In this document: positions 1 through 64,000 of the stretch, in pieces
Layout of the letters: the number at the start of each line of letters is the position of its first letter
Position numbering within the stretch: position 1 is the stretch's first letter
Origin: Sphingobacteriia bacterium
Lineage (GTDB): Bacteria > Bacteroidota > Bacteroidia > Bacteroidales > UBA7960
Assembly: GCA_011390785.1 (NCBI GenBank)
Contig: JAABRR010000008.1
Location: 72,258 to 136,257 of the forward strand
Reading direction: 5' to 3'
Length of the DNA: 64,000 bases
Position numbers and translations under genes: made by a program
The notes under the pieces: generated by a model
Database searches by the model: none
The model's input: the letters and a program-made list of their open reading frames with translations, nothing else
What the model was told of the DNA's origin: nothing

Positions 1-1214
1 ACCAGGCATTCATGATGTGGAGCTATGATCATCAGGATGAATGGTTGATCACTCCCGAGTTTTCAGCCCCAGCCGGCGACCTGGTTTTCTGGTACTATGG
101 CACCAATGGTTCTGTTAATGCAGACAATTACTACGTAAAAGTATCTACAGATGGTGGCGAAAACTGGACCATTCTATGGAATGCCAGCGAATTAGAAGCT
201 GGTGAAAATCCTTATGCAACACCTGCTGTTATTGATCTTTCAGCATATGCCGGTCAGGATATACACATTGCATGGAACAATGTTGACGGACCCACCAACG
301 ATGGCGTTTGGTATGCATGGGCTATCGATAACATCTCTATCGGTGGTGAAAAAATTGATGTAAGAGACCTTATGGTTGGTTCTTATCCACAAGCTGGCAA
401 TAATAATGCTGCGCGCGATGGTAAATTTGTTAAACCTGTTACTATTGATGGTATGAATTATACGCTGACCAACAAAGCATTTGTAGGTTTCAACGTATTT
501 CTTAACGATGTGCAGGTTGCTACAGATATTTCTGAAACAAATCACATGTTTACCGATCTTCCTGGGGGTACACATACTGCCGGAGTTCAGTCAGTTTATA
601 CTTCTGGCACATCAGCAATAGAAGAAATGGAATTTACCGTAGAAGGTATTTTCGTTCCTGAAAACTTCCCGGTAACCTTCACCGTTACTGATGATACTGA
701 AGGTTACGAAGCATTGCGTATTAAAGGTAGTATGACCGATCCTGAATGGATGGATGTTGACCTTGTTGCGGGTGATAATAATGTTTGGTCTGTAACTATC
801 GAGGAAGTAGCTCCGGGTTCTTATGAATGGGGTATTACCGAAGATGATGGTACTGAATTTGGTGTTTGGCTGCTTCCTCCCGGAAATAACCTTATGTTTA
901 CCGTTGGTGAAGACGGAACCATTACCGGTGATGTGAGCTACACATTGTTGGTAGATGACACAAGTGTTGATAATTTATTTGCTGATAATATAAGCATGTT
1001 CCCAAACCCTGCCAGCGATATAATTACCTTGCGCAGTGGCATTAACATGAAAGAAGTTAAACTTCTCGATATCAGCGGACGTGTTGTCTATGCTTCTACA
1101 ACCCTTTCCAATGAACATTCAATAAGTGTTCGTTCTTTCGAAAGTGGAATTTATTTTGTTCAAATTTTTACATCTGAAGGCATTCTTACCGGAAAACTTC
1201 AGGTGCAGAAATAA
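1..1214 (+). CDS. C-terminal part of a secreted cleaved-adhesin protein with type A T9SS sorting domain (5' end outside window)
   Basis: The frame is open from the first bases (full codons from base 3), so the true start lies upstream and the ATG at 12 is probably internal. The visible part opens inside a jelly-roll module of the cleaved-adhesin/MAM kind (motifs DEWLITPEF and WYAWAIDNISIGG, about the first 110 codons). A linker domain follows to about codon 215. Next comes a module starting VTFTVTDDTEGYEALRIKGS, which resembles glycan-binding or SusE-like folds. The end is a typical T9SS type A sorting domain (FPNPASD, LLDISGRVV, SGIYFVQI). The product should cross the outer membrane through T9SS and be released or anchored at the surface. 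Cleaved-adhesin modules are common in gingipain-type peptidases and adhesins, so the missing N-terminus could be a peptidase; that part is inference. A terminator follows directly. Confidence 0.85.
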   Translation, partial: QAFMMWSYDHQDEWLITPEFSAPAGDLVFWYYGTNGSVNADNYYVKVSTDGGENWTILWNASELEAGENPYATPAVIDLSAYAGQDIHIAWNNVDGPTNDGVWYAWAIDNISIGGEKIDVRDLMVGSYPQAGNNNAARDGKFVKPVTIDGMNYTLTNKAFVGFNVFLNDVQVATDISETNHMFTDLPGGTHTAGVQSVYTSGTSAIEEMEFTVEGIFVPENFPVTFTVTDDTEGYEALRIKGSMTDPEWMDVDLVAGDNNVWSVTIEEVAPGSYEWGITEDDGTEFGVWLLPPGNNLMFTVGEDGTITGDVSYTLLVDDTSVDNLFADNISMFPNPASDIITLRSGINMKEVKLLDISGRVVYASTTLSNEHSISVRSFESGIYFVQIFTSEGILTGKLQVQK

Positions 1215-1236
1215 TCCTTTATTAAGGTATTTCGCA

Positions 1237-1264
1237 AAAAAGGAGGTCTAAAGACCTCCTTTTT
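1237..1264 (+). terminator. Rho-independent terminator after the adhesin gene
   Basis: A 12-bp perfect stem (AAAAAGGAGGTC pairing with GACCTCCTTTTT) with a TAAA loop begins 22 bases after the stop codon at 1214. The right arm ends in a run of five T. Because the arms also carry A and T runs, it could work in both directions. Confidence 0.85.
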
Positions 1265-1364
1265 GCTTTTTACCACCTTGAATTTCTGTTTGCATACAGC
1301 TATAATTTATAACTTTACCTTTAAAACTGTTAAAAACAAAGCTACCCACTTAAGATTTAAAATC

Positions 1365-4300
1365 ATGAGAAAAAAAACTACTTTATTTTATTTGATCTTA
1401 GGAATTTTTATTTCAACAGGCCAATCTGTTTTTGCACAACTCAGTCAGCCAGGTATTCCTCTGGGATTACAGGATGAGAAAGCGGTATTAATCAATGAAC
1501 TCAGTTGGGAGAGTATGCCTTATATAAATATTGATGTTCTCAAAGAAGAAGATAAAATATTTGATACTATCAGGGGTATTCCTTTCCGTTTCGGGGAAAA
1601 TATAGATGTTAATATTAATCCGGAAAACGCCGGAACCTGGAGTAATTTTGATGATGGAAGCCGGTTTTGGCAATTGGGGATAAAAAGCAAAGGTGCTGTT
1701 TCGTTAAACTTCACCTTCGAGAACTACATTCTGCCCCCAGGTGCACAATTGTTTATTTATACTCCTGATGGTAAAAACGTTATAGGAGCATTTACCGAAC
1801 TCAATAACCAAAATGACGGCTATTTTGCAACCACACTTTTGCCTGGAGATGAAGCGATCATAGAGTATTTCGAACCTGCTAACGTTATCTTTAAAGGAGA
1901 ATTTAACCTTTTCAGGGTAACCCATGGCTACAGAGGCCCTGGAGCATACTTTACCAAAGGTTTCGGAGACTCGGGTTCCTGTAACCTTAACGTAGCCTGC
2001 GAAGAAAGTGAAGGATGGGAAGATCAGATACGCTCAGTGGGTATGCTGGTAACAGGTAGCAATGGTTTTTGCACTGGCTCTTTGATCAATAATGCAGAAA
2101 ATGATGCTACCCCCTACTTTCTTTCAGCAAATCATTGCTTTAAAGATGCTGCTACTGTAGTGTTCTGGTTTAACTGGCAGAGCGAAACATGCGAAAATCC
2201 TTCTGCCGTACCAGATCATGATGCGATGTCAGGAGCTGTTACAGTGGCGAAAAACGCAACATCTGATTTCTGGTTAATGGAGCTTAACCAATCCATACCC
2301 GAAGATTATAACGTATATTTCTCAGGCTGGAACCGAACTATCGAGTCAACCATTGAAGGTACAGTGGTGGGTATTCACCATCCCAGTGCTGATATTAAAA
2401 AATTCAGCTGGGCAGAAGGTGGCGTTCAGGCTGCTGCTTACCTTGGCAATGCCGGTTCAGGTGATACTCACTGGCGTGTTGGCCCATGGAGCGGACTTAC
2501 AACAACAGAACCCGGCTCGTCAGGCTCTCCAATCTACGACCCACAGGGAAGAATTATCGGCCAACTCCATGGTGGTTATGCAGCATGTGGAAATCTTGAT
2601 CCCGACTGGTACGGACGGATCGGAGTATCCTGGACTGGTGGTGGTACCGATGCCACCCGGTTAAGCAACTGGCTCGACCCCAGCAATACAGGAGTAGAAG
2701 CTATTTTTGGATATGACCCCATTTTGGATGCTGCAGACCCGTTGGCACCAGCTAAAATTGAAGACCTTTCTATAACCGCAGGGGCAGAAGGAGCCCTTTT
2801 GGCAACACTAACATGGACCAATCCATCAATAACTTTTGATGGAGAAGAACTTACGCAGCTCGATTCAATAAAAATTCTTCGCAATGGGAGTTTGATCTAT
2901 GTTATTGAGAATCCAGAAATTGGTGAACCCGTCGAATTTACAGACAATACCATAGAGATTTCAGGAAACTACAATTATACCTTGAGAGCTACCAACGAAG
3001 CCGGAGAAAGTCCACCCGCCAATTTTACAATTTATATTGGTGAAGATGTTCCCGGAAAAGTAACTAATATTATACTTGAAGATCAGGATAACAACGGATA
3101 TTTAACCTGGGAACCACCTACAGAAGGTTTAAATGGAGGATATTTTCTGCCAACATCAATCACACACTACGAAATTGAAAGAAACCAGGATGGTGCTACT
3201 TTTACTGTAGATGCACCTGCAACTGAATTTTTAGATGAAACAGTTCCCGGTATCGGGTTTTACTCCTATACCATTGTTGCTGTTAATGATATCGGCATAG
3301 GTGGTGGTTCTACTTCCTATTTGGTGCTTCTGGCAGCAGAAGGGGCTGTTTTTATGTATAATGGCAGCGTAAATACCTGTGAAGGGACTCTTTTTGATTC
3401 AGGTGGACCCAACGATAGCTACGCAAATAGTGAAAACCTAACCTTAACCATACTACCAGAAACTGAGGGAGCTAAAATCAACTTACAGTTTACCCAATTT
3501 GATACAGAACCAAATTACGATTATCTGTATGTATACAACGCAGATCAGCCATCCGATGAGTTTCTTGTAGGGCAGTTTTCCGGAGCCGGAGTTCCAGTGG
3601 CATTAGAGGATATTACTTCCAGCCATCCAACAGGAGCTTTAACTTTTGTGTTTAATTCTGATGGAAGTATTAACCGTGATGGCTGGCAGGCTAATGTTAC
3701 ATGTTTTATCCCATCCGACAATGATCTGGCAGCACAAAAACTTACGGGTAATTTAACACCTACCGTAGGTATAGAATCCATTTATACCGTAATGGTTACC
3801 AATCCCGGATTTTTAGCCCAATCAGAATACAATGTATATATGGAAACTGAAACCGGCCAAATCCTGGCAACAGTGCCCGGAACGGAAATTGAACCCGGAC
3901 AATCTATTGATTTTCAATTACCCTGGACTCCTTCTCAAATCTATGAAGGTAATCTTATTGTGAAAGGAAGGGTTGAACTTATTGACGATTCCAATTTCGG
4001 AAACAATGAGACCAATGCTCTGGAAATAATTGTTCTACCCGAAGGCCTTCAGGTTATTTCCATTGGCACCGGCGATGAGCTACCTTCTTATCGTATTCCA
4101 TTCGATTTTTATTGGAAGAACAGTCTTGCCCAAACCATTTATTATGAAGATGAACTAACTATTGATGAAGGAAGTATTACAGGCATTGTCTTTTATAACC
4201 AGTTTTCCAGTAATCCGGGTAAAAAACCAATAAAAGTATACCTGCAACATACCGATCTGGACGAGATGACCGGAGGTTTTATACCTGTTACAGATAGTGA

Positions 4301-5879
4301 ATTGGTTTACGAAGGAAGTATTGATTTTCCATCAGGAGAAAACAGTATATTTATTCCCTTTATTACTGAATTTCAATATACCGGTGGCAATATCCTACTA
4401 ACTACTTATCGTGAATTCGAAGACCAGTACTTTGCAACCGATGATAAGTTTTTTATTACCACTACCCCATCCAAACCCAACAGAACAATTCAGTTCAATT
4501 CAGACTCACAGCTAATCAACCCTGAAAATCCACCAACTTCCGGTTCTATTAACTTCAGAGATGCTATTGCCAACACTGGTTTATATTTTCAGTCGTCCGT
4601 TGGCCCTGCGTTACACCCCGTAACATTTAGCGTTGACATGACCGATGTACCTTATATTTATTTCAATCCGGAAGAAGATCAGGTTTTTCTGGCTGGATCC
4701 ATGACTGAATGGGATGAACCCGGAGCTAATCCTGAAAATCAACTTATGACCCCATCTGATGATAATGCCAGTATTTACACCCTTACGCTTGAACTGGAAG
4801 AAGGAGATTATTCTTACAAATATTTTATAAATACAGGATGGGAAGGAGGAGAATGGCCCGGAGAACCAAATCGTGAGATGTCTGTAACTGAAGAAATGGT
4901 AATTTCTGACATATTTGCTATGGGGGATTGGGAATATGCCTCATTACAAATTATTCATAATTCAGCTGGTGGGGCACCGCTACCAGTCGATGTTTATGCT
5001 AACGGCAGAATGATTGTTCCCGGTCTTAAATTTCGCTATGCCACAGAATTTTTGTCAATGCCTGCAGCACGTGAATATAGTCTCTCAATAACACCATCGG
5101 GAAGTGGCAGAGAAAATGCCATTATTTCGGAAATGGTTTCATTCAATACTGATGCGGTGAATATTTTTATCGTATCAGGATTAGCATCAGAACAAGGCTT
5201 TAATCCTTATCAACCGCTGGAATTATTTGTAGCAGAAGGTCGTATGAAAGCAGTAAGCGAAACCAATACAGACCTGCTGCTATTTCATGGTTCTACAGAT
5301 GCACCAGGGGTAAGCTTTTGGAACAACGAACAAAGCTCGACTCTGGCAAGTATTAATTACGGTAATTTTGCAGGCTACCTTGAGCTACCCACCGACAACT
5401 ATCTTCTGGATATGATGGATTTTGACAGCCAGAATTTACTGGAAGTGTATTTTGCCCCCCTGCTCGATCTCGAATTATCTGGTGAAGCCATTACCGTGGT
5501 TGCTTCAGGTTTTCTTATCCCGGAAAACAATAATAACTGGCCCGGTCTCGGGCTTTGGGTTGCCACAAAAGAAGGTGGCAAATTAATTCAGTTACCCTTG
5601 GTTACCAATACAGAGAATTTTCTGTTGCAAAACGGTGAAATTAATCTTTATCCCAATCCCGCCAGAGATTATATTACAATATCTTCTACTTTTCTTATGC
5701 AAAAGATTCTGATTATGGACATCAAAGGAACTATTGTTTATCAGAAGGATAATGCAACAAATGAGTTCACCATGAGTACATCTCACCTCGAGGCAGGGTT
5801 ATACTTTTTGCAAGTACAATCTGAAAAAGGAGTTGACATAATCAAGCTTATTATTAATAACCAGGTTTTGAGGAAATAA
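1365..5879 (+). CDS. Trypsin-like (lysyl-endopeptidase type) multidomain protease with T9SS sorting domain
   Basis: The ATG at 1365 is followed by a clear signal peptide (MRKKTTLFYLILG...VFAQ); a longer frame from a TTG at 1263 would run through the terminator and is unlikely. The protein has 1504 residues. A prodomain of about 200 residues precedes a chymotrypsin-fold peptidase with His257 (SANHC), Asp301 (SDFWLMEL) and Ser386 (GSSGSP). The motif GIHHPSADIKK is typical of lysyl-endopeptidase-like enzymes. Then come two fibronectin III domains (about 459 and 562), a CUB-like domain (664-785), a CARDB-like domain (785-890), an uncharacterised module (893-1085), a starch-binding-like module (VFLAGSMTEWDEPG, 1086-1180), a DUF4397-like region (1192-1410) and a T9SS type A sorting domain (1426-1504). 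It is a surface or secreted endopeptidase, paralogous to the gene at 23479. Cleavage after Lys is inferred from family likeness only. Confidence 0.88.
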   Translation: MRKKTTLFYLILGIFISTGQSVFAQLSQPGIPLGLQDEKAVLINELSWESMPYINIDVLKEEDKIFDTIRGIPFRFGENIDVNINPENAGTWSNFDDGSRFWQLGIKSKGAVSLNFTFENYILPPGAQLFIYTPDGKNVIGAFTELNNQNDGYFATTLLPGDEAIIEYFEPANVIFKGEFNLFRVTHGYRGPGAYFTKGFGDSGSCNLNVACEESEGWEDQIRSVGMLVTGSNGFCTGSLINNAENDATPYFLSANHCFKDAATVVFWFNWQSETCENPSAVPDHDAMSGAVTVAKNATSDFWLMELNQSIPEDYNVYFSGWNRTIESTIEGTVVGIHHPSADIKKFSWAEGGVQAAAYLGNAGSGDTHWRVGPWSGLTTTEPGSSGSPIYDPQGRIIGQLHGGYAACGNLDPDWYGRIGVSWTGGGTDATRLSNWLDPSNTGVEAIFGYDPILDAADPLAPAKIEDLSITAGAEGALLATLTWTNPSITFDGEELTQLDSIKILRNGSLIYVIENPEIGEPVEFTDNTIEISGNYNYTLRATNEAGESPPANFTIYIGEDVPGKVTNIILEDQDNNGYLTWEPPTEGLNGGYFLPTSITHYEIERNQDGATFTVDAPATEFLDETVPGIGFYSYTIVAVNDIGIGGGSTSYLVLLAAEGAVFMYNGSVNTCEGTLFDSGGPNDSYANSENLTLTILPETEGAKINLQFTQFDTEPNYDYLYVYNADQPSDEFLVGQFSGAGVPVALEDITSSHPTGALTFVFNSDGSINRDGWQANVTCFIPSDNDLAAQKLTGNLTPTVGIESIYTVMVTNPGFLAQSEYNVYMETETGQILATVPGTEIEPGQSIDFQLPWTPSQIYEGNLIVKGRVELIDDSNFGNNETNALEIIVLPEGLQVISIGTGDELPSYRIPFDFYWKNSLAQTIYYEDELTIDEGSITGIVFYNQFSSNPGKKPIKVYLQHTDLDEMTGGFIPVTDSELVYEGSIDFPSGENSIFIPFITEFQYTGGNILLTTYREFEDQYFATDDKFFITTTPSKPNRTIQFNSDSQLINPENPPTSGSINFRDAIANTGLYFQSSVGPALHPVTFSVDMTDVPYIYFNPEEDQVFLAGSMTEWDEPGANPENQLMTPSDDNASIYTLTLELEEGDYSYKYFINTGWEGGEWPGEPNREMSVTEEMVISDIFAMGDWEYASLQIIHNSAGGAPLPVDVYANGRMIVPGLKFRYATEFLSMPAAREYSLSITPSGSGRENAIISEMVSFNTDAVNIFIVSGLASEQGFNPYQPLELFVAEGRMKAVSETNTDLLLFHGSTDAPGVSFWNNEQSSTLASINYGNFAGYLELPTDNYLLDMMDFDSQNLLEVYFAPLLDLELSGEAITVVASGFLIPENNNNWPGLGLWVATKEGGKLIQLPLVTNTENFLLQNGEINLYPNPARDYITISSTFLMQKILIMDIKGTIVYQKDNATNEFTMSTSHLEAGLYFLQVQSEKGVDIIKLIINNQVLRK

Positions 5880-5896
5880 TACCGCTCCAAAAAATT

Positions 5897-5934
5897 AAAA
5901 AAAGAGATGCCCGAACAGCATCTCTTTTTTTTTT
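5897..5934 (+). terminator. Rho-independent terminator after the protease gene
   Basis: The stem AAAGAGATGC / GCATCTCTTT (5901-5910 and 5918-5927) has a 7-base loop and a run of ten T. It starts 17 bases after the stop codon at 5879. Confidence 0.88.
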
Positions 5935-6056
5935 AGATAATAATCAATGCTAAAACAATAAGTAGGTAGTATGTTTGTATAGAAGCATAAGTATACAGGT
6001 AAAAACTACGGGTAAATATACGTAGATTTTACCATACAATTTCACGAGTTTACTCT

Positions 6057-6088
6057 GTTGTTTGCCAGTTTATGATAAGATAATTTTG
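6057..6088 (+). promoter_or_regulatory. Candidate Bacteroidetes-type promoter for the PKD protein gene
   Basis: TAATTTTG at 6081-6088 matches the -7 consensus TAnnTTTG exactly. GTTG at 6057-6060 (or TTTG at 6061-6064) lies 20 (or 16) bases upstream as a possible -33 element. Transcription would start near 6095, leaving a leader of about 100 bases before the ATG at 6197. Apart from the terminator at 5897-5934, I see nothing else in the 317-base gap. Confidence 0.45.
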
Positions 6089-6196
6089 TTAGAGTTATAG
6101 GATTAAAGCTTAAAGACTGAATTATTGAAAAGAAATTAAGTTAAAGCTTTAATTCCATGCTACTTAAAAATATAATTAGCATATATCTGCAACCTG

Positions 6197-9100
6197 ATGA
6201 AAAAACTTTTTACCCTTATTTTACTCTTTGTTTTATTGCTGGGCACAAAGACTGTCCAATCGCAAACAGATACAGAGTTTTGGTTTGCAGTACCAAAAGT
6301 AACTCAGGGACACGGATGGAATAATCGAAAGTTTTATTTTCGCTTTGCTAATCTCAATCTGGCCAATACCATTACCATTTCCATGCCTTCCGACCCTACC
6401 TTTGTGCCTATTGTCAATACCCTGGCACCCAATGAGGCCAGAACCGTAAATGTAACCAACATTATTTTTGACCTCTGGACGGAAAATCCTAATGAAATCT
6501 ACAACCGTGGTATTAAAATCACCGCAACCAATCTTACCACTGCTTACTTCGAAGTGGGAACGAACAACAATCCTGATATTTATGCTCTTAAAGGGAAAAA
6601 TGCCCTGGGTAATGACTTTTTTGTTCCCTTCCAGAATCGGTTTAATAATGGAAATTACAATCCAAAACCCTACTCCGCCATTTATATTGTTGCCACGCAA
6701 GACGTTACCACAATTACTGTAACACCCACAGGGAATGTATTTCCCGGACGACCGGCAGGAATCCCCTTTGACACAATTTTAAATATGGGGCAAACCATTG
6801 CCATTGCGCCTGACAACTACGCTGGAGCAGGCCAACTGGCAGCTAATCATCTGGGCGGCACCAGGGTACAATCAGACAAACCTATAGCCATATCAACCAG
6901 CGACGACTCAGTTGCCGCAAACCCATACGGGGGTTGCCGCGACCTCATAGGGGATCAGATTATCCCTACAAATATTATAGGTACCGAATACATAGCAATG
7001 AAAGGCAGAATCGGCCAGGGAGGTGCAAACAATATGCCTGAATTTTTTTATGTAGTGGGAACCAAACCCAATACACAGGTTTTTATTGATGGCAACCTGG
7101 AAATAATCTTACAGGCAGGAGAACAATTCAGATGGCAGTTTACCCAGCAAAATCATCATATCCTTACCAATGAACCCTCATATGTTTACCATGTTGCCGG
7201 TTTTGGATGTGAAATGGGCGGAGCTGTATTGCCTCCTATAAATGTTTGCACAGGATCAACAAAAGTTTCCTTCACCCGATCCAAGGGAGAAAGTTTCTTT
7301 CTGAATATACTGGTTAGAGCAGGGGCAGAAGATGCCTTTACATTTAATGGCGACGGCCCTAATACCATAATAAAAGCTTCCGATTTTGTGAACATACCCG
7401 GAACTACAAGCTGGCTGGCTGCAGAATATCAAATGAATCAAACACAGGTACCTATAGCAGTTGCCAGCCTTATAGAAAATCATAAGGATGTATTTCATCT
7501 GGGAATCATTAATGGCGGCCCATCTTCGGGTACCATGTATGGTTATTTTTCAGATTTTAATGAGTTGGATGTAAAAGCCAATATTTCAGGAGCGGGGGCC
7601 ATGCACCGCGCATGTTTCGGAGATCCGGTGCAGCTGATTGCTCAGGGAGGTGTTAACTATCTTTGGTCTCCTCCTGACTATCTGGATGACCCAACCAGCT
7701 CAACGCCTGTTGCCATACCCGATTCAACCATAAAATATACCGTTACGGTAAGTGGAGCTTGTAAAATGGTAGATTCTGTAAGTGTTTATGTTACTCTTTA
7801 TGGTCCGGCAAACGCAGCTTTCACCATTGATGAGCCAGCCGGGTGTTCTCCTTTTGAAGTGGCTATAAACAACGAATCTTACGGCATAAACAATTACTCG
7901 TGGCGTATGGGGGATGGTACAGTATATACATCAGGAGCTGATGAGATTTTGCATACATATACCAATACAACCGACGAGCCTGTTGTCCACAACTTAATGC
8001 TGGTAGGTAGATACTCAATGTGTCGCGATACCATGTCGACAAAAATAACAGTTTACCCTGAGGTCAAAGCTGAAATGGAACCTGATATATTTAGTGGATG
8101 CGCACCTTTGAAAGTTAATTTCAGTAACTATTCAACAGGGGCATTGAACTACATGTGGGATTTTGGTGATGGTGCATCGTCAGGTAAAACAGCTCCAATA
8201 CATGAATTTCAAAATTTCTCTGACAAAGATACCATCTTCGAAGTAACCCTTACAGCGGTATCAAAAAATGGTTGTGTTTCAGAGAAAACTATCCCTATTC
8301 AGGTTAAACCTTACATTGAAACAAGGTTTGATTTTGACCCACCGGTAAGCTGCAGCCCCTACCCTGTTACCCTTAATAACACATCCTTTGGCGCAACAAA
8401 CAGTTTGTGGAGTTTTAACAACGGAACCAGCTTCGAAACAATTAATGATACAGAATTCTTAAGAACCCTTGAAAACAACAGCCCGGTTACTGATACTCTT
8501 AATATCTGGCTTATTGGCGAAAATAATTATGGGTGCAGAGATACACTGGTAAGACCATTGATCCTTTATCCGGAAGTAAAAGCTGTTTTCGATCCAAATA
8601 TTCTGGAAGGATGTAACCCCTTACCTGTAGAATTTACCAATCTATCTGACAATGCAGACTCGTATTTGTGGGAATTTGATCACCTGCAGGGATCTTCATC
8701 AGAACAAAACCCTGTGGTATGGTTTGAAAATCAAAGTTTACAGGATACTGCTGTATTCAATGTAAAACTTACTGCAACATCAAAATACTTTTGTGAGGAT
8801 GTTGCAGAGCAGCAAATCCGAGTATATCCGCGCATTGAAGCAGGGTTTTCTTTCGATCACACATCTTACTGCACACCTCAGGAAATCACTTTCCACAACA
8901 ACAGCCAGGGAGCAGACTATTTCAACTGGAACTTCGGAAATGGTAGTTTTTCTCAAAGTGGAGAAATTGAATTAGCGCATGTTTTTGAGAATAGTACTGC
9001 CATGGATATGGTTTTACCCGTTCAATTGATTATTGAGAATGAAAGTGGCTGTAAAGATACTCTCACAAGAGATGTAATTATTTATCCGGAAGTGAAAGCA

Positions 9101-11962
9101 GATTTTGAAATGATAACGTCAGGCTGTCATCCTTTGGAAGTAAACTTTGAAAATCTTTCTTCAGGTGCTTCTGATTATTTATGGCATTTTGGTGATGGGG
9201 GAAACAGTCAAAATGAAGCTGCATCCAGAATTTACACCAACACCAGCCATTCTCAGGAAAAAATCTATCAGGTTATGCTCGAAGCAAAATCTCAGTTTGG
9301 CTGTAAAGACACCCTCTACCAGGAAATAACCGTTTTCCCAAAACCCAAAGCATCCTATATAATCTCTGAAAGTTACGGATGTGCGCCCATAACTGTAGAT
9401 TTTACAACTTCATCGGAAGGAGCTTCGAATCTCTTTTGGAATTTTGGAGATACCAATAACCAGGTGGAAACTACAGGAAATATATCACATCTTTATAACA
9501 ACAATAGCTCTGCTTCAAACCTTTATACCAGCGAGTTGATTGCAGTAAACGATTTTGGATGCCAGGACACCACCTACAGAACGATAGAAATTTATCCTGA
9601 AATCAATGCATCTTTCGAAATAAGCGAAATAAGCGGTTGCCATCCATTGAATCTCGAAATCATCAATTCTTCAACGGGAGCTTCTGCCGAAACACCTTAT
9701 TTATGGAACTATGGTGATGGAAATACATCAACCCATCAAACAGCTGTTCAGGAATATGTCTTCACAAATTCCGGGCATATTGATTATCAGCATTACACAC
9801 TTAAACTAAAAGCAACATCGCAATATGGTTGTAAAGACTCTACCGAGACAACCGTTATTGTTTTCCCAAAACCTGAAGCAAGATTTGAGCCCGAAATTAC
9901 AGAAGGTTGCTCACCGTTAACAATTGACTATGAAGATATGTCAACAGGAGCCGCAGTCTACCAATGGAACTTTGGCGATGGTTATGCATCTGAACTAAAC
10001 GGAAGTGTTTCGCACATCTTTAACCGGGCTTATAACGCCGGACCAGGGGTATTCAGCACACAACTGCTCATCGTAAATGAATTTGGCTGTAAAGATACTA
10101 CAGTAAGGCAAATTACTGTTTACCCGGATATATCAGCAGATTTTGATGCTGTTTTAGAAGGATGTCATCCTCATGAAGTTGATTTCAATAACCTTTCATT
10201 AGGCGTTAATACCCTAAACTGGACTTTTGGTGATGGCTCCACTTCCGGAGGTGAAAATCCCAAATACACTTTCACCAACGAAAGTTACACTGAACAAAAA
10301 CACTATAATGTCAACCTTCATACCGAATCTGTTTTTGGTTGCCAGGCAGATGTAAGCAAAGTAATTACGGTTTATCCAAAACCTCAATCAGCTTTTAGCA
10401 CAAATCTGGATGAAGGCTGTGCACCACTACCCGTGCAAATTACAAATCAATCTGTTGGTGGTTCGCAATATCAATGGGAATTTGCCGGAACAAGCAGCAC
10501 TGAAAACCAGCAGGTATTTGAACATATTTTCCATAATCAACAGGAAACCATTCAGACTTATCAACTTAAACTAAGAACTACCAATCAGCATGGTTGCTTC
10601 AGGGAGTCAACTCAGGAACTTGATGTTTTCCCCGAAGTTATAGCTGATTTTTCTGCAGACAACAGCCTTATGAGTGGTTGCAGTCCATTACCCCTGCAAT
10701 TCGAAAATCTCTCTGAAAGAGCTCAGCAATACAGATGGGATTTTAACGACGGCAACTCATCAATAGTTAATGAACCTGCCAATACTTTTTTTACTCCGGC
10801 ATCACATGAATCTATCTTTAATATTAAGCTTAAGGCCCAATCAATTTATGGTTGTGTAGATAGTGTTATTCACAAGGCCAGGGTTTATCCGGCGCCTATT
10901 GCAGATATGACGGTTAGTCCTCACCAACAAACCTATCCGAGTACCAATGTCAGGGCAGAAAACTTTACCTTACAAGGTAACTGGAGTTTCGAATGGTATA
11001 TGGGAGATGGCACCACAATTATTACAGATAACTGGGATACCTTAGAGCATGAATACGTTTGGCCTGTGGGGGATTATGCAACTAAAGAATACACTATTAA
11101 TCTAAAAGTAAGTAACTCTTATTGCTCAGACAGTATCAGTCAAAAAATTAGGATAAATGCACCCCACCCGTTGGTAGGTTTTGAACCTGCAGCTGAAGGT
11201 TGCCCGCCATTGGAAGTTCAATTCAGGAACGATTCAGAATATGGACTGCAATTCTTCTGGGATTTTAATGATGGATCTTCATCAGATCTTGAAAATCCAA
11301 TGCATATATTTGAAGATCCGGGTGAATATATGGTTAAACTTCTTGTTAGCGGCGAAGGGGGGTTAGACTCAGCCTATCAAAAGGTTACAGTATTTGAAAA
11401 TCCTACAGCCGCTTTCAGGGTAGCGCATCCTCTGGTTCAACTTCCCTATGAAGAAGCAAGAATGGTAAACCTATCGAGCCTGGCATCTTACTACGAATGG
11501 CATATGGGCGATGGTACAATCTACTACGATTTTGAACCCGAACATCTATACAACGAACCCGGAACCTACGACATCAGGCTTAATGTTGCCACCAATACTT
11601 TCCCGCAATGCTACGACTCAAGTGTAAAAGCAGCCGCAGTAGTCGCCGAGCAGGGGTGTCAGATCATCTTCCCTGATGCTTTTATGCCCAATAGTAGTGG
11701 CCCCAACGGCGGAAGTTATATCGTAAACGATCCGGCAAACTATATATTCTACCCAATACATACAGGATTGGCTGATTACAAGCTGGAGATTTACAATAGG
11801 TGGGGAGAATTGCTGTTTCGATCTGAAGATGTTGATATAGGATGGGATGGCTACTACCGGGGCAAACTTTCTCCAATGGACGTTTATGTTTGGAAAGTTT
11901 GGGGCACATGCCATGGTGGCAAAAAAATAAAAGCAGCTGGAGATGTTACCCTTTACAGGTAA
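6197..11962 (+). CDS. Giant PKD-repeat surface protein with type B T9SS (gliding-associated) C-terminal domain
   Basis: The protein has 1921 residues. A signal peptide (MKKLFTLILLFVLLLG...VQSQ) is followed by an IgGFc-binding-like N-terminal domain (DTEFWFAVPKV, to about residue 450) and an Ig-like module. About 15 PKD-type repeats occupy residues 540-1815, each with a core like W.FGDG. Repeats 1-12 each carry a Cys near the start (GCxPL) and a second near the end (GCKDT), so one disulfide per repeat is likely. Linkers often read YPEVKA or FPKPKA. The C-terminal 100 residues, from Cys1821 (CQIIFPDAFMPN ... YNRWGELLF ... GWDGYYRG), form a type B (CHU_C) sorting domain, which in known cases needs a PorP/SprF partner. 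That partner follows 37 bases downstream, probably in the same operon. The likely role is adhesion or gliding at the cell surface. Family assignment is firm; ligand unknown. Confidence 0.9.
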   Translation: MKKLFTLILLFVLLLGTKTVQSQTDTEFWFAVPKVTQGHGWNNRKFYFRFANLNLANTITISMPSDPTFVPIVNTLAPNEARTVNVTNIIFDLWTENPNEIYNRGIKITATNLTTAYFEVGTNNNPDIYALKGKNALGNDFFVPFQNRFNNGNYNPKPYSAIYIVATQDVTTITVTPTGNVFPGRPAGIPFDTILNMGQTIAIAPDNYAGAGQLAANHLGGTRVQSDKPIAISTSDDSVAANPYGGCRDLIGDQIIPTNIIGTEYIAMKGRIGQGGANNMPEFFYVVGTKPNTQVFIDGNLEIILQAGEQFRWQFTQQNHHILTNEPSYVYHVAGFGCEMGGAVLPPINVCTGSTKVSFTRSKGESFFLNILVRAGAEDAFTFNGDGPNTIIKASDFVNIPGTTSWLAAEYQMNQTQVPIAVASLIENHKDVFHLGIINGGPSSGTMYGYFSDFNELDVKANISGAGAMHRACFGDPVQLIAQGGVNYLWSPPDYLDDPTSSTPVAIPDSTIKYTVTVSGACKMVDSVSVYVTLYGPANAAFTIDEPAGCSPFEVAINNESYGINNYSWRMGDGTVYTSGADEILHTYTNTTDEPVVHNLMLVGRYSMCRDTMSTKITVYPEVKAEMEPDIFSGCAPLKVNFSNYSTGALNYMWDFGDGASSGKTAPIHEFQNFSDKDTIFEVTLTAVSKNGCVSEKTIPIQVKPYIETRFDFDPPVSCSPYPVTLNNTSFGATNSLWSFNNGTSFETINDTEFLRTLENNSPVTDTLNIWLIGENNYGCRDTLVRPLILYPEVKAVFDPNILEGCNPLPVEFTNLSDNADSYLWEFDHLQGSSSEQNPVVWFENQSLQDTAVFNVKLTATSKYFCEDVAEQQIRVYPRIEAGFSFDHTSYCTPQEITFHNNSQGADYFNWNFGNGSFSQSGEIELAHVFENSTAMDMVLPVQLIIENESGCKDTLTRDVIIYPEVKADFEMITSGCHPLEVNFENLSSGASDYLWHFGDGGNSQNEAASRIYTNTSHSQEKIYQVMLEAKSQFGCKDTLYQEITVFPKPKASYIISESYGCAPITVDFTTSSEGASNLFWNFGDTNNQVETTGNISHLYNNNSSASNLYTSELIAVNDFGCQDTTYRTIEIYPEINASFEISEISGCHPLNLEIINSSTGASAETPYLWNYGDGNTSTHQTAVQEYVFTNSGHIDYQHYTLKLKATSQYGCKDSTETTVIVFPKPEARFEPEITEGCSPLTIDYEDMSTGAAVYQWNFGDGYASELNGSVSHIFNRAYNAGPGVFSTQLLIVNEFGCKDTTVRQITVYPDISADFDAVLEGCHPHEVDFNNLSLGVNTLNWTFGDGSTSGGENPKYTFTNESYTEQKHYNVNLHTESVFGCQADVSKVITVYPKPQSAFSTNLDEGCAPLPVQITNQSVGGSQYQWEFAGTSSTENQQVFEHIFHNQQETIQTYQLKLRTTNQHGCFRESTQELDVFPEVIADFSADNSLMSGCSPLPLQFENLSERAQQYRWDFNDGNSSIVNEPANTFFTPASHESIFNIKLKAQSIYGCVDSVIHKARVYPAPIADMTVSPHQQTYPSTNVRAENFTLQGNWSFEWYMGDGTTIITDNWDTLEHEYVWPVGDYATKEYTINLKVSNSYCSDSISQKIRINAPHPLVGFEPAAEGCPPLEVQFRNDSEYGLQFFWDFNDGSSSDLENPMHIFEDPGEYMVKLLVSGEGGLDSAYQKVTVFENPTAAFRVAHPLVQLPYEEARMVNLSSLASYYEWHMGDGTIYYDFEPEHLYNEPGTYDIRLNVATNTFPQCYDSSVKAAAVVAEQGCQIIFPDAFMPNSSGPNGGSYIVNDPANYIFYPIHTGLADYKLEIYNRWGELLFRSEDVDIGWDGYYRGKLSPMDVYVWKVWGTCHGGKKIKAAGDVTLYR

Positions 11963-11999
11963 TAAAAAGAGATTTAATACATTTTAAATTAAAAATATT

Positions 12000-13037
12000 A
12001 TGAAAAGAGCAATACAAAAATTCAGCACAACAGGGCGCATGTCGATTTTGGCATGTTTGATGCTCTTGTGCGCAGGCTCTTTCAGTTTGCGGGCACAAGC
12101 TCCACAGTTTTCTCAGTTTTACGCTGCTCCAATTTATCTGGCACCTTCTTTTGCTGGCTCAACTGATGGAAGCCGACTGGTAATGAATTACCGTAACCAA
12201 TGGCCTCAGATTCCAGGCTCCTTTGTAACCTATTCCTTTTCCTTTGATCACTATTTCCACAATTACAGAAGCGGAGTTGGGGTTTTGATGTTTCGCGATC
12301 AGGCAGGAACAGGGCGTCTTGCAACAACGCACGGAGGGTTGGTTTACTCATACAATTTTAAACTAAATCATGATTGGACAATACGCCCGGGCGTTCAGTT
12401 TCTTTACGCACAAAGAACTGTTGACTTTAATCGGCACACTTTTGGTGACCAAATAAGACTGGATGAAATATTACCATCAACTATGGTAGCCAACCCAATT
12501 GAAAGAGTGGGCTATTTCGATGCATCATCATCAGCCATAGCATACAGTAAGAACTTATGGACAGGACTCTCAATCGATCACCTCATGCAGCCCAATCAAT
12601 CTATGACGCAGGAAGTAAGCAGAATCCCTATGAAAATATCATTGTTTGGAGGGTATCGTTACTTTTTTGGAGGCACCTACAATCAACAGGTTCGCGAAAG
12701 TATTTCGGTTGCATTTCTTTACAAAAATCAGGGTAAATTCAATCAGATGGATTTAGGTGCATACTGGTCGAGAGACCCTATTAGTATAGGTCTTCTTTAT
12801 AGAGGGATTCCCCTTTTCAATAACCAGGTACATGGTCTTTTCAATAATGATGCAATGGTTTTAATGGGAGGAATCAGAACCCGCAATATCCGTATCGGCT
12901 ATAGTTACGACTTTACCATAAGCCGTTTGATTAGTTCAACTGCAGGAGCTCACGAAATTTCGGTTATATACCAGTTTAACCAAGGTCCTCGCGAGAAAAA
13001 GCAAGGATTGATCCCTTGCCCGGATGCTACGTTCTAA
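12000..13037 (+). CDS. PorP/SprF family type IX secretion membrane protein
   Basis: The protein has 345 residues with a signal peptide (LMLLCAGSFSLRAQ) and then the family opening APQFSQFYAAPIYLAPSFAG, followed by amphipathic beta strands. Such proteins are outer-membrane components that help secrete and anchor type B T9SS cargo; SprF acts with SprB in Flavobacterium. The gene lies 37 bases after the type B PKD protein, so it is almost certainly its dedicated partner. No other T9SS machinery gene (PorK/L/M/N, Sov, PorV) is in the window. Confidence 0.92.
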   Translation: MKRAIQKFSTTGRMSILACLMLLCAGSFSLRAQAPQFSQFYAAPIYLAPSFAGSTDGSRLVMNYRNQWPQIPGSFVTYSFSFDHYFHNYRSGVGVLMFRDQAGTGRLATTHGGLVYSYNFKLNHDWTIRPGVQFLYAQRTVDFNRHTFGDQIRLDEILPSTMVANPIERVGYFDASSSAIAYSKNLWTGLSIDHLMQPNQSMTQEVSRIPMKISLFGGYRYFFGGTYNQQVRESISVAFLYKNQGKFNQMDLGAYWSRDPISIGLLYRGIPLFNNQVHGLFNNDAMVLMGGIRTRNIRIGYSYDFTISRLISSTAGAHEISVIYQFNQGPREKKQGLIPCPDATF

Positions 13038-13112
13038 ATATTTCTGCAGAAATATTATTATAAAATAGTTAAAAAGTTTTCTCCGGTCAAAATTTAATTA
13101 AATCGGTCAGAT

Positions 13113-13143
13113 AGCTTGTCTCGTCTTTTATGACGAGAGAGCT
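13113..13143. repeat. Hairpin within the 13.1-kb intergenic repeat region
   Basis: TCTCGTC (13119-13125) pairs with GACGAGA (13132-13138), and AGCT sequences extend the stem on both sides. It is followed by a second hairpin, CCCGC-GAAAA-GCGGG, at 13144-13158. No T tract follows either one, so neither looks like a simple terminator. These two hairpins are absent from the sister copy of the repeat near 18.77 kb, where GGTCAGAT runs almost directly into GAGCTC. Confidence 0.55.
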
Positions 13144-13170
13144 CCCGCGAAAAGCGGGATAAATCGCCTA

Positions 13171-13256
13171 CAATACTCTGACTGCATGTTTTGCCTTACT
13201 GCGAAATTATAATCATCCGCGTGTGTGTCAATATTATTGTCATGGTTCGGTTCATC
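13171..13256 (+). repeat. Copy 1 of an ~85-bp intergenic repeat
   Basis: This 86-base stretch matches 18783-18867 in the same orientation at roughly 90 percent identity, with one indel and a handful of substitutions. The best conserved core reads ATAATCATCCGCGTGTGTGT followed by CAAT(A/T)ATTGTCATGGTTCGG. Here it sits between two convergent genes (porP-like and the phosphoesterase). No terminal inverted repeats or target duplication were seen. Its nature is unknown. Confidence 0.8.
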
Positions 13257-13292
13257 TCAATAAAGGTTCATTTACCAAACAAAGTATCTTTC

Positions 13293-14057
13293 CTAAGCAA
13301 TCATGGCTAGTTTTCTCACAACAGGCTTTTTGTATTCCTTCAATAACTCCTTATAGTTTTTAAATTTGATGGTTTCGTAATCAAGGGTTTCGGTGTTAAG
13401 AATCACACCCTGAAAACGACCCAGAGAGCATGAACCACAATTTATATACAATTTCTTTTTGTTGAGATAGTAAGTCTTATGCGACTCAATCTTATGGGTA
13501 TGACCTAATATTACTACATCATTGTTTTTGAGCAAATGCAGAGCATGCGTAAGATACCGGATAGAGTCGTATTTCTTTGGAATTTTGTTAATGGCTTCTC
13601 CTGCCAGCAATAACTTCTGGTAAATATTGAGAATCCATCTGGCTTTGCTGCCCCAGCGCAAAAGATTAAAGCCAAAGGTTTGGATTTTTCGGCCCAGAAA
13701 GGTGCCATTCATAAAATCGGCAGTGTGACCATGCTCAATATAAATCCGGTTTCCATGGCTGTTTATCATAGATGTACTTTCTTCTCCCAATGGGCAAATA
13801 GCGTCATGGTTTCCTTTCAGATAAATGATGTCGGGATGACTCATTAGGTACTCTACCAAAGACGGGTTGCTTTCTACAATTTCATCAAAAGAGTATTTAT
13901 ATAGTTCAAACACATCGCCATTTAAAACAATTTTATCAATGCTTTCTTCTGCCTTTAGTAATTCAATGGCACGAATAAAGTTGCCGGCTTTCCAGCTAAA
14001 AGTTGAAAAATCATCGTTATTGCCAATATGAAGATCAGAAATGATAAGAATTTTCAT
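13293..14057 (-). CDS. Metallophosphoesterase (LpxH-like)
   Basis: The protein has 254 residues and carries all calcineurin-like phosphoesterase motifs: DLH (Asp8, His10), NGD (Asp48), GNHD (Asn83, His84) and GHTH (His186, His188), which together bind a two-metal centre. Size and motif spacing resemble UDP-2,3-diacylglucosamine hydrolases of lipid A synthesis and other small Bacteroidetes phosphoesterases. I cannot tell LpxH from a general phosphatase. The gene starts 256 bases downstream of the glycosyltransferase gene on the same strand and has no close partner. Confidence 0.8.
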   Translation of the reverse strand: MKILIISDLHIGNNDDFSTFSWKAGNFIRAIELLKAEESIDKIVLNGDVFELYKYSFDEIVESNPSLVEYLMSHPDIIYLKGNHDAICPLGEESTSMINSHGNRIYIEHGHTADFMNGTFLGRKIQTFGFNLLRWGSKARWILNIYQKLLLAGEAINKIPKKYDSIRYLTHALHLLKNNDVVILGHTHKIESHKTYYLNKKKLYINCGSCSLGRFQGVILNTETLDYETIKFKNYKELLKEYKKPVVRKLAMIA

Positions 14058-14246
14058 AATTCACAATTAATCATTAAAAATAGTTTTGACGGGGCATTTA
14101 CTCAATCCCTTGATCAGAAGCAATATCCAACATATTATAATCATATTACATTATTCAATGTCGTTTGGTAAAAAAACATATTGCAACTTAAAATGCTTTC
14201 ATTCAGGTTATATTTGTAATCAATTAGATAATTTGTAGGCGCTACT

Positions 14247-14262
14247 CCCCCTTTGAAGGGGG
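14247..14262. repeat. Short GC-rich hairpin in the intergenic region
   Basis: CCCCCT-TTGA-AGGGGG forms a perfect 6-bp stem with a 4-base loop, in otherwise AT-rich DNA 52 bases downstream of the glycosyltransferase stop (minus strand). Neither side has a T tract, so a terminator role is doubtful. GC-rich hairpins of this kind are often short dispersed repeats in Bacteroidota; that is inference. Confidence 0.45.
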
Positions 14263-14313
14263 CTAATCAGGCTGTGCTTAATACATAAATAAACAACATC
14301 AATATATCATTAA

Positions 14314-15444
14314 TTAGTCTGAAACAATAAACTCTGAAACCTGCGGAGTTCCGTTCACAAGCTTCTGCTTTTCAATATTCCTTTTGTAGGTGTTGTAAAC
14401 AGAAGGGTTGGCAATAATTTCATTAATCCTTTCCGGAAGCTTATCAACATCCTTTTCATAAATACCGAGTTTGTTTTCGCAAACAAACTCCATATTGCCT
14501 TTTTCCTGCTCCCAGATATAGTTGTTGATAATGGGTATTTTACCTGAAATTAGAATTTCCATAAAAGTACTTGCACCGCATTTGGTAATAACCACATCGG
14601 CAATATTGATAAGTTCATAAACGAAATCTACAAATCCGAAAATTCTGAGGCTTTCAAAATCATATTTATCTTTTAGATCCCATGCCTTTTTGTATAGGTT
14701 TCTATTATTACCGCAAACAATAACAATTTCTGCATTGGGATTTTTCCTGATAAATTTCTTAAGAATTTTCTTTCCCCTGGGTATTCCATCTCCGCCACCA
14801 AGAATAAGTACCAAACCCTTATCCGGATCAAACCCAAGATTTTGCTTCATGCTTTGCGAAAGCACAGGAGAAAGGGGTTGCGTAAATTTTTCGTCAAGAA
14901 TAAAAGGGAAAACTTTAAGTCCCTTTTTATGTATCCCCTTTTTTATCCCAAACGCTTTAAGTTTTTCTGAAAATACAACAAATCGGGGCCTTTTATCAAG
15001 AAACCAGATAGGGTGAGCAGTAAAAGGATCGGTAACTACTACCGTAACTGGTATCCTGAGTTTATTTTTTACTAATATCTTCATTACCGGTCTGATAAGA
15101 AAGAAGTGAAAAATAACAATGTGGTCAGGATACTTTTTAAGAATATATTTTTCCAGTTGAGGTATTATAAACCAACTGATTATAATAGCTGTAAATCTGG
15201 CTAAAAAAGATAATTTATTGAGTGCATAAAGTAATTCAAACACCCATATTGCACCGGATTGTGATTTCCGGTATCCATCTTCAACTATTGTTTTCACCCA
15301 TTTATTAACCCCGGTAAAACCATCAAAAAGATTAACAGTAGCTTTTTGACCATATTTGGTTTGAATATAATTTGCTATTGACCTTGCAGGTGCCAAATGG
15401 CCACCTCCCGTTTTCAGGTATAAGAAAAGATGATTCTTTTGCAT
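14314..15444 (-). CDS. Glycosyltransferase family 28 / MGDG-synthase-like glycosyltransferase
   Basis: The start is taken at the ATG whose first base is 15444 (MQKNHLFLYLKTGGGHLAPA), giving 376 residues; the longer frame begins at a TTG (15471) and adds nine residues without family likeness. The N-terminal glycine loop TGGGHLAPARSIA and the C-terminal nucleotide-sugar part (LILGGGDGIPRGKK, ITKCGASTFMEIL, NNYIWEQEKGNMEFV) are those of GT-B enzymes of the MurG/MGDG-synthase type, which move a sugar from a nucleotide donor to a lipid at the membrane. The acceptor is probably a diacylglycerol or similar lipid. An inverted repeat covers the start codon. Confidence 0.8.
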   Translation of the reverse strand: MQKNHLFLYLKTGGGHLAPARSIANYIQTKYGQKATVNLFDGFTGVNKWVKTIVEDGYRKSQSGAIWVFELLYALNKLSFLARFTAIIISWFIIPQLEKYILKKYPDHIVIFHFFLIRPVMKILVKNKLRIPVTVVVTDPFTAHPIWFLDKRPRFVVFSEKLKAFGIKKGIHKKGLKVFPFILDEKFTQPLSPVLSQSMKQNLGFDPDKGLVLILGGGDGIPRGKKILKKFIRKNPNAEIVIVCGNNRNLYKKAWDLKDKYDFESLRIFGFVDFVYELINIADVVITKCGASTFMEILISGKIPIINNYIWEQEKGNMEFVCENKLGIYEKDVDKLPERINEIIANPSVYNTYKRNIEKQKLVNGTPQVSEFIVSD

Positions 15445-15471
15445 AACTATTGCTTCGCTATGGTTATGCAA
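15439..15471 (-). promoter_or_regulatory. Inverted repeat covering the start codon of the GT28-like gene
   Basis: On the minus strand the two 15-base arms TTGCATAACCATAGC and GCAATAGTTATGCAA pair at 13 of 15 positions around a GAA loop. The right arm contains the ATG of the glycosyltransferase gene. In mRNA this would hide the start codon in a stem; in DNA it could be a protein-binding dyad. Function is not known. Confidence 0.5.
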
Positions 15472-15592
15472 TAATAAGGATCATATATTAATATAAGCTA
15501 AATATTGATTTACATTAGCGTTAAGTTATTGTAATGTAAAGGTTAACAGATAGAATTCAAACTATTGGTGCCAAAAGCATCTATATGAATAC

Positions 15593-15637
15593 TAAAAAAA
15601 AGAGACCACCTGTATGGTGACCTCTCTTTTTTTAATT
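15593..15637 (-). terminator. Terminator of the SusCDE operon
   Basis: Read on the minus strand, about 23 bases after the stop codon of the SusE-like gene, an imperfect stem (AGAG.. CACC / GGTG .. CTCT around ACAAT-like loop bases) ends in a run of T (A run at 15593-15600 on the plus strand). It is the natural end of the susC-susD-susE transcript. Confidence 0.65.
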
Positions 15638-15659
15638 AAGTTTTGTTCTTTACCAATTG

Positions 15660-17183
15660 CTATTTTGCAGGAGCAATGGTATAGGTAAGATCGTTTGTAT
15701 TTACAGTAATAACATAATTACCTGCATCTGCTGGTCCAGGAATCGGCAGTGGATCTGGCTCACTTTCAGTAGGACGTAAAACAAGGGTTCCGCTTGCACT
15801 TGTACCTTCGTCATTAGTCCCATATTGTGGTGCCCATTGGCCAAGTACTTCAATAAACTTAATTCCACCACCACCAGGTAGTTCAATTGTAATAGAGTAC
15901 TCTCCGTTTGTTCCGTTTAAAGGAGTAGCAGCTGTATTATCCCAACCAGCAGGAGTACCATCGCCAAGCATAAACAGTTCAGGAGCTGCTCCGGCAGGAT
16001 TTACAGTAAAGGTAAATACTTCAGAAACAGCATCGATTTTGAATTCGATATCGAAGAAACCATCTTCGGTGGGAACAAAGTTACCATCATTGTTGGTTTC
16101 AAACAGGTCAGCAGCTAAACCAGCCATTGTAACCTGTGGATAACCAAATGAATAACCATCCCATGTTTGACCTTCTCTGATTTTGAAACCGCCATTTTCA
16201 TCAACAGCCACTTCAACATTTTCAAATGTCCAGATGTAAGTAGTTTCATTTTCAACAACAGGGGCCTGCAGATAAAGGGTTTCGTCCCAGTTGTGAGGTG
16301 CGCCGTCAACTCTGAGTGAACCACCCACCAAACCAAGTTCGGTAGTAGTATAGTCGGTAACTTCCAGATCACCAGTGCGGGTCATGGTACCTACCCAACC
16401 TTCGCCTAATGTCCAAACCATAGAAACGGTATAAACACCACTTTCTTCATTGGCAATGTTATCTCCACCCGGAACGAGTTCGGCTACAGAAGTACCAAAG
16501 TTGGTATTCACTCTTACATCTTCCCCATCAATAACAACTTTCCAGCCACCAGAATGACGGAATTTGTAGTCAGCTTTGGTCATAGAAATGCCTGAAGCTT
16601 CATAAGTAATGGAATTGAGATCGAAACCAGTAGAAGGAATTTCTGTATCTCCACTCCAACCACCGGGAGTAGCTGCACCAATAAGGCCCCAGTAAGCAAC
16701 GGGAATAACCGCAACAATACCTACTTCAGTATCAAGAACGATTTGGTAAAGTCCATCAGAAGGAACCGTAAATGGAGTTTCAGATTCGGTATATGTACCT
16801 CTCCAAAAGTCAATTTGTGGCTCATCACCAATACGAAGATCCTCTGTAACCATGGCGAAATCAGCACCAGGACCATAAATTGTTGTATTTTGGCCGGCAA
16901 CTTCTACAAGGTTGAAACCTTCAGAACCAGCTTTTACAGCAATAAATATTTCTTTTAAAGTGGCGCGGTCTTCCTGGCCCACTTCGTTGCGGGTAACTTT
17001 CATCAGGCCTTTGAAATCAAGGTCTGGAAGCGCTGTAGCAGCACCGGTAACATAAAGGCCATCTTCAACAAGAATTGGATCAGGTGTATCGTCATCGTCA
17101 TCGTCGCAGGAAACGAAAACAACACCAACGAAAGCTAACAATCCCATAAGGAACATCAATCTTTTAAACGAAATCTTTTTCAT
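15660..17183 (-). CDS. SusE/SusF-like surface glycan-binding lipoprotein
   Basis: The protein has 507 residues with a lipoprotein signal peptide ending VFVSC (Cys26). Six Asp follow directly, matching the acidic export signal that sends Bacteroidetes lipoproteins to the cell surface. The mature part has a SusE-type N-terminal domain (LYVTGAATALPDLDFKG) and two to three further domains with motifs like WGLIGAATPGGW, LGLVGGSLRVDGAPHNW and LFMLGDGTPAGWDNT, seen in SusE/SusF starch-binding modules. It likely captures an oligosaccharide, perhaps an alpha-glucan, for the adjacent SusC/SusD pair. It lies 65 bases downstream of susD on the same strand and is the last gene of the operon. Confidence 0.88.
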   Translation of the reverse strand: MKKISFKRLMFLMGLLAFVGVVFVSCDDDDDDTPDPILVEDGLYVTGAATALPDLDFKGLMKVTRNEVGQEDRATLKEIFIAVKAGSEGFNLVEVAGQNTTIYGPGADFAMVTEDLRIGDEPQIDFWRGTYTESETPFTVPSDGLYQIVLDTEVGIVAVIPVAYWGLIGAATPGGWSGDTEIPSTGFDLNSITYEASGISMTKADYKFRHSGGWKVVIDGEDVRVNTNFGTSVAELVPGGDNIANEESGVYTVSMVWTLGEGWVGTMTRTGDLEVTDYTTTELGLVGGSLRVDGAPHNWDETLYLQAPVVENETTYIWTFENVEVAVDENGGFKIREGQTWDGYSFGYPQVTMAGLAADLFETNNDGNFVPTEDGFFDIEFKIDAVSEVFTFTVNPAGAAPELFMLGDGTPAGWDNTAATPLNGTNGEYSITIELPGGGGIKFIEVLGQWAPQYGTNDEGTSASGTLVLRPTESEPDPLPIPGPADAGNYVITVNTNDLTYTIAPAK

Positions 17184-17248
17184 AATTTTAAAATTTTAGT
17201 TGAATTTAATAATTTGGTTGAATTTAAATTGGTTGAAAAAAGGGTTTA

Positions 17249-18739
17249 TTAAAGTGAAACCGGACTTTCGGCCAGATTCGGATTTGCATCAATAGCCCAT
17301 TGCGGGATGGGGAATGTATTGCGCGATGGATCAGAAGCTGGCTTCTCCCACCATGCTTTGTTAAACTCGCCAAAGCGAATCAAATCCTGACGACGGTGTC
17401 CTTCCCAGAACAATTCGCGTCCACGTTCTGCAAGAAGCATTTCGAGGGTAACGCCTGTCCAGGATTCTAACCCTGCACGAGAACGGATCTTGTTTACGTT
17501 TTCATCACCATTTTTTCCCTGGCGAATTTTTGCTTCAGCATTCATGAGTAAAACATCAGCAAAGCGATAAATCGGAAAATCATTGCTAAGATTATCTTTG
17601 GCACCACTCTTAATTTCAAATTTAATAACGCGGGCACCCGAGTTACGAATTTCATTTGGTGTATTTCCTTCACCCATATTCAGAGCAGGAATATAAGGAT
17701 TCAACACCAGGGGAATTCCACCGGCACCCTGATCAAATAAACTGTCACCATTAGCTGTGAATTGCTGTCCGTAAAGAAACCCCGCTTTGCGGGCATCATT
17801 ATCTTCATAGGTATTAAAATGAGATTCCATTACGGCAAACCCATTCCAGGGACCTACTACCATATCAAAAGTAAGGTTACTGTTGTAATGCAGTGTACGC
17901 ATATGTAGGTTAAAACCAGTGTAGGTATCTTCATCATAGGGAATTAGCCATATAAGTTCAGGAGAATTGCTGTTGTTGGTTACAAAGGGACCCAATGCGT
18001 CTGGCTCCAGAGAATGTTGACCCATAGCAATCACGCTATCTGTAACTGCTTCAGCTTTCACCCAATAAGCAGCATCTACTGTACCTGTATAAACGGCATG
18101 GTTAAGATAAAGCTTGGCAAGTAAGGTAAATACCATAGCCTTGTTAACTCCTGTTTTTGATGTGCTTGGCTTAATAAGTGGCAGATTCTCTTCAACTTCA
18201 GTTACAATTGCTTCAAAAATTTCATTTCGGAAATTACGAAGAGGTTGTTCGGGCGCTTCCAGATAATCTGTAATGTAGGGTACGTCTTTGTAATTATCAA
18301 TCAATAGATAATAATAATAGGCACGTAGAATTTTAGCTTTGGCAATGGCTTCGTCAACAGCTTCATCACCGGCAAATAACGCCTGCTCTTCAATAAATTT
18401 GTTGGCTTCAACAATACCATTATAAAAACGGCTCCACATACTATTAACAGCTTCAGTATTATTATCCCAGGTATGTGTATGCAATACACGCCATTTTCCA
18501 CCATCGTCCCAGTCACCACCTCGTGTTGGAGCTGTAACAGCATCACCTGTAATCTCCTGGGCAAACCACCAACCACTCCAGTCAGCAAAATCGCGCATAG
18601 GTGCATAAATGTTACTCATTTGAAGAATTGGATCAGCTGTGTATGCATCAGCTGGAATTCTGTCGTACATTTCAACTTCAAGCTCGGTGCAGCCAAAATG
18701 AAATGCAGCTATAAATATGATCAGAAATATCTTTTTCAT
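17249..18739 (-). CDS. SusD/RagB family nutrient-binding outer membrane lipoprotein
   Basis: The protein has 496 residues with lipoprotein signal MKKIFLIIFIAAFHFGC (Cys17). The typical SusD pattern is present: TPR-like helical N-terminal half (EANKFIEEQ, ILRAYYYYLLIDNYKDVPYI) and the conserved C-terminal block LLAERGRELFWEGHRRQDLIRFGEF, ending with FPIPQWAIDANPNL. SusD caps the SusC barrel and binds the glycan. It lies downstream of susC (stop at 18888), with copy 2 of the intergenic repeat between them, and 65 bases upstream of the SusE-like gene. Confidence 0.95.
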   Translation of the reverse strand: MKKIFLIIFIAAFHFGCTELEVEMYDRIPADAYTADPILQMSNIYAPMRDFADWSGWWFAQEITGDAVTAPTRGGDWDDGGKWRVLHTHTWDNNTEAVNSMWSRFYNGIVEANKFIEEQALFAGDEAVDEAIAKAKILRAYYYYLLIDNYKDVPYITDYLEAPEQPLRNFRNEIFEAIVTEVEENLPLIKPSTSKTGVNKAMVFTLLAKLYLNHAVYTGTVDAAYWVKAEAVTDSVIAMGQHSLEPDALGPFVTNNSNSPELIWLIPYDEDTYTGFNLHMRTLHYNSNLTFDMVVGPWNGFAVMESHFNTYEDNDARKAGFLYGQQFTANGDSLFDQGAGGIPLVLNPYIPALNMGEGNTPNEIRNSGARVIKFEIKSGAKDNLSNDFPIYRFADVLLMNAEAKIRQGKNGDENVNKIRSRAGLESWTGVTLEMLLAERGRELFWEGHRRQDLIRFGEFNKAWWEKPASDPSRNTFPIPQWAIDANPNLAESPVSL

Positions 18740-18782
18740 CTGTATATAATTTATTTTTTAGTGGTCAGATGGAGCTCACCAA

Positions 18783-18867
18783 CAATATACTAACTGCATG
18801 TTTTGCTATGCTGCGAATTATAATCATCCGCGTGTGTGTCAATAATATTGTCATGGTTCGGTTCATC
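18783..18867 (+). repeat. Copy 2 of the ~85-bp intergenic repeat
   Basis: It matches 13171-13256 in the same orientation (about 90 percent identity, one indel). Similarity also extends leftwards to about 18763 (GGTCAGAT, GAGCTC), with the first copy carrying extra hairpin sequence in between. This copy lies inside the susC-susD intergenic region, so on the minus strand it should be part of the operon mRNA. A 29-codon minus-strand frame exists here (ATG near 18853) but is broken by the indel in copy 1. Confidence 0.8.
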
Positions 18868-18887
18868 GTTATAATCTTTTTAATGTA

Positions 18888-21860
18888 TTAAATGGTTACA
18901 TTGACCCCAAGGGTGAAAGTCCGTGTTTTCGGATAAACGTTATACTGATCTAACCCGAAAGACAGCCCGGAATAAGAAATCTCAGGATCAATGCCTGAAT
19001 ATTTTGTAAGAGTATAAACGTTATTGGAAGCAACATAGACACGAATTTTACTAAAACCGGCAATGTTATTAAAATTGTAACCCAGAGATATATTATCAAG
19101 ACGGATGAATGATCCATCTTCAAGGTAATAGCTACTAACCTTTGGATTGTCTCTTAAACCACGCTCGTATTCATCCAATGCAGAAGCAAGTACGTTTCGA
19201 TCGGGGAGAAATATCGGATTTCCAAGGATCATTTTGGTTGTATTAAAAATCTGATGACCATATACTGCCCTAACGGTAAAACTCAGGTCAATGTTGCCAT
19301 AGAAAGTAAGATAATTCGACCAGCCAATTTCAAAATCAGGCTGAGCACTTCCCATATCACGTCTTTCAGCTAGTTCGAGTTCGCGGGTTACGCCACCTGC
19401 TGCAGTATAAAATAAGAATCTTCCGCTACCATCAGGAGTAAGACCGGCATATTCAGGAATATACCAGGTTCCTATCGGGAAACCAGGATCAACCACTTGT
19501 GTCCAGTTTTGATCTCCGACAAGTCCTGGGCCAGATAACCAACCTTCACGAAGTCGTGACCAGGGGTAACTGTCGCTTGAAAGGTTAACAACTTCCTGCT
19601 TGTAAGAAGAGAAAACAACAGAAGTTTTCCAGTCGAAATTATTGATTCTTACCGGGTAAGCCTGTACAAAAAATTCCAGACCGGATACCCTGAATTCACC
19701 AACGTTTGCCCATGTTCTGTCGACGGCATTGGGGGGTACAGGAACTGAATAAAGCCCCAACAAATCATAGGTTCTCTTATCAAAATAATCAATGGAACCA
19801 GAAATCTTATCACTGAATAAACCAAAGTCAAGACCTATGTTTAATTCGGCATTTTCTTCCCATTTCAGATCAGGGTTGGCATTATGCGCAAATTGAAACA
19901 AAATAGCTTCTTCACCGGTTTCAAAATTAAATGAGTTACCAGCAGATCTGTAATAAGCAAGGTGATTATAGGACCCTATTTCCTGGTTACCAGTAATACC
20001 ATACCCTACCCTAAATCTTAAGTTATTTATGGCACTAATATTCTGCATGAAGTCTTCGCCGGTAATATTCCACATGGCAGAAGCCGATGGAAACCAACCC
20101 CATTTGTTGTTGGCACCAAATTTTGATGACCCATCTCGACGAATCGTTCCTGTTAAAAAGTACTTGGAATCATAATTATAGATGGCCCGGCCAAAGAATG
20201 AGATTAACCTTGCTGCACCTTTGTAAGAAGTAACATCGCCGGCTACAACATTTTGGAATAATGACAAATCGTTAACACCTGTGGTATTTACAAAAGGTTG
20301 ACGGCCCTGCGCCCTGAAACCTGTATTGAAATCTTCCTGGAAGGAATATCCACCGACAGTTTGGATAGAATGGCTGCCAATTTCAGTGTTGTAACGCAAA
20401 GTCGATTCCAATATACGTGATTCGAAATTGTTGTAACTTCTGTTACCATATCCCTGATGGTTGCCCAGGTACATAGTTGTTGGCTCAAAATAGAAACCTT
20501 CATCATCATTACGGGTATAAGCCAGGTTAATACCTGCTTCAAAACCTTTAAATATCTCCATATCAGCTTTCAGATAACCGAAATATCGTTTGGCATCACG
20601 TTCATTCTCTATTTGATCAACCAGGCTAACAGGATTATAGTATTGGAAAACCCTTTCAATTTCATAGAATTCACCATTCTCATCCAATAATGGATCAGTG
20701 GGATTTCTTTGGAACGCCTGGTAAAGAACTTCGTTGGATCCCCAACCACCATAACTGATGTAATTGTTGTTTTCGATAGTGGCTGAAAGTCCTGATGAAA
20801 TTGTCAACCTGTCATCAAGGGCTTTTTGGTCTAAATTGATCCGACCAATTGTTCTAACTTTTTGAGAGCCTATAACTGCACCACTAAAATCCATGTGCGA
20901 TACAGAAGCACGATAGTTGGTTTTACCATCTCCACCGGATATAGCGATGTTATAGTTTTGAGAAATACCTGTCCGATAGATTTCATCCTGCCAGTCGGTA
21001 TTGGCCCCACCGTCAATAAAGGAAGTTCCGAGCCCGGGATTATTAGAAATAAAACTACGATATTGATCACCGGAAAGAAGATCGAGCCTGTTGGCCACTT
21101 CTTCCATAGAAACATAGGAGCTGAAATCGATTTGTGATCCTTCTCTTTCATTTCCCCTTTTGGTGGTAATGATGATAACACCATTGGCACCCCTTGATCC
21201 ATAAATGGCTGCTGCTGAAGCATCTTTTAAAACGTTAAACGATTCAATATCCTCAGATGCAATGGTTGTAGGATCTGCACCAGGCACACCATCAATAACA
21301 TACAATGGACTTGTACTGGTTGAAAGGCTTGACGCACCTCTCACTTTAATATCAAATCCGGTATTGGGGTCACCACCACGCTTATTAATCATTACACCGG
21401 CAACTTTGCCCTGTAGTCCCTGAATAGGGTCGGTTAAAACACCCGTGTTCATTTCTTCAGCAGTAATACTTACTACTGCACCGGTACGGTCTGATTTTTT
21501 CTGAACACCATAACCGATTACGATAAACTCTTCCAAAGTAGTAATATCGGCAAAGAGTTCAAAGTTTGCAACAACAGTGCCTCCTTCTGGCACTTCTACT
21601 TCCCTGGAGCTACTGTTGAATCCGATAAATGAAGCAGTAAGCGTAATTGTGCCTGCAGGAGCACTAAACTCAAACTGACCATCCATGTTTGTGGTAGCCC
21701 CGGTAGTAGTACCTTCTACCAACACGCTGGCACCTGGCAGCGTTTCACCGGTGGCTCTGTCGGTTACAGTTCCTGTAACCCGACCAGATTGAGCCATTGC
21801 AGGGTAGATGCTCAAAACCAGCAGTGCCGCTAATAATAATCTGGCAATTCTTTTTACCAT
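18888..21860 (-). CDS. SusC/RagA family TonB-linked outer membrane transporter
   Basis: The protein has 990 residues: a signal peptide (LLLAALLVLSIYPAMAQ), then a carboxypeptidase-regulatory-like domain (GRVTGTVTDRATGETLPGAS, about 25-110), a TonB box region (EEFIVIGYGVQKKSDRTGAV), a plug domain with the SusC signature (VRGASSLSTSTSPLYVIDG, LKDASAAAIYGSRGANGVIIITT) and a 22-strand barrel ending in VTI. It is the energy-dependent importer of the substrate bound by SusD. It is the first gene of the SusC-SusD-SusE operon, divergent from the LacI-family gene. No glycoside hydrolase is in the cluster, so the substrate is not fixed; the SusE-like partner hints at alpha-glucans. Confidence 0.95.
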   Translation of the reverse strand: MVKRIARLLLAALLVLSIYPAMAQSGRVTGTVTDRATGETLPGASVLVEGTTTGATTNMDGQFEFSAPAGTITLTASFIGFNSSSREVEVPEGGTVVANFELFADITTLEEFIVIGYGVQKKSDRTGAVVSITAEEMNTGVLTDPIQGLQGKVAGVMINKRGGDPNTGFDIKVRGASSLSTSTSPLYVIDGVPGADPTTIASEDIESFNVLKDASAAAIYGSRGANGVIIITTKRGNEREGSQIDFSSYVSMEEVANRLDLLSGDQYRSFISNNPGLGTSFIDGGANTDWQDEIYRTGISQNYNIAISGGDGKTNYRASVSHMDFSGAVIGSQKVRTIGRINLDQKALDDRLTISSGLSATIENNNYISYGGWGSNEVLYQAFQRNPTDPLLDENGEFYEIERVFQYYNPVSLVDQIENERDAKRYFGYLKADMEIFKGFEAGINLAYTRNDDEGFYFEPTTMYLGNHQGYGNRSYNNFESRILESTLRYNTEIGSHSIQTVGGYSFQEDFNTGFRAQGRQPFVNTTGVNDLSLFQNVVAGDVTSYKGAARLISFFGRAIYNYDSKYFLTGTIRRDGSSKFGANNKWGWFPSASAMWNITGEDFMQNISAINNLRFRVGYGITGNQEIGSYNHLAYYRSAGNSFNFETGEEAILFQFAHNANPDLKWEENAELNIGLDFGLFSDKISGSIDYFDKRTYDLLGLYSVPVPPNAVDRTWANVGEFRVSGLEFFVQAYPVRINNFDWKTSVVFSSYKQEVVNLSSDSYPWSRLREGWLSGPGLVGDQNWTQVVDPGFPIGTWYIPEYAGLTPDGSGRFLFYTAAGGVTRELELAERRDMGSAQPDFEIGWSNYLTFYGNIDLSFTVRAVYGHQIFNTTKMILGNPIFLPDRNVLASALDEYERGLRDNPKVSSYYLEDGSFIRLDNISLGYNFNNIAGFSKIRVYVASNNVYTLTKYSGIDPEISYSGLSFGLDQYNVYPKTRTFTLGVNVTI

Positions 21861-22056
21861 GTTTGATTGAATTTTGTAATTAATAAATTGGTTTGTTAAG
21901 GTTGATTACCCATAATAAAAACTTGCCCGGCATGTGCATTTGACATCCGGTCACTTTTTTGAAATGGAAAGAGTGATGAAATTTTAAAATATCAAAGAAA
22001 CAAATAAGAAGCATTTGTTAACTTAAAGTTATGTTTTGATTAAGAATGACAACAGG

Positions 22057-22064
22057 CAAATGTA
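22057..22064 (-). promoter_or_regulatory. Candidate -7 box of the susC promoter
   Basis: CAAATGTA on the plus strand reads TACATTTG on the minus strand, an exact match to TAnnTTTG. It lies 197 bases upstream of the susC ATG. No convincing -33 TTTG is present at the right distance, which would fit a promoter that needs an activator. Confidence 0.4.
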
Positions 22065-22129
22065 TAAAAAAAACAAGACATTTATAGTTTTTTACGACTG
22101 AATATCAACAATTTGTAAGAATATCAGAT

Positions 22130-22143
22130 TGCAATCGATTGCG
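22130..22143. promoter_or_regulatory. Candidate LacI/GalR-family operator
   Basis: TGCAATCGATTGCG contains the perfect 12-base palindrome GCAATCGATTGC with the central CG typical of LacI-family operators. It fits the general pattern TGnAAnCGnTTnCA at 9 of 10 fixed positions. A weaker copy (AAAAATCGTTTGCG, 22154-22167) lies with its centre 24 bases away. It is the obvious target for the LacI-family protein encoded 229 bases away and lies about 66 bases upstream of the candidate susC -7 box. Confidence 0.6.
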
Positions 22144-22371
22144 GCAATAAATGAAAAATCGTTTGCGCATCAAAGTTTTTTGTATCTTAAATAATATTTT
22201 AACATAAAATAAGAGATTTGTAAATTAAAAATTAATGTTAGATTCATCTATTTTCAGCAAAACAATAACAAATATTCATGCTTTAACATTAAATTTGTAT
22301 GAATAAATTTGATTTATATTTAAGATTTAAGATTTTATTCTCAAGAGGAAGATCAATTAAACTTACGACTC

Positions 22372-23400
22372 ATGAAACCTCATCTAACTTCTATAAATGA
22401 TATAGCCAAAGCTTTGAATGTTTCTGCATCAACGGTTTCAAGGGCATTAAAAGATCATCCAGATATAAGCGAAGCAACGAGAAACAAAATAAAAGAATTT
22501 GCTGCAAAAGTAAATTACAGACCCAATGCACTGGCTTTGAGTCTAAAAAAACAGGTATCTAATACTATTGGCATAGTGGTTCCAGAGTTGGTACATCATT
22601 TTTTCTCTTCAATAATAAGTGGAATTGAAGATATTGCTTACAGCAAGGGCTACAGGGTTATGATATGCCAATCTAATGAAGACTTTCAAAGAGAAGAAAT
22701 TAACGTCCAGGCACTGCTAGACCATAGGGTTGACGGCCTGTTGATCTGTATGAGTAAAACAACCGAAAATTTTCAGCATTTTATTTCAGCATACAATAAC
22801 CAGGTACCGATGGTGTTTTTTGACCGGGTTTGTAAAGCTATTGATACAGATAAAGTTATAACTGATGATTTTAATGGGGCACGACAAATAACTTCATTTT
22901 TAATTGAAACTGGGTGCAAGAGTATTTTGCATCTGGGTACACATCCCCAATTGGATATTGGACAGGAAAGGCTGAAAGGTTACATGCAGGCTTTATCAGA
23001 TCATCATATTGTTTTCGACCCTGACCTTGTTATCAACTGCGACACCCCAAAAGGGGTTGAAGAAAAAAAAGATCATATTTTATCCATTTCCAGGCAGATT
23101 GATGGGATTTTCGCAGTTAATGATTCAACTGCAATTGCGGCCATGCACTTATTGAAGGAAAATGGTTATGATATTCCCAATCAGATCAGTGTGGCAGGCT
23201 TTGGCGATGACCCCGTTGCCAATCTGGTCGATCCTGCACTTACAACTGTTGAACAACAGGGCTACCAAATGGGGCAAGAAGCCATGAGTCTTTTACAGGA
23301 AAGGCTTTCTGATAAAGAAAATGAAATACCCCCCAGAACTAAAATTTTTCAACCCGCTCTCAAAAAAAGAAATTCTACACGTCTGCAATTCAAAAATTAA
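22372..23400 (+). CDS. LacI/GalR family transcriptional regulator
   Basis: The protein has 342 residues. The N-terminal helix-turn-helix (TSINDIAKALNVSASTVSRAL, residues 5-25) and hinge (YRPNALALSLK) are followed by a periplasmic-binding-protein-like sensor domain (IGIVVPELVHHFFSSIISGIE ... GFGDDPVANLVDPALTTVEQQ). Such proteins bind a sugar or sugar phosphate and switch a nearby catabolic or uptake operon. The divergent SusC/SusD/SusE operon is the likely target, through the palindrome at 22130-22143. Whether it represses or activates cannot be seen. Confidence 0.93.
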   Translation: MKPHLTSINDIAKALNVSASTVSRALKDHPDISEATRNKIKEFAAKVNYRPNALALSLKKQVSNTIGIVVPELVHHFFSSIISGIEDIAYSKGYRVMICQSNEDFQREEINVQALLDHRVDGLLICMSKTTENFQHFISAYNNQVPMVFFDRVCKAIDTDKVITDDFNGARQITSFLIETGCKSILHLGTHPQLDIGQERLKGYMQALSDHHIVFDPDLVINCDTPKGVEEKKDHILSISRQIDGIFAVNDSTAIAAMHLLKENGYDIPNQISVAGFGDDPVANLVDPALTTVEQQGYQMGQEAMSLLQERLSDKENEIPPRTKIFQPALKKRNSTRLQFKN

Positions 23401-23434
23401 TACTCTTTTATCCCTGTTTCACAAATTATTAATA

Positions 23435-23442
23435 TAAATTTG
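23435..23442 (+). promoter_or_regulatory. Candidate -7 box before the second protease gene
   Basis: TAAATTTG matches TAnnTTTG exactly and lies 36 bases upstream of the ATG at 23479. No clear TTTG is found at the -33 distance. Confidence 0.35.
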
Positions 23443-23478
23443 TGTAGGACAAACTATTCAATTATTTCTAAGCGATAG

Positions 23479-25368
23479 ATGGAAAGAAAAACTCTCACAG
23501 TATTATTCTGGAATATCGTATTCTTACTTTTCATTAGCTTACATGTTATTGGTCAGGTTAGTACCAATGAAATTCCTTTTGGAATAAAAAACAGGATTGA
23601 TCAAACCCAAACCGCAACTCTAAAAGTAGAATTTGATCCGGAAGCAATAGATACTATCCTTATGCGGGAAGCTTTTCCCATGTTAGCCGGAGTGTCCTTG
23701 CCTGTAAATGCCCAATTCTTCGATAAGGCTACGAAAGTATTGAATAATGATGGTAGCCTTTCATGGTTTCTGAAAGTCTATGTACCTGATGCACCCTTTT
23801 TGGGAATAGTATTTTCCGGTTTTGAATTGAAGGAAGGCGACAAACTATTTATATTTGACGAAACTAAAAAACATTATATAGGGGCCTTTTCTCACCAAAA
23901 CAATTCTGCATCTCAACTATTATCCACACATATTTTACCTGCAAATACCCTTGTAATTGAGTATCACCAAAAAAAAGCTGATCCTGAAAAGCTTCCAAAC
24001 CTTTGGGTAGATGAAATGATTTATATTCTTTCAGACCAAAATCTTGTTTCAGAAATAACCGAAAAATCATCAGGATCATGCAATGTAAATATTAATTGTT
24101 TGGAAGGAAATCTCTGGCAAAAACAAAAGAGAGGCGTGGCCCGGATATTATTAAGAGCGGGAACATCCTGGTTCAATTGTAGTGGTTCGCTGGTTAATAA
24201 CACTGCAAGAGATGGCACACCCTATTTTCTCACTGCAGACCATTGCGGAACAACATCAAGTGAAGCAGATCTGCAGGTTTGGCAATTCTACTTTAACTAC
24301 GAGTACCCCGAATGTGATAATACCGGAACCGCACCCCTGAACAGGATGATCACAGGGGCGCAAATTGTGTCCAGAGCACCCATACAGAATGGTAGTGACT
24401 TTAAACTGTTGCTTCTTAACCAAACACCCGATACAAGTTGGGATCCTTATTACAATGGTTGGACAAGGTCAACCAGAGATCCTGAATTTGGCGTTTGTAT
24501 CCACCACCCCAATGGTGATGCGAAAAAAATATCAACCTACACCACTACTCTTCTTAATTCTACTTTTACTGGAGGAATGATTTCCGCTTACTGGAGAGTA
24601 AACTGGGCAGAAACTATTTCCGGACATGGTGTTACCGAAGGGGGCTCATCGGGATCGCCCCTTTTTGAAACAAACGGATTAATAACAGGAACACTTACCG
24701 GTGGTAGTGCCAGTTGTGGAAATCCAACCCTGCCAGATTACTACGGAAAATTTTCTATGCATTGGCAGGAAAATGGTGAAACCGATGATATGAAGCTCAG
24801 CCCATGGCTCGACCCGCAAAATGACAACCCTGAATTTCTTTATGGCTATGATCCCAATACTCCAACAAATCTTGTAACCACTGATATTGAACCTGCAAAA
24901 AGTGGTTTAGTAACCGGAACAGGGTATTACGCAGAATTTGAATCAGTTAACCTTATTGCTAAACCCATTGGTGATTACATCTTTAAACATTGGATTAACA
25001 GCGAACAACAGGTCGTATCCACCAATGCTGAGTTTACTTTTCAGATGCCTGAAAATGAAGTATACCTTGTTGCCGTTTTTGATCTGAACCAATCAGCCTA
25101 TTCACAATTAGCCAACCAAGGTTCTCTTCATATATATCCCAACCCGGCAAGAGATCATATTAATATAAGTGCTGATATTCTCCTGCGTAATCCTTCCGTT
25201 TTTATAACAGATGTAAGTGGCAGGATACTTATTATAAAAGAAGCAAATATTTTGGATGATAATCATTCTATAAAAATTGAAACATCTGTACTTGATGGTG
25301 GAGTTTATTTTTTATTGATCAACTCAGCTGAAGGAAATTTTAAAAAGAAATTACTTATTAACAGATAA
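23479..25368 (+). CDS. Trypsin-like (lysyl-endopeptidase type) protease with T9SS sorting domain
   Basis: The protein has 629 residues: signal peptide (NIVFLLFISLHVIGQ), a prodomain to about residue 195, then a serine peptidase domain with His255 (TADHCG), Asp307 (GSDFKLLLL) and Ser391 (GGSSGSP), and the family motif IHHPNGDAKKIS. A small InlB-repeat-like domain (about 470-545, IAKPIGDYIFKHW) precedes the T9SS type A sorting domain (YPNPARDHI, TDVSGRILI, DGGVYFLLI). It is a shorter paralogue of the protease at 1365-5879 without its CUB, fibronectin and glycan-binding modules. It is probably a secreted protein-degrading enzyme. Confidence 0.9.
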   Translation: MERKTLTVLFWNIVFLLFISLHVIGQVSTNEIPFGIKNRIDQTQTATLKVEFDPEAIDTILMREAFPMLAGVSLPVNAQFFDKATKVLNNDGSLSWFLKVYVPDAPFLGIVFSGFELKEGDKLFIFDETKKHYIGAFSHQNNSASQLLSTHILPANTLVIEYHQKKADPEKLPNLWVDEMIYILSDQNLVSEITEKSSGSCNVNINCLEGNLWQKQKRGVARILLRAGTSWFNCSGSLVNNTARDGTPYFLTADHCGTTSSEADLQVWQFYFNYEYPECDNTGTAPLNRMITGAQIVSRAPIQNGSDFKLLLLNQTPDTSWDPYYNGWTRSTRDPEFGVCIHHPNGDAKKISTYTTTLLNSTFTGGMISAYWRVNWAETISGHGVTEGGSSGSPLFETNGLITGTLTGGSASCGNPTLPDYYGKFSMHWQENGETDDMKLSPWLDPQNDNPEFLYGYDPNTPTNLVTTDIEPAKSGLVTGTGYYAEFESVNLIAKPIGDYIFKHWINSEQQVVSTNAEFTFQMPENEVYLVAVFDLNQSAYSQLANQGSLHIYPNPARDHINISADILLRNPSVFITDVSGRILIIKEANILDDNHSIKIETSVLDGGVYFLLINSAEGNFKKKLLINR

Positions 25369-25593
25369 TAACTCTTCTGAAAAGTTATCATTACAGCCCT
25401 GATCTAATTGTGTTCAAAAGAGATAAGCAGATATTTGAGAGAAACTCATTGAAACCTGAATCAATTTTTATGATGGATGTTTCGTTTTTTTTCCCTTACT
25501 TTGGGTGCTTTTTCAAAAAACAAAAACCAAATGTTGATAGAAAACATTGCTAAAAGCTTAAATTTTTAAAATTAGAAACAAAAAACAAGATAT

Positions 25594-27141
25594 ATGTCGA
25601 TTAAGCAAAAGACATTGGATCTGAAGTTAAGAATGCAGGGAGCCCTTTTGGGTGGTGGTGAAAAGGCCATTGAAAAACAACAGGCAATGGGTAAATTAAC
25701 CGCTCGTGAAAGGATTATCGCTCTGCTTGATCCCAATTCTTTCCACGAATATGACATGTTTGTAGAACATGCCGCCCGCGATTTTGATATGGACAAAAAG
25801 CGCCTTCCTGGTGATGGTGTTATTATTGGGACTGGAACCATCAGTGGCTTTCCAGTTTGTATATATGCGCAGGATTTTACCGTTGCCGGTGGATCATTGG
25901 GAATAATGCATGCCAAGAAAATTGCCAAGATCATGGATCATGCCATGAACCTTAAAATTCCTATTATTGGGATCAATGATTCAGGAGGAGCAAGGATACA
26001 GGAAGGGGTAAATTCTTTGGCTGGTTACGGCGAAATTTTTTACCGAAATACCCAGGCATCCGGAGTAATTCCGCAGATATCAGTAATTCTGGGACCTTGT
26101 GCCGGTGGAGCAGTTTACTCACCCGCATTAACCGATTTTGTATTTGTGGTTGACAAAATATCCAAAATGTTTATTACCGGACCCGAAGTAATTAAATCGG
26201 TGCTTGGCGAAGAAATAAGCATGGAAGAGCTGGGTGGTGCGCGCGTTCATTCGGAGATAACGGGAAATGCCCATTTTTTTGCAGAAAGTGAACATGAATG
26301 TTTACAGCAAATCAAAAAGCTGGTCTCTTACATTCCCTGGAACAATACCAAAAAGGCTGACTCTTTTCCGAAAAAGGCTCCTAAAACCCGCCAATACAAA
26401 ATTGACGATATCATTCCTACCGACCCACGGGAGCCCTACGACGTAAGAGATGTTATAAGATCTATCAGCGATGACAGTGATTTTCTGGAAGTTCAGGAAC
26501 TTTTTGCCGCAAATATGGTAATAGGTTTTGGCCGTATAAATGGAGAAACCGTTGGTTTTGTGGCCAATCAACCTATGGTGCTTGCCGGAGTTCTTGATGT
26601 TGACTCATCGGACAAAGCCGCCAGGTTTATTCGGTTTTGCGATGCTTTTAACATCCCTCTGGTAACCCTGGTTGACCTACCTGGCTATCTGCCGGGTATA
26701 GACCAGGAACATGCCGGCGTTATCAGGCATGGAGCTAAGATCCTGTACAGCTATTCGGAAGCATCGGTCCCTAAAATTACTGTCATTCTGAGAAAAGCCT
26801 ATGGAGGTGGTTATATAGCCATGTGCTCACGCCACCTGAGAGCCGATTTTGTGTTTGCATGGCCAACTGCTGAAATTGCTGTTATGGGCCCGGAAGGAGC
26901 TGCCAATATTATTTTCCGCAATGAGATTAAAAACGCCGAAAATCCGGAAAAAGTCAGGCAGGAAAAGGTTGAAGAGTACAAGAAAAAATTTGCCAACCCT
27001 TACGTAGCAGCAGCTCAGGGATATATTGATGCTGTTATTGAACCATCAGAAACCAGAAAATTTGTTGTGCATGCCCTTGATGTTTCAACCCAAAAAACAG
27101 AGCTTAGACCCCAGAAAAAGCATGGCATTCCACCATTCTGA
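25594..27141 (+). CDS. Acyl-CoA carboxylase / methylmalonyl-CoA decarboxylase carboxyltransferase subunit
   Basis: The protein has 515 residues, the usual length of PccB/MmdA-type carboxyltransferases. Two crotonase-like halves are evident, with oxyanion-forming glycine motifs NDSGGARIQEGV and GPCAGGAVYSPAL in the first and AYGGGYIAMCSRHL and AVMGPEGAANIIF in the second. It transfers CO2 between biotin and propionyl-/methylmalonyl-CoA. A biotin carrier gene follows 57 bases later, presumably in the same operon. Neither a biotin carboxylase nor a membrane decarboxylase beta subunit is adjacent, so carboxylase versus Na+-pumping decarboxylase cannot be settled here. Confidence 0.9.
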   Translation: MSIKQKTLDLKLRMQGALLGGGEKAIEKQQAMGKLTARERIIALLDPNSFHEYDMFVEHAARDFDMDKKRLPGDGVIIGTGTISGFPVCIYAQDFTVAGGSLGIMHAKKIAKIMDHAMNLKIPIIGINDSGGARIQEGVNSLAGYGEIFYRNTQASGVIPQISVILGPCAGGAVYSPALTDFVFVVDKISKMFITGPEVIKSVLGEEISMEELGGARVHSEITGNAHFFAESEHECLQQIKKLVSYIPWNNTKKADSFPKKAPKTRQYKIDDIIPTDPREPYDVRDVIRSISDDSDFLEVQELFAANMVIGFGRINGETVGFVANQPMVLAGVLDVDSSDKAARFIRFCDAFNIPLVTLVDLPGYLPGIDQEHAGVIRHGAKILYSYSEASVPKITVILRKAYGGGYIAMCSRHLRADFVFAWPTAEIAVMGPEGAANIIFRNEIKNAENPEKVRQEKVEEYKKKFANPYVAAAQGYIDAVIEPSETRKFVVHALDVSTQKTELRPQKKHGIPPF

Positions 27142-27198
27142 TTCACTTTTCTTAAACTCTGAACAAAGAATACAACATCAAAAAATTACCCCAACACC

Positions 27199-27540
27199 AT
27201 GGAAAACAACAAAGTCAATAGTAATCAGGAAGATCAGTTTTTCTCAATGGTAACTGAGGAAGGAAACTTTAATACCAAAAGCAATAAAATGTTTCTGCAA
27301 AGGAAACCTTATAAGCCAGAAAACCCTGCCATGATCAAATCTTTCATGCCGGGAAATATACCTGAAGTTTTTGTAAAAAAAGGCGAAGATGTAAAAGAAG
27401 GTCAGATTTTATTAATTTTGGAGGCCATGAAAATGAAAAACAAAATCATGGCCCCATTTGATGGTAAAATTAAAGCCATTAATGTTAAGGTGGGTGATAA
27501 AGTACCCAAAAACTTTGTATTGATAGAAATGAAAAACTGA
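27199..27540 (+). CDS. Biotin carboxyl carrier (biotinyl/lipoyl attachment) protein
   Basis: The protein has 113 residues. The biotinylation motif EAMKMK places the modified lysine at Lys78, inside a biotinyl domain spanning about residues 45-113 (IKSFMPGNIPEVFVKKGEDV ... APFDGKIKAINVKVGDKV). The roughly 40-residue N-terminus is polar and lacks the long Ala/Pro linker found in many decarboxylase gamma/delta subunits. It should carry CO2 to the carboxyltransferase encoded just upstream. Confidence 0.92.
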   Translation: MENNKVNSNQEDQFFSMVTEEGNFNTKSNKMFLQRKPYKPENPAMIKSFMPGNIPEVFVKKGEDVKEGQILLILEAMKMKNKIMAPFDGKIKAINVKVGDKVPKNFVLIEMKN

Positions 27541-27650
27541 TTTTTTTAAACTTACACACCCAGGCGTGTCTTTTCAATTCAATTTCGGCCAAAATTTTAT
27601 CCTACCAATACGGGATTTTATTTTGGCTGATTCTTTTTAAATCTTTATTT

Positions 27651-28235
27651 ATGGAATTAGTATTTGCCTCACATAATAGTAACAAACTTTTAGAAGTACA
27701 GCTAATGCTGCCACAAAATTTAATCATTAAAGGGTTGGATCATATTGGATGCCGGGATGAAATCCCGGAAACGGATAATACCTTGCAAGGTAATGCTTTG
27801 CAAAAAGCCCGATTTGTAAAAGAGAAATATGGATACAACTGCTTCTCTGACGATACCGGGCTGGAAATTGACGCCCTTGATGGACGCCCTGGTGTATTTT
27901 CAGCCCGATATGCCGGAGAGCAGAAAAACAGCCAGGACAACATGATAAAGGTTTTGAAGGAGCTTGAGGGCATTTCTAACCGAAGAGCAAGATTCAGAAC
28001 CGTTATTGCATTGGTGCTCGATAACGAAGAGATGCTTTTTGAAGGAATTGCTGAAGGGGAAATCATATCCCAAAAAAGAGGGAATGAAGGGTTTGGTTAT
28101 GACCCGATTTTTGTTCCGGTAGGATATTCACAAACATTTGCTGAAATGCCTTTGTCTGTTAAGAACCAGATAAGCCACCGATACAAAGCATTTAAAATGT
28201 TATCAGAATACCTGATGTCTCTAAACTACTTCTAA
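27651..28235 (+). CDS. rdgB: RdgB/HAM1 family non-canonical purine NTP pyrophosphatase
   Basis: The protein has 194 residues, a normal length. Family motifs are complete: N-terminal ASHNSNKLLEVQ, the metal site SDDTGLEIDALDGRPGVFSARYAG, and the C-terminal GFGYDPIFVPVGYSQTFAEM with SHRYKAF. It hydrolyses XTP, ITP and dITP to the monophosphates, keeping deaminated purines out of DNA and RNA. It is convergent with ddl (29-base gap). Confidence 0.95.
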   Translation: MELVFASHNSNKLLEVQLMLPQNLIIKGLDHIGCRDEIPETDNTLQGNALQKARFVKEKYGYNCFSDDTGLEIDALDGRPGVFSARYAGEQKNSQDNMIKVLKELEGISNRRARFRTVIALVLDNEEMLFEGIAEGEIISQKRGNEGFGYDPIFVPVGYSQTFAEMPLSVKNQISHRYKAFKMLSEYLMSLNYF

Positions 28236-28264
28236 ACCCGGAAGAACTTTACCTGAAAACCCAA

Positions 28265-29254
28265 TCACTTTAATGCTTCTTCAATTACATCGGTAAAGAG
28301 TTGCTTAAGGCTAATCCCCACATAGGCCGCTTGCTGTGGCACAATACTTCGTTCTGACATGCCTGGGGTAATATTGGCTTCCAAAAAAAATAACTCGTTA
28401 TGGCTGAAAATATAATCTATACGGCAAATCCCTTTTAGCTCAAACTTTTCGTACAGGTAAGCTGTGATTTTTTGAACTTCACGAGTCAACTCATCAGAAA
28501 TGCGCGCAGGAGTTATCTCATCAGCAGCACCCTGAGTATATTTTGCTTTGTAATCAAAAAATTTAGCATCGGTTTTGCTCACAATTTCTGTTACAGGCAA
28601 AACGATTACCTTACCTTTTTTCCGGTAAACACCACACGTAAGCTCAACCCCATCAATATACTCTTCTACCAGTGCTTCATCGTCGTGTTCAAGGCAAATC
28701 TTTATGGCATTTAAAAGTTCTTCTTCTTCCTTTACAAAGGTGGTGCCCAGACTGGACCCCCCCTTGTTGGGCTTAACAAAAACAGGCAGATTGACCTTAC
28801 TCTTTACCAGGTTAACAGTTATATCTGTTCCTCTGGAAAATTTTGCCGAGCGTGCAACCCTGATTCCCCATTGAGCAGCCAAAGCGTTACAGAAATACTT
28901 ATTAAATGTAACAGAACATGCCAATTGCCCCGATGTGGTATAAGGTATTTTCAACAAATCAAAATAGCCTTGTAATTTCCCATCCTCACCCGGAGTGCCA
29001 TGAATAGTTATCAATGCACAATCAAAGGTTAATTTTTCTCCTTTGTGTACTATGGAAAAATCATTTTTATTAACCGGGGTTTCCTTTCCATCATCATTTT
29101 TATAAATCCACTGTGTTTCTGATATCAGGATAATAAAAATCTGGTAACGATTACTATCCAGATTATTCTTAATTACGGCAGCACTATTAACCGAAATAAC
29201 ATATTCACCTGAATAACCGCCAGCAACAAGGGCTATATTTTTCTTCTTCTCCAT
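28265..29254 (-). CDS. ddl: D-alanine--D-alanine ligase
   Basis: The start is set at the ATG with first base 29254 (MEKKKNIALVAGGYSGEYV), giving 329 residues; the longer frame from a TTG at 29323 adds a hydrophobic stretch foreign to the family. ATP-grasp ligase motifs are visible: GTPGEDGKLQGYFD, KPNKGGSSLGTTFV, and LEANITPGMSERSIVPQQA near the end. It joins two D-Ala for peptidoglycan precursors in the cytoplasm. It is divergent from the PASTA gene and convergent with rdgB. Neighbours PASTA, T9SS protein and RluD form a cluster often seen together in Bacteroidota (family knowledge). Confidence 0.95.
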   Translation of the reverse strand: MEKKKNIALVAGGYSGEYVISVNSAAVIKNNLDSNRYQIFIILISETQWIYKNDDGKETPVNKNDFSIVHKGEKLTFDCALITIHGTPGEDGKLQGYFDLLKIPYTTSGQLACSVTFNKYFCNALAAQWGIRVARSAKFSRGTDITVNLVKSKVNLPVFVKPNKGGSSLGTTFVKEEEELLNAIKICLEHDDEALVEEYIDGVELTCGVYRKKGKVIVLPVTEIVSKTDAKFFDYKAKYTQGAADEITPARISDELTREVQKITAYLYEKFELKGICRIDYIFSHNELFFLEANITPGMSERSIVPQQAAYVGISLKQLFTDVIEEALK

Positions 29255-29439
29255 AAAATCAAAAATAATTAAAGTCAAAAAGAGTAATGGGATACTGGTC
29301 AACAAAAAAACTGGATTACTCAATTCAGCTCATTAAAAATATTTAGACAATAAAAAACTATTGGCAAAGTTAGAATTGTTGATATTATGTAATGCAATGT
29401 TTGAAAATATATTTCGTGTAAATCAAACTAAAATGGCAC

Positions 29440-29475
29440 TTTGCAAATAAATTCATCAATTAATTATTAATTTTG
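29440..29475 (+). promoter_or_regulatory. Candidate promoter of the PASTA-domain gene
   Basis: TAATTTTG at 29468-29475 matches TAnnTTTG, with TTTG at 29440-29443, 24 bases upstream, slightly longer than the usual spacing. The ATG follows at 29500, so the leader would be very short. Confidence 0.4.
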
Positions 29476-29499
29476 GCCCTTAAAATAAACTCCTAACCC

Positions 29500-30504
29500 A
29501 TGAGTATAATAAGTTTTCTTAAGAGCAAAACATTTAGGCTTCATATACTTCTGGCTCTGGCAGCAGGAATCGCATTACTATGGTTCTCACTAAAAGCGCT
29601 TGAAACCTATACCCGCCACAATAAAACTATTGAAGTGCCCAATCTGGATGGGATGAGCTTTCAAGAAGCCAATGAAACACTCAGAAAACTCGATCTAAGA
29701 CCTGTTATCAATGATTCCATTTTTGATACATCGAGAGAGAAAGGCTCGGTAGCTTCGCAAAATCCAATACCGGGGAAGGAGGTTAAAAAAAACAGGGCCA
29801 TCTATTTAACTACGGTTGCTATTCTTCCGGAGATGGTTGCAATGCCCGACCTTACAGACCTTTCATTCAGGCAGGCACAATCCCTGCTTTATACCTATGG
29901 GCTGGAAGTAGGCCAGTTGGAATACATCCCAAATATTGCCAGAAATGCCGTTTTACAACAGAAATATAACCAGGGAACAATCCAACCTGGCACGTCAGTA
30001 GAGAAAGGCACCAAAATAGACCTGGTTTTGGGAACAGGTCAAGGCAGTAATAACGTTTCAGTTCCTTTGGTAATTGGAAAAACCAGGGAAGAAGCCATCA
30101 GGATTATCAACAGCTCATCTTTAAATATCGGCGAAGAAGTTTACATGGAAGAGAATGAAGAAAACCCCAGAGTTTTCAGACAGTCACCCAGTGTACTAAC
30201 CTCTCAGCAAAAAGTCCCAATGGGGTCTACAGTCGACCTCTATTTTCGGTCAGCTGATGATTTCGATTTTGATGAATACACCAAAGAGTTACTTGGATTG
30301 CCCAATCCTGATCTTATTGGAAAAACACCATGGGAAGTATATGAAATTATGGAGAAAAGCTTACTCGTTCTTACCGATGAAGTGTTTGAAGATGGTGCAA
30401 CAACACAAAATGCCAGAGTTTATTTGCAAAGTCCTTCGCCCGAAGAAGAGCCTCAAATATTACGTGGCACAGAAATTAAAGTTTGGTACAATAAATCGGA
30501 ATAA
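29500..30504 (+). CDS. PASTA-domain membrane protein without kinase domain
   Basis: The protein has 334 residues: a short cytoplasmic N-terminus, one membrane helix (LHILLALAAGIALLWFSL, about 14-31), then PASTA repeats facing the periplasm. Repeat openings are VPNLDGMSFQEANETL, MPDLTDLSFRQAQSLL and VPLVIGKTREEAIRII, and a degenerate fourth is NPDLIGKTPWEVYEIM. PASTA domains in other phyla sense muropeptides on Ser/Thr kinases or penicillin-binding proteins; here no such domain is attached. The location beside ddl suggests a cell-wall-related role, which is inference. Confidence 0.88.
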   Translation: MSIISFLKSKTFRLHILLALAAGIALLWFSLKALETYTRHNKTIEVPNLDGMSFQEANETLRKLDLRPVINDSIFDTSREKGSVASQNPIPGKEVKKNRAIYLTTVAILPEMVAMPDLTDLSFRQAQSLLYTYGLEVGQLEYIPNIARNAVLQQKYNQGTIQPGTSVEKGTKIDLVLGTGQGSNNVSVPLVIGKTREEAIRIINSSSLNIGEEVYMEENEENPRVFRQSPSVLTSQQKVPMGSTVDLYFRSADDFDFDEYTKELLGLPNPDLIGKTPWEVYEIMEKSLLVLTDEVFEDGATTQNARVYLQSPSPEEEPQILRGTEIKVWYNKSE

Positions 30505-30720
30505 AGCATTCCAGACATCTAATTAAAACAGTTTTTAGTCGTTTCAGGAAAGAATGAATAATGAACAGGCATTAAACCAATAAATTTTTAAACAGAAGTT
30601 TTCAAAACCTGGTTCTGGAAAATCCTGGTAATCGATACAAATTATTCACACAAACAATATTAACGAACTTATGGGGTTTTCTTTATAAATTAGAACAATA
30701 GAAAATACCATCCAAAATAA

Positions 30721-32694
30721 ATGACAAAAATCAAGCTTAAAATATTTCACTTTCTCGCGCTTTGGGCAATTTATTCGTCGGCTTTTTCGCAGGAAATAGT
30801 CAGATCCCTGGAAACGAATCCTGAAAAAATTCATTTTCAGGATTCAGTGGCAGTTAAAAATGGAGAAGCTACGATCTTATTTTTACCTTTTCGCGATGAT
30901 TTTTCATCCAGGGGGCCATTTCCCGACCAGGCACTGTGGGCCGATAGAGATGTTTTTATCAACCCATCCTTCGCCATAAACCCACTTAGTTTGGGCACAG
31001 CTACATTTGATGCGCTTGATCAGCATGGTAAGATTTATGAAGAAGCGCAAACCAACAGCTTTCAGATAGATGCCGACAGACTTACCAGCCACCCCATCAG
31101 GCTCGATTCTGTTTTTAGTCCGGCACCCATGGCTCTTTCTCCCGCCGACAGTATTATACTCACCTTTTACTATCAGCCCCAGGGTAATGGCAGCGCTCCA
31201 CGCCTGCGCGATTCTTTGGTGGTAGAATTTTTGCATACACCGGGCTATTTTAGTGAAGACCCTGAGAATCCTGGAGAAACCATCTGGATTGATGATTTTT
31301 GGGTAAGCATCTGGAGAACAGCAGGAAAAAACCTAACCGCTTTCCTGGAAGAAAACGACAGTACCTTTTTTCAATATGTTGCCATCCCTATTGAAGATGA
31401 AATTTATTTCAGGAACGATTTTCAATTCCGATTTCGAAACTATGCAAGCTTCCCCCTTACAAAGACACCTGATAACTTTGCAGGTAATACATGCATTTGG
31501 AACGTAGATTATGTTACCCTTGACTACGGACGCAGTTCTGCAGATTCTTTTTATTACGACATTGCCTTTGCAAAACCCCCACAATCTATTCTTCGGAATT
31601 ATCAATCAATGCCCTGGTCACATTACAGTGCCAACCCGCAAAACCAGATAAGAGGTAGTTTTGATGTAGGGATTGCCAATCTCGACAATATTACCTACAA
31701 CTATTCTTACCGCTATTATGTAATGGATGAGAACAATACTATTGTTCGAAATTACTCCGGTGGAACATGGAACATTGGTTCTTTTGCGCAAGTGGGATTT
31801 CAGAATTATTTACCCCATGCCAATCCACCGCTTGTTCCCAATCCTTTCGGTAGTTTGGATCCGGCACCGGCTCGTCATTTCAGGGTTCATCATGTATTAC
31901 GTGAAGGGAACAATGGCGACGACTATACCCGCAACGATACGATAATTTACCATCAATTTTTCGACAATTACTTTGCCTACGACGATGGCATTCCGGAAAA
32001 CGGATACGGACTGGTGGGTGTTAATCCCCGCGGAGCGATAAGGTTTACGCTCTCACACACAGATAATCTGGAAGCTGTGCAATTCTACTTTAATGCTACC
32101 CTCAATAACCAAAATCAAAAACCCTTTCGTATCACAGTTTGGAAAAATCTTGAACCAGAAGAGATCATATACCAATCAAGACCAACTACCGTTGAGTATG
32201 CCCCATGGCTCAATCAATTTGTTACTTTCCCTCTTGAAGAACCCCTGGAAGTGTCTGATACTATTTATGTGGGTTGGGAACAGATGAGTGATGATTTTCT
32301 CAATATTGGTTTTGACACATCCAACGATGGATCAGCACAAATATTCTACAATTCCTTTGGTGAATGGCTTCCTACAATATACAAAGGAGCCCTTATGGTG
32401 AGACCCGTTTTCGGATCACAAAATATTACCGACGTAACAGAAGATGATGTCATAAATTCTATTTCTGTATTCCCTAATCCGGTTACCGGGCAGTTTCTAC
32501 AACTTCAATTACCGGATGGCAACATCAACCATTTTGAGACCATAATTTTTGATTCATCAGGGAAACTGGTTCATAAATCAGAAAACCTTGATCAAATAAA
32601 CGTTTCACAGCTCACGGCAGGAATCTACTTTTTACAATTTATCCCCCAAAACGGTTATAAGATAGAAACCACAAAATTTATCATTTCCCGTTAG
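30721..32694 (+). CDS. T9SS type A sorting domain protein of unknown function
   Basis: The protein has 657 residues with signal peptide (FLALWAIYSSAFSQ). No catalytic domain is recognised. The middle is rich in beta strands (about 30-560, e.g. FLPFRDDFSSRGPFPDQALW, FAYDDGIPENGYGLVG, VQFYFNATLNNQNQKPFRIT). The end is a type A sorting domain (FPNPVTGQF, FDSSGKLV, LTAGIYFLQF). The gene lies 216 bases after the PASTA gene and 11 bases before the RluD-type gene, with which it is probably co-transcribed. It is likely a cell-surface protein. I saw nothing else supportable in the 216-base gap upstream. Confidence 0.85.
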   Translation: MTKIKLKIFHFLALWAIYSSAFSQEIVRSLETNPEKIHFQDSVAVKNGEATILFLPFRDDFSSRGPFPDQALWADRDVFINPSFAINPLSLGTATFDALDQHGKIYEEAQTNSFQIDADRLTSHPIRLDSVFSPAPMALSPADSIILTFYYQPQGNGSAPRLRDSLVVEFLHTPGYFSEDPENPGETIWIDDFWVSIWRTAGKNLTAFLEENDSTFFQYVAIPIEDEIYFRNDFQFRFRNYASFPLTKTPDNFAGNTCIWNVDYVTLDYGRSSADSFYYDIAFAKPPQSILRNYQSMPWSHYSANPQNQIRGSFDVGIANLDNITYNYSYRYYVMDENNTIVRNYSGGTWNIGSFAQVGFQNYLPHANPPLVPNPFGSLDPAPARHFRVHHVLREGNNGDDYTRNDTIIYHQFFDNYFAYDDGIPENGYGLVGVNPRGAIRFTLSHTDNLEAVQFYFNATLNNQNQKPFRITVWKNLEPEEIIYQSRPTTVEYAPWLNQFVTFPLEEPLEVSDTIYVGWEQMSDDFLNIGFDTSNDGSAQIFYNSFGEWLPTIYKGALMVRPVFGSQNITDVTEDDVINSISVFPNPVTGQFLQLQLPDGNINHFETIIFDSSGKLVHKSENLDQINVSQLTAGIYFLQFIPQNGYKIETTKFIISR

Positions 32695-32705
32695 CCCCAC
32701 CACAA

Positions 32706-33815
32706 ATGACAGAATATACCGATTTACCAGAGGAAGAAGAAAGACAAGACGCAGATGAACAGGAATTGTACGAACATTTCCGGTTTGTAGTCGATAAAGG
32801 CCAGGGATTGCTGCGTATTGACAAGTTTCTGATGGCAAGGATGGAATCTACCAGCCGTAACAAAGTTCAAAATGCTGCCAAAGCCGGAAATATTTTGGTT
32901 AACGATAAGCCGGTTAAATCCAATTACAAGGTTAAACCACTTGATGTGATCAGCATTGTGCTGGCTTTCCCACCAAGAGAAATTGAACTGACACCTGAAA
33001 ACATTCCCATCGAAATTATTTACGAAGATGATGACATCCTGATTGTTAACAAGAAAGCTGGGATGGTGGTGCATCCAGGCCATGGCAATTATACCGGAAC
33101 CCTGGTAAATGCCCTTGTTTATCATTTCAAAGACCTGCCCATGCAAAACGGCGAGTCGGTAAAACCGGGTCTTGTGCATAGAATTGATAAGAATACTTCC
33201 GGAATTTTACTTGTTGCCAAAACGGAACTGGCACAAACGCGCCTGGCCAAAACTTTTTTCGACCGGAAAATTGATCGTTTGTATCATGCCCTGGTTTGGG
33301 GAGATTTAAAGGAAGACGAGGGCACCATTACCGGAAATATTGGTCGGAGCCTGAAAAACAGGCAGGTTATGGAAGTTTTTCCGGGGGGTGAGTATGGCAA
33401 ACCCGCCATTACACATTACACTGTGCTAGAAAGGTTCGGCTACGTTACCCTTGTGCAATGCAAACTGGAAACCGGTCGAACGCACCAGATAAGAGCGCAT
33501 TTCAGGTATATCGGCCATCCTCTGTTTAATGACGAAACCTACGGAGGCGACCGCATTTTGAAAGGAACTACTTTTACCCGGTACAAGCAATTTATACAAA
33601 ATTGCTTTGCCCTTTGTCCCCGGCATGCACTACATGCCAAAACACTTGGTTTTTTGCATCCAGTTACTCAAAAACTAATGCAGTTTGATTCTATTATTCC
33701 GGAAGACATGAGTCAACTCATTGAAAAATGGCGTCATTATGCCAAACACAAAGCCTGGGAGGAAGAAGATGACTCTTCGACAGCACACGACTTAACCGAA
33801 GAGCCATTAGATTAG
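32706..33815 (+). CDS. rluD: RluA-family pseudouridine synthase (RluD-like)
   Basis: The protein has 369 residues. An S4 RNA-binding domain (LLRIDKFLMARMES ... KVKPLDVISI, about 35-85) is followed by the RluA catalytic domain with the signature GLVHRIDKNTSGILLVAK, catalytic Asp161. It isomerises uridine in rRNA, probably helix 69 of 23S rRNA if a true RluD orthologue. The start overlaps the preceding operon closely (11-base gap). Acidic residues at the N- and C-termini are extensions beyond the core. It is convergent with the TonB receptor downstream (13-base gap). Confidence 0.88.
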   Translation: MTEYTDLPEEEERQDADEQELYEHFRFVVDKGQGLLRIDKFLMARMESTSRNKVQNAAKAGNILVNDKPVKSNYKVKPLDVISIVLAFPPREIELTPENIPIEIIYEDDDILIVNKKAGMVVHPGHGNYTGTLVNALVYHFKDLPMQNGESVKPGLVHRIDKNTSGILLVAKTELAQTRLAKTFFDRKIDRLYHALVWGDLKEDEGTITGNIGRSLKNRQVMEVFPGGEYGKPAITHYTVLERFGYVTLVQCKLETGRTHQIRAHFRYIGHPLFNDETYGGDRILKGTTFTRYKQFIQNCFALCPRHALHAKTLGFLHPVTQKLMQFDSIIPEDMSQLIEKWRHYAKHKAWEEEDDSSTAHDLTEEPLD

Positions 33816-33828
33816 CAAAACAGCATTG

Positions 33829-36258
33829 CTACAAATTAAATCTTATTCCAGCAAGAAAGTACCTTCCTGCCTGTGGGAAATATCCATCTTCAATGGCGGT
33901 TAAACCACTATTTCCAACAACTCCCTTATAAATCCAGGCATTGGTAATATAATCAACATCAAAGATGTTATTAACTGCCAGGGTGAATTCCATTTCGCTG
34001 ATCAACTTGTTTTTTACCTTGTAAGACAACCTCAGGTCATTTACCAGGTAAGCATCCAGTTTGCGGGCCTGACTCATGGAATTATCGATAAACTGATCAG
34101 ATACGTACTTGCCATGCAGAGCAATGGTTGCATTTGTAACAGGATTGATTACCATGCGGGCCGCACTCACCACACGTGGAGAAAAGGCTATATCGGTACC
34201 TTCATAAGTTACCTCAGCCACACCAACCCAGTCCCAGTCTTCATTATACAAATCAATAAACTCGGTGAAACTGGCAATTTTGTTGTTGCTAAAACTTACG
34301 TTTCCTTCCAGTGCTGCCCACGATAAAGGCTGCCACGCAGCTTCCAGTTCAATACCGGCACGGTAACTACGATCAATATTAGTACGGGTATAAGCCCCTA
34401 CATCGTTAATTTCTCCGGTGAGTACCAGCTGATTTTTATAATTCATAAGGTACGCATTGGCTACTGCCCTTACTTTGGGTTGATTGAACCGATATCCTAT
34501 TTCCAGATTTTGCAGTGTTTCATGTTTGGGGCGGCTATCGGCAGAAGACTCTGTAAAGTCATCTCTAACCGGCTCACGGTTACTGATACCGGCAAAAACA
34601 TAAACGTTGTTGGATGGATTTATATCGAACGAAAAACCTGCTTTGGGATTCCAGAAATGGAAAACTGCTCTTTGATCTAAGGGCACTACTTCCTCATTCA
34701 CAGTACCCAAACCAACAAAGTCATAAACTATATTTCTGTATTGCAAATCGCCAAAAACATACAGATTGGGAACCAGTTCGTAGTTCAGCTTAAGAAAAGA
34801 ATTAAAATCCTGCTTGCGGGCATTGTTATCGTAATACCGATAACCTTTTTCAAAATTCTGTGCCAGCTGCGCCCAAATTATTTCTCCAAAATGATCGCCA
34901 TCATAAACATTGAATCCACCACCCAAAACTCCCTGCAGCCTGCCCAGATCATTATAGTTTAGCGACCAGGTGGCACCATAAAAATCGTTTCTGAGCCATC
35001 TTTGACGAATCAGGTCTGTCTGCTCAAAAACCTGCTGATCTATAATAAAATCAGGCAACCCATAACTGGCAAAATCGTCGTCTTCACGGTACTGCTCATA
35101 ATAGCCCCGACCATGGGTGTAATGCAAAGATGTATTTCCAATCAGGGAAGGAACAAACCGGTGCGTAAGATGCAGCTGATAATGGTCCTGCTGATAATTG
35201 TCTGTTTCATTGTCATAATAGCGCTTATTGCCTTCTTCATCAAAATAGATACCTGCCGGATTGTAGGTACGATTGGTATCAAGGGCGTGGCCCGGCACAC
35301 CATACCAGGCCTGGTAGGTTGTTTCCCTGCCACTGAAAGTTATCGCTTTCACAGCAGTATTCTTACCGTAATACCCTCCTGAGAGATAGTAGGACGTAAG
35401 ATCGGCAGAAGAACGATCAATATATCCTTCTGAATCAATCTTTGACAAACGGCCATCGAACACCCAACCATCATTAAGAATACCCGTACCAAAGTTTACT
35501 GTATTTCTTAAGGTGCCAAACGAACCGGCTGATGATATTACTTCAGCATAAGGATTTTCGTGCAAAGAAGTGGTTTCAATACTTATGGTTGCACCAAAAG
35601 ATGCAGCTCCCTGCGTGCTGGTGCCCACTCCACGTTGTATCTGGATGTTTTCTGTTGATGACGCCACATCGGGCATATTCACCCACCAAACTCCATGAGA
35701 CTCAGCGTCATTTACCGGAACTCCGTTTACGGTAACATTGATCCGGGTATTGTCGCTGCCACGAATATTCATCCAGGTATAACCAATTCCGGTTCCGGCA
35801 TCCGAACTGGTAACCAATCCAGGGGTAAGAGAGAGCAGGTAGGGAATATCCTGACCCAGGTTATTGGCTTTGATAAACTCCCCCGACACATCGGTGCGGG
35901 TTGCAGGGGTTCGTTGATCGGCACGGGTGGCCATCACGATCACTTCCTGTGTTAACATAGCTGAAGGAATCAGATTAATCTGCAAGGCTTCATTAGCCGG
36001 ATACTCTACAGAAACGCGTTGTGTTTCGTAACCGATAAACGATACCAAAAGATTATAAGGACCCGGATCGAGGCCATTAATCTCAAAACTGCCGTCAGCG
36101 GCAGAATGAACACCCTTAAATGTTCCTTCAACAACAACATTGGCTCCGGGCAATTTAGTGCCATTAGAAGCATCTTCTACAGTACCCGTCAATGAATACT
36201 GTGCAAACAAGGGTATGGCAAAAAATACCATAACCAGTGAACTGGACAAAAATCTCAT
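33829..36258 (-). CDS. TonB-dependent outer membrane receptor under TPP riboswitch control (predicted thiamine receptor)
   Basis: The protein has 809 residues: signal peptide (MVFFAIPLFAQ), carboxypeptidase-regulatory-like domain (SLTGTVEDASNGTKLPGANV, about 20-105), TonB box (QEVIVMATRA), plug domain (LSLTPGLVTSSDAGTGIGYT, IRGSDNTRINVTVNGVPVND) and a C-terminal barrel ending in FNL. The leader carries a complete TPP riboswitch, so expression should fall when thiamine diphosphate is plentiful. That makes thiamine or a precursor the best substrate guess; similar riboswitch-controlled receptors are known from Bacteroides. No other thiamine gene is adjacent. Confidence 0.92.
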   Translation of the reverse strand: MRFLSSSLVMVFFAIPLFAQYSLTGTVEDASNGTKLPGANVVVEGTFKGVHSAADGSFEINGLDPGPYNLLVSFIGYETQRVSVEYPANEALQINLIPSAMLTQEVIVMATRADQRTPATRTDVSGEFIKANNLGQDIPYLLSLTPGLVTSSDAGTGIGYTWMNIRGSDNTRINVTVNGVPVNDAESHGVWWVNMPDVASSTENIQIQRGVGTSTQGAASFGATISIETTSLHENPYAEVISSAGSFGTLRNTVNFGTGILNDGWVFDGRLSKIDSEGYIDRSSADLTSYYLSGGYYGKNTAVKAITFSGRETTYQAWYGVPGHALDTNRTYNPAGIYFDEEGNKRYYDNETDNYQQDHYQLHLTHRFVPSLIGNTSLHYTHGRGYYEQYREDDDFASYGLPDFIIDQQVFEQTDLIRQRWLRNDFYGATWSLNYNDLGRLQGVLGGGFNVYDGDHFGEIIWAQLAQNFEKGYRYYDNNARKQDFNSFLKLNYELVPNLYVFGDLQYRNIVYDFVGLGTVNEEVVPLDQRAVFHFWNPKAGFSFDINPSNNVYVFAGISNREPVRDDFTESSADSRPKHETLQNLEIGYRFNQPKVRAVANAYLMNYKNQLVLTGEINDVGAYTRTNIDRSYRAGIELEAAWQPLSWAALEGNVSFSNNKIASFTEFIDLYNEDWDWVGVAEVTYEGTDIAFSPRVVSAARMVINPVTNATIALHGKYVSDQFIDNSMSQARKLDAYLVNDLRLSYKVKNKLISEMEFTLAVNNIFDVDYITNAWIYKGVVGNSGLTAIEDGYFPQAGRYFLAGIRFNL

Positions 36259-36320
36259 TTCAATTTAATTTATTGGGTTCAACTTTTGGAAGCTAATAGG
36301 GGAAAAAGCTTCCGTTTAAA

Positions 36321-36405
36321 GCTAGTCCCGTTCCCTTCGCCGGCATTACCCGGATCAGGTTCAATGGGTTTGATCTCAGCCCGTTTATTTAGGGCACCCC
36401 TATTT
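36321..36405 (-). promoter_or_regulatory. TPP (THI-box) riboswitch
   Basis: Read on the minus strand, the segment holds the conserved blocks of the THI element in order: GGGGTGCC, then GGGCTGAGATCAAACCC, then TTGAACCTGATCCGGGTAAT and GCCGGCGAAGGGAAC. The closing P1 stem is short (ATAG/CTA). It lies 63 bases upstream of the receptor ATG and directly after a good -7 box. The match to the known TPP aptamer is essentially complete. No strong terminator stem is apparent between it and the ATG, so control of translation initiation is more likely. Confidence 0.95.
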
Positions 36406-36418
36406 GTGACTTGAAGTG

Positions 36419-36426
36419 CAAAGGTA
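36419..36426 (-). promoter_or_regulatory. -7 box of the riboswitch/receptor transcript
   Basis: CAAAGGTA reads TACCTTTG on the minus strand, an exact TAnnTTTG match. It lies 14 bases upstream of the riboswitch, placing the transcript start close to its 5' edge. No good -33 element is visible. Confidence 0.6.
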
Positions 36427-36689
36427 AAATCTTTTTCTAAATTGATGATTATATTTTAATTTTACACAAATATCCAGGTATTCAGGATGTAAGTTGACAG
36501 ACTGTGATAATTTACCTGACATTACCAACTAAAGAGTTGTTCAACCTGCCGAAAAAGCATATTAGAAAGAAATTAAACAAGAAAATTGCCGTGCGCGTTC
36601 AATAGCTTTATTGCTGAATTCTAAATGCCACCGGCCATAAGACTGGATAACCTGAGTAGCACAATTTTACCAAACATAAATTAAAAATA

Positions 36690-37154
36690 ATGAGCTCAGA
36701 ACACTTTCGGATTTATAAGATAAACATGAATTTTGCAAAGAGTTTCCTGGTTTTTGGAGCTCTGCTTTTTCTTTTCTTCATGGGAATTTTTATCTATTCA
36801 TTAATAGTTGATCAATCAGTAGCCTGGCAATATCTTTTGTTCTCTTTTCAAGGTCTTATAGCTATCTTTCAAGCTCTTTTCGCCATTAAAAACAACCGGT
36901 ATTTTGTTGAATGGGATGAACAGCAGATAAGATACTGGCTACCGAAAACTCCTGGAATTGAATCAGTCAGCTTTTCAGATATTCATTCAGTCGTAATTAA
37001 TAAACTGAGCATTGATATGATGTTGAAAAACGGCGAAACAAAGATCATGAGCCTAAAATCCTTATTCCTTCCCCAAAAGAGAAAAGTGAAAGAAAGATTT
37101 GAGACTTTTCAGAAAGAAGCCATTGATAAGGTTAATCAGGAAAAAACATTGTAG
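36690..37154 (+). CDS. Small membrane protein with PH-like cytoplasmic domain, unknown function
   Basis: The protein has 154 residues. Two predicted membrane helices (about 14-36 SFLVFGALLFLFFMGIFIYS and 43-63 QYLLFSFQGLIAIFQALF) are followed by a domain of about 85 residues (RYFVEWDEQQIRYWLPK ... FSDIHSVVINKLSIDMMLK) that looks like a bacterial PH fold, and a charged helical tail. I do not recognise a specific family. It sits alone between the riboswitch-controlled receptor (divergent) and aspS, 108 bases upstream of the latter. Rest of the intergenic region to 36427: nothing seen. Confidence 0.75.
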   Translation: MSSEHFRIYKINMNFAKSFLVFGALLFLFFMGIFIYSLIVDQSVAWQYLLFSFQGLIAIFQALFAIKNNRYFVEWDEQQIRYWLPKTPGIESVSFSDIHSVVINKLSIDMMLKNGETKIMSLKSLFLPQKRKVKERFETFQKEAIDKVNQEKTL

Positions 37155-37230
37155 TAACATAGGGGAAATTAATGTTACATCGGGCGGTCTTCATCCGTTA
37201 AGCCTGTGCCTGAAGCAACGCAAATTTTAC

Positions 37231-37238
37231 TACCTTTG
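37231..37238 (+). promoter_or_regulatory. -7 box of the aspS promoter
   Basis: TACCTTTG(CG) matches TAnnTTTG and the frequent following GC. It lies 24 bases upstream of the aspS ATG, so the leader would be short. A -33 TTTG is not evident. Confidence 0.5.
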
Positions 37239-37262
37239 CGCGTCTAAAAAAATCTGTAAAAA

Positions 37263-39020
37263 ATGATGAGATCACACAACTGCGGCGAACTGAGACTAAC
37301 CGATACCACGAAAATAGTAACCCTTAGCGGATGGGTACAACGATCACGCGATTTAGGCGGGATGACATTTGTTGACCTGCGCGATCGTTATGGAATTACC
37401 CAACTTGCCTTTAACATGGAAACCAACAAAGACCTTTGCATGCAAGCCAGGGAATTGGGTCGGGAATTTGTTATTTCTGCTAAAGGTGAAGTAGTTGAAC
37501 GAAGCAGCAAAAATAAAAAGAATCCCACCGGTGAAATTGAGATAGTGGTGCAGGAATTTTCTATTCTCAACGTTTCCAAAACGCCTCCGTTTACCATTGA
37601 AGATGATACGGATGGTGGTGATGATCTCAGAATGAAATATCGTTATCTCGACATTCGGCGCAACCCGGTAAGACAAAACCTTGTGCTACGCCATAAAATG
37701 GCCATCGAAATAAGAAATTATCTCAACAATATAGAGTTTATTGAAGTAGAAACTCCGGTACTTATCAAATCAACACCAGAGGGGGCACGAGATTTTTTGG
37801 TCCCTTCGCGCATGAATGCAGGCCAGTTTTACGCCCTGCCGCAGTCGCCCCAAACTTTTAAGCAACTGCTTATGGTTGCGGGTATGGATCGCTACTTCCA
37901 GATCGTTAAATGTTTCAGGGATGAAGACCTGCGTGCCGACCGTCAACCCGAATTTACCCAGATTGACTGTGAAATGTCCTTTGTTACCCGTGATGATATT
38001 TTGGAAACCTTTGAAGGATTGGCCAAACATCTCTTTAAGGTTATGAAGGGAATCGAAAGCATAACCTTTGATCGGATGAGCTATGCTGATGCCATGAAGT
38101 ATTATGGTTCTGACAAGCCCGATACACGATTTGAGATGCGTTTCACCGAATTAAACGAACAAGCTCAAAACAAAGGCTTTAAAGTTTTTGACGATGCCGA
38201 ACTGGTTGCCGGAATCAATGCAACAGGATGTGCTGAATACACACGGAAGCAGCTTGATGAACTTACAGAATGGGTTAAAAGACCACAGATAGGAGCCAAA
38301 GGACTGGTTTATGTAAAATATAATGCTGATGGCAGCTTCAAGTCAAGTGTTGATAAATTCTTCAACCAGGAACAATTGAAAGACTGGGCTATAGCCATGA
38401 ACGCCCAACCGGGAGACCTTCTGCTAATCATTTCAGGAAATACTGATCCAACAAGAAAAGCCCTGGGTGAGTTAAGGCTGGAAATGGGCAAAAGGTTGGG
38501 CTTAAGAAAACCCGATCAGTTTTCATGCCTTTGGGTGGTTGATTTCCCGTTATTGGAATGGGATGAAGAAGCCCAGCGGTATTTTGCCATGCATCACCCG
38601 TTTACCTCTCCCCTGCCCGATGATATAGAAATGTTAAGCACCGATCCCGGAAAGGTTCGTGCCAATGCCTACGATTTGGTTATCAATGGAGTAGAAATAG
38701 GAGGTGGTTCAATCCGGATATTCGACAAAGATCTCCAGGCAAAAATGTTTGAAGTACTTGGATTTTCTGCCGAAGAAGCCAAAGCACAATTCGGATTTCT
38801 CATGGATGCCTTCCAGTATGGTGCGCCGCCGCATGGTGGTGTTGCCTTTGGTTTTGACCGCTGGTGCTCACTGTTTGGCGGATCAGAATCCATTCGCGAT
38901 TATATTGCTTTTCCAAAAAATAATTCAGGCCGCGATGTAATGATCGACAGCCCTTCACCCGTTGATATTAAACAACTTGACGAACTGGGGCTAAAACTAA
39001 ACCCTGCTACAAAATCCTGA
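37263..39020 (+). CDS. aspS: Aspartyl-tRNA synthetase (bacterial type)
   Basis: The protein has 585 residues, normal for the bacterial form that carries a GAD insertion. The N-terminal OB-fold anticodon domain ([20 protein letters not shown]), class II motif 2 ([18 protein letters not shown]) and motif 3 (GGVAFGFDR) are intact, as is the [15 protein letters not shown] loop. It charges tRNA-Asp. Two ATGs stand in tandem at 37263 and 37266; either may be used. Confidence 0.97.
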
Positions 39021-39071
39021 TTATTCATTTTACCAATTATCTGATTTCTAATCCCTAATTCCCCAACACAA

Positions 39072-41012
39072 GTGTTTTCCATCAATAACCTTTCAGTACA
39101 ATTCAACGGAGATTACTTATTTGAAGATGTGTCATTCATCATTAATAGGCGTGACCGTGTTGGACTGGTTGGGAAAAATGGTGCCGGAAAAACCACCATG
39201 ATGCGCATCATTACCAAACAGATGGAGCCTGAAGCAGGCCAGGTGGTTATGCCGTCATCAGGCACAGTAGGTTATTTGCCACAGGAAATGAAACTCAGAA
39301 GTACCAAAACAGTTCTGGATGAAACTTTTCTTGCTTTTACAGAAGCCAATGATCTGGAAAAAAGAATTGATAAATACACAAACGAGCTTATCGAAAGAAC
39401 TGATTATGAATCAGATTCGTATCATAAACTGGCAGAAAAATTAGCCGACGCCAACGAACGCTTTGCGCTTATTGGCGGTGGCACACAACAGGCACGGGCA
39501 GAAAAAGTACTGTTGGGTTTGGGATTTGAACACCAGGATTTCAAACGATCCATGTCCGAATTCAGTGGTGGATGGCAAATGCGCGTCGAATTGGCAAAAA
39601 TTCTTTTACAAAACCCTGATCTTCTGCTTCTCGATGAGCCAACTAACCATCTTGATATAGAATCCATACAATGGCTCGAAGGCTTTCTACAGGATTATTC
39701 AGGGGCAGTAGTTCTGATATCGCACGACCGGGCTTTTCTTGATAACATTACCAAACGAACCATAGAAATTTCGAAGGGAAAAATATACGATTACAAAGCC
39801 AATTATTCCACATACGAAATACTCCGCGAGGAACGTCTTGAACAGGAGCTTGCCCAGTTCAGCAACCAGCAAAAGGAGATTGCCCAGATAGAAAGGTTTA
39901 TAACCCGCTTCAGGGCTAAAGCCACCAAGGCCAAGCAGGTACAATCAAGGGTAAAATTATTGGAGAAGATGGATAAAATAGAAGTGGATGAGATGGACAA
40001 CTCAGCCATTCACTTTAGATTTAATCTTGCTCCACCATCAGGAAAAGTTGTGCTCGAAGCCAATCAAATTGGCAAAAAATATGGTGTAAAAACAGTGCTT
40101 GAAAACCTTGAATTTTCAATAGCCCGCGGTGAAAAAGTTGCGTTTGTAGGTAGAAACGGCGAAGGGAAAACCACCCTTTCACGCATCATCATTGGAGATC
40201 TGGATCACACAGGCACCTATAAGCTTGGGCATAATGTTGTGATAGGATACTATGCTCAGAATCAAACAGAGCTACTTGACGGAGAGAAAACTGTATTTGA
40301 AACCCTTGACGATGCTGCCGTTGGTGACATCAGACCCAGAATAAGGGGTATTCTCGGCGGATTTCTTTTTCAGGGTGACGATGTGGATAAAAAAGTGAAG
40401 GTGCTCTCCGGGGGCGAAAAATCGAGATTGGCCATTGCCAAACTGCTCCTATCGCCTGTAAATCTGCTGGTTCTCGATGAACCTACCAACCACCTTGATA
40501 TGCGCTCAAAAGACATTCTCAAGAGTGCTTTGCTGCAATTTCAGGGTACCATCATTCTCGTAAGCCACGACCGGGATTTCCTACAGGGATTAAGCACCAG
40601 GGTATTTGAGTTTAAAAACCGAAAAATCAAAGAGTTTATTGGCGACATCTACGATTTTATTGAAAGCCGCAACATACAGGCTCTATCTGATCTGGAAATG
40701 GCGAAAAAAGTATCATCAACACAACAATCATCATCCGATTCAGACAATAAAGTGAATTGGGAACGAAAAAAAGAATTGGAACGTGAGCAACGCAAGCTTC
40801 AAACCCAGATAAATAAATGTGAAACCCGCATATCAGAAATTGAAAACCAGATTAAAAGAGCGGAAGAAATAATATCGAATCCGTCTCAATCACCCGCTGA
40901 ATTTAATAATGATAATTTTTACAAAAATTATAATGATTTAAAGGCAGAGCTCAAAACCCGAGAAAAAGAGTGGGAAGAGATGCACATGAAAATGGAAGAA
41001 ATGGAAGGATAA
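39072..41012 (+). CDS. ABC-F family ATPase (translation factor type)
   Basis: The protein has 646 residues and starts at a GTG (39072): no ATG is in frame upstream before a stop, and the N-terminus FSINNLSVQFNGDYLF is canonical. It has two ABC domains in one chain, with Walker A GKNGAGKTT and GRNGEGKTT, signatures FSGGWQMRVELA and LSGGEKSRLAIA, and Walker B LLLLDEPTNHLD and LLVLDEPTNHLD. Between them lies the Arg/Lys-rich linker (about 235-300) that contacts ribosomes in ABC-F factors. A C-terminal coiled coil (about 560-646) follows a Ser/Gln-rich stretch. There are no membrane segments. It probably acts on stalled or starting ribosomes; resistance function cannot be judged. It is likely co-transcribed with aspS (51-base gap). 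Confidence 0.93.
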   Translation: MFSINNLSVQFNGDYLFEDVSFIINRRDRVGLVGKNGAGKTTMMRIITKQMEPEAGQVVMPSSGTVGYLPQEMKLRSTKTVLDETFLAFTEANDLEKRIDKYTNELIERTDYESDSYHKLAEKLADANERFALIGGGTQQARAEKVLLGLGFEHQDFKRSMSEFSGGWQMRVELAKILLQNPDLLLLDEPTNHLDIESIQWLEGFLQDYSGAVVLISHDRAFLDNITKRTIEISKGKIYDYKANYSTYEILREERLEQELAQFSNQQKEIAQIERFITRFRAKATKAKQVQSRVKLLEKMDKIEVDEMDNSAIHFRFNLAPPSGKVVLEANQIGKKYGVKTVLENLEFSIARGEKVAFVGRNGEGKTTLSRIIIGDLDHTGTYKLGHNVVIGYYAQNQTELLDGEKTVFETLDDAAVGDIRPRIRGILGGFLFQGDDVDKKVKVLSGGEKSRLAIAKLLLSPVNLLVLDEPTNHLDMRSKDILKSALLQFQGTIILVSHDRDFLQGLSTRVFEFKNRKIKEFIGDIYDFIESRNIQALSDLEMAKKVSSTQQSSSDSDNKVNWERKKELEREQRKLQTQINKCETRISEIENQIKRAEEIISNPSQSPAEFNNDNFYKNYNDLKAELKTREKEWEEMHMKMEEMEG

Positions 41013-41030
41013 AACCAGCCAGAATCACTT

Positions 41031-41852
41031 TTAAATGAATGTCTGGCTATCATTTATCACACATATCTTTTGTGCGCAGTACCTGAAAAGATGATATCCG
41101 GCTCCACCTTCCGATACAGTTGAGAATAACATTTCAGGGTGGGTAATTCGTGTAGCCCCAATTATATCTACATTATGATTAAACAACACTTCGGGTAAAA
41201 TATTTGCCGAAGGCCCGGTTACGATTACCTGCGTTCCCGCAGTAATACTGTTCAACAGCCCATCAAGCGTATTATTTACCAGCGTAATTCCTGTAATAAT
41301 TACAATTTCTGCATCAGGTATTATCTTCTTATAATCATTGGCAGGCACATAAAAATGACTGAACTCATGGGGTAAAGAATCGGGGTTCATCTCCAAAACC
41401 TGCAACCTGTTCTCCGTAGCGGCAATCTTTCTTATGTACGATTGAAAAGCACCCACCATAACGATGCTATTGGTTTTGGTCAGGTCGAGCAGATCAACAG
41501 GGTCTTTGTCCTCAAATACTTTGTAGCCTGATGACGGAAGCAAGTTGGAAGAGATAGCATTGAGTGTGGCTATTTTTAATGTACCCACGATATTGGATTG
41601 CTTTTCAGTTTCCAACAGTTGCATCACCTTTTTCCCTTTAATCTGGTTAGGGGTAAATTCACCATAATCTCTCTGGCTTTTTTGTACATCATGCTCTAAA
41701 CCCCCCGAAAGGGTTCCTGCCATCCCATAACTACCATCAGATAATTTTACGGCAGACATGTTTAACCCAATCCGCACATCGGCAATGGTAAGGTCTTTTA
41801 TCAGATTGTAATGATTCAAGGTAAGGATCCGGCAGGTTTCTTCAATAATCAT
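41031..41852 (-). CDS. DUF4213/DUF364 putative heavy-metal chelation protein
   Basis: The protein has 273 residues. The N-terminal enolase-like part (DUF4213, IADVRIGLNMSAVKLSDGSYG) and the C-terminal Rossmann-like DUF364 part (IVMVGAFQSYIRKIAA, VIITGITLVNNTLDGLL, VIVTGPSANILPEVLF) match the family. It has no signal peptide, so it is cytoplasmic. Structures of relatives suggested metal or metallo-ligand binding; the biochemical role is not established. The gene follows the BtuB-like receptor gene by 81 bases on the same strand, suggesting handling of the imported metal complex. It is convergent with the ABC-F gene (18-base gap). Confidence 0.82.
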   Translation of the reverse strand: MIIEETCRILTLNHYNLIKDLTIADVRIGLNMSAVKLSDGSYGMAGTLSGGLEHDVQKSQRDYGEFTPNQIKGKKVMQLLETEKQSNIVGTLKIATLNAISSNLLPSSGYKVFEDKDPVDLLDLTKTNSIVMVGAFQSYIRKIAATENRLQVLEMNPDSLPHEFSHFYVPANDYKKIIPDAEIVIITGITLVNNTLDGLLNSITAGTQVIVTGPSANILPEVLFNHNVDIIGATRITHPEMLFSTVSEGGAGYHLFRYCAQKICVINDSQTFI

Positions 41853-41933
41853 AGGACAGGATAATTTAAGGATGGCACTGACTTCTATTAGATTGCAATA
41901 GTATTATTTTTTTTCGAATAAGAATACAGATTT

Positions 41934-43976
41934 TCAAAACTCTCCAATCACACCAAACCGCAACCATCTGCCCGGCTGGGGCACATTGGCAATGCTAACA
42001 TACTGCGTATTAAACAGGTTGGATGCTTCTGCGAATAGTTGTACTTTGCCAATTTGCCAGAATAGCCTGGCATCCACCATCCAGAAGGGTTGAAAACTCT
42101 GAATATCCTGAAAAATGCCATCTTTATAAAGCATATACCCCCCTGCCCGCTCCTGCCAGGACACACGATAAGAAGCTCCGATAGCTGATGTAAAACTATG
42201 GGTTAATCCAATATCCAACTTATGTCGAAGGTGATCCAGTGCATAATTGGATACAAAGCCACTGCTTGATTTTCCAGAATCTATGTAACTATAATGCAAT
42301 GACAAAGCAGGTTTAATAATAGCAGTGGGTTTGACTAATGGGACAACCACACCAGTTTCCAGTCCACTGATGTTAACCCGGGTAAGATTCAGGCTCTGCC
42401 AATGTTCATCGCCGGGTTCTTTTATCCAATCAATCATATTGGTTCCCCACCTGCGAAAGATGGCAAAATCCATATCAATGCCTTTCCATTGGTTTTTCAA
42501 TCCGGTTTCAAATGATACGGCTTCTTCGGGTTTAAGCAAAGGATTCCCAATATTACCCGGGCCACTGTAAAAAAGATCAGTAAAAGTGGGTAATCGAAGT
42601 GTACGACTTATGCTGGAAAACCATCTTAGATTTTCTGTAAATTGCCATCCTAAATCAAGACCAGGGAAAAAACTTACTCCATTTTCCAGATCGGTGCTTA
42701 AATAGGTAAGTAATCCGGCAGATGTTGAGAATTTCCCGACATAAACGGTATGCTCCGCCATAAAACTAAGCCCTGAACGTTGATAAGAGTGGGTAAAAAA
42801 AACATCATTATACCCCCTTACAGGTATTGCTTCGCTCATTTCATTTCCCAGCACATTGCTAAAAATATGCTCCAAACGATAATCAAGCCCCAGAGATGTT
42901 ACACCCAATTGGCCAGCATTCGTCCAATTTACTGTTGCTCCCGCAACATTTGTCTGATGGTAATTATGTGAAGTGTACCAATCTGGGGCATTGTTGCGAA
43001 ACAGCTCAAAACGGTCATGATGCCGACGCCAATAAACTGATGATGATAAATTCAGGTTGCCTCCTGAAACCCATTTCAACGAACCAAAACCCGTTCGTGT
43101 TTCTTCATACTGATTTGGGAATCGCGGCGTATAAAAGCTGTTAGCCCCGAAACCCTTCTGGTTGAAACCTATTTGAGTATGCCACTCAGAATGGGCAAAA
43201 GTTGTTCTGGCATGGTAAAAAATATTCCCACTTTTAAAGTCGGTATTTTCTGTAAATCCATCGCTGGTAAGTCCGCTGGCAGAGACAAAGTGTTTAAATG
43301 CGCCTGTTTCAAAACCTGTTGCCAAACCAGCATGGCCCAGGGAATATTGTCCTGCTGATAAAGAGGCCCTGAAAGTTTTGTCGCCGGGTGCCCGGGTAAT
43401 GATGTTTATGGCGCCATTAAAAGCATTCGGGCCAAAAATTCGGGCTCCGGCTCCCTGCAAAATTTCAATACGTTCAATGCTTTGAAGATCAATCGGCAGA
43501 TTAAGATTATGGTGCCCGGTTTGGGGATCTGTGATATTGATCCCGTTGAGAAGAATGAGTGTCTGATCAAATGTACCACCCCTGATGCTTACATCGGCCT
43601 GCATTCCGAAAGTACCGCGCTTCCTTATATCAATACCACGCGTACTCTCCAGAAGACCGGCTATATCCTGTACCGGGGATTGCTCAATTTCTGTACGCGT
43701 AATAACCTGAACAACCCGCATAAGCTGGGATTGCAATGCCGGACCAAGTTGTGCACTTACTACTACCTCATCAAGCTCCTGCTCTTTGATAGTATCCTGG
43801 TTTGAAAAAACTTCGCGGCTTTCCTGCGTATGGCCAGGTAAAACCAGGATGGAACATGCTACAGACAACACTCCAATACGGATAACTTTGCCTAAACTGT
43901 TATATACCGCATAAGATTTACGGCTCCAGTGGCGAAAGTTAACAACCATTTTTTGAGTTTGTGAATAGTTTTCCAT
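41934..43976 (-). CDS. BtuB-like TonB-dependent receptor
   Basis: The protein has 680 residues. A long N-terminal leader precedes a hydrophobic signal (VIRIGVLSVACSILVLPGHTQ, about 31-51), a TonB box (DEVVVSAQ), a plug domain (LLESTRGIDIRKRG, ADVSIRGGTFDQTLILLNGI, GPNAFNGAINIITRAP) and a barrel ending PGRWLRFGVIGEF. It lacks the carboxypeptidase-like N-terminal domain of the other receptors here. Plug features are closest to cobalamin/siderophore receptors. It is paired with the DUF364 gene downstream. No cobalamin riboswitch is present in the leader, which argues against simple B12 control. The substrate is unknown, probably a metal complex. Confidence 0.88.
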   Translation of the reverse strand: MENYSQTQKMVVNFRHWSRKSYAVYNSLGKVIRIGVLSVACSILVLPGHTQESREVFSNQDTIKEQELDEVVVSAQLGPALQSQLMRVVQVITRTEIEQSPVQDIAGLLESTRGIDIRKRGTFGMQADVSIRGGTFDQTLILLNGINITDPQTGHHNLNLPIDLQSIERIEILQGAGARIFGPNAFNGAINIITRAPGDKTFRASLSAGQYSLGHAGLATGFETGAFKHFVSASGLTSDGFTENTDFKSGNIFYHARTTFAHSEWHTQIGFNQKGFGANSFYTPRFPNQYEETRTGFGSLKWVSGGNLNLSSSVYWRRHHDRFELFRNNAPDWYTSHNYHQTNVAGATVNWTNAGQLGVTSLGLDYRLEHIFSNVLGNEMSEAIPVRGYNDVFFTHSYQRSGLSFMAEHTVYVGKFSTSAGLLTYLSTDLENGVSFFPGLDLGWQFTENLRWFSSISRTLRLPTFTDLFYSGPGNIGNPLLKPEEAVSFETGLKNQWKGIDMDFAIFRRWGTNMIDWIKEPGDEHWQSLNLTRVNISGLETGVVVPLVKPTAIIKPALSLHYSYIDSGKSSSGFVSNYALDHLRHKLDIGLTHSFTSAIGASYRVSWQERAGGYMLYKDGIFQDIQSFQPFWMVDARLFWQIGKVQLFAEASNLFNTQYVSIANVPQPGRWLRFGVIGEF

Positions 43977-44001
43977 CTTTTCAATTGTTTAATTTGAGGC
44001 G

Positions 44002-44009
44002 CAAAGATA
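44002..44009 (-). promoter_or_regulatory. Candidate -7 box of the BtuB-like receptor gene
   Basis: CAAAGATA reads TATCTTTG on the minus strand (TAnnTTTG), 25 bases upstream of the ATG. The direct repeat ATCTTTCAGA / ATCTTTCAGA just upstream (about 44011-44034) could be a regulator site. Confidence 0.42.
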
Positions 44010-44150
44010 TATCTTTCAGAAAATCTTTCAGAATAATAACCAATAAAAATTGATATATTCAACAATGAGTGGAATAGCTTGTTATTAATTCGTTTAGATG
44101 ATCTGCAATTCATCAAATAAAAATTTGTTGCTAAAAATAATTTTTCTCAT

Positions 44151-45590
44151 ATGATACTAGTTTACAATCAAATAAAGATAAAACCTTTTATCTTTTTAAT
44201 TCTCTTCATTACCTTCCCCGTTTTCTTGTTCTCTCAGCAGCTTCAATCCGTAACTCATATTGAAGATGTAGGCAGCCAACAATTGTCTGAAGAACTTGGA
44301 TTGGATGTAAACAATGGAGTAAAGTTTTACAAAATAACTTACAATACAATTGGTTCGGATGGATCGCCTGATATTGCATCAGGATTGATCGTTTTGCCCG
44401 ATAATACATCGGAAGATCGATCATTGGTAATTTATCATCACGGCACCAGTCCGGCCAAAGATATGGTGCCATCATCTTTGAACCTTGATTATGAAGCCTA
44501 TGCCTATTTGGGAGGTACAGGTTATGTGGTTATTGCACCTGATTATTTGGGAATGGGCGATTCGCGCGGATTTCATCCTTACGTTCATCGCGAAACACAG
44601 GCATCTGCTTCCGTTGATTTATTAAAGGCTTTTCATGAATGGGCCAACCAGGAAAACATCTCTTTAAATGGCAATCTGTTTCTCACAGGATATTCTCAGG
44701 GTGGGCATGCCTCCATGTCAACCCACCAATTATTGGAAGAACAGTACCAGGAAGAATACCCTGTAACTGCTGCAGCACATTTGTCGGGGCCCTATAGCCT
44801 CTCGGAAGTAATGAAAGAGATTATAGTTGGTGAGCAAGATTATCCATTCCCGGGCTTTATTCCATATACTATTTTAGGGTTTCAGGAAGTATACGGAGAT
44901 GTTTATGATAATCTTTCAGACATATTCAGGGAAATTTTTGTACCTCATATCGAATCATTCTATAATGGAAGTTTCAACCTGACTCAATTATCCATAATCA
45001 TGTCTTTACTTCTTTTGCAGGAATATGGTAATTCTTACCCGGTAAATATCTTAAACCCTTCTGTAGTAGAAGATTTAAAGAATAATCCGGATTATCGTAT
45101 CAATCAGTTATTGGCAGAAAACGATACTTACAACTGGGTGCCCCAGGCACCAACCCGGTTATTTTACTGTCAGGCCGACGATCTGGTACCTTTTGAGAAC
45201 TCATTAGTTGCCAATGAAAATTTTCAGACTAATGGCGCCAGTAATCTGCAAATAATTGATGTGAACCCTGCTTTAGCCCATGGTGATTGCGCAGAACCTG
45301 CAATTCTGGCTACAGTTGAGTTTTTCAATGGTTTTCTTCCTACACAATTACAAATTGTTTCAGATATTTCGAATATTAGGTTATTTCCAAATCCTACCCA
45401 AGGTATTATAACCATTGATGGATTTGTTGCTAATAATCATAATGTGAGAATATTTGACCTGTCAGGAAGATTGATTATACCTGAAATCTCACGAAATACT
45501 ATAAATCTTTCTCAAATGGATAATGGAGTTTACTTTATTAGAATTGAAAGTGAACGAGAACCCCTAACCCAAAAAATAATTAAATACTAA
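44151..45590 (+). CDS. Secreted alpha/beta hydrolase (lipase-like) with T9SS sorting domain
   Basis: The protein has 479 residues. A hydrophobic N-terminal signal (FIFLILFITFPVFLFSQ) is followed by an alpha/beta-hydrolase domain resembling secretory lipases and prolyl-oligopeptidase-like esterases: oxyanion region YHHGTSPAKDM, nucleophile elbow GYSQGG (Ser182), acid in QADDLVP (Asp344, or Asp343) and His377 (LAHGDC). A lid-like helical insertion lies around 215-310. A type A sorting domain closes the protein (FPNPTQGII, FDLSGRLI, DNGVYFIRI). It should hydrolyse an ester outside the cell. Divergent from the BtuB-like receptor and without close partner. Confidence 0.88.
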   Translation: MILVYNQIKIKPFIFLILFITFPVFLFSQQLQSVTHIEDVGSQQLSEELGLDVNNGVKFYKITYNTIGSDGSPDIASGLIVLPDNTSEDRSLVIYHHGTSPAKDMVPSSLNLDYEAYAYLGGTGYVVIAPDYLGMGDSRGFHPYVHRETQASASVDLLKAFHEWANQENISLNGNLFLTGYSQGGHASMSTHQLLEEQYQEEYPVTAAAHLSGPYSLSEVMKEIIVGEQDYPFPGFIPYTILGFQEVYGDVYDNLSDIFREIFVPHIESFYNGSFNLTQLSIIMSLLLLQEYGNSYPVNILNPSVVEDLKNNPDYRINQLLAENDTYNWVPQAPTRLFYCQADDLVPFENSLVANENFQTNGASNLQIIDVNPALAHGDCAEPAILATVEFFNGFLPTQLQIVSDISNIRLFPNPTQGIITIDGFVANNHNVRIFDLSGRLIIPEISRNTINLSQMDNGVYFIRIESEREPLTQKIIKY

Positions 45591-45703
45591 TGTGGGTTAA
45601 GAATTGAATAATCATCAATGAAATTATCCAAGGAAAATTAATGAAAAACAGGCAGGTAAAGAAAGAAATAAGAAAGAACAGAAAAAGCGAAAGATATTTT
45701 TTT

Positions 45704-46351
45704 TTAAATCTTAACTATTTTATGTTTGATGGCATAAACGACTAATTCAGCAGTACTGTTAATTTTGAGCTTTTTCATTATATTCGATTTATGAGCTTCA
45801 ACGGTTCTTACACTTATATGAAGACTATCAGCTAGTTGTTGGTTTGTCAACCCTTTTGTTATAGCTTGTAAAATTTCTGTTTCCCTATCAGTAAGTTTAC
45901 TATTGTGTCCATCCTTTTTTGTTTTACTCTTCAGGAAATTCTCAATAAGTATTTCAGAAACAAAACCCTTACTGTAATGCTCACCTTTCATAACGGTATG
46001 GATTGCCTCAATAAGCTGCCCGGGTTTAAAATTTTTGGGAACATATGCCATGGCGCCGGCTTCGAAACCGGTAACAATCATATCTTCACTTACAGATGAT
46101 GAGTGTAAAATAATTCGGGCAGCTGGTTGCTCAGAAAGAATTTTTTTTGTTAGATCAATTCCATCTATACCCGGAAGAATAACGTCAAGAATAATAACAT
46201 CAGGCTTTAATTCTTTAATTTTTTGATATGCTTCTTCACCATCACTGGCAACTCCTACCAGTTTTATATCAGGGATTTTGGAAAATATTTGTCTTGCAGC
46301 TAAAACAATAAGGTCATGATCATCAACTACAACTACCTTGATTTTATCCAT
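45704..46351 (-). CDS. NarL/FixJ family response regulator
   Basis: The protein has 215 residues: receiver domain with Asp10/Asp11, phospho-acceptor Asp56 (VIILDVILPG) and the Lys in VPKNF, followed by a LuxR-type DNA-binding domain (LTDRETEILQAITKGLTNQQLADSLHIS, about 150-210). No histidine kinase gene is adjacent, so it is an orphan by position. The gene has its own candidate promoter. The target is unknown. Confidence 0.93.
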   Translation of the reverse strand: MDKIKVVVVDDHDLIVLAARQIFSKIPDIKLVGVASDGEEAYQKIKELKPDVIILDVILPGIDGIDLTKKILSEQPAARIILHSSSVSEDMIVTGFEAGAMAYVPKNFKPGQLIEAIHTVMKGEHYSKGFVSEILIENFLKSKTKKDGHNSKLTDRETEILQAITKGLTNQQLADSLHISVRTVEAHKSNIMKKLKINSTAELVVYAIKHKIVKI

Positions 46352-46399
46352 TCTATCGAAAACTTGATTGAATTATTCTGAAAAAACATTGTAATAAGA

Positions 46400-46407
46400 C
46401 AAATGTA
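46400..46407 (-). promoter_or_regulatory. Candidate -7 box of the response regulator gene
   Basis: CAAATGTA reads TACATTTG on the minus strand, matching TAnnTTTG, 48 bases upstream of the ATG. No -33 element is clear. Confidence 0.42.
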
Positions 46408-46476
46408 CTAAAAAATATAATTAATAGTGAAAAAACGCATTTGGAAAATAAAAAACTTGCTACTCATAACAAAAAA

Positions 46477-47715
46477 TTATTCATATCTGAGCGATTCTAT
46501 TGGATCGAGTTTGGAAGCCTTTGCAGCTGGATAATAGCCTGCTGCCAAACCAACGACCAAACAGAGGATAATCCCGGAAAAAATCCATAGCCATGGAACA
46601 ATGAAGGGATTACCTATAAAAATTGAAATTACATTACCCGCCAGAATTCCGAAAACAATTCCTACCAATCCTCCCAACTGACAAATAACAATTGCTTCGG
46701 CAAGAAATTGTTGCTTTATGGTTCTTCGGGTAGCTCCCAAGGCCTTTCTTATACCAATTTCTCTGGTTCTCTCTGTTACCGAAACAAGCATAATATTCAT
46801 TAAACCAATAGCAGCGCCAATCAGCGTAATGATACCTATTATTGTGGCAGCGCTTGTAACCCGTCCAAGGTTTTCTATTAGCATTTGCGCAATATTATCG
46901 CTTTTACTTATGTCAAAATTATTCTTTTCACCTGGTTTCAATCCACGTACAACACGAAATAAACCGGTTGCTTCGCTTATGGCTGTTTCAAGATCAGCAA
47001 TATTATTTGAACTGACATTGATCGTATAATTCATGTTGGGCCTTGAGAAGTTTTGCCTTACTGCTGCAACCGGGATAATACAATTCTGATCACCACTAAA
47101 ACCAAAACTGGAACCCCGCTCTTCCAGAACGCCAATTACCTGAAATCTTTTACTACTTATAGAAATAAATTTGCCAAGCGGATCTTCATTATTATTAAAA
47201 AGTGTTGTTTCCAGCTTTGAGCCAATAATAGCAACATTTGCACCAGTCTCCAGTTCATGGGGTGAAAAATTTCTGCCTTTTGCCAGTTCTGATCCAGATG
47301 TTTCCAAATAATTATCATCAGACCCGGTTACTGATATATTAGGATTGGTTTCTTCTGAACCATAACGAAGGGTTGCCGTTCCGGTTGCCCAAACAGAAAT
47401 GGATGCAACAGCCGGAAAGTCAAAGTCATTTTTAAAATTCATTGCCTGATCAAAAGATATATTCTCAAAAGATTGTGGTCTACCCCCACCGATTACCCGC
47501 ATTTCACGATTACGGATAGAAAAACTATTTGCACCCAATCTTGAGAAACTAGACGTAATTGACGCTTTAATGGAATCAATCGATGTAAGAATCCCAACAA
47601 GAGCCATAATACCAAAGGCAATTATTAAGATAGTAAGAAAAGTTCTCAACTTATGATTCCGTATAGAAATAAGCGATACCTTAAAATTTTCTACAGCTAC
47701 TATTTGTTGCTTCAT
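46477..47715 (-). CDS. MacB/FtsX-type ABC transporter permease
   Basis: The protein has 412 residues. One N-terminal membrane helix (about 24-46, LRTFLTILIIAFGIMALVGI) precedes a large periplasmic MacB_PCD domain (about 48-250), and then come three helices (about 285-310, 335-355, 375-400) with the FtsX-domain motif TERTREIGIRKALGATRRTI. Such permeases form MacB-type machines driving efflux or lipoprotein/peptide export with an ABC ATPase and a periplasmic adaptor. Neither partner is adjacent in the window, so the permease is orphaned here. Confidence 0.9.
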   Translation of the reverse strand: MKQQIVAVENFKVSLISIRNHKLRTFLTILIIAFGIMALVGILTSIDSIKASITSSFSRLGANSFSIRNREMRVIGGGRPQSFENISFDQAMNFKNDFDFPAVASISVWATGTATLRYGSEETNPNISVTGSDDNYLETSGSELAKGRNFSPHELETGANVAIIGSKLETTLFNNNEDPLGKFISISSKRFQVIGVLEERGSSFGFSGDQNCIIPVAAVRQNFSRPNMNYTINVSSNNIADLETAISEATGLFRVVRGLKPGEKNNFDISKSDNIAQMLIENLGRVTSAATIIGIITLIGAAIGLMNIMLVSVTERTREIGIRKALGATRRTIKQQFLAEAIVICQLGGLVGIVFGILAGNVISIFIGNPFIVPWLWIFSGIILCLVVGLAAGYYPAAKASKLDPIESLRYE

Positions 47716-47816
47716 ACGAAAAATAAATTAAGATTTTTTAACTAACTAAGTCAATAAAAAACTGGGATACTAAATATCATCAATTTAAATCAGACGACCT
47801 AAAATCCAAATCATTA

Positions 47817-48467
47817 CTATAATTTATCGCCAAATGCCAGATCGCCGGCATCACCTAAACCGGGCACAATATAGGCCTTTGCTGTGAGTTCATCATCAAC
47901 GGCACCCAACCATAAAGTAAAGCTACCTGTTGGCAGGTGTTTTTTTACATAATCAACCCCTTCGGTACTGGCAAGAACAGCAACTATATGCGTATGCCTT
48001 GGCTTTCCTTTTTGCAGTAACTCTTTGTATGTAAGCACCATAGATGATCCGGTAGCAAGCATTGGATCTGAAAGCAACAGAATTTTATCTTCAAGGTCAG
48101 GACAGGATGCGTATTCAATCTGAATAGTAAAACTACCGTTTTTATGGGGCTTCCGATAAGCAGAAATAAAAGCATTTTCTGCCTGATCAAAGAAATTAAG
48201 CATCCCATAATGCATGGGCAAACCCGCTCTTAAAATGGTAGCGATTACTGGCTGGGTTTTTAATACCCGGCATTGGGAATCGCCCAAAGGTGTAATTACC
48301 TCCTTTTGTTCCCATGGTAAATATTTACTAATCTCATAGGCAAAAATTCCACCCAGTCTCTCCATGTTTCTTCGAAAGCGCATGCTATCTTTTTGTATTT
48401 CTACATCACGCACCTCAGCAATGTATTGATTCAATAAAGAATCCTGATTTCCCAGAATATGTATCAT
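47817..48467 (-). CDS. upp: Uracil phosphoribosyltransferase
   Basis: The protein has 216 residues with the PRPP-binding loop LLSDPMLATGSSMVLTY and the uracil-binding C-terminus PGLGDAGDLAFGDKL. It makes UMP from uracil and PRPP in pyrimidine salvage. It lies 23 bases downstream of the FemAB-like gene, so it may be the last gene of a radC / deacetylase / FemAB-like / upp transcript. Confidence 0.95.
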   Translation of the reverse strand: MIHILGNQDSLLNQYIAEVRDVEIQKDSMRFRRNMERLGGIFAYEISKYLPWEQKEVITPLGDSQCRVLKTQPVIATILRAGLPMHYGMLNFFDQAENAFISAYRKPHKNGSFTIQIEYASCPDLEDKILLLSDPMLATGSSMVLTYKELLQKGKPRHTHIVAVLASTEGVDYVKKHLPTGSFTLWLGAVDDELTAKAYIVPGLGDAGDLAFGDKL

Positions 48468-48490
48468 AAAATTGGGTTTTGTAGTGCTGG

Positions 48491-49429
48491 TTAAGGTTTA
48501 AGTTTCTTCAGCCAAAAATAAAGATTTATTATCGGTTTTATGAAAGCTGGAAAGTTGTTAATTTCAAGTTGTAAAAATACACATTCTTTTGAACCAAACC
48601 CAGCATAAAAACGAGCCAGATTCTTTTCTGATGAGCCTTCAAAATCAAGGGTAAGGTGCTCACCATTATGATCTTTTAGATATTTATCAATGATAGCTGT
48701 CATGGCTCCGTTTGATCTTGCTTCTGGTGTGCTCCCAGAAAAAATAAGTATTGATTTGTAATGACTCGTAAAAAATACAACCCCTGCACAAAAATTATTA
48801 TTCCCATCATAGGCATTGTAAACTTCCGTATCTCCCCTGTAAATTCCTGAATAAATAAGATGCTTTAAGGTAATATATTGCTGATCTCGCCAATGTTTTA
48901 TTTCTTTCCCCTTATATTTCCTGAAGGTTTCGATAATAATATCAGGTTCGTTACTTTTATAAATGTAAACCTTTTCTTTTATGGCTTTTTTAAGATTCCT
49001 TATTGTTTGAGATGAATAACCTTCCAAAATTTGCTCATAAGGCATCATTAAATCAAGCTCATAAGTAATCTGTTTTTTGTATCGGGAATTATTTAGCCGG
49101 TTAAAGGTATTCAAATTGATATTTGTGTATTTGAATTTTGAAGGGATAGCATCGATAAATGATTTCAAGAATGAATCTGCTACAGGCATTTCGGAAAATA
49201 CACCTAATTGCTGAATAAAAGGAGGCTGTATCAAATACGATATCCCCATCTTTTTTTTAACAGGTAACGGCATTACAGCTTCATAATCTTCATAAATCAA
49301 AGCATCCCAACCTGGTGAAACCTGGTTTAAAAAAAATGAATAGGGATAAATAATACCATTGATAGCCCCATCAATGCATTTGTCCCATTTTTCAAAATTG
49401 ATCTGATTATGTTTAAGGTATTGAATCAT
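48491..49429 (-). CDS. FemAB/GNAT-like N-acyltransferase
   Basis: The protein has 312 residues and no signal peptide. It carries the features of FemAB-type or GNAT-fold acyltransferases: N-terminal half with WDALIYEDYEAVMPLPVKKK, then TIRNLKKAIKEKVYIY, and an acetyl-CoA-type second half (CAGVVFFTSHYKSILIFSG, GAMTAIIDKYLKDHNGEHLTLDFEGS). Relatives in Bacteroidota are mostly uncharacterised and lie in surface-polysaccharide loci. The polysaccharide deacetylase 52 bases upstream fits that. The acceptor is unknown. Confidence 0.75.
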   Translation of the reverse strand: MIQYLKHNQINFEKWDKCIDGAINGIIYPYSFFLNQVSPGWDALIYEDYEAVMPLPVKKKMGISYLIQPPFIQQLGVFSEMPVADSFLKSFIDAIPSKFKYTNINLNTFNRLNNSRYKKQITYELDLMMPYEQILEGYSSQTIRNLKKAIKEKVYIYKSNEPDIIIETFRKYKGKEIKHWRDQQYITLKHLIYSGIYRGDTEVYNAYDGNNNFCAGVVFFTSHYKSILIFSGSTPEARSNGAMTAIIDKYLKDHNGEHLTLDFEGSSEKNLARFYAGFGSKECVFLQLEINNFPAFIKPIINLYFWLKKLKP

Positions 49430-49481
49430 TTTATAAGCTTAACAGAATACTCAATAAACAACCGGTAAATCCGCTATTAGT

Positions 49482-50795
49482 TTATTTTGCATACCTAACT
49501 ATTTCAAGATAAATATCTCTCCATCCCTTCCAACTGGCATGGTTGCTTAGTGCGTCATTGTGCCACAAAGAAACAAACAACCCATTCACCTGCCTGGTAA
49601 TATCAATTAACTTCCTTACTTTTCTTAGTGCATCTTCGGGTTTTAATTTCATGTAATCTCTTAAAGTTCCATCCATAACCGTGATAGGATAAACACGTAG
49701 TTTGGTTTCTGACTCGAGAGAAAGGTCGTAAAAACTAAATGGTGAACATGTACCGGCTCGAAAACCTGTATGCGAAGCATATCCCATTGAAAAGTCGGAT
49801 TTAATATTCGCTTTAAGCAAATTCTGATAGGTAACTGGCATCTTTAATTTAAGATAGTGTTGTCTGCTTTTTTCAATATTTCTGTTTAGCACTCCAGAAA
49901 GAAAATCAATTTCATCCTTTAGAAGTTTTCCCTTAAAATTAGAAGCATAAGAAGGATGAATGCCAGCTCTGGCATAATCACCAATGGTTTTTACCAACCT
50001 GGAAAAAGCTCTTGAATGAACAGAAATGCCCCTGTCCTTTGGTCCAAAAGAAGCACAAAGAAAGAAATAAACCGGATCAAGATTATATTGCTTCTGCAGT
50101 TGTAACTGAAAATCATATGTATCGAAGGGATCTCTTCTCAGATTCCATAAAACATAAAATCTATCAATCAAAACTTTATAATTTAATGTAATCAGATCAC
50201 GTAGAATAATTAAAAGATTTCTTGCTATTCCCTTCCCTTTATATGCATAAGCTACATCAATATCATATGTGGGTAAAAAAGAATAGTTTCTTTTTTTACT
50301 TTCAAGAAATGGAAACATTTCCAAAAGTTTAACTTTTAGATTCATAGCAGCCAGGTCAACCACAGGTAAATCAAGGAAACCTTTCTGATAGGCAAGACTC
50401 TGATCAGCTTCAAACCTTCCATGCCGATCTTCAAGAAAAGGTAGGTACTCTTCATATCGACTAAGCATATAAAATGCCGAAGCAAAAAGATCGTAGCCCA
50501 TGTCGCAGCTTCCCTGATCATGTTTTAAGGGAAACAACATAGGGAAATTGTCTTTAAATTCTACATCTGGAACAAATTCGCGAATACCCTTTTCCAACAA
50601 AAACCCCGAAGGATAAATTTTTATGCAACTTACAGGCATATCTTTATCCGAATAATTAATCCTGGCTCCCTTAAAATTCAGGAAATCTTCCCCTGAATGG
50701 GTCACCTTATAATCAAAACCGCAAATATCATTCAACAGCGTTTTCGCTATATATTGAATTCTGTTATTTATCCTGGGAGTATAAACAAGTATCAT
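49482..50795 (-). CDS. Polysaccharide deacetylase-like protein (DUF7033 type)
   Basis: The protein has 437 residues. The N-terminal third (MILVYTPRINNRIQYIAKTL ... YDLFASAFYMLSRYEEYLP) is typical of a Bacteroidota family preceding a divergent NodB-type deacetylase domain. The metal motif appears as TYDIDVAYA and the second as GIHPSYAS. It has no signal peptide. It may deacetylate a sugar in a surface polysaccharide precursor. Between radC (41-base gap) and the FemAB-like gene (52-base gap), probably in one transcript. Confidence 0.78.
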   Translation of the reverse strand: MILVYTPRINNRIQYIAKTLLNDICGFDYKVTHSGEDFLNFKGARINYSDKDMPVSCIKIYPSGFLLEKGIREFVPDVEFKDNFPMLFPLKHDQGSCDMGYDLFASAFYMLSRYEEYLPFLEDRHGRFEADQSLAYQKGFLDLPVVDLAAMNLKVKLLEMFPFLESKKRNYSFLPTYDIDVAYAYKGKGIARNLLIILRDLITLNYKVLIDRFYVLWNLRRDPFDTYDFQLQLQKQYNLDPVYFFLCASFGPKDRGISVHSRAFSRLVKTIGDYARAGIHPSYASNFKGKLLKDEIDFLSGVLNRNIEKSRQHYLKLKMPVTYQNLLKANIKSDFSMGYASHTGFRAGTCSPFSFYDLSLESETKLRVYPITVMDGTLRDYMKLKPEDALRKVRKLIDITRQVNGLFVSLWHNDALSNHASWKGWRDIYLEIVRYAK

Positions 50796-50836
50796 TAAAA
50801 GGTTTTTAGGAACTGAAGTTTGAAGATTAATATATT

Positions 50837-51559
50837 CTATAAATCTCCTTCATCTGCAAAGCTATAGTAAGTATCTTCGGCGATAATTATGTGATCGAGT
50901 ACAGGTAAATCGAGCGATAGACCCACAGCTTTACATTTACGGGTAATTTCATGATCATTTTTACTGGGATTTCTATTGCCACTTGGATGGTTATGACATA
51001 GGATAACTGATGAAGCATTGTCTTCCAAGGCAATTTTAAATATCTTTTTCGGATCAGCTACAGTGCCTGCCATACTTCCTTCGCTGATTTTATGAGTTCT
51101 TTTAATGATATTTCCCCGATTTAAAGTTACAATCCAGAATTCTTCGTAGTTATTATCGCTTACAATGGGGTGTAGGAGTTCAAATGCATCACGACTGGAT
51201 ACAATTTTTTTTCGATTAAGGCTGTCCTTTAATCTTCGCCTTCGTCCAATTTCCAAAGCCGCCGCAATATTGATGGCTTTAGCTTCGCCAATTCCCCTGA
51301 ATTTTATCATTTCTTTGATGCTGAGTCTTGACAGATCACCAATATTCTGATTCACGGAATCAAAAATATTACGGGCAAGATCAACTGCTGATAAATCGCG
51401 GGTTCCGGTGCCAATAAGTATGGCCAAGAGTTCAACATCACTAAGTGCTGATGGAGATTTAGCCAGAAGTTTTTCACGAGGTCTATCGTCTTCGGCCCAC
51501 GATTTTATACCCCTGTATTCCTGTTTGCTGCTATTCTCAGAATTTCCGTTCATAAACAT
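50837..51559 (-). CDS. radC: RadC family JAB-domain protein
   Basis: The protein has 240 residues. A helix-hairpin-helix-like N-terminus (SDVELLAILIGTGT, MIKFRGIGEAKAINIAAALE) is followed by the JAMM metal motif with His189, His191 and Asp202 (CHNHPSGNRNPSKND). The family (UPF0758) was once linked to DNA repair, but its function remains unclear. ATGs at 51559 and 51553 are both possible starts. A terminator and tRNA-Glu lie just upstream. Confidence 0.93.
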   Translation of the reverse strand: MFMNGNSENSSKQEYRGIKSWAEDDRPREKLLAKSPSALSDVELLAILIGTGTRDLSAVDLARNIFDSVNQNIGDLSRLSIKEMIKFRGIGEAKAINIAAALEIGRRRRLKDSLNRKKIVSSRDAFELLHPIVSDNNYEEFWIVTLNRGNIIKRTHKISEGSMAGTVADPKKIFKIALEDNASSVILCHNHPSGNRNPSKNDHEITRKCKAVGLSLDLPVLDHIIIAEDTYYSFADEGDL

Positions 51560-51593
51560 TTTTGTTTAAACGAAATTAAGGAAAAACATATAT

Positions 51594-51620
51594 AAAAAAA
51601 AAAGCTTTTGAAAAAAAGCT
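51594..51620 (-). terminator. Terminator after tRNA-Glu copy 2
   Basis: On the minus strand the 7-bp stem AGCTTTT / AAAAGCT with a 4-base loop (51603-51620) is followed by a run of about ten T. It lies 7 bases beyond the 3' end of the tRNA and separates the rpsT-tRNA unit from radC. Confidence 0.75.
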
Positions 51621-51627
51621 CTTTTTG

Positions 51628-51699
51628 TAGCCCGTAGGGGAATCGAACCCCTGCTACCAGGATGAAAACCTGGCGTCCTAACCGCTAGACGAACGGGCC
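51628..51699 (-). tRNA. tRNA-Glu (anticodon UUC), copy 2
   Basis: The 72-base gene folds into a normal cloverleaf: acceptor GGCCCGT / ACGGGCT (one G-U pair), D-arm GTCTAGCGGTTAGGAC, anticodon stem CCAGG / CCTGG with loop TTTTCAT (anticodon TTC), and T-arm CAGGGGTTCGATTCCCCTA-like. CCA is not encoded. It is identical over its length to the copy at 52071-52142. Confidence 0.95.
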
Positions 51700-51772
51700 A
51701 GATTATGTTGCGTCTTAAATAAAACGTTCACTTTTATCTGAACGCTAAATCTATGCTTTAAGGTAACTAACG

Positions 51773-52024
51773 TTACAATTGATTTACGTAACGTGTTAAT
51801 TTAGATTTTAAATTTGCTGCCTTATTCTTATGAATAACAGATTTTTTTGCCAATTTGTCAACCAAAGAAAGTACTTTGGGTAACTTCTCGCTGGCTTCTG
51901 CTTTATCAGTTGTGCCCCGAAGTTTTCTAACGGCATTACGAGTAGTTTTAGCATAGTAGCGATTACGCAATCTTTTGGCGTTATTTGATCTGATTCTCTT
52001 TAAAGCTGACTTATGATTAGCCAT
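51773..52024 (-). CDS. rpsT: 30S ribosomal protein S20
   Basis: The protein has 83 residues, very basic, with the family pattern [20 protein letters not shown] and [21 protein letters not shown]20 binds 16S rRNA early in 30S assembly. It lies between two identical tRNA-Glu genes on the same strand and is probably transcribed from the strong promoter before the first of them. Confidence 0.97.
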
Positions 52025-52070
52025 AGTTTTAATTTTTCTACCTAATTTATTAACGATTTTACTTAAAATG

Positions 52071-52142
52071 TAGCCCGTAGGGGAATCGAACCCCTGCTAC
52101 CAGGATGAAAACCTGGCGTCCTAACCGCTAGACGAACGGGCC
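52071..52142 (-). tRNA. tRNA-Glu (anticodon UUC), copy 1
   Basis: This is identical to the copy at 51628-51699: same acceptor, anticodon loop TTTTCAT and T-arm. Its 5' end is 17 bases downstream of a complete Bacteroidetes-type promoter, so it is the first gene of a tRNA-Glu / rpsT / tRNA-Glu unit. Confidence 0.95.
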
Positions 52143-52158
52143 TTTGCAAAAAGGAGTG

Positions 52159-52189
52159 CAAATTTAAAACATTTTTTGTTACCGGCAAA
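52159..52189 (-). promoter_or_regulatory. Promoter of the tRNA-Glu / rpsT / tRNA-Glu unit
   Basis: On the minus strand TTTG (52186-52189) and TAAATTTG (52159-52166) are separated by 19 bases, matching the Bacteroidetes consensus in both boxes and spacing. The transcript would begin a few bases before the tRNA. Confidence 0.72.
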
Positions 52190-52419
52190 CAGATTTTTAA
52201 AGATTTTTCATATACTTTCCAAAAGAGTGCATAAAAGCTTTTATTAAATGATTTTCAAAATAATAGGATCTATTTTGTCGTGTTATATTTCGTGCTTACA
52301 AAACGGGGTTTTACCTAAATAAGGAAGGAAATTAATGATTTTAACTCTGAAATAATTAAAAATAATGAAACAAGTTAATGTTAAGCGCGTAAAAATGTGA
52401 GTGTGAAATATTTTTTTCC

Positions 52420-52427
52420 TATATTTG
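52420..52427 (+). promoter_or_regulatory. -7 box of the OmpA/TPR lipoprotein gene
   Basis: TATATTTG(TG) is an exact TAnnTTTG match, 89 bases upstream of the ATG at 52517. A -33 TTTG is not clear. Nothing further is supported in the 374-base gap besides this and the minus-strand tRNA promoter. Confidence 0.5.
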
Positions 52428-52516
52428 TGCTGCCTTTTACAGGCCTGATTTAACTTTTAAACGTCTGAATTTAGAAACTCAATAATTAAAGACTAATTAA
52501 CATAATTGAAAAAACT

Positions 52517-54250
52517 ATGAAGAACTTAAAACTTTTGGCTGTATTGCTTATTTCAGCAATCCTTTTTGGTAGTTGCGGATTAAACAAAATGATTAAGGAT
52601 TATGGAGACGGCGTAAGCTTTACTCCGGAGACCAACCCGTTAGAAAATCATGGGGGCAGTGTTGCCGTTAATGTGGACGGGAGTATTAGTGAAAAATATT
52701 TTCACCCAAGAGCTAAAGTTGAGATTACCCCAGTGTTGGTTTATGAAGGTGGAGAAAAAGAACTAAATACTGTTTACTTACGCGGTGAAAAAACAACCGG
52801 AGATGGAGTATTGGTTAATAAAAATGCTACCACCAACTTTTCTTTTGGTGATGAGGTAGATTTTGAAGAAGGTATGGAAGCTTCTGAGCTTTTCCTCAGA
52901 GCCCGCATTTATCGTGAGGGGAAAGAAGATCAGGTGGTAAACCTTCCGGAGGCGAAAATTGCTGACGGTGTTATCAATACATCTCAAAGAATAGAACATG
53001 ACTATGATCTTGCCCTCTCAGCCCATGGCTATGAAAAAGAAACAACAGTTTCTGTAGATGCCAATATTTATTTCGATTACATGAGATCTAACGTAAACTG
53101 GAGATTACCTCTTAACCGTGATTCAGAAAATGCTGCAAAAATTGAAGGCCTTGCAGATTTTATCAAACGCGGATGGGTTATAAAATCTATTGAAGTTAAT
53201 GCATGGGCATCTCCGGAAGGTGAAGTTGCTTACAACGAGAAGCTTTCTGAAGATCGTGCAGAAGCAACAAGAAAATATGTAGATGGTTTATTCACAAGGC
53301 TTGAAAGAGAACTTAAAACAACTATTGAAAGACCTGAGCTTACTGTTGTTGCCAAAGGAGAAGATTTTGATGGTTTCATGACTGTTCTAAATTCTTCTGA
53401 TATACGCGACAAGCAAGCTATTTCTAATATCATTAATTCTCAGTTAGAACCTGCTGAAAGAGAAAGAAGAATTAAGGATATGACTATAATTTATGCCGAG
53501 ATTGAAAAACTTCTGGAGCCTTTGCGTCGTGGCGAAATCGTTATAACATGCTTTGAACCAAAGAAAACCGATGAAGAAATTGCTACTCTGTCGACTTCTA
53601 ACCCTTCAGAACTTGATGTTAAAGAACTTTTATATGCAGCTTCTTTAACTGAAAATGTTGACACAAGATTAGCTATTTACAAATCAGCACAGCAATTATT
53701 TCCACAGGATTTCAGAGGCTTTAACAACGCTGGTTACATCAATATTGAAATGGAAAATATTGATGAGGCTGCGAAGGATCTTGAAAAAGCCAATCAGTTA
53801 GCGCCTAATAATGGTTGCGTTCTTAACAACCTTGGAGTTGTTGCTGCATGGGAAAGTGATATGGAAAATGCACAATCATACTTTGAAGCAGCTCAGGGCC
53901 AAGGAATTAATGTTAATTACAATGTTGGGGCCTTGATGATTCTTAAAGGTGATTATCCTGCAGCTTTAAGCTCATTTGCAGGACGTACCTGCACTCATAA
54001 CGTTGCCCTTGCTCATTTAATGGCAGGAAACGAAGATGCTGCTATGAATAATCTTGAATGTGCAGAAGAAACAGCTCATGTAGCTTATTTGAAAGCAGTT
54101 ATTGGAGCCCGCAAAGGTAACAATACAATGGTATTTGATAATTTAAGAAGAGCCGTTCAACTTAACCCCGAATTAAAAGAAGTTGCTACTAAAGATCGTG
54201 AATTTATTAAACTGTTCCAGGTAGCTGAATTCCAGGAAATGACCAGATAA
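52517..54250 (+). CDS. Outer membrane lipoprotein with OmpA-like and TPR domains
   Basis: The protein has 577 residues with lipoprotein signal LLISAILFGSC (Cys20). A beta-rich N-terminal part (to about 170) is followed by an OmpA-like domain (about 175-265: ANIYFDYMRSNVNW ... EVNAWASPEGEVAYNEKLSEDRAEATRKYV), which may bind peptidoglycan, and TPR repeats from about 385 to 560 (GFNNAGYINIEMENIDEAAK, NNLGVVAAWESDMENAQSYF). Such proteins link the outer membrane to the wall or support complexes such as T9SS; the specific role is unknown. It has its own promoter and a strong terminator. Confidence 0.85.
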   Translation: MKNLKLLAVLLISAILFGSCGLNKMIKDYGDGVSFTPETNPLENHGGSVAVNVDGSISEKYFHPRAKVEITPVLVYEGGEKELNTVYLRGEKTTGDGVLVNKNATTNFSFGDEVDFEEGMEASELFLRARIYREGKEDQVVNLPEAKIADGVINTSQRIEHDYDLALSAHGYEKETTVSVDANIYFDYMRSNVNWRLPLNRDSENAAKIEGLADFIKRGWVIKSIEVNAWASPEGEVAYNEKLSEDRAEATRKYVDGLFTRLERELKTTIERPELTVVAKGEDFDGFMTVLNSSDIRDKQAISNIINSQLEPAERERRIKDMTIIYAEIEKLLEPLRRGEIVITCFEPKKTDEEIATLSTSNPSELDVKELLYAASLTENVDTRLAIYKSAQQLFPQDFRGFNNAGYINIEMENIDEAAKDLEKANQLAPNNGCVLNNLGVVAAWESDMENAQSYFEAAQGQGINVNYNVGALMILKGDYPAALSSFAGRTCTHNVALAHLMAGNEDAAMNNLECAEETAHVAYLKAVIGARKGNNTMVFDNLRRAVQLNPELKEVATKDREFIKLFQVAEFQEMTR

Positions 54251-54269
54251 TAATAATCTGAATTCAATT

Positions 54270-54310
54270 AAAAAAGCCATTTGCAATCTAATTTTGCAAA
54301 TGGCTTTTTT
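54270..54310 (+). terminator. Strong Rho-independent terminator after the OmpA/TPR lipoprotein
   Basis: A 17-bp stem (AAAAAAGCCATTTGCAA pairing with TTGCAAATGGCTTTTTT) with a 7-base loop ends in a T run. It starts 20 bases after the stop codon and isolates the cas6 gene transcriptionally. Confidence 0.93.
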
Positions 54311-54421
54311 ATTGTGCCGGTTTTTTATAGATTAATTTGTATTTATTAGAAATATAAGTAATTTTATGTGTTTAAAAGTGCCTTTAAACAAAAAATAAAT
54401 AAACTATCTCTTTTATTTATC

Positions 54422-55210
54422 ATGCGCTTTAAAATCGATTTTAAATTACCCGGAGAAGGGCCTTACTCAATTCCCTTAAACTACCAAAGAGAAATTTCCT
54501 CATGGATCTATAAAATGCTTCATTTCCAAAACCAGGATTTTAAAAACTGGCTTACTGAAAATAAATACCTTGATAACAATGGTGAATACAAACTATACAC
54601 CTTTTCTGATGTAGATTTTGGCCCTGCAAAATTACAAGGCGAACGAATGATCATTAAAAATAATCAGGCAGTCTTGTACCTGTCTTTTTATGCCCCCAAA
54701 GAAATCACATCTTTTATCATTTCTATTTTCAAAGAACAAGAATTCAAAATTGGCGACTCTACGGGGAAAACTACTATTAAAATTGAAGATTTAAGCGAAA
54801 TTGCAGTACCAGACTTTTCAAAGCTAAATAATAAAGTGGCCTTTTCCTGCATATCACCCATTCTTATTGCAGATCGGGGAAACTCATCAGAAACTTTTTT
54901 ATCGCCGGATGAAAAAGATTTTGATAAGGCATTTTTTAAGAACCTAATGTTTAAATATGCCAATATGGTTAAACATATGAAAGAAAACAGCGGAGGTCTT
55001 GCAAATCTTAGTGATTTAAGGTTTAAACTAACAGGTAAACCCAAAACAAAAATTGTAAAAATTAAATTAGATACCCCTCACCATAAGGCCGTTAAAGGAT
55101 ATATGTTTGACTTTGAAATAAAAGCACCAGTGGAATTGTTAAAAATAGGTTATGATTCAGGTTTTGGAGAGCTAAATGATTTGGGTTTTGGTTGTTGTGA
55201 AGTGAAGTAA
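54422..55210 (+). CDS. cas6: Solitary Cas6-family protein lacking the usual catalytic histidine
   Basis: The start is set at the ATG at 54422 (MRFKIDFKLPGEGPYSIPLN), where Cas6 proteins normally begin; an in-frame GTG at 54368 would add 18 residues. The protein has 262 residues, a normal Cas6 length. The C-terminal glycine-rich loop GYDSGFGELNDLGFGCCEV is almost the textbook Cas6 signature (GYxxGFGExNxLGFG), and the N-terminal ferredoxin-like fold aligns well (IPLNYQREISSWIYK). In Pyrococcus Cas6 the catalytic residues are Tyr31, His46 and Lys52. Here Tyr30 and Lys57 align, but the His position holds Thr45 (NWLTENK instead of xWLHxxx). Cas6 cuts pre-crRNA; this one may only bind RNA or use another residue such as His34. 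No array or other cas gene is in the window. Family certain; activity doubtful. Confidence 0.9.
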   Translation: MRFKIDFKLPGEGPYSIPLNYQREISSWIYKMLHFQNQDFKNWLTENKYLDNNGEYKLYTFSDVDFGPAKLQGERMIIKNNQAVLYLSFYAPKEITSFIISIFKEQEFKIGDSTGKTTIKIEDLSEIAVPDFSKLNNKVAFSCISPILIADRGNSSETFLSPDEKDFDKAFFKNLMFKYANMVKHMKENSGGLANLSDLRFKLTGKPKTKIVKIKLDTPHHKAVKGYMFDFEIKAPVELLKIGYDSGFGELNDLGFGCCEVK

Positions 55211-55279
55211 TATATTTTGCATAAAATCTAACATAAAAAATCCTTTTAGGCAAGTGGCATTTTCTGGGCTTCTTAAAAT

Positions 55280-55319
55280 AAAAATAGATGAAACCATTTA
55301 ATAGGTTTCATCTATTTTT
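55280..55319. terminator. Bidirectional terminator between cas6 and tRNA-Ser
   Basis: AAAAATAGATGAAACC (55280-55295) pairs perfectly with GGTTTCATCTATTTTT (55304-55319) around an 8-base loop, and T runs lie on both strands. It ends the cas6 transcript (plus) and the tRNA-Ser transcript (minus). Confidence 0.88.
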
Positions 55320-55324
55320 TGCAG

Positions 55325-55409
55325 CGGAGAGAGAGGGATTCGAACCCCCGGAGGTGTTACCCTCAACGGTTTTCAAGACCGCCGCAATCGACCACTCTGC
55401 CATCTCTCC
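55325..55409 (-). tRNA. tRNA-Ser (anticodon UGA)
   Basis: The 85-base gene has acceptor GGAGAGA / TCTCTCC, anticodon arm GCGGT-CTTGAAA-ACCGT (anticodon TGA), a long variable arm (TGAGGGTAACACCTCC region) typical of serine tRNAs, and T-arm GGGGGTTCGAATCCCTC. CCA is not encoded. Confidence 0.94.
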
Positions 55410-55414
55410 GGGGG

Positions 55415-55448
55415 CAAAAGTACAAAAAATTATTTTCGACGCAACAAA
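55415..55448 (-). promoter_or_regulatory. Promoter of tRNA-Ser
   Basis: TACTTTTG (55415-55422 as CAAAAGTA on the plus strand) matches TAnnTTTG, and TTTG (55445-55448) lies 22 bases upstream. The tRNA begins 6 bases further on. Confidence 0.58.
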
Positions 55449-55563
55449 TATTTTCATTCTTTTTTAATAACTCTCAGGTTACAAAAAGTCTCTGATAATG
55501 TGCAACTTACTATTAATATATCTGTTTTATCAATAAAAAAAATTCCACCTTTTATATTATCAG

Positions 55564-55571
55564 TAACTTTG
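55564..55571 (+). promoter_or_regulatory. Candidate -7 box of the family 2 glycosyltransferase gene
   Basis: TAACTTTG(CC) is an exact TAnnTTTG match, 87 bases upstream of the ATG at 55659. No -33 element is clear. Confidence 0.4.
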
Positions 55572-55658
55572 CCCCGTTCAAAAAATCAGGTTTGATTGTA
55601 AATCTACATCGCTATTTTACAAAATAATTCTTAAAGGAAACCTATTTTAATTAGTCTG

Positions 55659-56684
55659 ATGATTAAATTGGCAATTGTAATTCTCAACTGGAATGGAAAA
55701 GCATTTATTGATCGCTTTTTACCATCGGTAATTTCGTATTGCCCTGATTTTGCGCAGATATACATCGCAGATAATGGTTCAACAGATGGTTCTTCCGAGT
55801 TAATGGCTGATAAATTTCCTGATATTCCGTTTTTACAGCTTGGAGCAAATTATGGTTATGCAGGGGGTTATAACAGGGCCTTAAAGCAGATTGAATCAAA
55901 GTATTATGTCCTTTTGAATTCAGATATTGAAGTAAGTCGGGGTTGGATTGAACCCATTATAGAAATAATGGACAATGATGATAGTATTGCTGCCTGTCAA
56001 CCAAAAATTCTGGCTTTTAATAATCGAAAAGAGTTTGAGTATGCAGGTGCTGCGGGAGGATTTTTAGACCATTATGGATATCCCTTTTGCCGGGGACGTA
56101 TTTTCAATCATTTAGAGTTAGATGATGGTCAATATAATGATCAAAGAGAAATTTTTTGGGCTAGTGGCGCTTGTATGTTTTTAAGAGCTGACTCTTTCCT
56201 TAAAGCCGGACTATTTGATGAAGATTTTTTCGCTCACATGGAGGAGATCGATCTCTGCTGGAGGCTTAAAAGGCTCAATCAAAAGGTAATATATTGCCCT
56301 AATTCTCGAATATATCATATTGGTGGCGGGACATTGCCAAAAAACAATCCCAGGAAAACTTTCCTGAACTTCCGCAACAGTAATTGGCTATTGGCCAAAA
56401 ATCTCCCAAATACAATCTTTTTCAGGGTTTATCTGGCGCGTATTATTTTAGATTTTTTGGCGGCCATAAAATTTCTTGCAGAAGGAAATTTCAGGGATTC
56501 GTTAGCCGTATTTAGAGCACATTGGGCGGTAATAAAGAAACTACAGGAAAAAAGGCAGGAAGGTAAATCCATACCCTATATGCAGGTTAATAATAGTTAC
56601 AATAGAAGCCTGGTAATAGATTATTTCCTGATGCGAAAAAAGACTTTTGATAGCCTGGCACTATCTGCCTTCAAAAAAATGTGA
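55659..56684 (+). CDS. Family 2 glycosyltransferase (rhamnosyltransferase-like)
   Basis: The protein has 341 residues. The GT-A fold is clear from LAIVILNWNGKAFIDRFL, ADNGSTDGS, LGANYGYAGGYNRAL and the metal/nucleotide motif LLNSDIEV (in place of DxD), followed by the acceptor region WASGACMFLRAD and HMEEIDLCWRLKR. The type is common among rhamnosyl- and related transferases building O-antigen or exopolysaccharide. A C-terminal amphipathic part (about 250-290) may bind the membrane. No other polysaccharide gene is next to it. It is convergent with aroQ. Confidence 0.9.
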   Translation: MIKLAIVILNWNGKAFIDRFLPSVISYCPDFAQIYIADNGSTDGSSELMADKFPDIPFLQLGANYGYAGGYNRALKQIESKYYVLLNSDIEVSRGWIEPIIEIMDNDDSIAACQPKILAFNNRKEFEYAGAAGGFLDHYGYPFCRGRIFNHLELDDGQYNDQREIFWASGACMFLRADSFLKAGLFDEDFFAHMEEIDLCWRLKRLNQKVIYCPNSRIYHIGGGTLPKNNPRKTFLNFRNSNWLLAKNLPNTIFFRVYLARIILDFLAAIKFLAEGNFRDSLAVFRAHWAVIKKLQEKRQEGKSIPYMQVNNSYNRSLVIDYFLMRKKTFDSLALSAFKKM

Positions 56685-56764
56685 TTAATCAGATAATACA
56701 AAATCAATCACAAACAGAATAAATTTTTGATAGTCGGCAGGTTGATTTTTTTTTGCGGATATGG

Positions 56765-57199
56765 TTAATGTAATGGATTGATAAGACTCTCTATAGCAAG
56801 CCTGTAGCCATCTAAACCAAACCCACTGATACTTCCGGTACATGAAGGTGCAATATATGATGTATGCCTGAAATCTTCACGTGCAAAAACATTGGAAATA
56901 TGCACTTCAATTACAGGAGCATTGATTGCAAGAATTGCATCCCCCATAGCTACAGACGTGTGAGTATAACCTCCGGCATTGAGTATAATACCATCGGCTT
57001 TAAATCCCACTTCATGTAATTTGTTGATCAACTCCCCTTCTACATTACTTTGAAAATATGTAATATTGACATTGGGAAAATGCTTTTTGAGTTTTTCAAG
57101 AAAATCATTAAAAAAAGCATTTCCGTAGATGGAAGTTTCTCTCATTCCCAAAAGATTAAGATTTGGGCCATTAATTATTACGATATTTTTCTTTTCCAT
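56765..57199 (-). CDS. aroQ: 3-dehydroquinate dehydratase, type II
   Basis: The start is set at the ATG with first base 57199 (MEKKNIVIINGPNLNLLGMR), giving 144 residues; the longer frame starts at a TTG. Type II motifs are GPNLNLLGMRE, the lid/Tyr loop SIYGNAF, NAGGYTHTSVAMGDAI and EVHISNVFAREDFRHTSYIA. It catalyses step 3 of the shikimate pathway. It lies 150 bases after glpF on the same strand, without functional link to it. Confidence 0.95.
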   Translation of the reverse strand: MEKKNIVIINGPNLNLLGMRETSIYGNAFFNDFLEKLKKHFPNVNITYFQSNVEGELINKLHEVGFKADGIILNAGGYTHTSVAMGDAILAINAPVIEVHISNVFAREDFRHTSYIAPSCTGSISGFGLDGYRLAIESLINPLH

Positions 57200-57349
57200 A
57201 AATTGAATCAATTGTAATGCCAAAATAAATCAGAGCAAAAGTAATCAAATCAAGGATTGAGTCGGCTCCAAAATTACCAATCGCTTTGACGAAAGTGAAT
57301 TTATCTAACACACTGGTATTTTAAATCCAGATAAAAAGATGGTATTCTG

Positions 57350-58093
57350 CTAAATGGTAATTATGCGATATAATAGGGCAGCAAGTATGGCTCCCGCAAC
57401 CGGACCCAAAACAGGTATCCACGCGTAATGCCAGCCACTACTACCTTTACCCTTTATTGGAAGAATATAATGAGCTATTCTTGGGCCCAGATCTCGTGCC
57501 GGATTAATTGCATAACCGGTAGGTCCACCCAACGACATGCCAATTCCTACCACAAGCAAAGCAACAGGCAAGGCACCAAGAGAACCCAAACCTACGACCT
57601 GACCTTCAATCATATCTGCAACAAAACGGGGTTCTGCAATATAAAAAATCACGAATATAAGAATAAAGGTTCCCACAATTTCAGAAACCATATTATAGAA
57701 TTTATTAGGTATAGCCGGCATGGTAGAAAAAACTGCCAGCTTACCATCGGGATCATCAGTGGCATCAAAGTGCGTTTTGAAAACCAGGTAAACAATATTT
57801 GCCCCCAGGAAGGCACCAAAAATCTGGGCAATAACATACCCGGGAACATCCTGCCAGGGAAACAACCCCGCAGCTGCCAGACCTATTGTAACAGCTGGAT
57901 TAATATGCGCCCCTGAATAAGGTCCTGCAACAATTACTGCAATAAAAACCCCTAAACCCCAACCAAAAGCAATATTAACCCAACCTGCACCTTCGGCCTT
58001 TGATTTCTTTAAAATAGAATTGGCAACCACCCCGCCACCCATGATAAAAAGAATGGCAGTTCCAATAACTTCATAAATTAATGCATTTTCCAT
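57350..58093 (-). CDS. glpF: Aquaglyceroporin, glycerol uptake facilitator
   Basis: The protein has 247 residues and six membrane helices with both NPA boxes (AHINPAVTIG and AINPARDLGP). The Asp after the second NPAR is typical of glycerol facilitators rather than water-only channels. It brings glycerol across the inner membrane; the adjoining glpK traps it as glycerol 3-phosphate. It is 94 bases downstream of glpK on the same strand. Confidence 0.92.
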   Translation of the reverse strand: MENALIYEVIGTAILFIMGGGVVANSILKKSKAEGAGWVNIAFGWGLGVFIAVIVAGPYSGAHINPAVTIGLAAAGLFPWQDVPGYVIAQIFGAFLGANIVYLVFKTHFDATDDPDGKLAVFSTMPAIPNKFYNMVSEIVGTFILIFVIFYIAEPRFVADMIEGQVVGLGSLGALPVALLVVGIGMSLGGPTGYAINPARDLGPRIAHYILPIKGKGSSGWHYAWIPVLGPVAGAILAALLYRIITI

Positions 58094-58187
58094 CTCTTAA
58101 TTTATTAATTCAATTACAAACAGGGAGTTTAGTCATTTATTTTTAAGTGAAAAATTGCACGATCTTCAATAATTAATTATTGATGAA

Positions 58188-59675
58188 TCAGACCCATGCC
58201 TTGGCTCTCTTTATTGCATCAGCCCATTTGGTTTTCATCGCTTTGGTATCAGATGGTTTCAACTGGGGTTCAAACTTTTTATCAATTTGCCATTGTTTCT
58301 TAATCTCGTCTATGCTTTCCCAGAAACCGGTTGCCAGCCCTGCAAGATATGCAGCACCCAGGGCTGTTGTTTCAATTATTCTGGGCCTTGCAACGGTAGT
58401 ATCGATAATGTCAGACTGGAACTGCATAAGTAAATTATTTGCTGAAGCTCCCCCATCAACCCTTAATTCTTTAACTTTAAGACCAGTATCTTTTTCCATC
58501 ACATTGAGCACATCCATGGTTTGGAAAGCTATACCTTCAAGAGCTGCGCGGGCTATATGAGCACTGGTTGTTCCGCGACTAATTCCAATCATGAGTCCAC
58601 GGGCATATTGATCCCAATAGGGGGCACCCATACCCGTAAAACTTGGCACGAGGTATAAATCACCTGAATCTTTAACTTTTGATGCCAGGGCTTCTACTTC
58701 TGACGAAGATTTAATGATGCCCAAACCATCTCTCAACCATTGCACTACCGCACCTCCAATAAAAATGCTACCTTCAAGGGCGTAAGTTGTTTTGCTATTA
58801 ATTTGCCAGGCAATGGTGGTAACCAGGTTATTCTTTGAAATAAAAGGTTTTTCACCCGTGTTGATTAAAATGAAACAACCTGTTCCATAGGTATTTTTAA
58901 CCATCCCTTCATCCACACACATCTGCCCAAACAGAGCTGCCTGCTGATCCCCGGCAATTCCGGCTATAGGAACTTTGGATGCAAAAAATGTAGTATTGGA
59001 ATGGTCATACACTTCGCTGGAAGATTTTACCTGAGGCATTATGGACCTGGGTATATCCATCAGCTGAAGCATTTCGTCATCCCAATCGAGTTTTGTAATA
59101 TTATATAACATTGTACGACTGGCATTGGTAACATCGGTAACATGAGTGCGACCCTGAGTAAGTTTCCATATTAACCATGTATCTACAGTACCAAAGGCCA
59201 ACTCGCCTTTTTCTGCTTTTTCCCGGGCGCCTTCTACGTTATCCAAAATCCATTTTATTTTGGTCCCACTAAAATAAGCATCTATAACCAATCCCGTTTT
59301 TTCTCTGATCTTTTCTGCCAGACCCCTTTCTTTCAGCTCATCGCAGTATCCAGAAGTTCTTCTATCTTGCCATACTATTGCGTTATAAACAGGATTCCCG
59401 GTTCGCTTATCCCATACAATAGTAGTTTCGCGTTGGTTGGTAATACCAATTCCAGCAACATAAGTGCCGTTAATACCAAGTTTCGACATTGCCTCGGCAG
59501 CCACAGAAACCTGGGACGACCAAATTTCGTTGGGGTCATGTTCTACCCAGCCGGTTTGTGGGAAAATCTGATTAAATTCCTTCTGGGCAACAGATCGAAT
59601 GTTCCCTGACTTATCGAAAAGCAATGCTCTTGAGCTGGTAGTCCCCTGATCTAGGGCTAAAATAAATTTCTCCAT
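58188..59675 (-). CDS. glpK: Glycerol kinase
   Basis: The protein has 495 residues, standard size. FGGY-kinase motifs are present: [14 protein letters not shown] at the N-terminus, [27 protein letters not shown], and the signature [13 protein letters not shown] followed by [20 protein letters not shown]. It phosphorylates glycerol with ATP to sn-glycerol 3-phosphate. Second gene of a glpD-glpK-glpF run (gaps 102 and 94 bases). Confidence 0.97.
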
Positions 59676-59777
59676 ACTATATTGATTTACAATTCTTTAA
59701 AATAATCCGGTAAGGCTTTAATAAAAAAGAGCAACTATTTGGCAAGTTGTATTTACACTGAAATTGAATTTAGAAAA

Positions 59778-61367
59778 CTAGTTTTCTGAAGTTTTAAACT
59801 TATCACAACAAACATAATTGTTGGCAACTTTCAGAAAATCTTTTACTTGTTGTTCTTCCCAGGCTTTGTCCTTTCCTAATTCAGAAGCAATAACAGATGC
59901 AACCTGTGGTGCTATGCGCATAGATTCAGGTGCATTGAGGAACAAACATCGGATTCTTCGCGATATAACATCTTCTACACTGCGGGCCATTTCATTTCTA
60001 ACAGCCCATACAACCTGTGCTTTAATCAACTGCAAAGTCTCACTGATAACTTCATCGAGACCGGCTTCTGATTTTGCCAGTTCAAGGATTCGCTCTTTGT
60101 CGGTTCCATAAATATACAAAGGATCATTAAGATCAATATTTTCTTTGTATCCATGAATTTTTAGATTCTTGGTTTTGGAAGGTGTTACCTGCCAATTTTT
60201 AACCTGCTCAATTTTCTTTACCATATCCTGGGCCATCCTTCTGAAAGTGGTCCATTTTCCGCCAACCATGGTGAATAGCTGTGATTCAGACACTACGATT
60301 TTATGGCTTCGCGAAATTTCTTTTGTTTTTGATGAACCGGCTTTAGGAGCTGCGAGTGGACGCAATCCGGCGAAAATACTCAATACATCCTGTCGTTTGG
60401 GTGCTTTGATAAGGTAGCGACCGGATGTATCCAGAATAAATTTAATTTCTTCCTCCAATGCAACAGGTTCAAGCAATGCACTTTCTACGGGTGTATCCGT
60501 AGTGCCCACAACTACTTTGTTGTGCCACGGTACAGCAAATAACACACGGCCATCATCAGTTTTAGGTATCATAATGGCATGATCGCCAGGCAGAAAAGAT
60601 TTGTCGAGAACTACATGAACTCCCTGGCTGGGTCTGATGGTTTTATCAGCACCTGGTTTGTCAAGTTGCAATATTTGATCAGCAAAAACACCGGTTGCAT
60701 TAACAATAGCTTTTCCTTTGGCTGTATATTCCTTTTCTGTTTCAGTATCCTGAAAAACAACACCATCAGCAATTCCTTCGGCATTTTTTGTCAAACTTTT
60801 TACTGCCATATAGTTCAACACATAAGCACCATGCTCCACAGCAGTTTGCAACACATTAACCGCCATGCGGCTATCATCAAACTGGCCATCATGATAAACT
60901 ACTCCTGCTGTAATTCTCTCAGGCTGAATTGTTGGTATTTTTTCCAAAGCTTTTTTCTTGGAAACCCAGTGAGAACTCCCGATGCTGTAAGTTCCAGCCA
61001 GTAAATCATAGAGTTTCAGGCCAATGGTAAATTTTAATTCATCAAACCAACCAAATGTTGGAATAACGAAAGATTGATTCTTTGCCAGATGCGGTGCATT
61101 TCGAAGCAGGCGTCCCCGTTCAACACATGCCTCTCTTACCAGTGCAATATCGCCCTGAGCAAGATAACGCACCCCACCATGCAATAACTTAGTACTCTTA
61201 CTGGAAGTAGATTTGGTAAAATCGGACTTTTCGAGCAACAAAGTTTTGTAGCCTTTCACAGATGCTTCCAGAGCAATACCGACACCTGTTGCGCCCCCAC
61301 CAATTATAATAATATCATATTGATCTTTAAATTGATCAACCTGCTCTAAAATTTTATCGCGTTGCAT
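59778..61367 (-). CDS. glpD: Glycerol-3-phosphate dehydrogenase, FAD-dependent (aerobic type)
   Basis: The protein has 529 residues from the ATG with first base 61367 (MQRDKILEQVDQF); ATGs at 61391 and 61397 would add 8-10 residues and cannot be excluded. FAD-binding motif DIIIIGGGATGVGIALEAS lies at the N-terminus; further family blocks are TKLLHGGVRYLAQGD, NATGVFADQI and VGTTDTPVES, with a C-terminal helical domain (about 385-520). It oxidises glycerol 3-phosphate to dihydroxyacetone phosphate and feeds electrons to quinone at the inner membrane. It is the first gene of the glycerol run and is divergent from the DeoR-type regulator. Confidence 0.95.
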   Translation of the reverse strand: MQRDKILEQVDQFKDQYDIIIIGGGATGVGIALEASVKGYKTLLLEKSDFTKSTSSKSTKLLHGGVRYLAQGDIALVREACVERGRLLRNAPHLAKNQSFVIPTFGWFDELKFTIGLKLYDLLAGTYSIGSSHWVSKKKALEKIPTIQPERITAGVVYHDGQFDDSRMAVNVLQTAVEHGAYVLNYMAVKSLTKNAEGIADGVVFQDTETEKEYTAKGKAIVNATGVFADQILQLDKPGADKTIRPSQGVHVVLDKSFLPGDHAIMIPKTDDGRVLFAVPWHNKVVVGTTDTPVESALLEPVALEEEIKFILDTSGRYLIKAPKRQDVLSIFAGLRPLAAPKAGSSKTKEISRSHKIVVSESQLFTMVGGKWTTFRRMAQDMVKKIEQVKNWQVTPSKTKNLKIHGYKENIDLNDPLYIYGTDKERILELAKSEAGLDEVISETLQLIKAQVVWAVRNEMARSVEDVISRRIRCLFLNAPESMRIAPQVASVIASELGKDKAWEEQQVKDFLKVANNYVCCDKFKTSEN

Positions 61368-61611
61368 AATGATTTTCTTTTTTAGATTCATACACATTTT
61401 CAGGTTGCAATATTAAAATAAAAATACCTATTATGCAAATAATTGAAACTTTTTTCTTTCGTTTCCTTTCCTTTTTTTGTAATTTTATGCCATAAAATGT
61501 CAAACAAAAAGTTTACGAAACATATTTAAGAACACATCATTTTCAAAAGAGTACCTAAAAACTAATTTCATTCTTATATTTTAGAGGTTTGAAAAAATAA
61601 AAACATCTGCC

Positions 61612-62379
61612 ATGTCATATACTATAGCTGAAAGACACAAACATATACTCAAAAGCCTTCAAGCAAAAGGTTATGTTAATGTTACAGAGTTGAGCAGAGA
61701 GCTCAGGGTTTCAACTGTAACAATACGAAAGGATTTGAAACTTCTTGAAGATAGAAAGCTTCTATTTCGAACACATGGTAGTGCCACTCCTCAAAATCCT
61801 TATATAACCGACAGGCACGTAAATGAGAAAGAAAAGATACAAGTTGAACAAAAAACAAAAATTGCCGAATGTGCAGCAGGACTAATTGAGCAGCATAATA
61901 GTATTATTTTGGCGTCAGGCACTACTATTAATGAATTGGCACGTCAGCTAACCAAAAAAGAGAATCTTACAATAATTTGTTCATCGTTGATTGCAGCCCA
62001 ACATTTAAGCTTAAACCCAAATGTTGAAGTTATTCAGTTGGGAGGAATGTTAAGAAAGAGCTCATCATCTGTGGTAGGCCCCCATGCAGAAAAAATGCTC
62101 GAAGGATTTAACAGCAACATATTGTTTTTAGGAGTTGATGGCATTGATCCTGACTATGGCCTAACAACCACCAATGCCCTGGAAGCATCTTTAAACCAGG
62201 TAATGATAGATGCAGCTCAAAAAGTAGTGATTTTGGCAGATTCCACTAAGTTTGGAAGAAGAGGTTTTGGAAAAATTTGCGGACTGGAAAAAGTGGAAAC
62301 GATTATTACTGACGCAAACGCATCACTTGGTATCATTGCAAAATGCAGAGAAAAAGGTGTTGAAGTGATAACGGTATAA
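61612..62379 (+). CDS. DeoR/GlpR family transcriptional regulator
   Basis: The protein has 255 residues. The N-terminal winged HTH (HKHILKSLQAKGYVNVTELSRELRVSTVTIRKDLKLLE) and the DeoR sensor domain with the sugar-phosphate pocket motifs ASGTTINELAR and FLGVDGIDPDYGLTT are complete. It is divergent from glpD (about 244 bases apart counting from the chosen glpD start), so it is probably the GlpR-like regulator of this regulon with glycerol 3-phosphate as effector; that is inferred from position. No clear operator was found by eye. Confidence 0.9.
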   Translation: MSYTIAERHKHILKSLQAKGYVNVTELSRELRVSTVTIRKDLKLLEDRKLLFRTHGSATPQNPYITDRHVNEKEKIQVEQKTKIAECAAGLIEQHNSIILASGTTINELARQLTKKENLTIICSSLIAAQHLSLNPNVEVIQLGGMLRKSSSSVVGPHAEKMLEGFNSNILFLGVDGIDPDYGLTTTNALEASLNQVMIDAAQKVVILADSTKFGRRGFGKICGLEKVETIITDANASLGIIAKCREKGVEVITV

Positions 62380-62412
62380 ACACCTTGAATAAATCCAATA
62401 AACGTAATATTT

Positions 62413-62859
62413 TCAACGCTTTTTCCTGAAAAATTCTACCAATAATTCTGAACATTCCTTTTCACGAATACCAAATATCCATTTTGTTTTAGGATGGAGA
62501 ATCTGCAAACTTGTTTGAGTGAAACCCCGTTTTTTATCCAACGCACCAGCTACAACCTTTCCCATTTGTGCCCAACGGGATGCTCCTGCGCACATTACAC
62601 ATGGCTCAAGGGTAACGTAGAGTGTACATTCCTTTAGGTACTTACCTCCCAAATAATTGAAGGCTGATGTAAAGGCCTGCATTTCTGCATGAGCTGTCAC
62701 ATCATTCAACTGTTCGGTTAGGTTGTGTGCACGGGCAATAATTTGATTGTTACAAACGATGACTGCTCCCACTGGCACTTCATCAAGGTCAAAAGCTTTG
62801 CGTGCCTCTTTTAGCGCCTCCCCCATAAAATAGTCATCAGAGAAAATTGTCAGGTTCAT
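62413..62859 (-). CDS. tadA: tRNA adenosine(34) deaminase
   Basis: The start is set at the ATG with first base 62859, giving 148 residues; the longer frame begins at a TTG. Zinc site His57, Cys87, Cys90 and catalytic Glu59 (TAHAEM, LEPCVMC) are intact, and the opening DEVPVGAVIV and ALDKKRGF match TadA rather than guanine deaminase. It makes inosine at the wobble position of tRNA-Arg. It is convergent with the DeoR-type gene (33-base gap). Confidence 0.88.
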   Translation of the reverse strand: MNLTIFSDDYFMGEALKEARKAFDLDEVPVGAVIVCNNQIIARAHNLTEQLNDVTAHAEMQAFTSAFNYLGGKYLKECTLYVTLEPCVMCAGASRWAQMGKVVAGALDKKRGFTQTSLQILHPKTKWIFGIREKECSELLVEFFRKKR

Positions 62860-63005
62860 TGTTTTTTTCGACAAAAATAAGTAAACTCACACATTTGAAT
62901 GCAGAAACAATAAATTAATCAAAAAAAATATGATCAATTTCAGGATTGACTTGTTGAAAAATAATATAAATACAAACCATTAACCATGAATAAAAATCTT
63001 ATCCT

Positions 63006-63971
63006 ATGATGCTTATTTCTGAGAAGGTAGATCAATTTGCACATGATACAGTAAAGGGACTTACATCAAAAACTAAATATTTACTTCCAAAATATTTTTA
63101 TAACGATAGGGGAAGTAAAATTTTTCAGGATATTATGGGGATGCCCGAGTATTACCTTACCAATTGTGAATATGATATTTTCGAAACAAAAAAACAGGAA
63201 ATAGTGGCTGCCATTTCACCCGGCCATAGTATTTTTCAGCTAGTTGAGCTGGGAGCAGGAGATGGTTTAAAATCAAAATTACTTCTTGATGCCATGATGA
63301 ACCAAAGGCAAAATTTCATTTACACTCCTGTTGACATTTCAAAGCTTGCTCTAAATGAACTAAAAAGTGACCTGCAAAAAAATCTGCCAGACCTAAAAGT
63401 TAAGGAATATGCCGGCGATTTCTTTACTATAATGAAAAACTTTGCCCATGAAAACGGAATACCGCGAGCGGTTTTATTTCTTGGTAGCAATATTGGAAAC
63501 TTTTCAAACAGTGAAACCGATCTGTTTTTTAATTTACTTTCAAACATGACTCATCCCGGAGACAAAGTGCTCATTGGTTTTGACTTAAAAAAATCGCCCA
63601 TCACCATCATGAAGGCCTATGATGATAAGTATGGTTTTTCCCGGGATTTTAATTTTAATCATTTACTAAGAATCAACGATGAGTTGGGTGCCGATTTCAA
63701 TACAGAAAACTTTATGCATCATGTAACTTACGACCCCATTTCAGGAGAAACCAAAAGCTACCTGATAAGCAAGAAAAAAAATTCTGTAACTCTCCCATTG
63801 GTGGATACAGAAATACGGTTTGAAAAATGGGAACCCATATTTATGGAACTTTCACGAAAATATGATACCCGGGAAATAGATTCAATGGCCAGCAAATATG
63901 GGTTTACGGTTCATGCTCACTTCATGGACGAGAAAAAATATTTTACTGATTGCCTTTGGGTGAAAGAATAA
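63006..63971 (+). CDS. egtD: L-histidine N-alpha-methyltransferase (EgtD-like)
   Basis: The protein has 321 residues, the normal size of EgtD (Methyltransf_33). S-adenosylmethionine motif VELGAGDGLKSKLLL, then PVDISKLAL, the substrate-side FLGSNIGNF and the C-terminal block MELSRKYD with the Glu and Ser that in mycobacterial EgtD hold the histidine amino group. It trimethylates histidine to hercynine, the first step of ergothioneine synthesis. EgtB is not upstream; it may lie beyond the window end, 29 bases on. Two ATGs (63006, 63009) are possible starts. Confidence 0.88.
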   Translation: MMLISEKVDQFAHDTVKGLTSKTKYLLPKYFYNDRGSKIFQDIMGMPEYYLTNCEYDIFETKKQEIVAAISPGHSIFQLVELGAGDGLKSKLLLDAMMNQRQNFIYTPVDISKLALNELKSDLQKNLPDLKVKEYAGDFFTIMKNFAHENGIPRAVLFLGSNIGNFSNSETDLFFNLLSNMTHPGDKVLIGFDLKKSPITIMKAYDDKYGFSRDFNFNHLLRINDELGADFNTENFMHHVTYDPISGETKSYLISKKKNSVTLPLVDTEIRFEKWEPIFMELSRKYDTREIDSMASKYGFTVHAHFMDEKKYFTDCLWVKE

Positions 63972-64000
63972 TTCTTCAACTAAAAATTTATATTAACACA

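Follow-up and report, generated by a model that had tools for sequence, protein, structure and literature searches.

Cas6 of Pyrococcus furiosus (3i4h, 3pkm) is an active enzyme that acts on CRISPR repeats by means of the triad Tyr31, His46, and Lys52; its Y31A and H46A variants had no detectable activity, and K52A was 40-fold slower (PMC3652601). A Cas6 fold without the catalytic histidine is also known from the archaeal proteins PhCas6nc (PH0350; 3qjj/3qjp) and P. furiosus 3ufc, and PhCas6nc is described as a homologue without activity whose cleft binds unstructured RNA (PMC3727216). SsoCas6 (Sso1437; 3zfv) has no active-site histidine either but is active, carries conserved lysines, and comes from a CRISPR-bearing host (PMC3652601). 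Whole-module recruitment of derived CRISPR-Cas variants for other functions has been described as well (PMC6452270). Literature searches for solitary, orphan, degraded, non-catalytic, domesticated, or Bacteroidetes Cas6 gave no CRISPR-independent conserved Cas6 among the titles and abstract beginnings of the matches listed. The gene described below is a fixed, CRISPR-independent, catalytically eroded Cas6 of the non-catalytic kind; an inactive form was already known as PhCas6nc, and what is new is vertical inheritance, independence from CRISPR, and recurrence. The fold and the loop by which Cas6 grips RNA are retained, and the histidine by which the Pyrococcus enzyme cuts it is gone. We think it fairly probable that this Cas6 left a CRISPR-Cas locus, became domesticated, and came to bind cellular RNA without cleavage.

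The gene occupies positions 54422-55210 on the plus strand of the window, by which we mean the whole 64-kb stretch of DNA analysed, and encodes 262 aa in a frame that is open along its whole length. An alternative GTG at 54368 would lengthen the ORF; the start at 54422 was taken because relatives begin at a conserved MRF. The protein passed the curated thresholds of TIGR01877, PF01881, and PF21350, with 94 bits for TIGR01877 (NCBI equivalog cut-off 58.65), 88.9 bits for Pfam Cas_Cas6_C (cut-off 23), and E = 5.6e-55 for PADLOC Cas6b. An AlphaFold2 model built from 17 solitary family copies, that of the window included (mean pLDDT 86.9, pTM 0.83), has two RRM-like domains and a C-terminal glycine-rich loop and matches Cas6 structures over its whole length. 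The top solved structures were all Cas6, namely 3ufc (Z 24.3, rmsd 2.4, 228 residues), 5yi6 (Z 24.0, rmsd 2.6, 228 residues), 3qjj (Z 23.5, rmsd 2.6, 229 residues), and 3i4h of Pyrococcus Cas6 (Z 22.3, rmsd 2.9, 223 residues), where differences in Z of less than 1 are ties, so that 3ufc and 3qjj are among the nearest structures, tied with others within 1. Pyrococcus furiosus Cas6 has the glycine-rich loop too, and SsoCas6 was a more distant fold match (3zfv, Z 13.0). PhCas6nc and 3ufc are 22-25% identical to the protein and differ from it in carrying other residues at the Tyr and Lys columns too, and the type I-B/III Cas6s of the order (e.g. L056), which belong to the same sequence family, are 33% identical. 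The first-pass annotation had called the protein an unmistakable Cas6 from its C-terminal glycine-rich loop and N-terminal fold, and on this the three profile libraries and the model agree.

Upstream of the gene lies that of a TPR-repeat protein (52517-54250, plus strand), followed by a hairpin (54265-54314, plus strand; z -7.7) that probably ends it. Downstream, a second hairpin (55280-55319, no strand assigned; z -7.1) is probably a terminator usable from both sides and precedes tRNA-Ser(tga) (55324-55409, minus strand); a glycosyltransferase family 2 gene lies beyond the tRNA (55659-56684, plus strand). The gene lies alone between a strong hairpin, probably a terminator, and tRNA-Ser, as had been read from the sequence. 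A consensus terminator scan listed neither hairpin, probably because the stems run into the T tract, and the consensus promoter/terminator scan was uninformative, with two promoter-like sites against 4.7 in shuffles.

When the flanks of the genus loci were aligned (10 upstream, 9 downstream), no conserved element was found besides the coding ends and the tRNA, and upstream similarity was partial and limited to near relatives; a local RNA partner beside the gene was rejected on this alignment. A tie to tRNA-Ser was rejected because copies in other genera of the family sit elsewhere, with gamma-glutamyltranspeptidase or cupin neighbours. Rfam at gathering thresholds returned, for the whole window, one TPP riboswitch and three tRNAs. 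The riboswitch (36315-36411, minus strand) lies upstream of an 809-aa ORF (33829-36258). At 51627-52142, a small ORF (51773-52024) that resembles ribosomal protein S20 lies between two tRNA-Glu(ttc) genes, and this arrangement recurs in genus relatives.

For placement of the catalytic triad, the window's protein and 16 relatives from its order that bear the histidine were combined in a profile, which was aligned to Pyrococcus furiosus Cas6 (3pkm). The alignment was ungapped from the Tyr through LHE, with a 6-residue gap before the lysine of KLF, whereby the conserved Tyr, His, and Lys of the order coincided with Y, LHE, and KLF of the Pyrococcus enzyme. In the alignment of relatives these columns are Tyr30 (54509-54511), Thr45 (codon ACT, 54554-54556), and Lys57 (54590-54592), all on the plus strand, opposite Tyr31, His46, and Lys52. 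The first-pass annotation had aligned Thr45 with His46 by eye, with Tyr30 and Lys57 retained, and had left room for a histidine in the active-site pocket after all; the profile alignment gives the same placement, and the triad column carries threonine. With Thr45 for His, the protein departs from the Tyr-His-Lys triad of an active Pyrococcus-type endoribonuclease and has the composition of a non-catalytic Cas6 (Cas6nc), a Cas6 fold minus the catalytic histidine.

Columns were then compared in a 104-row alignment holding 20 solitary copies of the window's family, 21 copies of a second solitary clade (below), and 45 Cas6s with His45; the other 18 rows, 13 duplicates and 5 unplaced non-His rows, were set aside. 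Weak second Cas6-like matches of 218-233 aa (L055, E = 7e-10; L060, 4e-17; L092, 3e-8; L109, 7e-10) were left out of both this alignment and the linkage count given below. Column 45 is His in none of the 20 family copies (Glu in 7, Lys in 7, Thr in 3, and Gln, Ser, and Arg in 1 each), so of the expectation that relatives share the threonine, only the absence of histidine holds throughout; in the second clade it is Arg in 6, Ser in 6, Gly in 4, Tyr in 2, Gln in 2, and Phe in 1. Tyr occupies column 30 in 4/19 family copies, 8/21 of the second clade, and 44/45 His-bearing proteins, and Lys occupies column 57 in 7/20, 10/21 (Arg in the other 11), and 42/45 (Arg in 3), respectively. Both solitary groups keep the four glycines of the loop (residues 247-257; 55160-55192, plus strand) in every copy. 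Among the 29 columns conserved to at least 90% in the His-bearing group, the rank sum of the triad in the family was 9 (P = 0.0019), a test in which column 45 itself defined the groups; Tyr30 and Lys57 alone gave P = 0.016 in the same test. Beyond the triad, G101, Y23, and F98 were also lost in the family. Columns 11 (Gly), 116 (Lys), 173 (Lys), and 199 (Leu) are invariant in the family and variable in the His-bearing group, a pattern suggesting that a new constraint acts besides relaxation. The family is not basic throughout, with a median pI of 8.61 and a range of 4.97-9.17.

Two further residues bear on whether the protein might still cut RNA. His34 (54521-54523, plus strand), proposed in the first-pass annotation as a possible substitute, persists in 16 of the 19 family copies readable there, with Asn in the other 3, and is present in 7 of the 45 His45-bearing Cas6s; for this reason it is neither a clear replacement for His45 nor dismissible. 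Lys31 is present in all 19 readable family copies. Either residue might support slow cutting. The strongest rival to the RNA-binder reading is an endoribonuclease that is still active through a rebuilt site (Lys31, His34, or other basic residues, as in crenarchaeal Cas6) and processes a host RNA other than that of CRISPR. Such a site would have a precedent in SsoCas6, described as active without a histidine through basic residues (PMC3652601), and the window's protein keeps Tyr30 and Lys57. All three triad columns vary in the family, however, which is unexpected for a cleavage site maintained there, the three copies with Asn at position 34 retain open frames, and the Pyrococcus H46A and Y31A variants lack detectable activity (PMC3652601). 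We regard slow cleavage by a rebuilt site as unlikely.

The sequence environment of the gene was examined for CRISPR components at the level of the window, the genome, and the order. In the 64-kb window, neither a family of short-spaced direct repeats nor any Rfam CRISPR family turned up. In the window's own genome (G000), PF10040, PF01867, and PF03787 were without match, all TIGR01587 matches fell below the cut-off, and PF01881 matched the solitary gene alone, so that of the markers searched (Cas1, RAMPs, Cas3, and Cas6) the genome yielded nothing over the cut-off except this gene. The array pattern ATTGAAA x3 had one match in this genome, in a stretch where the repeat scan shows nothing, and GTTGTG x3 had none; as a positive control, arrays were detected in G002 with both patterns and in G011 with ATTGAAA. 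For these markers and the two array patterns, the results agree with the statement that the 64 kb contains no array or other cas gene and extend it to the rest of the genome.

Among the 20 carriers of a solitary family copy, Cas1 was found in 6 (G002, G003, G016, G026, G029, and G030), Cas3 over the cut-off in 4 (G004, G011, G016, and G029), and RAMPs in 3 (G002, G016, and G026); 12 have none of the three and the other 8 some CRISPR gene, as seen in draft assemblies of 73-100% completeness. Linkage was scored with profiles grown from the L056 operon and with PADLOC on ten chosen proteins. In the fetched stretches, another cas gene or an array accompanied 17 of 24 loci with the histidine, the seven unlinked ones (L053, L057, L061, L063, L064, L093, and L096) being near a contig end or on a contig of at most 8.3 kb, and none of 26 loci without it (Fisher P = 3.5e-8, kinship ignored). 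Lack of linkage is unequally visible among the solitary copies, since several are on short contigs, down to 3.4 kb. On the tree the histidine was lost four times, and the three supported independent pairs were all concordant (p = 0.25), too few for significance. The CRISPR-linked Cas6s of the order retain the histidine; its type I-B/III Cas6s lie in cas operons or by arrays, whereas the solitary proteins do neither.

A Cas6 that processes or holds guide RNA in trans for CRISPR systems passing through the lineage would fit the three carriers with RAMPs (G002, G016, and G026), each of which has no Cas6_C match besides the solitary gene. In G002 (L106, L107, and L120) there is a III-A operon with no cas6 on its contig, which is cut inside cas10; the same genome encodes a protein the size of Cas9, accompanied by Cas1 and a GTTGTGG array, and has a third array whose repeat is of the ATTGAAAT type. 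This explanation does not account for the 12 carriers without Cas1, Cas3 over the cut-off, or RAMPs, nor for an own genome without an array by two patterns, and the CRISPR-linked Cas6s examined keep their histidine. G029, moreover, has both kinds, a solitary copy without the histidine (L050:2625-3428; Ser, Asn, Glu, and Asn at columns 30, 34, 45, and 57) and an operon copy with it (L051:9351-10151). Service in trans is, in our assessment, rather improbable.

To establish how the gene is distributed, 147 genomes, the own one included, were searched, their genus, family, and order labels being tool-assigned, and a cas6 match was found in 49. The gene is present, at the same locus, in 10 of the 11 other genomes that share the window's genus; the TPR gene is beside it in 8, tRNA-Ser in 8, and both in 6 (G002, G004, G006, G009, G010, and G011, the last over two contigs). 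A contig end truncates the locus on the TPR side in G003 and G005 and on the tRNA side in G001. In G007 (L034:12391-20000), tRNA-Ser and the glycosyltransferase are replaced downstream by ORFs without match in the window. G008, whose assembly is 90% complete, lacks the gene; because the TPR gene is absent too, this may reflect an assembly gap or a deletion. In other genera of the family, solitary copies occur elsewhere in the genome in 4/4 (g4), 2/2 (g5), and 3/4 (g6) genomes, and no Cas6_C match was found in the 21 genomes of genus g3. The family total is 20 solitary copies, that of the window included, and the 17 full-length family copies form one clade with support of 100/100 in a tree from which the truncated L104, L039, L044, and L049 were left out.

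Selection was estimated by the method of Nei and Gojobori for ten family pairs. Six pairs, from three genera, were unsaturated and gave dN/dS values of 0.13, 0.06, 0.09, 0.07, 0.11, and 0.11; the other four, that of the window among them, were saturated at synonymous sites (window versus G007, pN 0.23, pS 0.86). The range of 0.06-0.13 resembles the 0.07-0.09 of neighbouring genes, with 0.07 for the glycosyltransferase (G002-G004) and 0.08 (G006-G007) and 0.09 (G002-G004) for the TPR gene. Relatives thus keep the neighbours and show purifying selection in the six measurable pairs, both of which had been proposed as checks. That the gene is a relic in decay, left from a CRISPR-Cas locus since lost, might be suggested by its solitary position and missing catalytic residue, but is very improbable given these dN/dS values, the lack of internal stops in the listed matches, the invariant loop, and synteny held across a genus in which the identity of full-length copies to the window's protein is only 53-61%, and for the lineage as a whole dN/dS and synteny rule it out.

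Solitary copies without the histidine are not confined to this family. Four (L098:9063-9836, L101:8873-9649, L102:9802-10608, and L103:8620-9393) belong to as many other families and branch at another place in the tree, forming a second clade of separate origin. A profile of these four was run against 393 genomes of the order, of which 22 scored at least 267 bits, the next score being 232; they belong to families f60, f68, f78, f88, f109, and f111, and the loci also include L174-L195. Of the 22 copies, 21 were aligned, all without histidine, and L188 has Ser by direct reading. A DUF349 protein is among the neighbours in L101, L102, and L103, and an M16 peptidase in L098 and L103. Five unsaturated pairs gave dN/dS of 0.05-0.06 (one pair was saturated), and the structural model (pLDDT 84.2, residues 205-220 under 50) again matched the Cas6 structures found for the window's protein, with Z 20.8 for 3qjj and 3ufc.

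Cas1 was found in 18 of 27 tested genomes with non-His copies of the second clade or others; on this count, carriers of the second clade frequently have some CRISPR-Cas as well, in contrast to the window's genome. The 9 without Cas1 include G239, a single contig. Type II systems are not known to use Cas6. Eleven of the 18 genomes may hold systems of this type, as their best Cas1 scores (88-100 bits) resemble that of the G002 Cas1 (99.6 bits), which follows the Cas9-sized protein and GTTGTGG array. Non-His copies at L091:8448-9281, L099:8303-9154, L171, and L169 (Gln, Lys, Asn, and Lys), from three other families, are possibly additional losses. In G253 (C9:100614-101468), a Cas1 match lies within a 767-aa open frame and is possibly a fusion.

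The reading of a domesticated Cas6 is based on family and predicted fold, with the inactive PhCas6nc among the nearest structures, on synteny, the single family clade, purifying selection, the absence from the own genome of detected Cas1, RAMP, second Cas6, and Cas3 over the cut-off, loss of the histidine in 20 of 20 copies, drift at the Tyr and Lys columns beside the invariant loop, the lack of cas linkage at all 26 non-His loci, and the separate origin of the second clade. The first-pass annotation had proposed either decay or a new part in RNA binding unconnected with CRISPR. For the lineage, decay is ruled out, and a role outside CRISPR is supported, because the gene persists where Cas1, Cas3, and RAMPs went undetected and the catalytic columns are eroded beside an invariant loop. 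From the fold and this loop we infer RNA binding without cleavage; cleavage would then have been lost, and the protein may have a regulatory role exerted through a bound RNA that is presumably cellular. Set against this are cleavage by SsoCas6 without a histidine (PMC3652601), the retention of His34 and Lys31, some CRISPR gene in 8 of 20 carriers, a linkage test with just three independent pairs, a pI that is not uniformly basic, and no conserved RNA element adjoining the gene.

For the order, we would give an even chance to the broader proposal that Cas6 repeatedly became a core, CRISPR-independent cellular protein, with at least two vertically inherited lineages under strong purifying selection that lack the histidine, keep the loop, and would serve as dedicated binders of host RNA. 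Such proteins are labelled CRISPR-associated endoribonuclease Cas6 by automatic annotation (the window's protein passes the NCBI equivalog cut-off for Cas6), and tallies of CRISPR loci would be inflated as a result. The system is experimentally tractable, consisting of one small protein with clear columns to alter and two separate lineages for comparison. If true, the fixation of one protein of guide-RNA processing, its catalytic columns eroded, in a lineage that manages without CRISPR would show how an RNA-binding Cas protein can become a host factor.
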